Assembly (NCBI GenBank): GCA_021159365.1
Contig: JAGGRY010000052.1
Span: 1-46,523 of the forward strand
Reading direction: 5' to 3'
DNA length: 46,523 nucleotides
Origin: Nitrososphaerota archaeon
GTDB lineage: Archaea > Thermoproteota > Nitrososphaeria_A > Caldarchaeales > Wolframiiraptoraceae
A model generated the notes under the pieces. The model was not told the origin of the DNA and ran no database searches. It saw nothing but the letters and a program-made list of their open reading frames with translations. Of this stretch, positions 1 through 46,523 are shown one piece after another (positions within the stretch are counted from its first letter, which is position 1; every line of letters begins with the position of its first letter). A program made the position numbers and the translations under genes.

Positions 1-291
1 ACGAAGCCGTTTAAGAGGATCTATAATGTCGGGGGATTCACGGACGGCGATAGAGCGGCATACTTGGCCTCAGCCCTAAACTTCAGGACGATAATATTGA
101 TCGGGATGAATCTCGTCCCAAAGTCTGGAAATGAGGTCGAGGAGAAGAAATTATTCTTCGCGAAGAAGTTGCTTGAGAGGCTCGCCTCAACGGCTCCAGG
201 AAGATTCTATAATGCTACAGGTGGAAAAAGAGTTGAGATAAGAGGCTTTCAAGCAACTAGCTTCAGAGAGCTTGATGAGATCTTCAGGTGA
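1..291 (+). CDS. C-terminal part of 6-hydroxymethylpterin pyrophosphokinase MptE-like (DUF115) protein, truncated by window edge
   Basis: Frame open from base 1 (TKPFKRIYNVGGFTDGDRAAYLASALNFRTIILIGMNL...); GFTDGDRA motif typical of MptE-like proteins. Confidence 0.7.
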   Translation, partial: TKPFKRIYNVGGFTDGDRAAYLASALNFRTIILIGMNLVPKSGNEVEEKKLFFAKKLLERLASTAPGRFYNATGGKRVEIRGFQATSFRELDEIFR

Positions 292-474
292 CGATACTTC
301 ATTATCAAGATATGTGCTCTCATTACACATGTCCCCGTTTAATGCATATTGTTCACATAATGATTCACCTGAACATAGGGTTGATGGATGTTCAGGTTGG
401 AGCTCATAAAGATGTCGTGAAGTATTGGCCACCTCTAAAGAGGATCTCGCTAGATCGGCCTTGTTAAGCCTTAA
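292..474. ncRNA. Candidate structured RNA (multi-helix inverted repeats), strand unknown
   Basis: Closing helix 292-301/418-427, hairpins 309-316/326-333 and 367-376/388-397 (10-bp perfect), then a small GGCC-closed three-way junction 427-460. Confidence 0.35.
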
Positions 475-586
475 ATTTCAGAGTTGTTCAAGTGAATTCG
501 GGACGTGGTGATGGTATACCAAATTCTTTAGCCCGTAATGGGCTTCTCTCAAAGATGGATACTTATAGGATCGATTATGAGGTGAT

Positions 587-3500
587 ATGGGAATGGCGTT
601 AGCGGGTAGATATGATCCTCTAAGAGTTGAGGAGGAGATTCAAAGATTCTGGGCCGAGAATAAAATAATGGAAAAGGTCTTCAAGATGAATGAGGGAGCA
701 CCGATCTTCGCGTTCCTCGAAGGTCCACCGACCGCAAACGGATACATGCACGTTGGCCACGCACGTGGAAGAATCTACAAGGACATAATTCTGAGATTTC
801 AGGGAATGAATGGATTATATGTTTGGAGGAGGGGTGGATGGGATTGCCTCGGGCTCCCAACCGAGCTTGAGGTTGAGAAAAAGCTTGGATTCAAGTCTAA
901 GAAGGATGTCGAGAAATTCGGATTAGATAAATTCGTTGAAGAAGCTCATAGGCTCGTCGATCATTACATCGATCACTGGAGAAAGGCTTCAGAAAGGCTC
1001 GCGGTTTGGCTCGACTACGACAACGCATACGAGACCAGGAAAGAATACTATATTGAACATGTCTGGTGGTTGATAAAGAAAGCGTATGAGAATGGAGATT
1101 TAATCGAGAGCTTCAAGGTTGTCCCGGTCTGCCCAAGCTGTGAAACTCCTTTAAGCAGTCATGAAGTTGCGCAAGGATATAAGGAAGTTGAGGATCCATC
1201 GATCCACGTAAAGTTCCCGATCAAGGATTCAGATAACCTCTACATAGTGATCTGGACGACTACTCCATGGACCCTCGTGGCAAATGAAGCTGTCGCCGTA
1301 AACCCATATGAAGAGTATGTTAGAGTTAGGGTTAATGGAGGAGAGGAGTGGATTCTCGCAAGCAAGCTAATGGTCCACGTCTTAGCCGCTCTAGACATCT
1401 CGAGATATGAGGTCATAGACAGGTTTAAGGGATCATCGATAGTAGGCTTAAAATACATCCATCCATTAATCGAGAAGGTTCCAGCCCATAGCTCTCATAA
1501 GCCTCCAGCTCATACGGTGATCTCAGCCGAATTCGTCACGATGGAAGAAGGAACTGGATGCGTTCACGTAGCTCCAGCTCATGGCCCAGAAGACTTCGAC
1601 GTCGGCAAGAAAATAGGTCTCCCAATCTTCAATCCAGTTGGATCCAACGGGGTCTTCACGGAAGATGGCGGAGAATTCTCTGGAAAAGATTTCAGGGAAG
1701 TTGCCAGACTTGTGATGGATTATCTGAAGGAGAAGGGATTGTTGTTAAAGGAAGATAAGATAAAACATATGTATCCCCATTGTTGGAGATGTGGATCACC
1801 ATTAATCTATCTCGCCAGCAAACAGTGGTTCCTAAAGGTTGATAGGATTAAGCCCTTGATGATTGAGGGGAATAAGAAGGTTAAGTGGAGGCCTCCATGG
1901 GCAGGTGAATACAGGTTTGGAGATTGGCTTGAAAATGCGGAAGACTGGTGCATAACTAGAACGAAGATTTGGGGAACGCCTTTACCGATCTGGAGATGTG
2001 AGAAATGCGGTGAAATAAAGATCGTCGGGAGCAGGAAAGAGCTTGAATCAGCTGAGGTTAAGCCGAAGAATCTGAAGCTCCTTAGGCCGTGGATAGATCA
2101 GGTGATCTTCAGATGTCCGAAATGTGGAGGATCGATGAAGAGGGAGATATTCGTCTTAGATACTTGGCTGGATTCAGGGATGGCTCACACGGCGAGTATA
2201 GATGGGCTGAGAAATAAGGAGTTGTTCAAAAAACTCTTCCCATACGACTTCATAACCGAGGCAATAGATCAAACCCGTGGATGGTTCTATACACTTCTCT
2301 TCACCTCAACCCTACTCTACGGGCAGCCACCATACAAGACCGTTCTAAATCAAGGCCATGTCATGGACGCTGAAGGGAAGAAGATGAGCAAGAGCAAGGG
2401 AAATGTGATCTGGGCCATGGATGTGATGAAGAGATATGGCGCCGATCCGGTCAGATTATATCTCTCGGTTAAGGCTGCTCCATGGGAGAACATGAACTTC
2501 GTCGAATCGGAAGTCGATCAGGTCATCCAAGACTTAAACATACTTTGGAACGTCTTCTCCTTCGCCCTAACCTACTTTAAGCTCGACAAATTTGATCCAG
2601 AGAGGATAACCGTAGAGTCTATCTGGAGGCATCTAAGACCTGAGGATAGATGGATAATCTCGAAGATCAATAGCTTGACGAGGTTTGTGACAAGCTCTCT
2701 CAAATCCTTAAACATACATTCAGCCGTGAGAGCCTTGAGATCCTTTATAGTCGATGACTTGAGCAGAGTATATGTCAGGGCCATTAGGAGGAGAGTTTGG
2801 ATAGAAGAGGAGACCTGGGATAAGCTCGCGGTCTACGCAACCCTATATTATGTCTTGAGGAGGCTCACCTTAATCTCCGCCCCAATAATCCCATATCTCG
2901 CCGAGAAGCTCTTCCAAAACCTGAGGCTTAAAGATGATCCAGAAAGCGTTCACTTAACCAAGTGGCCAAAGGTAGATAGTGGATTCATCGACGAGGAGCT
3001 TGAAGATGAGATGGAAATAGCAAAATGCACGATCTCCGAGACCCTCCATTTAAGGCAGAAGCATGGGAGGAAGCTTAGATGGCCTGTGAAGTCCGTAATC
3101 CTCTCGCCGCTAAGCCCCAGATCTAAGAAGGCCTTAGAGTCGCTGAGAGATTTCATCAAATCGCAAGTGAACGCCTTAGAGTTAAAGGTATTAGACGTTG
3201 GAGAAAAACCGCAGGGAACGAAATTAATTGTTAAACCTGTTTATGAGAGACTTGGCCCGAAGCTTGGGAAAGATTTAACGGAAGTTGTCGAGCGATTAAA
3301 GCAGATTGACGGAGAAGAGGTTCAAAGAGAGCTATCCACTGGCGGATCGTTCAAGCTCATGTTAGGCGGTGGAAAGCTCGTTGAGTTAGTCGAGGGCGAC
3401 GTGGTCTTCGAAGAAACGCTTCCAGAAAACTTGGCCGGCGAGAAGGGAAGATTTACAGAGATATATCTAGATTTGACCGAGACGAGGGAGATAGTTGCTC

Positions 3501-3763
3501 AATCACTCGCCAAGGAAGTTATCAGGAGAATTCAGATAATGAGGAAGGAGATGGATTTGATGGTCTCAGACTACATCGACACAGAGCTTATGCTCGAAAA
3601 TGAGGAAAAGGTGAAGCTACTTGAATTAATGAGAGATTTCATCAAGGAAGAGACGAGATCTAAGCAATTGAAGATAATTGTTGGAAGAGGCGAGGCGAAG
3701 GGATATGTCAAGGATTGGACGATAGAGGGAGAAAAGGTGACAATTGCTTTGAGGAAGGCATAA
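587..3763 (+). CDS. ileS: Isoleucyl-tRNA synthetase
   Basis: 1058 aa class I synthetase; HVGHARGR (HIGH-like) and KMSKSKGN signature, anticodon-binding domain. Confidence 0.97.
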   Translation: MGMALAGRYDPLRVEEEIQRFWAENKIMEKVFKMNEGAPIFAFLEGPPTANGYMHVGHARGRIYKDIILRFQGMNGLYVWRRGGWDCLGLPTELEVEKKLGFKSKKDVEKFGLDKFVEEAHRLVDHYIDHWRKASERLAVWLDYDNAYETRKEYYIEHVWWLIKKAYENGDLIESFKVVPVCPSCETPLSSHEVAQGYKEVEDPSIHVKFPIKDSDNLYIVIWTTTPWTLVANEAVAVNPYEEYVRVRVNGGEEWILASKLMVHVLAALDISRYEVIDRFKGSSIVGLKYIHPLIEKVPAHSSHKPPAHTVISAEFVTMEEGTGCVHVAPAHGPEDFDVGKKIGLPIFNPVGSNGVFTEDGGEFSGKDFREVARLVMDYLKEKGLLLKEDKIKHMYPHCWRCGSPLIYLASKQWFLKVDRIKPLMIEGNKKVKWRPPWAGEYRFGDWLENAEDWCITRTKIWGTPLPIWRCEKCGEIKIVGSRKELESAEVKPKNLKLLRPWIDQVIFRCPKCGGSMKREIFVLDTWLDSGMAHTASIDGLRNKELFKKLFPYDFITEAIDQTRGWFYTLLFTSTLLYGQPPYKTVLNQGHVMDAEGKKMSKSKGNVIWAMDVMKRYGADPVRLYLSVKAAPWENMNFVESEVDQVIQDLNILWNVFSFALTYFKLDKFDPERITVESIWRHLRPEDRWIISKINSLTRFVTSSLKSLNIHSAVRALRSFIVDDLSRVYVRAIRRRVWIEEETWDKLAVYATLYYVLRRLTLISAPIIPYLAEKLFQNLRLKDDPESVHLTKWPKVDSGFIDEELEDEMEIAKCTISETLHLRQKHGRKLRWPVKSVILSPLSPRSKKALESLRDFIKSQVNALELKVLDVGEKPQGTKLIVKPVYERLGPKLGKDLTEVVERLKQIDGEEVQRELSTGGSFKLMLGGGKLVELVEGDVVFEETLPENLAGEKGRFTEIYLDLTETREIVAQSLAKEVIRRIQIMRKEMDLMVSDYIDTELMLENEEKVKLLELMRDFIKEETRSKQLKIIVGRGEAKGYVKDWTIEGEKVTIALRKA

Positions 3764-3765
3764 AA

Positions 3766-4698
3766 TTGTCTCTAGAATATTATATCAAGAACATCTTCGG
3801 AAAACTCGATGAAGACCATTTCAAGGTGCTGAGGGCCATCGAGATGAATCTCCAGACGAGAGAAGTGGTCCCAGTAGAGATCATAGGGAGGATTACCGGA
3901 TTCGGATGGAGAGTTGAAAAACTATTGAAGAAGCTGCATGAATACAGGCTTATCTGGGCTCCCAGAGGGGTGACAAGAGGCTATGCATTAAATTATTATG
4001 GGATGGATTTACTCGCCCTAAAATCGCTGGTCGATAGAAACGTGATCGCGAGCTTCGGCAAGCCTCTTGGAGTTGGAAAAGAAGCAGATGTCTATGATGC
4101 ACTTTCACCGGATGGCATGAGATTGGCCGTGAAGTTCTTTAGAATAGGGAGGACGAGCTTCAGGGGATATGAGAAGCATAGAACAGCTCTAATGACGGCC
4201 CACACTTACATGCTCGCATCGATAAGGGCTGCTGCCAGAGAATATCAGGCTTTAAAGATCCTCCATCCGAAGGGCGTCGCCGTCCCAAAGCCGATTGCGA
4301 GGAATAGACATGTAATCGTGACCGAGGTATTCTATGGGATAGAGATTTCATCAACCTCATATATCGAGAATCCTGTTGAGGTGTTATGCGAGATAATTAA
4401 GAATCTAAAATTGGCCTATGACGCGGGAGTGGTTCACAGCGATCTAAGCGTGTATAACATCTTGATGACGCCTGAGCAGAAGATCTTGATAATAGATTGG
4501 CCTCAATGGGTTGATCCAAAACATCCGATGGCTCAAAGATACATGATTAGAGATATGAGGAATCTTTTGAAGTTCTTTAGGAGAAAGTGGAATGTCTTGG
4601 AATTACCTATGGAATGTCAGAGGCTTATTAAGGATCTTTGCGGAGAAACATTTAATACCTTAGTAGGTGAATCTAGATCGAAAGGGATGAGTGGATGA
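3766..4698 (+). CDS. rio2: RIO2-type serine/threonine protein kinase (ORF track start 3715; in-frame TTG at 3766 just after ileS stop is more likely)
   Basis: N-terminal winged helix plus GKEADVYDA, VHSDLSVYNIL, IIDWPQ kinase motifs. Confidence 0.92.
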   Translation: MSLEYYIKNIFGKLDEDHFKVLRAIEMNLQTREVVPVEIIGRITGFGWRVEKLLKKLHEYRLIWAPRGVTRGYALNYYGMDLLALKSLVDRNVIASFGKPLGVGKEADVYDALSPDGMRLAVKFFRIGRTSFRGYEKHRTALMTAHTYMLASIRAAAREYQALKILHPKGVAVPKPIARNRHVIVTEVFYGIEISSTSYIENPVEVLCEIIKNLKLAYDAGVVHSDLSVYNILMTPEQKILIIDWPQWVDPKHPMAQRYMIRDMRNLLKFFRRKWNVLELPMECQRLIKDLCGETFNTLVGESRSKGMSG

Positions 4699-5402
4699 CC
4701 CCCTTAATGCTCGTAGGCGTGATCATAAGCATTATAGGAGTCTCAATCGCTCTAGGGGTCACCTTCTATTATCTCAGCTTACCGCTAGAAGCACCCTTTA
4801 GAAAATTTCTCGATTCAACCTTGATGGGAATGCCATACCTACTATACTTCGTTATAGTTGGTGGAATTTTGAGCGGAGTAGGTCTCCTAATATATGTGAG
4901 AGCTGTTAGGAGCGGAGTGACCATAACTCATGGAAGACGTAGGTCAATGGCCTTAAGTAGACCTGCTACTAGAAGACCTGTAACCGGTCCTCCAACTCAG
5001 GTGCAAAAACCCACGGGAGTGGCCACAGGTCCAGACATAGTTGAAGAGATAGAAAAGGAGATTGAAGAGATCGTTAAGTCATCTTCAGAAGTCTCTGAAA
5101 CTGTAGAAGAGAAACCTGTGGCTGAGGTTGTTGAAGAAGAACGGCAACCGTTAGTGAAGGTGATTTCGAGGGCAAGTGATATGGTTTGCCCGCATTGCGG
5201 AACCCTTAATCCAATAGGATCTAAGAAATGTTCCAGCTGTGGAAAGAAATTCTATGAACCTGATGATCCCAGCAGATCTTGTCCAGTATGCGGCGCTCCT
5301 CTAAAGTTGTCGAAAAGAATCTCAGAAAAATTATTCGTATGCGGGATATGCTTCTCAGAACTTGAGATTGCTCCGGAGCTTCAGAAAAGCTTAAAATTAT
5401 GA
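4695..5402 (+). CDS. Membrane protein with C-terminal zinc ribbons
   Basis: Two N-terminal TM segments, Glu-rich linker, CPHCGTLNPIGSKKCSSCGKKF and CPVCGAPL...CGIC; ATGA overlap with rio2. Confidence 0.75.
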   Translation: MTPLMLVGVIISIIGVSIALGVTFYYLSLPLEAPFRKFLDSTLMGMPYLLYFVIVGGILSGVGLLIYVRAVRSGVTITHGRRRSMALSRPATRRPVTGPPTQVQKPTGVATGPDIVEEIEKEIEEIVKSSSEVSETVEEKPVAEVVEEERQPLVKVISRASDMVCPHCGTLNPIGSKKCSSCGKKFYEPDDPSRSCPVCGAPLKLSKRISEKLFVCGICFSELEIAPELQKSLKL

Positions 5403-5456
5403 TAAACTTCCTCATGGTGAACGAAGTTGACGCCTTCTCAATCAACTTCCTTGAAC

Positions 5457-5693
5457 ATGGGTAAGAGGCCTCTCATGATGGTCACCAAATATATAAACCG
5501 AGTGATCAGGGTGAGGCTGAAGAACGATCTAGTCTATGAGGGAGTCATGATAGACTGTGATGGATACATGAATCTGGTGATCGAGAAAGCCGTCGAATAT
5601 GAGGGCGAGGGAAGGAAAGCGACCTATCCGAGGATCCTGATAAGGGGAAACAACATCATGTACATCCAGCTCCTGCCCATGCTCGGAGAGTAG
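5457..5693 (+). CDS. Sm-like archaeal protein (LSm); ORF track start 5427, ATG at 5457 preferred
   Basis: MGKRPLMMVTKYINRVIRVRLKNDLVYEGVMIDCDGYMNLVIEKA...RGNNIMYI Sm1/Sm2 motifs. Confidence 0.92.
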   Translation: MGKRPLMMVTKYINRVIRVRLKNDLVYEGVMIDCDGYMNLVIEKAVEYEGEGRKATYPRILIRGNNIMYIQLLPMLGE

Positions 5694-5700
5694 ATAACTC

Positions 5701-5730
5701 ACTTCACAACCGGTGTATCGTGAAGTTTTC
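5701..5730 (+). terminator. Putative terminator hairpin between lsm and MAT genes
   Basis: ACTTCAC/GTGAAGT 7-bp stem, 12-nt loop, followed by TTTT. Confidence 0.4.
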
Positions 5731-5731
5731 C

Positions 5732-5738
5732 TTAAATA
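5732..5738 (+). promoter_or_regulatory. TATA-like element upstream of the MAT gene
   Basis: TTAAATA about 35 nt upstream of ATG 5771. Confidence 0.35.
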
Positions 5739-5770
5739 TGGTTTAGTTAAATCCAGATAAGGGTTCTAAC

Positions 5771-6988
5771 ATGATGAAGCCGAGTATAGTTGTTGAGAGA
5801 ATAGATAGGATTCCAGTGAAGGATCAGCATACGGAGCTCGTTGAGAGAAAGGGATTAGGACACCCGGATTACATAATAGACTCAGCATGTGAATGCGCGA
5901 GTAGAGCGCTCTCAAGATATTATCTTGAACATTATGGCAAGATCCTACATCACAATCTCGACAAGGGTTTGCTCGTTGGAGGCGAATCGAAGGTTTGGTT
6001 CGGCGGAGGAGTTGTTGAGACACCTATCTATATCCTGATCGCTGGAAGGGCAACGACCAAGATTTCTCATGAAGATGGATTCGAGGAGATCCCTTACAGG
6101 GAGCTGATCGAGGAAGAGGTCAAGAACTTCATCAGGAGAAGTTTTAGATTCCTTGATCCCGAAAAGCATGTGGTCATAGATACGAAGATTAGGAGTGGAA
6201 GCATGGATCTCAAAAAAGTGGTTGAAAGCGAGGCGAGCGTCCCAAGGGCAAATGATACCTCATATGGAGTGGGTTATGCTCCGCTAACCCCGCTTGAGAG
6301 GCTTGTATACGAGGTTGAGAAAGGAGTGAATTCGATCGGATTCAAGAGCAGGGTTCCTGAAAGCGGAGAAGATTGTAAGGTTATGGGAGTAAGGCTTGGA
6401 AAGAGATACATCGTGACTGTAGCGGATAGCATAATAGCTTCACTCACTCCAGACCTCGACCACTATCTCGCAGTCAAGGAAGAGATTAAGGAAGAAGTTT
6501 TGAGAACCGCTGACCGAGTTTTAGGAGGCGAACATGAGGGAGTCGAAGTCTATGTCAATGCGGCTGATAGGCCTGAAGAGGGAATAGTCTACTTGACCGT
6601 TACTGGAACATCTGCTGAGAGCGGAGACGATGGAAACACTGGTAGAGGAAATAGAGCTAATGGGCTGATAACTCCGAATAGGCAGATGTCTCTCGAAGCC
6701 ACTGCGGGAAAGAATGCTAGAGCCCATGTCGGAAAACTCTATAATGTCGCGGCGAGGATGATCGCCGAGAGAATCTATAACGAGGTTAAAGACTTGGATG
6801 AAGTATATGTGAGGATGCTGAGCCAAATAGGCAGACCTGTAGACAGCCCACTCCTAATCTCAATTCAATATATAGCGAAGAGCGGCGCCGATGAGAATAC
6901 TCTTGCATATGAGGCGGCTGAGATAGCTAGAGATGAAGTGAGGAAGATGATGGAGCTTCAGGAATTGATCTTAGAGCAGAAGGTCTCA

Positions 6989-6997
<9 letters not shown>
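5771..6997 (+). CDS. Archaeal-type S-adenosylmethionine synthetase
   Basis: 408 aa; [55 protein letters not shown]. Confidence 0.96.
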
Positions 6998-7878
<881 letters not shown>

Positions 7879-8010
7879 TTACGAGGGTAGATAATAAGTG
7901 AAAAATTTTCCAAGCCCCATCTATTCCATCCAACCAGTTATTCGCATCCGCGAACTTTTCAAGTCATATAAACTTTTAGCCGATGCTGATGAATACTCGA
8001 TGAAAGACGA

Positions 8011-8394
8011 ATGAGTTTAGAAGTGGAAATTAGAGAATTGTTAAGGAGAGACGATGAGTTAAGTAAGCTAAAGATCGACATCTTAAGAGCTCTAGTAGTC
8101 TTCAATGGAATATCTTGGATGAGCGAGTTGATCCCCGACATCGTGAAGATACATAATTATTCAATCGATTATCTACCAACTGATGATATGGTTGATGAAG
8201 CGCTTCGACAGCTTGAGGCCGCGGGGTTTATATCAATCGAGCCTAGGATGAGAGGCGGGTTCCTGGCCAGAGAAGTTTACGTAGATAGGCTGATCAGACT
8301 TAAGGACTTAAGAGCCGTCAAGGATGCGTTGGCCCACGATAAGGTTTACAAGGATTATTTATCCCGGCAAATGGAGACCTTGTGGAAGATCTAG
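8011..8394 (+). CDS. Hypothetical protein, possible winged-helix regulator
   Basis: 127 aa, helical with C-terminal wing-like segment; ATG preceded by TATA-like sequence (CATATAAAC). Confidence 0.6.
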   Translation: MSLEVEIRELLRRDDELSKLKIDILRALVVFNGISWMSELIPDIVKIHNYSIDYLPTDDMVDEALRQLEAAGFISIEPRMRGGFLAREVYVDRLIRLKDLRAVKDALAHDKVYKDYLSRQMETLWKI

Positions 8395-8480
8395 GAGAAC
8401 GCTAACACAGAGGAACCCAACATTTTTGATTCTAAACCTCGTCTAACGCTTTTCGAAGAAATCAAACTGAATAGTTTACC

Positions 8481-8552
8481 AGCCCGGGAGGGGATTTGAA
8501 CCCCTGTAGAGCGGGTCTGCAGCCCGCCGCCTAGCCGCTCGGCCACCCGGGC
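8481..8552 (-). tRNA. tRNA-Cys (GCA)
   Basis: Cloverleaf GCCCGGG...CTGCAGA loop...GGTTCAAATCC...CCCGGGC, discriminator U; CCA not encoded. Confidence 0.95.
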
Positions 8553-8644
8553 ATTCTCTCGGTATTTTCTTTGAGATTTTGGATTATTGAGTTTTACGTG
8601 GTTCTTTAAAAGTAAGTTGAGGCAGGTTTGTTCCGGGGATTGGG

Positions 8645-9406
8645 GTGGCTAGAAGCGTCTTAAATCTGCTGAGGAATAGGAAGAGTATTAGGATTTTTAG
8701 GCCATCGACGATCTCGGAAGAGGTTTTAAGGCTTATCATAGAGGCTGGGGTTAGGGCTCCGACCTATCTACAATCCTATACGATAATTCAGGTCAAGGAC
8801 GAGGAGAAGAAAGAAGAGTTGGCGAAACTATGTAATGAGAAGATCGTTAAGAATGCTTCAGCAATTCTCCTGATATGTGCGGATCTGCATCGGACAAGGA
8901 TCCTCTTGGACATGTTGGGTCATGAACACGTACTTCGATCGGATAAGCATCCCATAGAATCAATTCTCGCAGTCTTCGACGCAGGTCTCGTGGTCGAGAA
9001 CATGATAATCGCCGCCGAAGCGCTTGGATTAGGCTCCGTAATCCTCGATTGCCCATTAATAGAGTGTAAGAGGTTTTCAGAGCTGTTCGAGTTGCCGAAA
9101 GGCGTGACTCCATTAATCCTCCTTTGTATAGGTGAGCGTGGTGAAGTTCCACCGCTCAGACCTAGACTCCCAATAGATCAGATCTTTCACATCGATAAAT
9201 ATGGCGAGGTCTCGGAAGAGAAGCTCAAGGAATATCTCGAAGAGCTTGAGAGACGTATGGAGATCGAGAACTATGTTAGAAAATACGCTGGAATGGACCT
9301 GAAATATCTCGATTATCTCAGGCTCAAGACGGAGTTAACCAACGAATCAAAGAAGGTGAACGATGAGATTCAGAAGTTTTTGAAGGAGAACTTGATCAAG
9401 ACCTAA
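8645..9406 (+). CDS. Nitroreductase-family protein
   Basis: 253 aa; RNRKSIRIFRPSTISEEVLRLIIEAGVRAPTYLQ...ALGLGSVIL; GTG start. Confidence 0.9.
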   Translation: MARSVLNLLRNRKSIRIFRPSTISEEVLRLIIEAGVRAPTYLQSYTIIQVKDEEKKEELAKLCNEKIVKNASAILLICADLHRTRILLDMLGHEHVLRSDKHPIESILAVFDAGLVVENMIIAAEALGLGSVILDCPLIECKRFSELFELPKGVTPLILLCIGERGEVPPLRPRLPIDQIFHIDKYGEVSEEKLKEYLEELERRMEIENYVRKYAGMDLKYLDYLRLKTELTNESKKVNDEIQKFLKENLIKT

Positions 9407-9457
9407 TCATAAATCCTTAATTACCCTCATCTTCACCTCTAATATTAGTGATCGGAG

Positions 9458-10519
9458 TTGGATGAAAACATCATAGAGATTCTATCGAGCTATGCTAAGA
9501 TAGTCGACCGCGAGCTTGAGAGATTCATTCCAAGAAGAGTGGATGAACGTGGAATCGAGGAATTTCTGGGGAAGCCCATGTATAGATATGAGGCGAAATC
9601 GATAAGCGAGGGGATCCTGAAGCCATTTTGGGATCTACTCGATAGAGGTGGAAAGAGGTGGAGGCCTGCTCTCATGTTGATGGCCTATGAAGCCCTTGGA
9701 GGAGAGATCGAGGATATAGCTCCCTTAACAGTGATCCCGGAAGCGATACATAATGGAACTTTAGCCGTCGACGACGTAGAAGATAGAAGCGAGTTCAGGA
9801 GAGGTAAACCATGCATCCACAGGATCTATGGAGAGGATATAGCGATAAACATGGGAAACACTATGTATTATCTGCCGATCCTGATCCTCGAAAAACTTGG
9901 AATCGATCGAGACAAGAGGCTTAGAATATTAGAAGAGTATGTTAAGACCATGGTTAAGCTTAGCTTTGGACAAGGGATGGATATAGCTTGGCATAGAGGA
10001 TTGGTTAAGGAAGTAGATGAAGAACAGTATCTTGAGATGACCTTGCTGAAAACGGGAGCCCTTGCCGGATTCTCGGTAGAGATAGCGGCGATAATGGCGG
10101 GCGCATCTAGAGAAGTTGAGGAGAATCTGAGGAAATTCGCCGAGCTCGTCGCCGTCGCGTTCCAAATCCAAGATGATGTCTTAAACGTCATCGGAGATGA
10201 AGCAAAATATGGTAAGGAGATCGGGGGAGACATCAAGGAAGGAAAAAGAACTTTGATGGTGATCCATGCGTTGAAGAACTTGCCTGAAGCCGATGCGAAG
10301 AGGCTTGACGAGATCTTGAACATGCAGACCGAGGATAGATCCCTGATCAAGGAAGCGATAGATCTCCTCAAAAAATCAGGTTCAATAGAGTATGCTAAGG
10401 AGGTTTCTAGGAGGCTCGCCGAGGAAGCCATGGAGTCCTTGAAGAAGGCTATACCAGATCCTGTGAAGAGGCGGAAGCTTGAGCTTCTCGCAAAATTCCT
10501 GATAACTAGAGAATACTAG
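9458..10519 (+). CDS. Polyprenyl (geranylgeranyl) diphosphate synthase
   Basis: 353 aa; GGKRWRPALML, VDDVEDRSEFRRGKP, GQGMDIAW, FQIQDDVLNV. Confidence 0.94.
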   Translation: MDENIIEILSSYAKIVDRELERFIPRRVDERGIEEFLGKPMYRYEAKSISEGILKPFWDLLDRGGKRWRPALMLMAYEALGGEIEDIAPLTVIPEAIHNGTLAVDDVEDRSEFRRGKPCIHRIYGEDIAINMGNTMYYLPILILEKLGIDRDKRLRILEEYVKTMVKLSFGQGMDIAWHRGLVKEVDEEQYLEMTLLKTGALAGFSVEIAAIMAGASREVEENLRKFAELVAVAFQIQDDVLNVIGDEAKYGKEIGGDIKEGKRTLMVIHALKNLPEADAKRLDEILNMQTEDRSLIKEAIDLLKKSGSIEYAKEVSRRLAEEAMESLKKAIPDPVKRRKLELLAKFLITREY

Positions 10520-10562
10520 CCTTCAAGTAATCCTTAATTCCATCCGAGATTTCAATCAAGAT

Positions 10563-11060
10563 ATGAGCGCGGAGATTAGATTTGAGGTCGTTAAGGTGGA
10601 GATTCCGGAAGGATGTAATGTGATCTTCGGGATAACCCACTTCATAAAGAGCGTTGAGGACATCTATGAGGCAATAGTGAACACGGTTCCAGGGGCGAAA
10701 TTTGGATTAGCATTCGCGGAAGCGAGCGGCCCATGTCTGATCAGGCATGAGGGAACCGATGAAGAGCTTCGCAAACTTGCCTCAGAAACTCTCTACAGAA
10801 TTGGATGCGGCCACACATTCATAATCTATATGAGAGAGATGTATCCGATCAACATAATGCAGAGATTGAAGAATGTTCCAGAGGTTTGCTCGATCCTGGC
10901 GGCGACCGCGAATCCATTGCAAGTAATAGTTGCTGAAACAGATCAGGGTAGAGCGGTTGTAGGAGTGATTGATGGATTTAAGCCGAAGGGAATTGAAGGA
11001 GATGAAGACATTAAGAAGAGGAGGGAGTTCCTGAGAAAGATAGGATACAAGTTCGGGTAA
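10563..11060 (+). CDS. Adenosine-specific kinase family protein (PF04008-like)
   Basis: 165 aa; PEGCNVIFGITHFIKSVEDIYEA...GAKFGLAFAEASGPCLIRHEG...GCGHTFII. Confidence 0.88.
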   Translation: MSAEIRFEVVKVEIPEGCNVIFGITHFIKSVEDIYEAIVNTVPGAKFGLAFAEASGPCLIRHEGTDEELRKLASETLYRIGCGHTFIIYMREMYPINIMQRLKNVPEVCSILAATANPLQVIVAETDQGRAVVGVIDGFKPKGIEGDEDIKKRREFLRKIGYKFG

Positions 11061-11278
11061 ACTCTGTAAGTGAAGGAAATTTATGAAGTCATGGATTCCG
11101 AACTTCATAAGATTACGACTATAAGCGACATAGGCGTCCTAATACTTCCGATGAGGATTATTTGGAGAGTTGCAGGGCTGAAAGCCGAGATACGCAGAGG
11201 AATTGGAGTGACGTTTCTGCGGAGCTCTAGATCGCTCAAGTATAGACTTAATAAGTATAGGAAATGTGATGGTTTATG

Positions 11279-11327
11279 GTGATGAGTGCGGGTATTTCTG
11301 AGCCGTGATGAATGATACCCGAACTGA
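11279..11327 (+). ncRNA. C/D-box guide sRNA (2'-O-methylation guide)
   Basis: C GTGATGA 11279-11285; 12-nt guide GTGCGGGTATTT; D' CTGA 11298-11301; GCC spacer; C' GTGATGA 11305-11311; 12-nt guide ATGATACCCGAA; D CTGA 11324-11327. Confidence 0.88.
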
Positions 11328-11374
11328 CTTTCCAAGCTTAAAGGATAAAAGGAGGCTGTGTCCCCAATAATATA

Positions 11375-12445
11375 ATGGGGCTTTTTTCAAGAAAATTGGG
11401 GTCAGCGGCTCCTGCATTAGGCTATGATGACGTCCTATTGAAGCCGAAGTTCTCTGACATAGTTCCGAAAGACGATGTAGATCTGTCCACGAGGATCTCG
11501 AGAAATGTTAGGCTTAGGATTCCTGTTGCGAGTTCCCCTATGGATACCGTGACCGAGTCGACGATGGCCATAGCCTTAGCCGAGATGGGAGGGATAGGTA
11601 TAATCCATAGAAATATGAGCGTTGAGAGACAGGTTGAGGAGGTCAAAGCAGTTAAGGAAAGGAGTTTAATCGTTGGAGCCGCTGTCGGGATATTTGATGA
11701 GGAGAGGGTTAAGGCATTGATCGATGCCGGAGTAGATTTAATCGTTATAGACGTGGCTCATGGTCATAGTAGAAATGTCTTGGAGAGCTTAAAGATCTAT
11801 AAGAGGATCGGAGATGTCGATGTAGTGGCCGGAAACATCGTGACAGCCGAGGCCGCTGAAGACCTCATTGCCGCTGAAGCCGACGGACTTAGGGTTGGGA
11901 TGGGATCAGGATCAATATGCATAACTAGGGAGGTGAGCGGGGTCGGCGTTCCACAGCTCTCAGCGATCGCATGGGTCTCAGACATTGCATCGAATTACGG
12001 TGTCCCCGTGATCGCGGATGGAGGGGTGAAGAGAATTGGAGATATAGTTAAAGCGATAGCAGCTGGAGCGGATTGCGTCATGCTTGGAAGCATGTTTGCT
12101 GGAACCGATGAAGCCCCAGGTGAACTTATCGAAAGAGATGGATTCAAGTTTAAGAGATATAGGGGAATGGGCTCCAGGGAAGTGATCCATAAGCTCGATA
12201 GATATTCAAAACTCGTTCCCGAAGGGGTCTCAAGCCTAATACCGTATAAAGGGTCTGTTAAAGAGATATTGAGAAACATAATTGGAGGATTAAAAAGCGG
12301 GTTCGGATACATCGGCGCCAGAAACATCGATGAAGTGAAGCTCAAGGGGGAATTCGTCTTAGTGACTAGGAGCGAGGGATGGGAGATGAGGTCGAGAAAC
12401 ATATTGATCGAAGATTCATCGCTTAAGGGCCTGATGATAGGATAG
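11375..12445 (+). CDS. guaB: IMP dehydrogenase lacking CBS domains
   Basis: 356 aa; [57 protein letters not shown]. Confidence 0.9.
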
Positions 12446-12467
12446 GTCGAAAAGTGATCAACAGGGT

Positions 12468-13649
12468 TCACAGCTTTATGGGTCTCTCAGCTCCGGCCTT
12501 AAACTCATAGATCTCAAGTTCTCTAAGAGTCTCTTCGACAACACCTTCTAAGTCATATTCTATCCATATTCTCTGAATCTCTTCAACTTTCACATCGGTC
12601 TTAGGATGATATCTTCCCAAGATCGCGCATGGCTCAGGATAATCAATTACCGAGATATCATAGGTTCCGATCTTCTTCGCGAGTTCCGTGGTTTCCTGCT
12701 TATCAAATCCTATCAAGGGTCTATAGACTGGATTCTTCGTGAATGCTGAGATGGCGAACATGTTTTGAAGGGTTTGAGATGCGACCTGACCCAGATTATC
12801 TCCACTCACAATTCCGAGATAATGATATTTTTCAGAGATTATGTCGGCGAGCTTAAACATATAAGCCCTGTAAGCGATCAATCTAAACTTCTCCGGAATC
12901 TCCTGGCATCTCTCCCAAAAGATCCTGAATGGCAGGAGATAGAGCCTCATCCTAAAACAATACTTGACGAGCTTCTCGATGATCTTGGGTATCTTCGAGT
13001 TCATGACATCATCGGTCGATGGAAGATTATAGATGTGTAATGAGTCGACGATGCATCCTCTCCTCATCATAAACCATGCGGCAACAGGTGAATCTATTCC
13101 ACCGGATATTAGGGCCAAAACTTTCCCGGAGACTCCTATCGGTAATCCACCCGGTCCTGAGATCTTTTCATGAGATGCATAGATCCCATCCTCGGTTATC
13201 TCGACGATTATCGTCTTCTCAGGATTCTTTAGATCAACTTTTAACCCAAGTCTTGAGGAGATCTTCTCTCCAAGCATTTTTGAGAATTCCATCGAGGTCA
13301 TGGGAAAGCTCTTATCACTTCTCCTAGTATCGAGCTTGAAGCTCTTCGGATTCACCGTCTCTAACATCTCTATAAGCTTCTCTTCAAATTCGTCGAGATT
13401 TTTAGCCTTAATCGCCGGAGCATACCAGACTACTCCGAAAACTCTTCCAATATTCTCCAATAATTGGTCAAGATTAACATCCTCTCTCAACTCTATCACG
13501 AATCTTCCCTGAAGTCTCTTAACGTCCACGCCGGTCATCTTTTTCAGATTCCTCAGCAACAGTCTCTCAAAGTATCCTCTTCTACCTCGCTTCAGGGTTA
13601 CTTCGCCGTAATGTATGACCACTGCATCGTATCGCGGCTTTACAGACAT
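12468..13649 (-). CDS. thiI: tRNA 4-thiouridine synthase ThiI (no rhodanese domain)
   Basis: 393 aa; THUMP region plus [22 protein letters not shown]-loop. Confidence 0.94.
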
Positions 13650-13683
13650 CCATGAAGACGGTTTATGATGAGGTTATTAGGTT

Positions 13684-15006
13684 TTATGAAGAGCCTTGTT
13701 CAAGGATCATCGTTGAAGCTTCATCGAGTCTTAAGGTTCGCTTAACTCTTCCCAGTAAACAATACGGTCTTATGGATTCGATCTCCACCTCAACGAATTT
13801 TCCAAACAATCTCCTTCCATTCTCCTTTAAGACGATCGGCTTATAGCTCAAGTTCCTCGCAATTGCTTCGCCTCTCTCCCCGATTTCATCTACTAATGCT
13901 ATCCCACTCCATCCAATCCATCTCTCCCCAGCTCTTAACGCAGCCTCTCTAGCAACTTCGCTCATCAACTTACTTCTCTTCTTCACCAATCTCGGATCTA
14001 ATGGTTTCAGCTTCTCAGCGGGGGTTCCAGGTCTTGGAAAGAATCTTGAGAGATTTATCATGTCCGGCCTGATCTCTTCTACCAGCTTAACGGTTTTCTC
14101 GAAGTCTTCTTCACCCTCGGTCGGATATCCCACGATTATATCTGTTGATAGGGTTAGGTCTTTAATCCTAGATCTCATGAACGTGACGATCTCCTTAAAG
14201 AGCTCAACCGTATATCCTCTATTCATATCCATCAAAACCTTATTCGATCCGGATTGAACTGGTAAGTGGAGAAATCTGAAGATCTTAGGCTTTAGATATG
14301 CTTCTGCGAGATCTTCTAATATAGGCTTAAGATAAATGGGATTCATCATCCCAACTCTCACCAAAAATAGTCCATCGATGTTCGAGACGCATTTGACGAG
14401 TCTCGGCAGGAGACTTTTACCGGATTCTATTCCATAGCTTCCCATGTCTTGACTCGTCAGCCAAATCTCCTTGACGCCTTCATTAATGGAATCTTCAACT
14501 TCTTCAAGGATCATGTTCAGCGGATAGCTCATATAGCTTCCTCTAGTTCTCGCAACTATGCAGAAGCTACATCTTCTCCACCAACATCCCTCGGAGACGG
14601 GAATTATCGCCGTGATCGGGTTTCTCCTAACCCTCGGATACTTAAGCTTAATAACATCATCTTCTGATAGGATGCTTTTTCCAGACTCTATTGCCTCGAT
14701 TATTCTAGTGATAGCTCTAGGGTGAACCAATATGGCCTGAGGCGCAGCTCTTCTAATCTTCTCAGGTTCGCCGGAGGCCATGCAGCCTGCCACTATTAGC
14801 TTTTTTCCAAACTGCTTCAGGGAATTTATCCTGTAGAGCATTCTATCGCTCGTCGGCTTCTTAACGACGCATGTAAAGATTATTATGATATCGGCGTCTT
14901 CTGGTTTTTTAACGAGGGTATATCCGGCTTGCTTAAGGATTCCTAACGCTATTTCTGAGTCCGCCATATTCGCTGCGCATCCATAAGTCTCTGAATAGAC
15001 CCTCAA
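13684..15006 (-). CDS. MiaB-like tRNA methylthiotransferase (archaeal/eukaryotic e-MtaB/CDKAL1 type)
   Basis: 440 aa; ETYGCAANMADSEI, SEGCWWRRCSFCIVARTRG radical-SAM motif, TRAM-like C-terminus. Confidence 0.93.
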   Translation of the reverse strand: MRVYSETYGCAANMADSEIALGILKQAGYTLVKKPEDADIIIIFTCVVKKPTSDRMLYRINSLKQFGKKLIVAGCMASGEPEKIRRAAPQAILVHPRAITRIIEAIESGKSILSEDDVIKLKYPRVRRNPITAIIPVSEGCWWRRCSFCIVARTRGSYMSYPLNMILEEVEDSINEGVKEIWLTSQDMGSYGIESGKSLLPRLVKCVSNIDGLFLVRVGMMNPIYLKPILEDLAEAYLKPKIFRFLHLPVQSGSNKVLMDMNRGYTVELFKEIVTFMRSRIKDLTLSTDIIVGYPTEGEEDFEKTVKLVEEIRPDMINLSRFFPRPGTPAEKLKPLDPRLVKKRSKLMSEVAREAALRAGERWIGWSGIALVDEIGERGEAIARNLSYKPIVLKENGRRLFGKFVEVEIESIRPYCLLGRVKRTLRLDEASTMILEQGSS

Positions 15007-15051
15007 TCCAAGGACAGAGTAATAGATGGAAGATTAAAACATCTCGATAGA

Positions 15052-15681
15052 CTATTCTTTTTGTAGAGCTATGAGTTTCTCAGTCTCTTTAACTTCTTTC
15101 CCTAAGATTTCCGCGAGCTCGGCTAGGCCTCTCTCCCATCCAAGGTCTTCTATAAACTTCTTCGCCACCTGTCTTACAACTTCATGTCTTTCCCAGGGAT
15201 AGATTATCCAAGCATCGGTGGTCTCGACGTAGTAATCTGGCTTAAACCTGCACCAAGGCTTCATGTGAAGCGTCGCGGTCTTAACTTCTAAGGGATTCCT
15301 TGGAAGAATCTCGAATTCAACGACTCCCTTAAGAGTTCCACCATCATCCGCCACGTCATCCACAACTAAAACTCTCTTACCCGATAGATCCTTAATAGCT
15401 AAGGGGCTGTAAATTTTCAGTTCCTTCTTCTTACCAACGTCAACATAACTGCTACATCCAATTGGATAAATTCTATAGAGGCCTAGAACATCTGAGAGGA
15501 GGTGGGCTACCGTGGCCCCACCTCTAAGAATGCCGACTAGGACATCTGGAGTGTAGGATGAAGCGACTATCTTCTCAGCTAGGGCTTCAACGAGTTCTTC
15601 GAGCCGTCTCCAAGAGATTTTCAGATATTTAGAACCTCCTACCTCTAAGATCTCCATACAAGAACCTCGGAGAGCCATTAT
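15052..15681 (-). CDS. Purine-type phosphoribosyltransferase (ORF track extends to 15744; start uncertain)
   Basis: PRPP motif VLVVDDVADDGGTL and LVGILRGGATVAHLLSDVLG. Confidence 0.85.
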   Translation of the reverse strand: MMALRGSCMEILEVGGSKYLKISWRRLEELVEALAEKIVASSYTPDVLVGILRGGATVAHLLSDVLGLYRIYPIGCSSYVDVGKKKELKIYSPLAIKDLSGKRVLVVDDVADDGGTLKGVVEFEILPRNPLEVKTATLHMKPWCRFKPDYYVETTDAWIIYPWERHEVVRQVAKKFIEDLGWERGLAELAEILGKEVKETEKLIALQKE

Positions 15682-15791
15682 AAAATTTTTTCCAAAACTT
15701 TGCTCGTTTTGGAAAACGGCTCCCCCATACCATTTCATGTTCATAAAGAAAACCTAAAATTCTTAAGCAAGGGGAATTTATCCGAGTTTCT

Positions 15792-17045
15792 ATGAATGTC
15801 TCCGGTCACCAGTTTTTAGAAGATGTTTTGAGACAGCTTGATGAAGCTGCAGAAATCCTGGAGTTAGATGATAGTATAAGGGAGTTTTTGAGAGCCCCTA
15901 AGAGGACGGTGATCCTCTCGATCCCTGTTAGGATGGATGACGGATCGATTAAGGTCTTCACCGGATATAGGGTTCAGCACAATAACGCTAGAGGACCGTT
16001 TAAAGGTGGAATACGATATCATCCAAGCGTCGACCTCGATGAAGTGACAGCTTTGGCCATCCTAATGACTTGGAAGACGGCGGTGGTCGATATACCGTTT
16101 GGAGGAGCTAAGGGTGGAGTTAAATGTAATCCTAAGGAGATGTCTAGATCCGAGCTTGAGAGGCTTACGAGAAGATATACGGCCGCATTATTCGACGTTA
16201 TAGGCCCGCATATAGACATACCGGCGCCGGACGTCTACACCGATGAGCAGATCATGGCTTGGATAATGGACACCTATAGCCAGCTTAAAGGCGAGCCTAC
16301 TCCAGAGGTTGTAACCGGTAAGCCTATATCGGTTGGTGGAAGCGAGTGCAGAAAGGAAGCCACAGCCTATGGAGTCTCCGTATGCGTTAGGGAAGCCGCA
16401 AGGGAATATGGTCTAGAGTTAAAGGGAGCTTCAATCGCAATCCAAGGCTATGGAAACGTTGGATTCAACGCCGCTAAAATCCTACATGATTGGGGGGCTA
16501 AAATAGTCGCCGTGAGCGATTCGAAGGGCGGAATAATTAATCGGGATGGATTGAATCCGCTTAAAGTAATGGAGCATAAGAAGAGGACTGGAAGCGTGAT
16601 AAACTATGAGGATGCGGAGAACATAGCGAATGAAGAGTTACTTACACTCGATATAGACTTCCTCATACCGGCCGCCATTGAAGGACAGATAACCGGGAAG
16701 AACGCCGACAAGATTAGGGCAAAAGTCATCGTTGAGGGAGCAAATGGCCCAACCACCCCTGAGGCGGATAGAATATTACAGGAGAGGGATGTGAAGGTTG
16801 TTCCAGATATCTTGGCAAACGCCGGAGGAGTGACAGTGAGCTATTTTGAATGGGTTCAGAACGTCCAAAAGTTTAGATGGGAGAGAGATGAGATCTTGAT
16901 GAGACTCGATAAGAGAATGGTTAAGTCATTCAAAGACACTCTTGAATACTCGAAGAGATATGAGACAGGTATGAGAATGGGAGCGCTCCTTCTAGCAGTT
17001 AAGAGGGTTGCCGAAGCGGTTGAATCCCTCGGAATATGGCCTTAA
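15792..17045 (+). CDS. gdhA: Glutamate dehydrogenase
   Basis: 417 aa; GYRVQHNNARGPFKGGIRYHP, PFGGAKGGV, IAIQGYGNVGFNAA, DILANAGGVTVSYFEWVQN. Confidence 0.97.
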   Translation: MNVSGHQFLEDVLRQLDEAAEILELDDSIREFLRAPKRTVILSIPVRMDDGSIKVFTGYRVQHNNARGPFKGGIRYHPSVDLDEVTALAILMTWKTAVVDIPFGGAKGGVKCNPKEMSRSELERLTRRYTAALFDVIGPHIDIPAPDVYTDEQIMAWIMDTYSQLKGEPTPEVVTGKPISVGGSECRKEATAYGVSVCVREAAREYGLELKGASIAIQGYGNVGFNAAKILHDWGAKIVAVSDSKGGIINRDGLNPLKVMEHKKRTGSVINYEDAENIANEELLTLDIDFLIPAAIEGQITGKNADKIRAKVIVEGANGPTTPEADRILQERDVKVVPDILANAGGVTVSYFEWVQNVQKFRWERDEILMRLDKRMVKSFKDTLEYSKRYETGMRMGALLLAVKRVAEAVESLGIWP

Positions 17046-17079
17046 AACTTAGAAGCTCCTCCTTTTTGAAGAGGTCTCG

Positions 17080-17739
17080 ATGAGGTTCCCAACGGGTCTT
17101 ATAGAGCTTGATGAAGGATTAGGCGGAGGTTTTCCAACAGGATCTATAGCTCTAATCTATGGTGAAGAGAAGTCCGGTAAGACGAGCTTAGCCCTAAAGC
17201 TCTGTGCCCTAGCGGCTCGAAGGGGTCGCGCGGCATACATTGACTGTTCCAATAGACTTCATCCACTTAGACTTGTGCAGATCCTTAGAGGGAACAGGGT
17301 TGATAGGTCTAGGCTCTTAATATTATCGGTTGAGAGCTTCCTCCAACAAGAGGAAATCGTGTTGAGGCTTTACGACTATCCTCCACCAGCTCCGCTGATA
17401 GTATTAGATGATTTCACCTTTAGGCATAGGCTTGAGATTAAGGGCGACGTTAAGCGAGATACTCCAATCTATGAGAGGCTCGCGTTTCAGCTCGCGGCGC
17501 TAAAAGAGGCGGCTATGAAAAGAGATATAGCGATAGTAGTCATAGGGCAAGTTCATACTTTACCAAATACTGGTGAGACGAGAGCTGTGGCTCATAGAAT
17601 ACTCACTTACTGGTCTGACTATGTATTGAGGATTGTGAGGAGGTTTGGGGAGAGATGTGGGAGAATTTGGATTGAGAAGCCTGAGAAGAAGGGCGTATAT
17701 AGATTTAGGATCGTTAAATCAGGTGTTACATCATGTTAA
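17080..17739 (+). CDS. RecA-superfamily (RadB-like) ATPase
   Basis: 219 aa; TGLIELDEGLGGGFPTGSIALIYGEEKSGKTSLAL Walker A, APLIVLDD Walker B. Confidence 0.82.
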   Translation: MRFPTGLIELDEGLGGGFPTGSIALIYGEEKSGKTSLALKLCALAARRGRAAYIDCSNRLHPLRLVQILRGNRVDRSRLLILSVESFLQQEEIVLRLYDYPPPAPLIVLDDFTFRHRLEIKGDVKRDTPIYERLAFQLAALKEAAMKRDIAIVVIGQVHTLPNTGETRAVAHRILTYWSDYVLRIVRRFGERCGRIWIEKPEKKGVYRFRIVKSGVTSC

Positions 17740-17744
17740 GCAAT

Positions 17745-18143
17745 TTACGGCCCGGTGAACTTTGCCACGAAGGCTGAGTATAACCCCAATCCCGCGAAGA
17801 GCATTAAGAGGAAACTGAAGAACAGCATGTATTTCGTTGTTCTAGGGTCTCCAGACCTAGTCGCCGCGTTTACATACAGCCAAAGCCCTCCAAAACCCAT
17901 TAAATAATACAGGAAGATTATCATGGTCTCCGCGTGAGTCTGTCTATTGATAGTCCAGATGAAGACCCTTATCCCACCTCCTCGGAGGAATATGAGTCCT
18001 AAAACATCTCCCGCGGTTAGGGAGTAGATCGATCCACTGACGAAGACTAGGATCGCTACAATTATCGCGGCTATTATCGCCTTATTCATGGTCTCCGATC
18101 TTACGAGGTCGGCGACTTTCTTACTAATCCTATTCAAGGACAT
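17745..18143 (-). CDS. Small polytopic membrane protein resembling OST3/OST6 (MAGT1/TUSC3) C-terminal domain
   Basis: 132 aa, about 3-4 TM; C-terminal AETMIIFLYYLMGFGGLWLYVNAATRSGDPRTTKYMLFFSFLLMLFAGLGLYSAFVAKFTG matches the remembered AETHI...L-AATS-D-GKRK...F-SKYHG pattern. Confidence 0.65.
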   Translation of the reverse strand: MSLNRISKKVADLVRSETMNKAIIAAIIVAILVFVSGSIYSLTAGDVLGLIFLRGGGIRVFIWTINRQTHAETMIIFLYYLMGFGGLWLYVNAATRSGDPRTTKYMLFFSFLLMLFAGLGLYSAFVAKFTGP

Positions 18144-18179
18144 TCAAGACCTTAACATGACTAGGGAATTAAAAACCCT

Positions 18180-19727
18180 TTACTCAGCTCTCGCCCTAAA
18201 TTCAAGCATTACTCCGGTGGCTTCAACGAAGTCCCTCCTAAGATTGGATAGCTTGGGGATCAAATCCCCGTTAATGGTGAAAACCACCTTATCGAGCGAG
18301 ACAAATTCTATAGATGCATCTGGATCAAATGATTTAATCTGTTTAATGAGGAGTTCAGCTCTTTCCCTCAAATATTTGATCCTCTCCTTAAGCTTTTCAA
18401 CCTCGACGATGAGCTTTCCACCATCTGAATAAATCTCATATTCAACGTCTCCCTTCGGCAGATTTCTGATCTCCACGAGCGGCTTAATGTGGGTTGGATC
18501 TCTGCCGGTTGGAGCCCTAATAGTCATATTTAGTTCATAGATCCTCAGGATCTTATCCATGGCTAGGATCAAGAAGTTCAGCGTCTTGGTTAAGAGGTCT
18601 AGATCGAGCTTGCTCACAAATCTCTTCAGCACTTGAAGCGGATCATCCGCGTAGATGATCCCGATTACAGTTATCCCCGCGAGCCTAAGCTTTATGAATG
18701 ATTTAAAATCCTTGGAACTGCTCATATCGTTGAGGAAGACGCAGTCAGGCTTGATTTGGATCAAGAATTCCGCGGTCTTCTCAATATCCCCCTCAAGCAG
18801 GCCATAGCATGTTAAGTCTCCGACTTCTCCCAGCATCTTACCATATTCAACCACTTTGACCATTCCCCCTTTTTCTCGATAGGTGTTCATGAGTATCTTA
18901 GCGAGTTCAAGAACTCCTGACTCCGGTGCGCCGATCACGAGAATTCCTGCAGATTTATTCCAAATTCTCTCCATCAAGATGCTTAGTGGCTTGACCTCGA
19001 ATCTAGGCTTAAACGATAGTCTCCTGATTATCAGCTCAAGTTTATCCGAGAATGGGGGCTTAGCGATTGCTATCCTGTAATCCCTCAATTGGAGGATCAT
19101 GGCTCCAGTCTTCAAGATCTTTATGCTACATTCATCGCTTAACCTACATTCGCCGATAATTTCCTCAATAAGTTCATTCATCTCTTCCTCGCTAAGCGGC
19201 TCATCCTTAATCTTGATTAGCTTAACCTCTTCTCCATCCACGATCTTCGCCATAGGATATGATCCCGACGCAAATTCAAGTAAAATCGTCTCTGGAGTGA
19301 GATAATCTTCAAACTTGAACTTCTCCCTCCTCACATAGGCTTCAACATATTTTACCGAGATTCCCTCAGCCTCGGCTACCAATGCTTGAACATAGTCTGA
19401 TGTGTATAAGGTTCCTTTCTCAGATTTTGCGACATCCCTAATGAGGGCATCTATTCTACCGCTTCTCGCGAGTTTTATGTCTTCGAGGCTCGGTCTTTCT
19501 CCGACAAATTTCACCGTCAAGCCCTTAGATTCGGCGATCTCCCTTATCCTCTTCACCTCTTCGAGTCCCTTAAACCCGACATCTCTACCCTTCGATGCTT
19601 GAGCCTGAAGCTCATCTATCACGGCCGCGGGAATTATTATCTCGCATTCCCCTATCTCCCCGTTCTCAAGCATCTTTGAGAATCTACCATTAATCACAAT
19701 GCTCGTATCTAAAACCGCCTTATCCAT
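18180..19727 (-). CDS. PINA-family protein (PIN nuclease domain + VirB11-like ATPase domain) with degenerate ATPase motifs
   Basis: 515 aa; PIN residues LDTS, VIDEL, RIDALI, TSDY; ATPase region has GAPESGVLE in place of GxxGxGK(S/T) and PDCVFLNDM in place of PDYxxxDExR. Confidence 0.88.
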   Translation of the reverse strand: MDKAVLDTSIVINGRFSKMLENGEIGECEIIIPAAVIDELQAQASKGRDVGFKGLEEVKRIREIAESKGLTVKFVGERPSLEDIKLARSGRIDALIRDVAKSEKGTLYTSDYVQALVAEAEGISVKYVEAYVRREKFKFEDYLTPETILLEFASGSYPMAKIVDGEEVKLIKIKDEPLSEEEMNELIEEIIGECRLSDECSIKILKTGAMILQLRDYRIAIAKPPFSDKLELIIRRLSFKPRFEVKPLSILMERIWNKSAGILVIGAPESGVLELAKILMNTYREKGGMVKVVEYGKMLGEVGDLTCYGLLEGDIEKTAEFLIQIKPDCVFLNDMSSSKDFKSFIKLRLAGITVIGIIYADDPLQVLKRFVSKLDLDLLTKTLNFLILAMDKILRIYELNMTIRAPTGRDPTHIKPLVEIRNLPKGDVEYEIYSDGGKLIVEVEKLKERIKYLRERAELLIKQIKSFDPDASIEFVSLDKVVFTINGDLIPKLSNLRRDFVEATGVMLEFRARAE

Positions 19728-19751
19728 GTCCTCAGCAAATATTTGAGGAAT

Positions 19752-21212
19752 CTAGGCTATAAACCATTTAGATATTGGACCACGAAACCTCAATACAATA
19801 TAAAGGATGATCAACGCCGCTGTAATGAACATCTCAACGATCGCGATGAATCTCAATAATTCATCAACATCATATATTCTATGAAGTTTCAGCTTCACTG
19901 AAGTATCCGAAGAAAGCTGTATTGTCGTGGATCCCCTAAGCTCCGCCGCCTCGACTTCCAACCGATATATTCCAGGTGGCAGTAGATAGGAGCATTTCCC
20001 ATCCATAATCTCCATAGATCTTCCATTTATCCTGAGTTTCCCATTTTTCAAGATTTCTCCATCCCGGTCGACTACTGTTATACTTAGTTTATGGAGTTTT
20101 ATAGGAATCTCTGCCACTTCTCCAGCCTTAAGACTCACGCCGATCACCCCAACTTTGAAACCATTTACAAATATGTCAACCACTCCTCGAGTTGGATGTA
20201 GAGATTTTCTTGGAAGAGGTTCTATTTGCTTGAGCAAGATATATGAGGTGTCGCCCAGAGTGGTTGATAACATGTTTTCAACATGTATGGTCAAGTTGCT
20301 CAAAGCTCCATGGCTTGGATCATAAAATCTTAAAATTGATATGGGAGGCTTCAATTCAATTGTCTTAACATCCTCTTCGGTCGCGAGTAATATGTTAACA
20401 GATTGATTTAATAGATTTCTCAGCGGCATAATTATTGACCTGCTCACAGATTTTCCCATGAAGTTTCTAAATCCCCCGTCAAGAATGTATATGGGGCTGT
20501 AGATGTTCTCCGTCTCATTCAATCTTATTCTCATGAGTGCTTCACCGATTCTAAGCGGTAGTAGTCCACCGGCTCCAACGGAATGGAGTTCTGGAAGAAT
20601 TAGTGAAGCATTTCCACCCTTAATCCTTACCAATATTCTTCCGACAATGGACTCGGATTCAAATCTATATGATGCTCCGTCGAGAAATCCTTGATAGATG
20701 AATTTCTTAGGATATATTATGTCCCCTGCATATTCTCCATCAGGGATCGAAGAGTTTAATTGTATATTGTTTCGAATTCCAGCGATCATCAAGATCATGT
20801 TAGAGTTCGATGGATTGAGGAAAACTGCCCCGGATCCATTGAATATCTCGGCCACAAGATTTTCTCCTGAGAATCTATACTTTATCCATGGACTTTCATC
20901 ATTCGGATCTCTTAGAAGTATCTGGAGTTCTCCTTTACTTGTCCTAAGAATCCACGTTCCTTTAGGGGAGTCTTCTCCAAAGACCTTTAGAAGCATAGGC
21001 TCTCCTCTAACAGTTATCGTCGATTCACTTCCCTTCGGCGAGATGAGAGTTATATGCGAATCCCCTCCGAGGGAAATTGCCCAAAGACTTTCACCTATTT
21101 GAAACTCTAGAACGCCATCGTCGACGAAGGGGAGGAGATTGAAGCTTGAGTATCCGATCATTAACTGATCTTTAATCAGCATGGGATGAAGTGTTAAGAG
21201 GAGCATAATCAT
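19752..21212 (-). CDS. Membrane-anchored ectodomain protein (N-terminal hydrophobic segment, C-terminal TM)
   Basis: 486 aa, beta-rich, multiple N-X-S/T sequons, C-terminal LLRFIAIVEMFITAALIILYIVLRFRGP TM. Confidence 0.75.
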   Translation of the reverse strand: MIMLLLTLHPMLIKDQLMIGYSSFNLLPFVDDGVLEFQIGESLWAISLGGDSHITLISPKGSESTITVRGEPMLLKVFGEDSPKGTWILRTSKGELQILLRDPNDESPWIKYRFSGENLVAEIFNGSGAVFLNPSNSNMILMIAGIRNNIQLNSSIPDGEYAGDIIYPKKFIYQGFLDGASYRFESESIVGRILVRIKGGNASLILPELHSVGAGGLLPLRIGEALMRIRLNETENIYSPIYILDGGFRNFMGKSVSRSIIMPLRNLLNQSVNILLATEEDVKTIELKPPISILRFYDPSHGALSNLTIHVENMLSTTLGDTSYILLKQIEPLPRKSLHPTRGVVDIFVNGFKVGVIGVSLKAGEVAEIPIKLHKLSITVVDRDGEILKNGKLRINGRSMEIMDGKCSYLLPPGIYRLEVEAAELRGSTTIQLSSDTSVKLKLHRIYDVDELLRFIAIVEMFITAALIILYIVLRFRGPISKWFIA

Positions 21213-21235
21213 TGAAAATGTGAGGATCTTCCCGA

Positions 21236-21940
21236 TCAGATGAATTTCACCTCAAGGTTAAGATAAAGGACGAGAAATATAGTAAGAATCAAGCTTAGGA
21301 GTATTGAGGAGATCCAAGCATATCCGGGAGAGTATCTCGATAATATTGTTAAGCCTAGGATGGGGAGAGCGGATAATATGAGGGTTATAAGAGATTTATG
21401 GCTGGATATTATCGTTGACGTCGAAGGTCTTAAGAGTCTGAAGATATGATAGAGGAGAGCGACGATAGATGGAACCATCACGATTGAGAATATGGGATCC
21501 GTGACTCCTTGAAATTCTCTAAACCCATAGAGGAGATTTCTAAGAAATAGCTCGGATGTTATGCGGGTCTTTGAAGCTGCTAGGAGGTTTATGTCAAGGA
21601 ATATTGAGATTAGATATACGGCTAGATAGGTGTGCGGTGAGTCATGATTAAACGCGATTAAGGGTAAGAGTAGTGTCAAGGCAATTATGTATCCCGCCGC
21701 CAATCCCATTATCGGTTGCGGATGATTAAGTAAGAATAAGGTGAATGAGGCTATCGCCGGCACATAGAGTGTAGCAACTATAACATCAGCCATATATCCT
21801 GATAAGACCATTAAGACCAAGCCCGCAAATCCCATGAATAGGAATAAATCTGGTGTCTTGAGAGCCGCGAAGACCATTATAGATGAATATATTGATGGAA
21901 GGCATATCAATATGATTAAAATTTTCTCCAACAGTTTCAT
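21236..21940 (-). CDS. Polytopic membrane protein
   Basis: 234 aa, multiple hydrophobic segments; 2-nt gap from the DUF58 gene. Confidence 0.75.
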   Translation of the reverse strand: MKLLEKILIILICLPSIYSSIMVFAALKTPDLFLFMGFAGLVLMVLSGYMADVIVATLYVPAIASFTLFLLNHPQPIMGLAAGYIIALTLLLPLIAFNHDSPHTYLAVYLISIFLDINLLAASKTRITSELFLRNLLYGFREFQGVTDPIFSIVMVPSIVALLYHIFRLLRPSTSTIISSHKSLITLILSALPILGLTILSRYSPGYAWISSILLSLILTIFLVLYLNLEVKFI

Positions 21941-21942
21941 GA

Positions 21943-23166
21943 CTAGACTCTCCTCTTAAATGAGAGAAGTCTTCTAAGAGTTTCTTGAAGTCTTTCGATA
22001 TCTGTGATAGAGTACTGGAATCCAATCTGATCCGCATTTAATCTAAGTCTTTTATCTTCGGCCTCAATGATCTTTGATGCATATTCCCTACCATAGTATT
22101 TGATGAGTTCTCCTCCTAAATTTACAGCTATCAATATCAGATCGATCCGCCTAGACTCCACGAGTTGCTTAATCGCGGTGATTTCATATTCGTCGACGAA
22201 TCTCGTGAGATAGATTATCTGCAGGTTTCTTGGAATATCCTCAGCTTCGATCAGCTTCAAGCCGAATGAGCCGTAACCCAGTAGAGCTGTTGCAAACTTT
22301 CCTTCTCCTAGATATTTTGCAAGCCAGATTCTCGTTCCTTCCCTTATATGAGATAAAGTTACTAAGAGTGTCTGCTGGAGGATTTCTGCTTCCACGATTC
22401 CATTATCCGGTAATTCTAGGTCAAATCCGCTTCCAATAAATATCGCCAAGTCAGTTCTCTTGAGTTTATCGAATTGCTTGACATAAACCTCCCCTTCTAC
22501 AGACCTTGCGACTTTTTTCCAATCTATTCTCCTCGCCTGGAGTTCATGGATCTCTGGGAGACTAATCCTATATTCATGCTCTATTCCTATGAACGGATTT
22601 TTCGATAATCCGGGAGACGGATATCTTGATCTAGAACGCGCTATCGGTTGTGAGATGAGTTTACTAGATTTTAGGAAGAGTATGGCGGTTCTTGGATAGA
22701 TCTCAAACTCCTTCACGAGTATTCCAAGCGGGTCAAATACAGCGGCCCTTAAAGGTCCTATAAATCGAATTCCCACATCATCAGATTTCGCCGTGAATTC
22801 TATCAGGATCTCTCTTCCAGCGGATAAAGCCCCTGTCCAAACGTTTGAACCCCTGACTAAGTATAGGTCTCCTGAATCGACCTCGATCTTAACTGGGAGT
22901 TTCCTCCACTTCCTCAAGGAGATGGATCCCTTAATTTTTACCTCATGATTTATAGCCGCTGGGTTTGGGCTTATGGATAGAATCGATACGAAATCTTCTT
23001 TTGATATCTTCTTGAGCTCTCTCGATGCGATGATGACGTATAATGTGATAAAAGTCATTATGTATAAGGTTGTGATTATTATTGGCTGAAGATTTAAGAT
23101 TAATGAGATGAGAAAGAATGTTGCTGAAACTTGATAGACGTATAAAGCTCTCTTATTGAGCATCAT
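21943..23166 (-). CDS. DUF58-family protein
   Basis: 407 aa; two N-terminal TMs and HELQARRIDWKKVARSVEGEVYVKQFDKLKRTDLAIFI (DUF58 signature with VWA-like region). Confidence 0.87.
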   Translation of the reverse strand: MMLNKRALYVYQVSATFFLISLILNLQPIIITTLYIMTFITLYVIIASRELKKISKEDFVSILSISPNPAAINHEVKIKGSISLRKWRKLPVKIEVDSGDLYLVRGSNVWTGALSAGREILIEFTAKSDDVGIRFIGPLRAAVFDPLGILVKEFEIYPRTAILFLKSSKLISQPIARSRSRYPSPGLSKNPFIGIEHEYRISLPEIHELQARRIDWKKVARSVEGEVYVKQFDKLKRTDLAIFIGSGFDLELPDNGIVEAEILQQTLLVTLSHIREGTRIWLAKYLGEGKFATALLGYGSFGLKLIEAEDIPRNLQIIYLTRFVDEYEITAIKQLVESRRIDLILIAVNLGGELIKYYGREYASKIIEAEDKRLRLNADQIGFQYSITDIERLQETLRRLLSFKRRV

Positions 23167-24104
23167 CTTGGAGCAGGCACCTCTTCAAGTATTTCATCGA
23201 GTATCTTCATCACTTCATCTATGGATTCAAGGGGGTTCATGCTCCCGCCTTTCAGGATTATCCTATGGTTGACAACGAGTTTTAGAACGGATTTCACATG
23301 ATCTGGAATCACGTAATCCTTCCCGTTTATCGCCGCCTCGGCTCTTGAAGCGTAAAGGAGGGCGACTTCACCTCTTGGACTAACACCTAAGGCTATTCTC
23401 TCATGATTTCTGGTGGCCTCCGCGAGTTTAACAATGTATTCTATGATCGATTGATCAACCCTAACCTTAGATGTAATTTCTATCGCTTTAAGAATGTCTT
23501 GTGGAGATGCGATCGGATTAACATCTACTTTCTCGCCATGGATGAGTTTTTTCGAGAGCATCTCAAGCTCTGTTTCTCGACCTGGATACCCCATCGCGAC
23601 TCTAATTAGAAATCTGTCAACCTCAGCCTCGGGAAGATAATATGTTCCTTCAAACTCAATCGGGTTTTGAGTGGCTATTATCAAGAATGGTCTTGGAAGC
23701 GGGTATTTGACTCCTTCAACGGTGACCTGTCTTTCCTGCATTGCCTCTAGGAGAGCTGATTGAGATCTCGGAGAAGCCCTGTTTATCTCATCTGCGAGGA
23801 CGATGTTCGAGAATATTGGCCCTTTCCTGAATTCAAACTTTCCGGTAGCTCTATTGTAGATCTGGGATCCTATTATATCGCTTGGAAGTATGTCCGCCGT
23901 GAACTGAATTCTCTTAAACTCTAAACCTAGAGCTGAGGAGAACGCTCTCGCAAGATAAGTCTTGGCGATTCCTGGAGGACCTTCGATGAGAACATGTCCC
24001 TCGGACAGTAATGCTACTAAGAGGGCGTGTATAGCGTCATCCATTCCAGCTATTATCTGATGCACCGCCTCAGTCAACTTCGCGGCGAGGTCTTCTATAA
24101 TCAT
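23163..24104 (-). CDS. MoxR-family AAA+ ATPase
   Basis: 313 aa; GHVLIEGPPGIAKTYLARAF, ADEINRASPRSQSALLEAMQERQVTVEG, ATQNPIEFEGTYYLPEAEVDRF. Confidence 0.96.
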   Translation of the reverse strand: MIIEDLAAKLTEAVHQIIAGMDDAIHALLVALLSEGHVLIEGPPGIAKTYLARAFSSALGLEFKRIQFTADILPSDIIGSQIYNRATGKFEFRKGPIFSNIVLADEINRASPRSQSALLEAMQERQVTVEGVKYPLPRPFLIIATQNPIEFEGTYYLPEAEVDRFLIRVAMGYPGRETELEMLSKKLIHGEKVDVNPIASPQDILKAIEITSKVRVDQSIIEYIVKLAEATRNHERIALGVSPRGEVALLYASRAEAAINGKDYVIPDHVKSVLKLVVNHRIILKGGSMNPLESIDEVMKILDEILEEVPAPR

Positions 24105-24265
24105 CTCCGCTTTCTCACCTTCTCAAATTCCCATGCGATTAAATCACTTCTAGCAGTTTTCTTGCGTTTTGATGGAGTTCTCCTATAAGGTGGATAAGTT
24201 GGTATAAGAAACGTTGCGGCCAGGAATATAGATGATATGAAGACTAAGAATAGTATCCAGCTCAC
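24101..24265 (-). CDS. Small single-TM protein (54 aa), not in the ORF track
   Basis: Manual translation VSWILFLVFISSIFLAATFLIPTYPPYRRTPSKRKKTARSDLIAWEFEKVRKRR*; GTG start overlaps upstream stop (GTGA), TGA overlaps MoxR ATG (ATGA). Confidence 0.75.
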   Translation of the reverse strand: MSWILFLVFISSIFLAATFLIPTYPPYRRTPSKRKKTARSDLIAWEFEKVRKRR

Positions 24266-24726
24266 CTCGATTCACCTACCATTTCTTTACATATCTTCTC
24301 AAGCTCATCAAGTTTGGATCTAAACTCCCAGACATCTTCTCTATTCGGACTTCTTCCACCGAACCTAACAGGTTCATATATTTTGTAGAGTTTGATTAAT
24401 CTTTCACCAACTTTATCCGGAAACTTTGCACATACTTTATCGACGACTTCCATAGCAGTCAAGCTCTTCGAGAGTTTTAATTTAGTGAGCTTTTCTAGAT
24501 CGTTAAGAATTATCTTAAAGGTCTCCTTCACAGCAGTTGAGTCATCGTTCTCCTTAAGTAGCTGATCAAATATTATCGTCCACCTCATGGTCTCCTCCGA
24601 AGCTTTATTCACTTCCCGCCTTTTGAGAAGCCTCAATAATCGTAATGTGAAGGAGATTATGATTACCGCGAGGATTGCATCGATTAAGATCCACATAATT
24701 CTATCATAGGTCATCTGTGGATTCAT
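24262..24726 (-). CDS. Single-TM protein with DUF4129-like C-terminal region
   Basis: 154 aa; N-terminal TM then helical region with LIKLYKIYEPVRFGGR motif. Confidence 0.7.
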   Translation of the reverse strand: MNPQMTYDRIMWILIDAILAVIIISFTLRLLRLLKRREVNKASEETMRWTIIFDQLLKENDDSTAVKETFKIILNDLEKLTKLKLSKSLTAMEVVDKVCAKFPDKVGERLIKLYKIYEPVRFGGRSPNREDVWEFRSKLDELEKICKEMVGESR

Positions 24727-25571
24727 GAGGTTTCTTCCTCCAAGATTATCCGCTCGACGGGTAGATAACTTAAGCTCGGGATTACATACGCCGTTGGCCC
24801 ATCTACTTCAAGCGATTTATCCATAGGCATTCCGCCGGGATACTCGATGGAATAACTCATTCTAATCATGTTATACGCCTGATCTGGATTGCTCAATATT
24901 ATGGATGAGTTCAGATCTTCACGATAGAATCTTAGATTGCGCCAGATATCATAGTAAGATACTGAAAGGTAGCCGACATAATATCTCCCAGTTGCGGGGA
25001 GATTGAATGAAAGGGTGATCGGAGTTTTAAGCTTGAATGGATTTCCGTGAACGGTTATCTTTGTTGGCTTTAATCTGTACAGGAATATCTTCACGATGAA
25101 GGTCTTATTTTCATCGACGGTGATTGGAGTTTTCCAAAAATCTGACGGTGCATAATATCTAGCGTTCTCGGCTATCATTAAGGTCGTATTTCCCTTTGGG
25201 GCTCTTAATATAACCACGCCATCGTTTCCGGTGAATCCGCAGCTTTGGGGAATTCTGATGATATGAGGGGTGACTATTGGCATGTGTTTTCCAACGACTA
25301 TAAGTGCTCCTTTAACGGGCTTAAGCTCGTAATTGGTTTCGTTTCCCGTGAAGTTGGCCGATATGCTCATGTCCGCTCTCAAGACCTTCACCTTAATGGT
25401 CACGATATCAGGTATATGTCTGACGGTCATGAGCCTTATCATCTGCGAGATCTTCTCCAATTTTTCAGATGCTCCCTCAAAACTAGGGGAGAAGTATAGG
25501 AAGGATAATAGGAGTAAAATTATCCAGATAGCGGCGAGCATTTCCTTGGATTTAGCCATGGTTCTAACCAA
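24723..25571 (-). CDS. Membrane-anchored ectodomain protein
   Basis: 282 aa; N-terminal TM, beta-rich, several N-X-S/T sequons (NFT, NET, NTT, NKT, NSS). Confidence 0.72.
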   Translation of the reverse strand: MVRTMAKSKEMLAAIWIILLLLSFLYFSPSFEGASEKLEKISQMIRLMTVRHIPDIVTIKVKVLRADMSISANFTGNETNYELKPVKGALIVVGKHMPIVTPHIIRIPQSCGFTGNDGVVILRAPKGNTTLMIAENARYYAPSDFWKTPITVDENKTFIVKIFLYRLKPTKITVHGNPFKLKTPITLSFNLPATGRYYVGYLSVSYYDIWRNLRFYREDLNSSIILSNPDQAYNMIRMSYSIEYPGGMPMDKSLEVDGPTAYVIPSLSYLPVERIILEEETS

Positions 25572-25589
25572 TTCTAGGCTTGATCATTA

Positions 25590-26282
25590 TTAGGTTTTAT
25601 GAGTAGATTCATCGGATTCTCTGCCTCGACTCATTAACCTTTTAAGAACTTTCGGGATCTCTTTAACATCCTTAATCAGGATATCGGGTTTCGAGTTGAG
25701 TATCAGGTTTATTGGATGGGCTCCTCCTGAAATAGCTATACTCTTGACACCGACCTTGCGCGCGGCTAAGATATCATGGGTTGTATCTCCGATATAGATC
25801 GCTTCAGAGGGTTTTACATTTAGTCTCCTGAGGGTTTCAGCGATGAGCGCCCCATCTGGTTTCATTCTATTAACGTCGGTTCTCGTGACGATTACATCGA
25901 AGAGTTCCTTTATCGAGGTATTCTCTAAGGCTAGATGTACTCCATGTCTCGAGTTATTTGATGCAACGGCCAACTTGAACCCCATGGCCTTAAGCTCTGT
26001 CAGTACTTCTTTCATTCCATCTCTAAGCTCCGCAGCTTCAGCAGCCTCAAGCTCATATGGAATATAGGCTTCATCTACGAGTTTCATCAGATAATCTCTT
26101 GAGAATCCATATTTTTTTATGACCTCTGAGACGATATTCTCTGTTGGGATCTTGGGATCGATCCAATCGACATTCACTCCAATCTCCCTTAATCTCTGGA
26201 TGAATTTCTCCTTAGTCTCCTTAACCTTGAGCTTCATGATGAGGAGTGTTCCATCGAGGTCGAAGATCACGGCTCTAATCAT
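25590..26282 (-). CDS. HAD-superfamily phosphatase
   Basis: 230 aa; VIFDLDGTLL, ASNNSRHG, KPDGALIAETL, YIGDTTHDILAA. Confidence 0.93.
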   Translation of the reverse strand: MIRAVIFDLDGTLLIMKLKVKETKEKFIQRLREIGVNVDWIDPKIPTENIVSEVIKKYGFSRDYLMKLVDEAYIPYELEAAEAAELRDGMKEVLTELKAMGFKLAVASNNSRHGVHLALENTSIKELFDVIVTRTDVNRMKPDGALIAETLRRLNVKPSEAIYIGDTTHDILAARKVGVKSIAISGGAHPINLILNSKPDILIKDVKEIPKVLKRLMSRGRESDESTHKT

Positions 26283-26364
26283 CCCCTTTCAACCACTCAG
26301 CCTTGAATTAATAACTATTGATCAAATTTAGAACTTAAATTTAGTCGCTCATCCGGATTTAGGG

Positions 26365-27546
26365 ATGAGAAGAGTTGGAATCATAGGAGTTGGGATGAGC
26401 AAGTTTGGGAGAGACACTGAGCATCAATTACCTGAACTCGCTTGGATAGCCATTAGAGAGGCATTAAATGACGCTGGAGTGGAGAAGCATGACATAGGGT
26501 TCGTGGCAGTTGGAAATGTCGGCGGATGGAGTTCGGAGTTCTTCCCGGCGCCGATAATATGCGAATATGCTGGTCTCACCCCAATAGGGAGCATGAGAAT
26601 CGAAGCTGCATGCGCAACCGGAAGCGCGGCTTTAAGGGTTGCTTATATGGCCGTCGCATCGGGCGTGACTGATCTCGCCTTAGCCGTTGGAGTTGAGCGG
26701 ATGAATGAGCTTGAAACCCCTCAAGTTGTTGAATTGTTGGGTAGAGGTGGAAACTTCTTCTGGGAGTTCGAGCACTTCGGGGTAACCTTCCCAGCCTATT
26801 ATGCTCTTTATGCAACCGCGTATATGCAAGAGTATGGAGCGACTGAAGAAGATCTTGCAAAGATAGCCGTCAAAAACCATTATTATGGCTCACTGAATCC
26901 TAAAGCCCAATTCCAGAAGAGGATAACAGTCGAGGATGTCATGAATTCGAGATACATCGCTTGGCCCCTCAAACTCTATGATTGCTCGCCGATAACTGAT
27001 GGAGCTGCAGCGGCGGTTGTGGCTTCCGAGGATTTGGCGATGAAGCTAACGGATACGCCTATCTGGATTAAGGCTCAGGGAGTCGCGACTGGAACTGGAA
27101 ACATGACTAAAAGGAAGGACTTCCTATCGCTTGAGACAGCTGTTAAGGCGGCGGATCAAGCCTATAGGATCGCTGGGATCGATAGGTCGAATCCGGTTAA
27201 GGAGTTCGACTTGGCCTTGGTTCACGATTGTTTCACAATAGCTGAGATCATGGCCTATGAGGATCTAGGATTCGTTGAGAGGGGTAGAGGATATCTCTTG
27301 GCGAGAGAAGAGCAGACCTACATCGGAGGACTAATACCAGTTAACGTTGACGGAGGACTTAAGGCAAAGGGGCATCCGATAGGAGCGTCAGGGCTTGCCA
27401 TGATCTATGAAGGAGTCAGACAACTTAGACAAGAAGTTGAAAGAGATCGACAAGCTCCAATAAAGAATGGTCAGGTCTTAATCCACAACGTTGGAGGAAC
27501 TGGACACTTCACCTACGTGACGATCCTAAGCTTGGAAAAGCCATAG
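26365..27546 (+). CDS. Thiolase-family acetyl-CoA acyltransferase
   Basis: 393 aa; RIEAACATGSAALR catalytic Cys region, GGLKAKGHPIGASGLA, NVGGTGHFTY. Confidence 0.93.
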   Translation: MRRVGIIGVGMSKFGRDTEHQLPELAWIAIREALNDAGVEKHDIGFVAVGNVGGWSSEFFPAPIICEYAGLTPIGSMRIEAACATGSAALRVAYMAVASGVTDLALAVGVERMNELETPQVVELLGRGGNFFWEFEHFGVTFPAYYALYATAYMQEYGATEEDLAKIAVKNHYYGSLNPKAQFQKRITVEDVMNSRYIAWPLKLYDCSPITDGAAAAVVASEDLAMKLTDTPIWIKAQGVATGTGNMTKRKDFLSLETAVKAADQAYRIAGIDRSNPVKEFDLALVHDCFTIAEIMAYEDLGFVERGRGYLLAREEQTYIGGLIPVNVDGGLKAKGHPIGASGLAMIYEGVRQLRQEVERDRQAPIKNGQVLIHNVGGTGHFTYVTILSLEKP

Positions 27547-27547
27547 C

Positions 27548-29356
27548 TCAATCAAAGTCCATGGCGTTGTAGATTTCCGGCGGTAGTCCTGGACACTGTT
27601 GGTCGAGATAGTATTTGCTGAGCTTTATCTGAGCCTTTAGAAGCCTTTTGATCTCATTTAGAGAGAGATAGGTCGTCGGCTTAAGCTCTTTCAATCTCTC
27701 ATCCGGCAATCCCTCAACCTTTACAGGGACTAAAACCTTTTCACCCCAGACTGGATGAGGCTCGTATTCGACGGCGTTTCTACTTGCTTGCAGGATGAAT
27801 AACTCGGTCTCCTCTATGGATGGCGATGTTCCGCCCACTGGAACTCTAACGCCATTCTCGGTATAGGAGAATATTGGCTCGGGAACCTCTATCTCTTCAT
27901 CTCCGAGTCTAATCTTCTTCCACTCATATTTCGCAACTATCCTTCCAGTTGTGTTAAATTGATAGACGTCTATTGGATCACCGCTCTCAGCCCTATTCTT
28001 TAACATTTTATAGAATCTAATGACGTGGGCCGTTGAAGTCACACCCATCGTGAATGGAAGACAATATCTGCTCACAAATCTAACTCTACCCGCTATCTCT
28101 TTCGATTGAGCTGGATGACCAATTGTTCTACCGTCTGCCAAGACCTTGGCCGCGAAGGCTGGATCAACTATCTTAACCCAAGCATAATCTGTAAAGTATC
28201 CTGGGGTTAGGAAGATCGCCATATTCAATGGTCCACTAGACTCTATGTCTCCGTTGAAGTATCCGGTATCTTCTAGATAGAAGACCGACCGAGCATTCCT
28301 ATTCTTCATCCCAAAGTATTGGTAAAGTTGTCCAGCTAGAGATGGGTTTCCATTTTCATCAAATTCCGTGTTCTCATGTAAGGCTCTAGGAGACATGGCT
28401 GCCTTCCAAATAGCTACTTGAACCTTGGTAACTCCCTCGGTCTTCGTCCAAGAGCCTCTCTCAGATCCAATCACCCTATCCTCGAAGATAGCCACTATAT
28501 CGTCATTCTTTATCGTTTGATCGCTAACGTATTTTAGGGGATTTATTCCAAACTTTTCCTGATAGATTTTGACGTTTTCAGAGTTCCAGATATACATTCC
28601 ATGAGTTGATTTCCCGGAACCGGTTAACCCCCATATACACATCACAACTCTCTTCTTCGATCCATCCTTGCGCTTAACTGTGAATTCTCTAAGAGCTGCA
28701 TGCTCCCCAATTCCACCCGCCTTATATGCATGGAGGATCCAATGGCTTAGGAAAGCCTTCTTAACTTCACCTTGATATGATGAGCAGGTGATTATCGTAT
28801 AATTATGGTTTGGAAACCTCAAGACCTTTAGGATCTCATCTCTTCCAGGGATCTTCGGGTTTCCCAAATAATGTGGGATACAGAAGACCTCGACATCCGG
28901 CTCTTCATCCGGCTTTCCTGGAAAGACTAACTGACTCCATCTATATGCTATATCTGGAAACTGTGGGTCACAGTATAATCTACATTTTAGCTCAACTTTG
29001 GATCCGGGCTTACCGACGATTCCATCAACCTTAATTAATGGTCCTTGAACTAGGATATGCTCCAAGACTCTAAGCATCAAAACCTTATGCTCATATCTCA
29101 GCTCATCATCGCTGTTTATCACCATGGTTCCGGACGCCGATCTATGCCAGATATTCGAAGCCCATCCCCAAGCGCCATTCCTATATTGGATTCCATAGAG
29201 CTTCGCCCTCTCAAATAAGTCACTCGGGTTATCTAGGATAGGCTTTATCCCGCAACTTTCCTTCAGCTTAATTATCCGCTTGAACGCTTGCTTAAATCCC
29301 TCGATCGTCATCTCATCGATTCTCGGAAGCACGCTCTCCGACTCCGCCCCTACCAC
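27548..29356 (-). CDS. Divergent ATP-type phosphoenolpyruvate carboxykinase
   Basis: 602 aa; CIWGLTGSGKSTHGM P-loop, GEVKKAFLSHWILHAYKAG region before it. Confidence 0.8.
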   Translation of the reverse strand: MVGAESESVLPRIDEMTIEGFKQAFKRIIKLKESCGIKPILDNPSDLFERAKLYGIQYRNGAWGWASNIWHRSASGTMVINSDDELRYEHKVLMLRVLEHILVQGPLIKVDGIVGKPGSKVELKCRLYCDPQFPDIAYRWSQLVFPGKPDEEPDVEVFCIPHYLGNPKIPGRDEILKVLRFPNHNYTIITCSSYQGEVKKAFLSHWILHAYKAGGIGEHAALREFTVKRKDGSKKRVVMCIWGLTGSGKSTHGMYIWNSENVKIYQEKFGINPLKYVSDQTIKNDDIVAIFEDRVIGSERGSWTKTEGVTKVQVAIWKAAMSPRALHENTEFDENGNPSLAGQLYQYFGMKNRNARSVFYLEDTGYFNGDIESSGPLNMAIFLTPGYFTDYAWVKIVDPAFAAKVLADGRTIGHPAQSKEIAGRVRFVSRYCLPFTMGVTSTAHVIRFYKMLKNRAESGDPIDVYQFNTTGRIVAKYEWKKIRLGDEEIEVPEPIFSYTENGVRVPVGGTSPSIEETELFILQASRNAVEYEPHPVWGEKVLVPVKVEGLPDERLKELKPTTYLSLNEIKRLLKAQIKLSKYYLDQQCPGLPPEIYNAMDFD

Positions 29357-29423
29357 GGCATCAATTTGCTATCACTTCCTAATATTAATTTTTTAGCCAG
29401 CTTATATAGAAGTATTCATGGAA

Positions 29424-29433
29424 TTTCGCGAAA
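29424..29433. promoter_or_regulatory. Perfect palindrome TTTCGCGAAA upstream of PEPCK gene TATA-like element
   Basis: TTTCGCGAAA about 20 bp upstream (minus sense) of the TATATAAG-like element near 29401-29408. Confidence 0.3.
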
Positions 29434-29606
29434 AACGCTATTTTTTCAACAAATTATAGACATTCGCTACTATTCTCGAAGATTATCTAGGGAGTGCTTA
29501 ACTTCGACTTAAAGAACTCAAACTTCTTCTCGCGACTCTGAACATGCATCTAAAGAGATTCGTATGAAGGAAAGGGGCGCTTGAATTGTAGCTAAGTTAC
29601 ATCGAC

Positions 29607-30617
29607 TCAATATAAGTGGCAGGCGACGTAGTGCCCCGGCTTAACCTCGATTAAAGCTGGTTCTTGTTTTGAACATATATCCTTCGCATACCTGCATCTT
29701 GGATGAAATCTGCATCCTGATGGCGGATTAGCTGGGCTTGGAGGCTCTCCTCCCAAGATTATTCTCTCTCTTTTAACTTCTGGATCCGGTATCGGTATCG
29801 CTGAGAACAGTGCTTGAGTGTATGGGTGAAGTGGATTATTGAATAATTCTCTTGGATCCGCGATCTCAACAATCTTTCCAAGATACATGACTGCGACTCT
29901 ATCGCTTATCGCTTCGATCATTGAGAGATCATGACTTATGAATAGATACGTTAATCCCATCTTCTTCTGAAGCTCCTTAAATAGGTCCAGGAGGGATGCC
30001 CTAACCGAGACATCCACCGATGATGTGGGTTCGTCCAAGACGATGAACTTGGGATGAGTTATTAGAGCTCTAGCTATCGCTATCCTCTGCTTCTGACCTC
30101 CGCTAAATTCATGCGGATACCTATAGAGATGTTCTCTCGCCAATCCAACTCTTTCAAGTATTTGGAGCACTCTCTCTTCGGCTTCTTTTCCCTTCGCTAA
30201 TCCTTGAACTACCAGTGGTTCAGCGACGATATCCTTGACGAGCATCCTTGGATTCAAAGATGTTGATGGATTTTGGTAAACTATCTGCATATATCTCCTA
30301 AGGCTCTTAAGCTTTCTACCTTTAATCGAACTTATATCGTAATTGTTTATCCGCTCTCCTATCTTCGGATCCTCCGGCAGATTTCCCTCTGGATCAAACA
30401 GTATTTTTCCGCTTGTTGGATCGAGTAACCTTATCAGGGTCTTGCCTAGAGTAGTTTTTCCACATCCGGATTCTCCTACAAGTCCAAAGGTTTCTCCGGT
30501 TTTTATCGTGAATGTCACTCCATCAACCGCCTTCACATCTCCTATCTTCCTCCTGAATACTCCTCCAACTATCGGGAAATATTTTCTTAGATTAATCGCT
30601 GTCACTATGTTTCCCAT
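29607..30617 (-). CDS. Oligopeptide/dipeptide ABC transporter ATP-binding protein (OppF/DppF type; ORF track extends to 30650)
   Basis: Walker A GESGCGKTTLGK, FSGGQKQRIAIARAL, ABC C-terminal GCRFHPRC motif. Confidence 0.94.
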   Translation of the reverse strand: MGNIVTAINLRKYFPIVGGVFRRKIGDVKAVDGVTFTIKTGETFGLVGESGCGKTTLGKTLIRLLDPTSGKILFDPEGNLPEDPKIGERINNYDISSIKGRKLKSLRRYMQIVYQNPSTSLNPRMLVKDIVAEPLVVQGLAKGKEAEERVLQILERVGLAREHLYRYPHEFSGGQKQRIAIARALITHPKFIVLDEPTSSVDVSVRASLLDLFKELQKKMGLTYLFISHDLSMIEAISDRVAVMYLGKIVEIADPRELFNNPLHPYTQALFSAIPIPDPEVKRERIILGGEPPSPANPPSGCRFHPRCRYAKDICSKQEPALIEVKPGHYVACHLY

Positions 30618-31785
30618 AGCCTTCACCCCCATAAAGATGGCATGCAACATAATGCTCCTTAGTTATTCTCCGTAGCTCTGGAACCTCTTTCATACATTTA
30701 GGCATGGCATGTGGACATCTTGGATGGAATCTGCATCCAGATGGTGGATTGACGAGGTTTGGAACAGTTCCTGGAATAGATTTGAAACTCGCGCCAGGTC
30801 TTGGTATAGCTTCTAGTAATGCTTTCGTGTATGGATGGAGGGGTTTCTTGAAGAGTTCTATAACTGGGGCGACTTCGACGACGTTTCCGGCATACATGAC
30901 TGCGACTCTATCGCTTATCTCGGCGATGACCCCCATGTCATGGGTTATGTAAATTATCGATGCTCCAAATCTCTCCTTAAGCCTTGTGATTAGATCTAGG
31001 ATTTGGGCTTGAACTGTTACATCTAGACTTGTCGTCGGCTCATCGGCTAATAGGAGTAAGGGTGAGCAAGCCAAGGCTATCGCTATCACTATTCTCTGCT
31101 GCATTCCACCGCTTAATTCATGTGGATATGAGTCGACAACTCTCTCCGGGTCCGGGATCTCCATTAATCTGAGTAAGCCGATTATCTCGTCTCTCACGAC
31201 TTGGTTGAGCTTTCTCGAAATGGTTTTCCCTATTATCGGAAGCTTCTTCACAAGTTTCAGTTTAAGTGCATCAGGATTCTTCTTCATCTCATTATATGCC
31301 CATAATTGAAGTTTCGATGAAAATCCCCCGTTGCCGTTCTTCAACTCTTCTTTTAAGGACTCGATGGCTCTGTCAAGCATCTCAGGTAATCTATGAGATA
31401 GAATTGCTTCGGCAACTTGTTCCCCGACTCTGTATAATGGATCGAGAGCCGCATTTGGCTCTTGGAAGATCATTGAAATCTCTCTTCCCCGGAGTTTGAC
31501 GAGTTCCTCTTCGCTCAGCTTGAGTATGTCATCGACTTTTCCATTGATCCTTTTGAATAGGATGCTTCCGCCTTCAACCTTTCCAGGTAGAGGAGTTAAT
31601 GCTAAGATTGTTAGTGCTGTAACTGATTTTCCGCTACCGGTCTCTCCAACTATTCCTAGGGTCTCTCCTTTTTTGAGATTTAGATTTGCTTTTTCAACGG
31701 CCTTGACTATTCCTTCATAAGTGTAGAATCTCACGACTAGGTCTTTGACCCTGAGCTGTTCGTCGGGTCTTAAAATTGCCTCCAC
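30592..31785 (-). CDS. Oligopeptide/dipeptide ABC transporter ATP-binding protein (OppD/DppD type)
   Basis: [39 protein letters not shown]. Confidence 0.94.
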
Positions 31786-31791
31786 TTCACC

Positions 31792-32676
31792 TTACCTCCT
31801 TCTAATCATGGGATCCATCACATCTCTCAAAGCATCTCCAAGAAGATTCCAACCCATGACGAATAGGAATAGGAATAGGCCTGGAATCGTGTAGACATAC
31901 CAGTAAGCGAATGGTTCTCCAGGTTTACCGGTTATCCAGTTTCTTGAGAGCGAGATAAGTTGTCCCCAGTCGGCATATCCTTCGGGAGCTCCGAGTCCTA
32001 AGAAGCTTAGAGCGGCGACAGTTAAGACTACCGACCCTATATCCAATGAAGCCATTATCAATAGCGGATATATAGCGTTTGGCAGAATGTGTTTGACGAT
32101 TATTCTTAGATCAGAGCATCCTATGGCCTTGGCCGCCTCAACGAAGTCTTCCGATCTTATTCTCAAAATCTCGCCTCTGATTAGCCTGGCGTATCCCGGC
32201 CACCAGACTAGGATCATCGCTAAGGTTACGCTGTCAAGTCCAGGCCCGAATGCGACTACTAAGGCCATCGCTAGAATCAGCCCTGGAAATGCGAAGATTA
32301 TGTCTGTGACTCTCATCAAGATTTCATCGATTATTCTTCCATAATATCCCGCGAGTCCTCCTACTATTATTCCTATTAAGGCGCTGACGGCGATTATCAA
32401 CACACCTATTCTATATGCTGCTCTAGTTCCCCAAATAACTCCATAATAAAGATCGTATTGGCCTTGAGTCAAACCAAATGGGTGCTCTGGACTTGGAGGC
32501 TTTGGAATCGGAGAATAACCGTATCTCGGGATCATGTATGGATCTCTTCCAGGTCTCGGCGGCGCAAGAGCTGGAGCGGCTATGGCGACTATCGTGAAGA
32601 AGATCACTATCGCTAATCCAACGATTGAGAGCGGAGTCTCCCTTATCCTTCTGAGAATGAATTTCAGCTCCTTCAT
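31792..32676 (-). CDS. ABC transporter permease (DppC/OppC type)
   Basis: Permease motif EAAKAIGCSDLRIIVKHILPN. Confidence 0.93.
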   Translation of the reverse strand: MKELKFILRRIRETPLSIVGLAIVIFFTIVAIAAPALAPPRPGRDPYMIPRYGYSPIPKPPSPEHPFGLTQGQYDLYYGVIWGTRAAYRIGVLIIAVSALIGIIVGGLAGYYGRIIDEILMRVTDIIFAFPGLILAMALVVAFGPGLDSVTLAMILVWWPGYARLIRGEILRIRSEDFVEAAKAIGCSDLRIIVKHILPNAIYPLLIMASLDIGSVVLTVAALSFLGLGAPEGYADWGQLISLSRNWITGKPGEPFAYWYVYTIPGLFLFLFVMGWNLLGDALRDVMDPMIRRR

Positions 32677-32718
32677 CCGAGGGCTTTCTTCGAGGGAAGG
32701 TTTCTCGAGTATGTCTCA

Positions 32719-33756
32719 TCACCCCAACCTAATTCTAGGATCGATATATGCATACAAGATGTCTACTATTAGATTCGCTATGACGAAGATTGTGCCGGCG
32801 AATAATGCGAATCCTAGAACAGCTGGTATGTCGAGCTGGGTTGCGGCGTGAGCCGCCCAATATCCTATGCCCTTGAACTCGAAGACGGTTTCGGTTATCA
32901 CCATTCCTGATAGCATTCCGGCTGTTAATAGGCCTGAGATCGTTACAACTGAGATCAAGGCGTTCTTAGTTGCGTGTTTATCTATAACGGTCTTCCATTT
33001 TAATCCCCTCGCCCTGGCCGCTATCACATAGGTTTTATTCAGTTGTTCGAGCATGCTTGATCTCATGATCCTCATCAAGAGCGCTATGTTTATCGTGACT
33101 AGAGTTGTGACCGGTAGGGCTAGATGGCTTAGGGCGTCGAGCAAGACTGCTCCATTAAGGTTTAAGATCGCGTCTATCGTGTATAGACCTGTATAGACCT
33201 TAAACTCTCCAGAGAGAACTAAATTTTCGGCCCAAACGCTTAACCTTCCCGGCGAGAATATACCGAGCCCCCCATAGAAGATCGCCAAGAGCATTATTCC
33301 AAGCCAGAAAGATGGTAGAGACCAGCCGATGATCGCCATGATTCTGGTGGCGTGATCTACTGCTGTATCCTTTTTTATGGCGGCGAGCTTGCCTAAGAGA
33401 ATTCCAATTATGATCGTTAAGGGAGCTGCGTAGAGTGCGAGTTCAGCGGTCGCCGGAAAATGCGTTATAAGCGCCTTTAGGACGGGCATATGCGTCGATT
33501 CGGACCAGCCTAGGTTTCCATGAAGAACTTGGTCTATCCACCTAAAGTATTGGATGTAAACAGGTAAGTCCAATCCATATTTTTTAATTATCGATGGTAG
33601 ATCTTTAGCTTGTCTAGGATCTCTGATGTAGAGGGAGGCTCTCTCCACCGGGCTGAAGAGCTGGGTTATCGCGAAGATTAAGAGGGTTACACCTATCAGG
33701 ACCGGGATTATTAGGAGCAATCTCCTTATGATGTAGGTCCTCATACTAGCGCTCAT
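32719..33756 (-). CDS. ABC transporter permease (DppB/OppB type)
   Basis: MRTYIIRRLLLIIPVLIGVTLLIF, YVIAARARGLKWKTVIDKHATKNA. Confidence 0.94.
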   Translation of the reverse strand: MSASMRTYIIRRLLLIIPVLIGVTLLIFAITQLFSPVERASLYIRDPRQAKDLPSIIKKYGLDLPVYIQYFRWIDQVLHGNLGWSESTHMPVLKALITHFPATAELALYAAPLTIIIGILLGKLAAIKKDTAVDHATRIMAIIGWSLPSFWLGIMLLAIFYGGLGIFSPGRLSVWAENLVLSGEFKVYTGLYTIDAILNLNGAVLLDALSHLALPVTTLVTINIALLMRIMRSSMLEQLNKTYVIAARARGLKWKTVIDKHATKNALISVVTISGLLTAGMLSGMVITETVFEFKGIGYWAAHAATQLDIPAVLGFALFAGTIFVIANLIVDILYAYIDPRIRLG

Positions 33757-33801
33757 GCTAGTCCGCTCTTCGCCTCACAATGCTATCTAATTAACTTTAT
33801 T

Positions 33802-33835
33802 CAAAAAATAAAGGGTTTTATGGGCTTAATAGCCC
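33802..33835 (-). terminator. Hairpin and T-tract at the substrate-binding protein stop codon
   Basis: Minus-strand GGGCTATTAAGCCC, then a TATTTTTT tract about 12 nt further. Confidence 0.35.
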
Positions 33836-35736
33836 TTCGATAAGACGTAGAAGTAGACTCCTGGATAGATCGGGTTATAGTACCATCCTTGAACCCAGTC
33901 GCGTTCATAGTGTCTTCCAACTGGCTGGTACAGCATCACGCTTGGGCAGTCCTCGAAGTATATCTTCTGGAGTTCATAGTAGATCTTCTTTCTCTCTTCT
34001 GGATCGGTCGTCCTTATACCCTTCTCTATAAGTTCATCGACGTGTGGATTCTTGTAGTGCTGCCAAGCTGCGAATGTTCCTTTGGAGTGCATGTATGGAT
34101 GGACGAAGTTATGTGGATCTGGATAGTCGGCGAGCCAGCCTATGATGAAGGCTGGTAGCTGGGCCTTCACCATTGCTCTTAGATAGGTCGGCCACTCAAC
34201 GCCCCTAACATAGATCTTGAACTTCGGGTTGAGGCTCTCGATGTTCTCTTTGAGCATCTCGGCCGCGGCTTTACGCTGAACGTTTCCGATGTTGTAGAGT
34301 AACTCTAGGTAGAATCCCTTCTCCCAGACTTTTCCACCCCATGCCTTCTTGAAGTATTCCTCGGCTTTCGTTAGGTTAAAGTTGTAGGTCTCTTGATCTG
34401 GGTTGAAGTATGGTAGTCCCTTCGGTATAGGTCCAGGTATATGTAATGCCTCACCCCTCCAGACATCTTTGATGTAGGTGTCCCAGTCGAATGAATATGC
34501 GAAGGCTTTTCTCACGTTGATGTCGCTGAAGAAGTCAGGTGGTATTCCGTTTCCATCGAGCTTTCCGCTTCCAATGTATGGGCTTTCAGGATCTATCTCG
34601 AAGGTGAAGAATAGGGCCATGTCTGACAACTGAGGCAGGTTCTTATAGACGCGGATATGCGGCGCTCCCTCAATTTCCTCGGCGTACTGGGTTGGGACAT
34701 AGACTATGTCGGCGTCTCCTCTTAGGAACATGAGCTTTCTCGTCGACCACTCGTCGACCTTCTTTATGATCGCTCTCTTGAGTTTCGCTGGACCTTGGAA
34801 GTAGTCATCGAACCTTACTAATGAGACCTGTTTTCCATGCTCCCATTTCTCTAGCATGAATGGGCCTGATCCGCAGTCAACCTCTTGAAGTTCAGGTGTC
34901 TCAGGATTATGATACTTCTTGAAGACCTCCACCCAATTATCCTTACTTCCATCCCATGCTCCATGCTCTACCGCACACTCCTTGTCAACTATGCTGGCCC
35001 ATGTCTGGCTCCAGATCTGTAGGAACGTCATTAATGGGAATGGCTTAGCTAGGTGGAAGACCACATTATCTCCTTGAACCTCGACAACGTCATCGATCAT
35101 CTTTCCGACCTTAGCGGCCTCGGTTGGATCAGAGATATTTCCAAGCTCAGTTAGGCTAAAGACTCCTAGCAGGGGCTCGAAGATCATCCAGACAGGTCCT
35201 CCATCTCTGTCCTGTATCATGGCTCTCTCAAATGAGTATTCGACATCTTCTGGAGTTATCTCTCCACCCGCATGGGTCTTTATTCCCTTCCTTATCGGGA
35301 AGATGATCGTCAACCCATTATCCTTAACCAATCCATTCTCAACTGATGGAACTTTTTCAGCGATCATTGGAACGAATTTATCCAAGTGCTCCCTATCGAA
35401 GAAGACCAAAGTGTTATAGATGTTGAAGATCACCTCTCCGCTCGCGGTGTCGTATGCCCAAGCAGGATCAAGAGTCTCAGGCTCGCCAATGGTCGCCACA
35501 ATCATCGTATCAGGGTTCTTGATAGGAGGCTTCTCAGGAGTAGTCGTCGTGGGCGAAGTGGTTACAGCAGAGGTATAGGTCGTTACGACGGTGGTAACAG
35601 TTGTGGGCTTTGCTTGAGTTGCCATATACAATCCGACTCCAATGCCCGCCGCCGCAATTATCACAGCGACTATCACAGCTGCTACGGCCTTGCTTACCGC
35701 ACGAGCTTTCCCGCGAAACATCAATTTTCTCTTCAA
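33826..35736 (-). CDS. Oligopeptide ABC transporter substrate-binding protein with pilin-like N-terminus and Thr-rich linker
   Basis: 636 aa; KARAVSKAVAAVIVAVIIAAAGIGVGLYMA then TTVTTVVTTYTSAVTTSPTTTT linker and SBP family 5-type body. Confidence 0.92.
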   Translation of the reverse strand: MKRKLMFRGKARAVSKAVAAVIVAVIIAAAGIGVGLYMATQAKPTTVTTVVTTYTSAVTTSPTTTTPEKPPIKNPDTMIVATIGEPETLDPAWAYDTASGEVIFNIYNTLVFFDREHLDKFVPMIAEKVPSVENGLVKDNGLTIIFPIRKGIKTHAGGEITPEDVEYSFERAMIQDRDGGPVWMIFEPLLGVFSLTELGNISDPTEAAKVGKMIDDVVEVQGDNVVFHLAKPFPLMTFLQIWSQTWASIVDKECAVEHGAWDGSKDNWVEVFKKYHNPETPELQEVDCGSGPFMLEKWEHGKQVSLVRFDDYFQGPAKLKRAIIKKVDEWSTRKLMFLRGDADIVYVPTQYAEEIEGAPHIRVYKNLPQLSDMALFFTFEIDPESPYIGSGKLDGNGIPPDFFSDINVRKAFAYSFDWDTYIKDVWRGEALHIPGPIPKGLPYFNPDQETYNFNLTKAEEYFKKAWGGKVWEKGFYLELLYNIGNVQRKAAAEMLKENIESLNPKFKIYVRGVEWPTYLRAMVKAQLPAFIIGWLADYPDPHNFVHPYMHSKGTFAAWQHYKNPHVDELIEKGIRTTDPEERKKIYYELQKIYFEDCPSVMLYQPVGRHYERDWVQGWYYNPIYPGVYFYVLSKGY

Positions 35737-35760
35737 GCACTGACTTATAAAATTTTATAA

Positions 35761-36669
35761 TTATTTCCCAAAGAGTAAGGATGCTAAGAGAGTTGCTGCG
35801 AGAGCTAGGGTTAACGGTATCGGGAGCCCTGGCAAATGCTTGGCTTTTCTCAATGTAAATAGAATTATCGTGTAGCCTATTAAGATCATAATCGATGCTA
35901 TTATCCCATAGGTGATCCCATAATTCCATATCACAGCGGAGATCGTCAAGGAATAGAAGAAGAGGTCTCCAAGCCCTATAACTAGATCTCCTATCTCAAC
36001 CGCCAATCCCCTGAGTATCGGAGCATCTTGTTTGGTCAAATGAGAGAGATGTCCTTTATAGACGGCTAAGATGTCATAGATTGAGATGGCGACTATGAGA
36101 ATTAGGAAGGTCCAATACGGTATGCTCATCCCTATAACTCCTCCAGCTCCAGAAGCTATGTAAGACGCTGCGAAAGAGGCGGGAAACTCTCCTCCTCTAA
36201 ATATTAAATAGGTTATTATCGTCGCGGTGATGGATGCTAAAGGGATCCAGAGATTGAAGATCCATGGATTTAGGATCAATGATAGATTTAGAAGATAGAG
36301 AGTCGTTATGCTGAATGAGACAAGCCAGGCCAGACAAGCTATCAAAAACTTTAGAATTCTCGGCTTCTTGCTCGCAATATAGAGTATGATTATGCTTGAG
36401 AGAGCTATTAACCCAATTACTATCAATGTGTTTAGATACGGTGCTGGATTCGAGAGAGCTTGAGCCGGTGGAGCTGTTGGAGAAGGTTCTTCAACAGGAG
36501 TTATGATAGGTCTTGGAAAGATTATTCCCGCATATCCCGTGAGGAGTACGCTGATCCAAGTTAAGATTATCGATAACGTGACTGGAAAATAGGTCTTTGG
36601 AGTTATCCTCAACTTTCTAGTATCTTCCTCACTCATATCTATCCGCTCCTCCAAAAATCCCTTTCTCAC
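35761..36669 (-). CDS. Archaeal presenilin/SPP-like intramembrane aspartyl protease
   Basis: 302 aa polytopic; SIYDILAVYKGHL (YD), VIGLGDLFFYS (GxGD), LPGLPIPL (PAL-like). Confidence 0.85.
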   Translation of the reverse strand: MRKGFLEERIDMSEEDTRKLRITPKTYFPVTLSIILTWISVLLTGYAGIIFPRPIITPVEEPSPTAPPAQALSNPAPYLNTLIVIGLIALSSIIILYIASKKPRILKFLIACLAWLVSFSITTLYLLNLSLILNPWIFNLWIPLASITATIITYLIFRGGEFPASFAASYIASGAGGVIGMSIPYWTFLILIVAISIYDILAVYKGHLSHLTKQDAPILRGLAVEIGDLVIGLGDLFFYSLTISAVIWNYGITYGIIASIMILIGYTIILFTLRKAKHLPGLPIPLTLALAATLLASLLFGK

Positions 36670-36746
36670 CTATAATAGATTTCCAGCTAAAAATCGCATT
36701 AAGATCAATATAAGAGCTCGTTCCTGAATTGTTGGTGGATTGATGG

Positions 36747-37127
36747 TTGAAGTATAGGTTAATGGATCTTCTCGCATGTCCCATGTGCAAACACTTTCCA
36801 TTAAAGCTCATAGTATTTGAGGAGATTGAGATAGAAAGACCTGAAAAGATTAGGAGATGTGAGCTATATTGCGGCTATCATCAAGCCATGATAGAGGATC
36901 TTTCAGAATTGAACTGCGAAGATTGCTGGGGCAAGGAGATAGTAAGCGGGATATTGATCTGCGAGAAGTGTGGGAGATGGTATCCGATCGAGGAAGAGAT
37001 TCCGAGAATGCTTCCAGACGATTTAAGAGACAGAAATAAAGACCTAAGTTTTCTCTCGAGGTGGAAGTCGAGGATTCCTGAGAGAGTTTTGAGCGATGGG
37101 AAGCCTTTCAACCTTGGAAATGCTTAG
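36747..37127 (+). CDS. Trm112-family protein with extra cysteine-containing insert
   Basis: LLACPMCKHFPLKL...GILICEKCGRWYPIEEEIPRMLPDDLR. Confidence 0.85.
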   Translation: MKYRLMDLLACPMCKHFPLKLIVFEEIEIERPEKIRRCELYCGYHQAMIEDLSELNCEDCWGKEIVSGILICEKCGRWYPIEEEIPRMLPDDLRDRNKDLSFLSRWKSRIPERVLSDGKPFNLGNA

Positions 37128-37157
37128 AGAAAAAGTTTTTTACGTTGAGGAGACCTT

Positions 37158-37174
37158 ACCTCTCCATGCGAGGT
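37158..37174 (+). promoter_or_regulatory. Leader hairpin overlapping alba Shine-Dalgarno-like GAGGTG
   Basis: ACCTC TCCATGC GAGGT, directly 5' of ATG 37183. Confidence 0.3.
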
Positions 37175-37182
37175 GGACTTAG

Positions 37183-37488
37183 ATGAGCGCTCCATCCTCT
37201 GAAGACGCGGTTGTCTTAATAGGTAGAAAACCGACGATGAACTACGTTCTGGCCACGACCATGCCTCTCACCGAAGGCAGAAAGGTGATCTTAAAGGCTC
37301 GTGGAAGGGCTATAAGCAAGGCCGTCGACGTCGCCGAGGTTGTTCGAAGGAGATTTATTAAGGATGCGGTTATTGAGAGCGTGAATATTGGGACCGAGGA
37401 AGGCAGAGTTGGACAGGATGGAAGGCCGAGAAACGTCAGCACAATAGAGATAACGATTGCTCCGAAGAAGTCGGCGAAGAAGAAATAA
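37183..37488 (+). CDS. alba: DNA/RNA-binding protein Alba
   Basis: VLIGRKPTMNYVLATTMPLTEGRKVILKARGRAISKAVDVAEVVRRRF. Confidence 0.96.
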   Translation: MSAPSSEDAVVLIGRKPTMNYVLATTMPLTEGRKVILKARGRAISKAVDVAEVVRRRFIKDAVIESVNIGTEEGRVGQDGRPRNVSTIEITIAPKKSAKKK

Positions 37489-37509
37489 ATCACCCCCACC
37501 CTCTATTTT

Positions 37510-37560
37510 ATCAATCAGCTTATATCTTAAGAGATATTCTCGATCTTTGAGATGATTGAT
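37510..37560. other. Inverted-repeat three-way-junction-like structure at the nnrD start
   Basis: ATCAATCA/TGATTGAT enclosing ATATCT-TAAG-AGATAT and TCTC-N7-GAGA. Confidence 0.35.
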
Positions 37561-38419
37561 TAAAATCGTCGACGAGGATTTCGTGAAGAATTGTATTAGA
37601 CCTAGGAGAATAGATTCACATAAAGGAGAAAACGGTAAGGTGATGGTGATTGGGGGAAGCTGGTTATATCATGGAGCACCGTTTCTCTCAGCCATGGCCT
37701 CTCTAAGATGTGGAGTCGATTTGGCATATATTGCAGCCCCAGAGAAAATTGCTACCGCGATTAGAGCTCTCTCACCAAACATAATTGTTCTACCATTATC
37801 GGATCTGAAGCTCACGAGAGGTGTGGCCAAAAGGGTCTTGAAGATCCTTCCAGAAATAGACTCCATGGTCATAGGCCCTGGACTGGCTTCAGGTGGAGAA
37901 GCTGGAATAGAACTTGTAGTTAAAGAAGCTCTCGCACTCGGAAAAGGGATAGTCCTCGATGCAACCGCCTTATATTCGAGTATCCTTAAAAAAGTCTCCG
38001 GCGGAAGAGTTGTCTTAACGCCTCATGCTGGAGAGTTTAAACGAGTCTTTGGAAAAGATGTTCCAAGTAAACTCGATGAAAGAGTTAAGCTTGTTAAGGA
38101 GGAGGCTGAGAAGAATCGGGTGACCATACTCTTGAAGGGTAGATTCGACGTGATATCAAACGGAGTCGAGGTTGTGGTGAATAAGACTGGGACGCCTGCC
38201 ATGACCGTCGGCGGAACTGGAGACGTATTATCCGGAATAGTCGCAGCCTTCTTAGCATGGGGAAATGATCCATTTGAGGCCGCAGCATCCGCAGCTTGGA
38301 TAAATGGCAAAGCTGGAGAACTTGCAACATCCAGATTTGGATTGCATATATTAGCGACGGATATTATAGATTTTCTGCCTGAGGTTTTGAGGAGGTTTGA
38401 TAGGATTGTTGGTGAGTGA
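37556..38419 (+). CDS. nnrD: NAD(P)H-hydrate dehydratase (stand-alone NnrD)
   Basis: 287 aa ribokinase-like; DSHKGENGKVMVIGGS, LTPHAGEF, TVGGTGDVLSGIVAAFLA; TTG start. Confidence 0.93.
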   Translation: MIKIVDEDFVKNCIRPRRIDSHKGENGKVMVIGGSWLYHGAPFLSAMASLRCGVDLAYIAAPEKIATAIRALSPNIIVLPLSDLKLTRGVAKRVLKILPEIDSMVIGPGLASGGEAGIELVVKEALALGKGIVLDATALYSSILKKVSGGRVVLTPHAGEFKRVFGKDVPSKLDERVKLVKEEAEKNRVTILLKGRFDVISNGVEVVVNKTGTPAMTVGGTGDVLSGIVAAFLAWGNDPFEAAASAAWINGKAGELATSRFGLHILATDIIDFLPEVLRRFDRIVGE

Positions 38420-39137
38420 GTTTAAGATCTTGAATACGATAAGGATAGCTTTAATCTCGGCGACCATGCTCTATTCATCTTATAGCGACTGGATTTCAAG
38501 AGAGGTCGATGACAAGGTTTGGATAATATCTGGAATTATCGGAGGAGCTTTAACGGCATTAGACCTGTTTTTGACTTGGAACTTTAGATACCTAACCCTC
38601 ACCTTAATCTCGATCGGGGTTGGATGCGGGCTCGCCTATGCATTCTATTATTTTGGACTTTACGGTGGAGCTGATGCGAAGGCCGTTATGGTCATCTCGA
38701 TAGGGCTTCCACTCTATTATCCTCAGATGAGGCTTCATCCATTCACGGGCTTGGCTTCCCTCTCAAACGGCTTATTGATCTCGCTGATGGTACCCATCTC
38801 CATGCTGATCCTAAATCTATCAACTATTCTAAGAGGTGAAAATATCTTTGAAGGATTTGAACACGAGAGCAGGATTAGAAAGCTTGCCGCAGTCTTTTTG
38901 GGAGTGAGGGTGAAGGATGCTAGAAGAAGGAAGTTTTGGCTACCGCTTGAAGAGGAGAAGGATGGAAAGAGATACTTTAGTTTTAATATCCTGACCTTTG
39001 AGCTTGAAGAGCCGAAGAGAGACGACTGCTGGGTTACTCCAGGCCTACCCTTACTCCTGTTCATAACGGCGGGATTCCTGATATTCATCCTCCTAGGGGA
39101 TGTGATCTACATGATTGTCTCGATTTTCATCCATTAA
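38397..39137 (+). CDS. A24-family (prepilin/preflagellin) peptidase
   Basis: 246 aa polytopic; YSDWISREVDDKVW and FGLYGGADAKAVM aspartates. Confidence 0.88.
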   Translation: MIGLLVSEFKILNTIRIALISATMLYSSYSDWISREVDDKVWIISGIIGGALTALDLFLTWNFRYLTLTLISIGVGCGLAYAFYYFGLYGGADAKAVMVISIGLPLYYPQMRLHPFTGLASLSNGLLISLMVPISMLILNLSTILRGENIFEGFEHESRIRKLAAVFLGVRVKDARRRKFWLPLEEEKDGKRYFSFNILTFELEEPKRDDCWVTPGLPLLLFITAGFLIFILLGDVIYMIVSIFIH

Positions 39138-39239
39138 AATCAGAGGTTCTCGACGTATATCTCTGAGAAATTCATGGATAAGGATGTGGAAAGCCGTGAT
39201 GATAAAGCTCAAATGCTCTGAAACCATTCACTTAAATGG

Positions 39240-40031
39240 ATGAAGATTGTTAGGTTGAAGACGGGCGTCGAGGGAATCGATAAGCTCCTCGAAGGAGGGA
39301 TACCTGAGGGGTTCTTCGTCGCGGTTACGGGAGAGCCTGGATGTGGGAAGACGATCTTCTCGATTCACTTCATCTATCAGGGAGTTCTCGATGGAGACAA
39401 GTGTATTTATGTCACAACCGAGGAGAGCAGGGAGTCTATTATGAGACAAGCTGCTCAATTCAACATGAACTTCGAGAAGGCCATTGAAGAAAAGAAGCTC
39501 ATAGTAATCGACGCTTTGATGGGCAGAGAAGATAGATGGAGTCTCCAAAGCCTAGATATGGAGGCGCTCGTCGATAAGATAATTGAAGCGAAGAAGGAAC
39601 TCGGATATGGTAGAGCCAGGGTTGCGATAGATAGCTTATCCGCATTCTGGCTTGATAAGCCCGCGATGGCGAGGAGATACAGCTACTTCATCAAGAAGGT
39701 CTTATCAAAGTGGAACTTCACGATAATAGCCGTGAGCCAATACGCGATAACGACCGCTGAAAGCTTCGGCTGGGGCGTCGAACACATAGCCGACGGAATA
39801 ATCAGGTTTAGGAGAATCTTAAGAAGCGGAGAGCTGAAGAGATTCATCGTGGTCGAGAAGATGAGGCAGACGAACCATAGCAGGTACCTCTATGAGATAG
39901 ATATCAAGCCTGGAATAGGGATGACCGTTTTAGGCAGAGTTAGGAGAAGAGTTGAAGACTATAAGCTTCCATCAGAGGTTATGAGAAAGATCCTTGAAGC
40001 AAAGCTCAGATCTGAGGGAGAACTTCTATGA
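39240..40031 (+). CDS. KaiC-like RecA-superfamily ATPase
   Basis: 263 aa; TGVEGIDKLLEGGIPEGFFVAVTGEPGCGKTIFS, ARVAIDSLSAFW. Confidence 0.93.
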   Translation: MKIVRLKTGVEGIDKLLEGGIPEGFFVAVTGEPGCGKTIFSIHFIYQGVLDGDKCIYVTTEESRESIMRQAAQFNMNFEKAIEEKKLIVIDALMGREDRWSLQSLDMEALVDKIIEAKKELGYGRARVAIDSLSAFWLDKPAMARRYSYFIKKVLSKWNFTIIAVSQYAITTAESFGWGVEHIADGIIRFRRILRSGELKRFIVVEKMRQTNHSRYLYEIDIKPGIGMTVLGRVRRRVEDYKLPSEVMRKILEAKLRSEGELL

Positions 40032-40132
40032 ACCAAGTAAGATTCATCCAGCCTTTTTCCAACGAATAACATTGCATCCACATATCCATTCCATCAACAA
40101 ATATCCAAGCAGTGATCAAAGCCCTAAGATAT

Positions 40133-40210
<78 letters not shown>

Positions 40211-40226
40211 AGCTTTATTGGTTGGA

Positions 40227-40357
40227 GGCGATAAAAACAATGGCTTGGTTTTATGAATACTTTTCGCCGGCGGAGCATGCTCTGATGTCGGCAATAATTT
40301 GGCCGATAAACGTAGGCTAAGGGGAAGATTTTGAGACAAAATTCTGCCTACTTATCG
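40227..40357. ncRNA. Candidate structured RNA or leader
   Basis: CGATAA/TTATCG + GTAGGC/GCCTAC + ATTTTG/CAAAAT coaxial stem 40304-40357; palindrome GAGCATGCTC 40273-40282. Confidence 0.35.
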
Positions 40358-40419
40358 AATTTGCGGGTTGGATGCTTTGGGGTAAGATCTTAAAACATTT
40401 TTAGCGAAGCTGATCCTGT

Positions 40420-41322
40420 TTGATCGGAGGAAGAGTTCCTGTGGATGAAGCTGACCTCATAAAGTCTCATTACGGAAGACTGGAGGTTAGGAAGGAGATC
40501 GCCGAATACTGTAATGGTAGGTGGGTTGCCATTCACTGTGAGGAAGTGGATGATGAGGGAGTTAGGGTTATGGTGAGATATGAGCGGAGGTCGAGGAGAC
40601 CTTTAACGATAAGTTCTGAGGCCGATGTGCTAAGGGTTCTTGAAGAGTTTAGGGATTTGAGGCCAAGATCATTTTATGCGACGGCTCACAGCTACTCAAG
40701 ATTGATGAGTGTTGAAGACACGCTGGATAGGAGGAACATGATATCATCTATGCCGACGTGGGATATAGACTCTAAGGATGGAGATTGGAGGAAAGTGATT
40801 AAGAAGGCGGAGGAGATCGTGGAGATCCTCGAGAAGCTTGGAATCGTGAAATCAATCTTCTTCAAATGGAGTGGTAGAGGAGCTCACATACACATCCATG
40901 GAGAGGCATTTAGCCCAGAGATCAGGAAAAAGATAGATCCACTCGACATATCATACTCAATAACTCAATACGTGATCAATAGATTAAGTCCATCAAGCGG
41001 CGTGGTCGTGGAGAACAAGATAGATCTGCAGAGAGTTTTCACAGCTCCACTATCGCTTCACAGAATGCTCGATAGAGTCGCCGTCTGCCTAAAACCGGAT
41101 GAGATGAGCGAATTCGATATAGAGTGGACTGCTCCAGCATCATTCAAACATGATCCAAGTTCTTGGAGAAGATACGTGGTGGGCGAGGGAGACGAGCTTG
41201 CCGAGAGGGCTTTCTCCGCAATCGGCCCATATATCGTCAGAAGAATCAGGCGGAAGAGGAAGCATAAGCCCCTCGATAAGCAGATTCTTGAGACGTTTAA
41301 GAAATTGGAATCAAGACTTTAA
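40420..41322 (+). CDS. Archaeo-eukaryotic primase (AEP/PriS-like) domain protein
   Basis: 300 aa; PTWDIDSKDGDW (DxD), FFKWSGRGAHIHIHGEAFS (sxH), FTAPLSLHRMLDRVAVCL. Confidence 0.8.
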   Translation: MIGGRVPVDEADLIKSHYGRLEVRKEIAEYCNGRWVAIHCEEVDDEGVRVMVRYERRSRRPLTISSEADVLRVLEEFRDLRPRSFYATAHSYSRLMSVEDTLDRRNMISSMPTWDIDSKDGDWRKVIKKAEEIVEILEKLGIVKSIFFKWSGRGAHIHIHGEAFSPEIRKKIDPLDISYSITQYVINRLSPSSGVVVENKIDLQRVFTAPLSLHRMLDRVAVCLKPDEMSEFDIEWTAPASFKHDPSSWRRYVVGEGDELAERAFSAIGPYIVRRIRRKRKHKPLDKQILETFKKLESRL

Positions 41323-42582
41323 CCTATTCACTTCATTTAGTAGGGAGCTTAATCCATGTTCCGCCACGTGGCCGGCGAGGTATCCGGCTGCTGAAAGAGC
41401 TCTAAATGGATCAACCCTATATGCCGTGAAGGTTATCGAGAGTCCTATGAGGGCGTTTAATCCAACTTCATTTAGAGGTCTATCTATCCAACTCAATTTG
41501 CATCTTGATCCATTTGATAGAAAATCCGTTTTCCCTCCATAGATGTAGATCACTTTATTTAAGTCTGAAGCTTTCTTCGTCAATTCGTCGCAGATCTTTC
41601 CAGATGATTGATCAATTCTTAATCCAATTTTATTCTCAGCCTCCTTCCAATCGATTATCGTCGCCATGTGGATCTTTTCATCGAGTAGGTTGAGGGAGAT
41701 TATTGTAGATGCATCTCTACATGAATCCACGAGATCGGTTTTTGTTCCAAGATACGCGATCCTTCCTTTAGCATCTCCTCCAAATCTATATGTGAGGTTG
41801 AACATCTTAAGAATCTCGACGACATCCTCCGAAACATCATCGAGTAAGACTACTTCAAGCTTATCTCTCATCATGTTTAAGGCAAGTCTGGCGTCTCCAG
41901 GTCCCATAATTAACTCGGCTTCAGGGGGAATTCCTATTGGAGCCACGACGACTTCTCCGCAATAGTCTCCGGCGGCAGGTAACCCTAGCTTCGGTCTATG
42001 AAACGTAACTGTTAGGTTTGCGTCAACTGCTATGTCTTTGACTTCCCCCGTATCTGGATTGACTCCTGATGGTATATCGACCGCCACCTTCAGTCCTCTC
42101 GCAGAGTTAATCAAGTTGATCGCGGATCTCCAAGGCTCCCTTATCTCTCCCTTGATACCAGTCCCGAAGATCGCGTCTATAATCGCCTCGGCCTCCATTA
42201 TGTCTCTCCGAACATCCTCAAGATCTTCTAAGCTCTTCACGTTCTTGAACTCTATCGTCCCCCTCATCTTCATTATGATCTCGAAATTCTTCTTGGCTTC
42301 AGGTGTTCTGATCTTGCTTTGATCACCTAGTAAGATAACTGTGACCCGTGCTCCGAGGCCGGCCATGTGTCTAGCGGCGACGAATCCATCTCCGCCGTTA
42401 TTTCCTGTTCCACATATAACTACTATCTTCTTCTCGGCCAGTCCTCCTAGCCATTGATAGACTGTTCTCGCGACGCTTGATCCAGCATTCTCCATCAGGA
42501 GGATTCTATCTACTCCAAGCCACTCCGCATTTTCATCTACGGCCCTCATCTCGGCTGAAGATATTCCTCCCCAACTCTCCAA
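41311..42582 (-). CDS. nnrE: NAD(P)H-hydrate epimerase (NnrE) with degenerate C-terminal domain
   Basis: 423 aa; GNNGGDGFVAARHMAGLGARVTVILLG, DAIFGTGIKGEIREPW, VDIPSGVNPDTGE; C-terminal DPFRALSAAGYLAGHVAEHGL resembles the end of a dehydratase domain. Confidence 0.88.
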   Translation of the reverse strand: MESWGGISSAEMRAVDENAEWLGVDRILLMENAGSSVARTVYQWLGGLAEKKIVVICGTGNNGGDGFVAARHMAGLGARVTVILLGDQSKIRTPEAKKNFEIIMKMRGTIEFKNVKSLEDLEDVRRDIMEAEAIIDAIFGTGIKGEIREPWRSAINLINSARGLKVAVDIPSGVNPDTGEVKDIAVDANLTVTFHRPKLGLPAAGDYCGEVVVAPIGIPPEAELIMGPGDARLALNMMRDKLEVVLLDDVSEDVVEILKMFNLTYRFGGDAKGRIAYLGTKTDLVDSCRDASTIISLNLLDEKIHMATIIDWKEAENKIGLRIDQSSGKICDELTKKASDLNKVIYIYGGKTDFLSNGSRCKLSWIDRPLNEVGLNALIGLSITFTAYRVDPFRALSAAGYLAGHVAEHGLSSLLNEVNRLKS

Positions 42583-42634
42583 TCTATCACCTATCCTTAG
42601 ATAAGTTTATGCATGTTAAAAATATGTTGAGGTT

Positions 42635-43285
42635 CTAGGCTGGTGTTTCTTCGGGTATCGTGAAGAATGCTATGATCGAGAAAACCGTCGCCAATAATCC
42701 TAGAATCGCCGCTATCAATATAGGCCAGAGAATTCTCATGAGTAAGATGAAGATGTTTCCAGCAATCATGCCCGGCAAAAGTCCTTTAAACATCTTAGGA
42801 GCGCTCATAACAGTAAAGATCATGATCGGTATCGCTATCACCGCCACTATTATAGTCGCTATTCTAAGCCATCCACCAACCTTAAACCACGTATTCTGAA
42901 AGATCTTCGAAGCCCTAAAATGCGACGCTATCTCAGCTATCAGTTCCGCTAATCCGATGATAGCCGTAGCTAAGCCTATGGCCACGAAGACTCCAGTGAA
43001 CGCGAGGATATTCTTCAAGAATTCTGTCGGGGGCGTTTTAAGGGATGGCTGCATAGTTCCGGGAATAAATCCGGGAATCGTCATGAAAATTACTCCGGCG
43101 GAGACTATACTCATCACGAATGCGATTATCATCAATACTCCTGTCACCGTGAATAATGTCTGCTTCAGATCTTTTCCCATCATGATCCAAGCTATCGCGA
43201 CTAATATTAAGGCGATGAAGTTAACATAAGGTATTAGCATGATGATGTATCCGATTCCTCCAAGCCACTTGTATGTTCTTCCCAT
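42635..43285 (-). CDS. DUF996-like polytopic membrane protein
   Basis: 216 aa; GRTYKWLGGIGYIIMLIPYVNFIALILVAIAWIMM and multiple TMs. Confidence 0.75.
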   Translation of the reverse strand: MGRTYKWLGGIGYIIMLIPYVNFIALILVAIAWIMMGKDLKQTLFTVTGVLMIIAFVMSIVSAGVIFMTIPGFIPGTMQPSLKTPPTEFLKNILAFTGVFVAIGLATAIIGLAELIAEIASHFRASKIFQNTWFKVGGWLRIATIIVAVIAIPIMIFTVMSAPKMFKGLLPGMIAGNIFILLMRILWPILIAAILGLLATVFSIIAFFTIPEETPA

Positions 43286-43320
43286 GCTCGATTGAAGCTT
43301 TCCGCCGTATAAATATCTTA

Positions 43321-43983
43321 TTAGTTTTTGTCAGTTTTGCTCGATATCATGGAGTTTATCATGGATTTGATCGCGGCCATGAATCCGGATCTTTCGGCGG
43401 ACTTCATAACTTCTTCCCAATCAATTCTCAAGAGGAGTATTGTTATTATTATCATGGCTATTAGGGCTATGAATGTTGCAGTTAATCCGCCACCTTGTCC
43501 GAGGAAAATGCCCGCCAAATCGAAGTATAGTCTTCCACCATAGGCGACGATCCATGAGAGAATTATCTTCCCTAAAGCATTTGCAAACATGAACTTGATT
43601 AGATCGAATCCGGCCAAGCCTATCGGTATGTAGATTATGTCATCTGGAAGTGGAGTTAAGGCGAAGAGGAACACCGCTAATGCGCCATATTTTCCGATAG
43701 CCCTTCCAAGGATCGTCATCTTCCTTCTTCTCTCCTCTTTCAATAATCTTCGACCGAATCTCCCAAGCCCATAAGACGTTAATTTTCCAATAGCTCCACC
43801 TATTCCGGCAAGTATTCCTAATAGGAGAGGATCCAATGTCTTCGACATGAGAACTATCGGGATCAGATATGGGACTGGGAGGAATGGTATCAGGCTTCCC
43901 AAAACCGATATCAGAAATGCTCCAACATAACCATATGCCTGGAGTGCTTCAAAGACCCCCTGATAGAAGCCTTCATTCATCAC
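43321..43983 (-). CDS. VTT/DedA-like membrane protein
   Basis: 220 aa; SVLGSLIPFLPVPYLIPIVL..., GALAVFLFALTPLPDDIIYIPIGLAGF. Confidence 0.82.
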   Translation of the reverse strand: MMNEGFYQGVFEALQAYGYVGAFLISVLGSLIPFLPVPYLIPIVLMSKTLDPLLLGILAGIGGAIGKLTSYGLGRFGRRLLKEERRRKMTILGRAIGKYGALAVFLFALTPLPDDIIYIPIGLAGFDLIKFMFANALGKIILSWIVAYGGRLYFDLAGIFLGQGGGLTATFIALIAMIIITILLLRIDWEEVMKSAERSGFMAAIKSMINSMISSKTDKN

Positions 43984-44015
43984 CTTTTAGCAGATAAAAG
44001 CATGTCATCGCTAAA

Positions 44016-44480
44016 TTAAGGTATTGTGGATGTCCTCGCAGCTCTTTTAACCTCATGCAGGACATCGTCACTGAATCCATGTTGTTTAAGCCCTCTAAGC
44101 ATGGCGCTCACATAATCTCTCGATGGAACGATCCAGCCTCTTCTCGGATTCACGGCGATATGGGTTATGGCCTTGACCCGGCCGACATCCTCAACACTTA
44201 TCTCGACGCTCATCCTCGCAGCCCTACTTGGAAGCCCCTCAAGTCTATCAAGCTTCTTAAGCTGCTCACTCGTTATTTTATAGGCTACTCCATAAACCCT
44301 CGACGCCTCATCTTCAATGAGATTTGCCACACCACCTCTCCAGCTCTTCGAATATGCGTTAAAGACTAGCTTAAATCCTCTTAACTCCGCTTTCCGGGCA
44401 TCTATCCATCCTCCGATACACTTCTTCATCAAAGATTTATTTAGAGACCATCCATAGGCGAAGTACCATAACTCCCCCAT
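44016..44480 (-). CDS. Gamma-glutamylcyclotransferase-like (AIG2-like) protein
   Basis: 154 aa; YFAYGWSLNKSLM...ELRGFKLVFN...VYGVAYKITSEQLKKLDRLEG. Confidence 0.85.
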   Translation of the reverse strand: MGELWYFAYGWSLNKSLMKKCIGGWIDARKAELRGFKLVFNAYSKSWRGGVANLIEDEASRVYGVAYKITSEQLKKLDRLEGLPSRAARMSVEISVEDVGRVKAITHIAVNPRRGWIVPSRDYVSAMLRGLKQHGFSDDVLHEVKRAARTSTIP

Positions 44481-44601
44481 TCAGTAAGTAATTGTTTTTA
44501 TCGCCTAAATATGCGTATCTCTTGAGAATCCTCATAGACGTTTATTGGGAGAGTCTGATCGCTTCGCCACGGTTTATATTTGAGCAAATGCACGTTAATC
44601 C

Positions 44602-44868
44602 ATGAAAGTGCAAGGTCGAGCAACCCATTCACAATGCATGAATTATAGGGATGGATTCTGCACCCTCTATGGAATCCGTGTCTCGCCAAACGGGCCAGCG
44701 TGTCCGAATTTTGCGCCAAGAGAGATCTTTCAAGGGACGGTCCCATCTAAAACATATCCACAGCCGTGGCCTCAGCCTGCGTCGATGGGAACATGGGGCG
44801 GTTGGAGAGGGGCTTTAAGGAGAATGAGGATGAGGAGAATGCGCATGAGGCATGGATGGAGACGATGA
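44602..44868 (+). CDS. Small Cys-containing protein with Arg/Met-rich tail
   Basis: 88 aa; CMNYRDGFCTLYGIRVSPNGPACPNF and RRMRMRRMRMRHGWRR. Confidence 0.6.
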   Translation: MKVQGRATHSQCMNYRDGFCTLYGIRVSPNGPACPNFAPREIFQGTVPSKTYPQPWPQPASMGTWGGWRGALRRMRMRRMRMRHGWRR

Positions 44869-45078
44869 GAACTTGCTAAAAGATGGATCAACGAAAAAGT
44901 TGAAGATAGATTTTGTCAGGCTTGATGTTTATCTCTTTGCAAGGAGAATCTATGAGCCTACATAGAAAATTAAACGAAGAATTGATTCCTTCAAGGGAAT
45001 GATTCAAGACAATAACATCATCGAGTCGACAATCCACTTAACAACTCTTCACAATCAAGATCTCATACAAAAATGAAA

Positions 45079-45185
45079 TGCCGGGGGCGGGATTCGAACC
45101 CGCGACTTCGGGGATGCACCCTCCGACCAGATTCTCCATCGAGGATTATGAGCCCCGCACTCTAACCAGGCTGAGTTACCCCGGC
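45079..45185 (-). tRNA. tRNA-Met (CAT), probably elongator, with ~32-nt anticodon-loop intron
   Basis: Exons fold as GCCGGGG...CGGGG-CTCATAA-CCCCG...GCGGGTTCGAATCCCGC-CCCCGGC-A; ~32 extra nt after the anticodon. Confidence 0.92.
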
Positions 45186-45813
45186 CTATTAACTCAGGTT
45201 GCTTCCGCTTTCTTAAACTTTTCCTCTCTCCGTTCTTCATCTTCCCTCATTTTTGGATATGTTCTCAGATGATTAAATCTCTTTCCATATCTTGATGGCA
45301 TGGATTGGATTCAAGTCGGCTTGGTTTATTCGATTATGGGCTGGCTTCGGAATAAAGTGAATTACAAGGCTGATTTACCGAGTGAAGAGGAGATTGCTAA
45401 GAGAATTGAATGGTTAAGCTGAGAAGGCTTAATTAGTCGCCCTTCATGACCTTGATCGATGATCTATCTTTAATGCTTGAAGAAGCCAAGGCGAGCAAGA
45501 TCTATTTCAATAAACGTGAATTCTTGATAACGGTTGCTCAAGGGCTGGTGATCGGCTTATTCATGGGTGGACTTGATCTCCCACTTGATATCTCAGTTTC
45601 CTTGGCGACCCAGATAGACTCCTAATGATAATGGTACTCCAGAATCTGCAGCTTCTTCACAAAATTCTTTCTTATTTGTATGCTCAGTATGTTTTAATTA
45701 TTTTCAGTTTTATTAGGCATCTTGAATGCCTGTTAAGATGAGATCATGAAGAGATAACTGAATATGCTCATAAACAAGCGCATCGATCTCAATAGCGGCT
45801 TAAGGACTATTCG

Positions 45814-46425
45814 CTAAGATTCAGAGTCCAACGACGGCGCAGGCTTTGAGTTCGTGACTTTTTCTACTTCTTTGAAAGCACCATCGATTTTCGTCCTTAA
45901 GTTAAATGTAAACCATTCAACTCTTTTTTGCTGCACCAACCTTCTAACCATATTTTCTCTTTTACTCAACGTTCCGCTCTGAGAAGTCTTGACCTCAATG
46001 AAAATTATCTTATCAGGATATCCTTCTGATAAGCCTTTAAACGCTATGAAATCTATCGGCGCCCCTATGAATTTAAGGTCCCTCGGGTTTACTCCTAGTT
46101 CACTAATTAGATACAACGGTGCTATTTGCTCTCCAATTTTACCTATTAAAACATGCGCCGACCTTAAAATGGCATCTTTTCTTATTTGTTCTGTAGTAGT
46201 TTGTTTCCATTTTTCGAATAAGGCTTTAGCCTCATCTGTTAGCGCTTTTTCTTTCCATTGATTGAACTTATATTCAGCCTCTTGGGTTAGTATATGTTCA
46301 AGTTCAGCATATTTGAGTGCTAGCTCGGAGTGAAAAAAAATCCTAAGCCTCAAATACTTTAATGACACAAAGATCAGTAATACTAAGACCACTATAAGAG
46401 AGAAAAGGAGAATCTGTTCAGACAT
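45814..46425 (-). CDS. TM-anchored Holliday-junction-resolvase-related endonuclease (COG4741-like)
   Basis: 203 aa; N-terminal TM, coiled coil, GAPIDFIAFKG...DKIIFIEVKTSQSGTLS PD-(D/E)XK. Confidence 0.8.
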   Translation of the reverse strand: MSEQILLFSLIVVLVLLIFVSLKYLRLRIFFHSELALKYAELEHILTQEAEYKFNQWKEKALTDEAKALFEKWKQTTTEQIRKDAILRSAHVLIGKIGEQIAPLYLISELGVNPRDLKFIGAPIDFIAFKGLSEGYPDKIIFIEVKTSQSGTLSKRENMVRRLVQQKRVEWFTFNLRTKIDGAFKEVEKVTNSKPAPSLDSES

Positions 46426-46439
46426 TAATTTACTGTTCC

Positions 46440-46471
46440 TGTCATGAGATATAAGTTTTTGTCATGAGATA
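46440..46471. repeat. Direct repeat TGTCATGAGATA x2, 20-bp period
   Basis: Copies at 46440-46451 and 46460-46471 upstream of the COG4741-like gene. Confidence 0.6.
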
Positions 46472-46523
46472 AATGTAGAAATTGTGACGCAGTTAACATT
46501 TTAACCGGAGATCTGAGGGAAGT

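Follow-up and report, generated by a model that had tools for sequence, protein, structure and literature searches.

The C/D box sRNAs Tte sR114, Iho sR21, Pca sR28 and Sac sR115 have been presented as a set directed at helix 18 of the 16S rRNA (Dennis et al., 2015, Figure 3b; PMC4644070). The D′ guides of the set target A512, which is A535 in E. coli, and the D guides of three members target G491 (PMC4644070). The E. coli position printed for G491 is G515 (PMC4644070), while the paper's own offset of 23 (A512/A535, G507/G530) puts it at 514, in agreement with the count used here. A common ancestor and convergence were both considered possible for the set (Dennis et al., 2015; PMC4644070). In N. 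equitans, the two guides of sR17 and of sR15 address opposite strands of one 16S helix, the D guide binding the 3′ strand (PMC4644070, Table 3; PMC7994747). Both have been proposed to act as RNA chaperones (PMC4644070; reviewed in PMC7994747), and chaperone ideas have been put forward for sRNAs that address opposing helix strands (PMC7994747). Helix 18 is a methylation hotspot, and rapid evolution has been ascribed to archaeal C/D guides (PMC7994747).

The window analysed here, the whole stretch of 46.5 kb, constitutes a single contig in a draft genome of 1.25 Mb from the order Caldarchaeales. It carries an sRNA gene with the same D′ target, D target and guide order as the sR114/sR21/sR28/sR115 set, as compared by published targets, and the gene product is on this comparison a further member of a known but little-studied sRNA set. 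It differs from that set, which comes from other Thermoproteota lineages, in that its helix and guides have the GC version of the helix pair 513:538. It shares with sR17 and sR15 of N. equitans the placement of two guides on opposite strands of one 16S helix. Unlike it, the N. equitans sRNAs address helices 28 and 30, whose strands lie far apart in sequence, and have the opposite guide order. The dual-guide sRNA of this hot-spring archaeon very probably directs the methylation of A535 and G514 by fibrillarin, one nucleotide on each strand of helix 18.

Anatomy and surroundings of the gene

The element occupies positions 11279-11327 of the forward strand and is, on direct reading, a complete dual-guide C/D box sRNA. 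Box C (GTGATGA, 11279-11285) is followed by the D′ guide GTGCGGGTATTT (11286-11297), box D′ (CTGA, 11298-11301), a D′-C′ spacer of 3 nt (GCC, 11302-11304), box C′ (GTGATGA, 11305-11311), the D guide ATGATACCCGAA (11312-11323) and box D (CTGA, 11324-11327). All four boxes are conserved in the alignment of homologues. The preliminary description, which had named textbook boxes, two 12-nt guides and a 3-nt spacer, was accurate in these points. It had also noted that CGGGTAT in the D′ guide and ATACCCG in the D guide are exact reverse complements, and this is confirmed in the sequence. Most archaeal guide pairs are directed at strands that are not complementary, and the guides themselves consequently lack mutual complementarity.

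A regular expression for the order C-D′-C′-D, applied to both strands of the window (46.5 kb), matched once, at 11279-11327, and had no match in 60 windows simulated with an order-2 Markov model. The anatomy of the sRNA is complete and lies far above chance. It corresponds to that of other archaeal dual-guide C/D box sRNAs in the C/D′/C′/D arrangement, the guide length of about 12 nt and the predicted particle with fibrillarin, Nop5 and L7Ae. Genes for fibrillarin (3.5e-95) and a Nop5/Nop-domain protein (6.1e-71) lie near each other on contig 13 of the same genome. A scan of the window at the Rfam gathering threshold yielded three tRNAs only, and the sRNA was not among the matches. One of the Rfam tRNA matches (45079-45185, reverse strand, 107 bases) is absent from the ARAGORN output and is probably an intron-containing tRNA.

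Both flanking genes lie on the strand of the sRNA. Upstream, an adenosine-specific kinase (PF04008, 10563-11060, Pfam 5.4e-75) is located, which is also adjacent in several relatives. The downstream neighbour is an IMP dehydrogenase (PF00478, 11375-12445, Pfam 5e-129), which adjoins the sRNA at 8 of the 27 loci compared within the order. A further C-box-like motif, GTGATGG, is present at 11266-11272, 13 nt upstream of box C; a sister genome (L007) has GTGATGA at this position.

Target sites in the 16S rRNA

The organism's own 16S rRNA contains GGGCAAGACGGGTGTCAGCCGCCGCGGTAATACCCGCTCCCC, the sequence of helix 18 (530 stem-loop) in the decoding centre. Folding of this segment paired CGGGUGU with AUACCCG, and the two strands of the helix occur in the 16S rRNA as TAATACCCGCTC and GACGGGTGTCAG. 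E. coli positions are taken to be those obtained by counting from the 515F primer site. The D′ guide matches AAUACCCGCUC on the 3′ strand (532-542) with one mismatch, a T facing U541, which is absent from most relatives. The D guide matches CGGGUGUCA on the 5′ strand (512-520) over nine base pairs including one G-U pair at G517. The fifth base of each guide forms a Watson-Crick pair with the nucleotide predicted to be 2′-O-methylated, A535 for the D′ guide and G514 for the D guide.

The search covered the 16S rRNA on two contigs, which lack its central part owing to an intron or contig break, as well as the 23S rRNA and tRNA loci. Helix 18 was the best site of the D guide in 16S and 23S rRNA. 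For the D′ guide of the window it was tied for the best rRNA site; for the consensus D′ guide of the order it was the best. The competing site lies in the 23S rRNA (position 1837, introns included) and scored equally with the window's guide. It was discarded on account of a lower score with the D′ guide of relatives and of a G-U pair at the methylated position. Targets in tRNAs were likewise rejected, none of the 33 tRNA predictions (the best 30 of 44 tRNA loci) being better than helix 18. Shuffled guide pairs matched as well within 60 nt in 28 of 1000 cases for the window's own guides and in 1 of 1000 when the consensus D′ guide of the order was used. The match in one genome alone is thus suggestive and of modest significance, and the relatives decide.

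The preliminary description had proposed that the guides could address the two strands of a single helix, with a methylated A and a methylated G opposite the fifth guide bases, and had called for a search of 16S, 23S and tRNAs. Both targets were located in the 16S rRNA, where they form the one helix 18, with A535 and G514 as the predicted nucleotides; as set out below, the guides also follow this helix through evolution. The exact target strings it had predicted do not occur in the 16S rRNA, the real sites differing at the ends of the guides and by one G-U pair.

Open reading frames with LAGLIDADG_3 domains, all on the minus strand (L037:50-679; L036:1482-1907, 2231-2848 and 3779-4492), interrupt the 16S and 23S rRNA genes of this genome. 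The interruptions are probably rRNA introns with homing endonucleases.

Distribution, ancestry and covariation with helix 18

In a DNA search, most of the 40 relatives retrieved had the element, whereas its flanks had diverged. The same locus is present in Candidatus Wolframiiraptor, Candidatus Calditenuaceae, Candidatus Caldarchaeum and other Aigarchaeota. With a covariance model derived from 28 sequences, and with matches accepted to an E value of 0.1, it was recovered in 216 of 398 Thermoproteota genomes. This wide distribution favours common descent with the published set, as far as sequence comparison can tell.

Alternatively, unrelated sRNAs of different lineages may have acquired both helix-18 guides independently, the hairpin being a methylation hotspot; convergence was held possible by Dennis et al. 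(2015; PMC4644070). Such a convergent origin seems unlikely here, although the genomic neighbours differ from family to family and sequence similarity between clades is not evident outside the boxes and guides. The guide order is always the same, with the D′ guide on the 3′ strand and the D guide on the 5′ strand; the forward pattern was found in 30 genomes of 22 genera. An order-reversed pattern of near-equal stringency had no match in any of the 398 genomes. At one position the reversed pattern accepted G or T where the forward pattern required T; being looser there, the comparison works, if anything, against the forward count. Moreover, the adenosine kinase neighbour is common to two families of the order (f1 and f4), in inverted orientation. 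The fixed guide order thus favours a single origin for these sequences unless geometry forces it, and geometry seems not to forbid the reversed order, since sR17 and sR15 of N. equitans have the opposite order on other helices.

The comparison with the rRNA drew on 60 covariance-model matches from about 40 families and on 33 further helix-18 sequences. The alignment of homologues comprised 89 sequences, 28 from Caldarchaeales and 61 from other lineages. The helix was read directly where the 16S rRNA of a genome was found, and the remaining homologues were scored against the consensus of their clade. The helix pair 513:538 is GC in Caldarchaeales versus UA in the other Thermoproteota sampled. 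The corresponding guide sequences are CGGGTAT and ATACCCG in Caldarchaeales, and mostly CTGGTAT and AYACCAG in other lineages. At 513:538, the D′ and the D guide each fit the helix of their own clade in 28 of 28 Caldarchaeales and in 59 of 61 other sequences, one by wobble. Against the helix of the other clade, the D′ guide pairs in 0 of 89 cases and the D guide in 1 of 89, by wobble. These counts ignore kinship, and the covariation is essentially one deep double switch that was inherited many times. As read from the 89 aligned homologues, the switch of the helix pair is accompanied by a switch of both guides.

A second position separates pairing with the rRNA from pairing between the guides. 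Among the non-Caldarchaeales, 48 of 61 D guides have a C opposite G517 and form a Watson-Crick pair with the rRNA. At the position facing G517, the two guides show an A-C mismatch in 47 of the 61. Pairing between the guides is broken where the D guide gains its Watson-Crick pair with G517, which argues for selection on pairing with the rRNA. The guides are nearly complementary to each other since their two target strands pair in one helix, and their mutual complementarity is, on this reading of the alignment, a by-product of copying both strands of helix 18.

This bears on the proposal that the complementarity of the guides is itself functional, forming a self-inhibited or switch-like RNA hairpin to which the rRNA match would be secondary. 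The preliminary description had mentioned pairing of the guides with each other, and it is physically possible: the RNA folds at -12.9 kcal/mol (37°C) with the guides paired. The pairing also holds in 98% of cells for the first 28 sequences, with a joint change from GC to UA. However, the joint change at 513:538 is accounted for by the rRNA helix, the z-score of the fold is only -1.73, and the mismatch in 47 of 61 sequences falls exactly where the D guide improves its fit to G517. The G517 position led to the rejection of the hairpin as the function, which is now highly improbable; the capacity to self-pair stands, but it is not what is selected. Equally improbable is a fossil locus whose boxes persist while the RNA is not made: a scan for sigma-70-type promoters, which does not cover archaeal ones, found nothing, but boxes and guides are retained while the flanks diverge in most genomes of the order, and in four species RNA-seq data sets had served to identify related sRNAs (PMC4644070).

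Several relatives depart from the common form. In genus g4 of the same family, the D′ guide is kept and an unrelated D guide of about TCCGNGCAGGAA is present in all six genomes (L215-L220); a convincing site for the latter was not found in the rRNA of the window's genome. Dual targeting is consequently not obligatory. The linker of g4 could form a GTTAC-GTAAC hairpin. In genus g5 the D′ guide reads GCGGGTAAAT, by which the pairs with 532-533 are lost and the pair at A535 is kept. The D′-C′ linker has expanded into a longer, hairpin-like stretch in several lineages, seemingly independently (L024:312-379 and L170; matches in G058, G217 and G232). One genome (G018) contains the sRNA in two near-identical copies on different contigs (L010/L077 and L071). 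In another (G015, L030), the D′ segment is apparently present twice (GCGGGTATGACTGACTTAGTATTTCTGA), and this copy may be aberrant or still evolving.

Predicted function and significance

The sRNA would be assembled into a particle with L7Ae, Nop5 and fibrillarin. Within this particle, helix 18 would be recognised on both strands, on the 3′ strand by the D′ guide and on the 5′ strand by the D guide. Fibrillarin would then place one 2′-O-methyl group on each strand of this decoding-centre hairpin, at A535 and at G514 (E. coli numbering). Both strands may be held before they anneal, and we infer from this a chaperone step in which the folding of helix 18 is delayed or ordered. The sequence evidence supports the guiding mechanism well; the chaperone role is an extrapolation from it.

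In a stronger version, the sRNA would be inherited vertically throughout the phylum and conserved chiefly for chaperoning the folding of the decoding-centre hairpin, and methylation would be a secondary mark. The sRNA would bind the two strands of helix 18 simultaneously, imitating each of them, and pass them to one another by strand exchange. This primacy of the chaperone role is doubtful; guided methylation of A535 and G514 is the preferred reading.

Given the rapid evolution assumed for archaeal C/D guides, a combination of two guides that is kept across Thermoproteota and changes together with its helix is unusual. The finding bears on the question raised in 2015, whether the helix-18 sRNAs share a common ancestor or arose by convergence. 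Genus g4 represents a natural experiment, in which the D guide alone was lost. In cultured Sulfolobales, the chaperone idea for sRNAs on opposing strands becomes testable.
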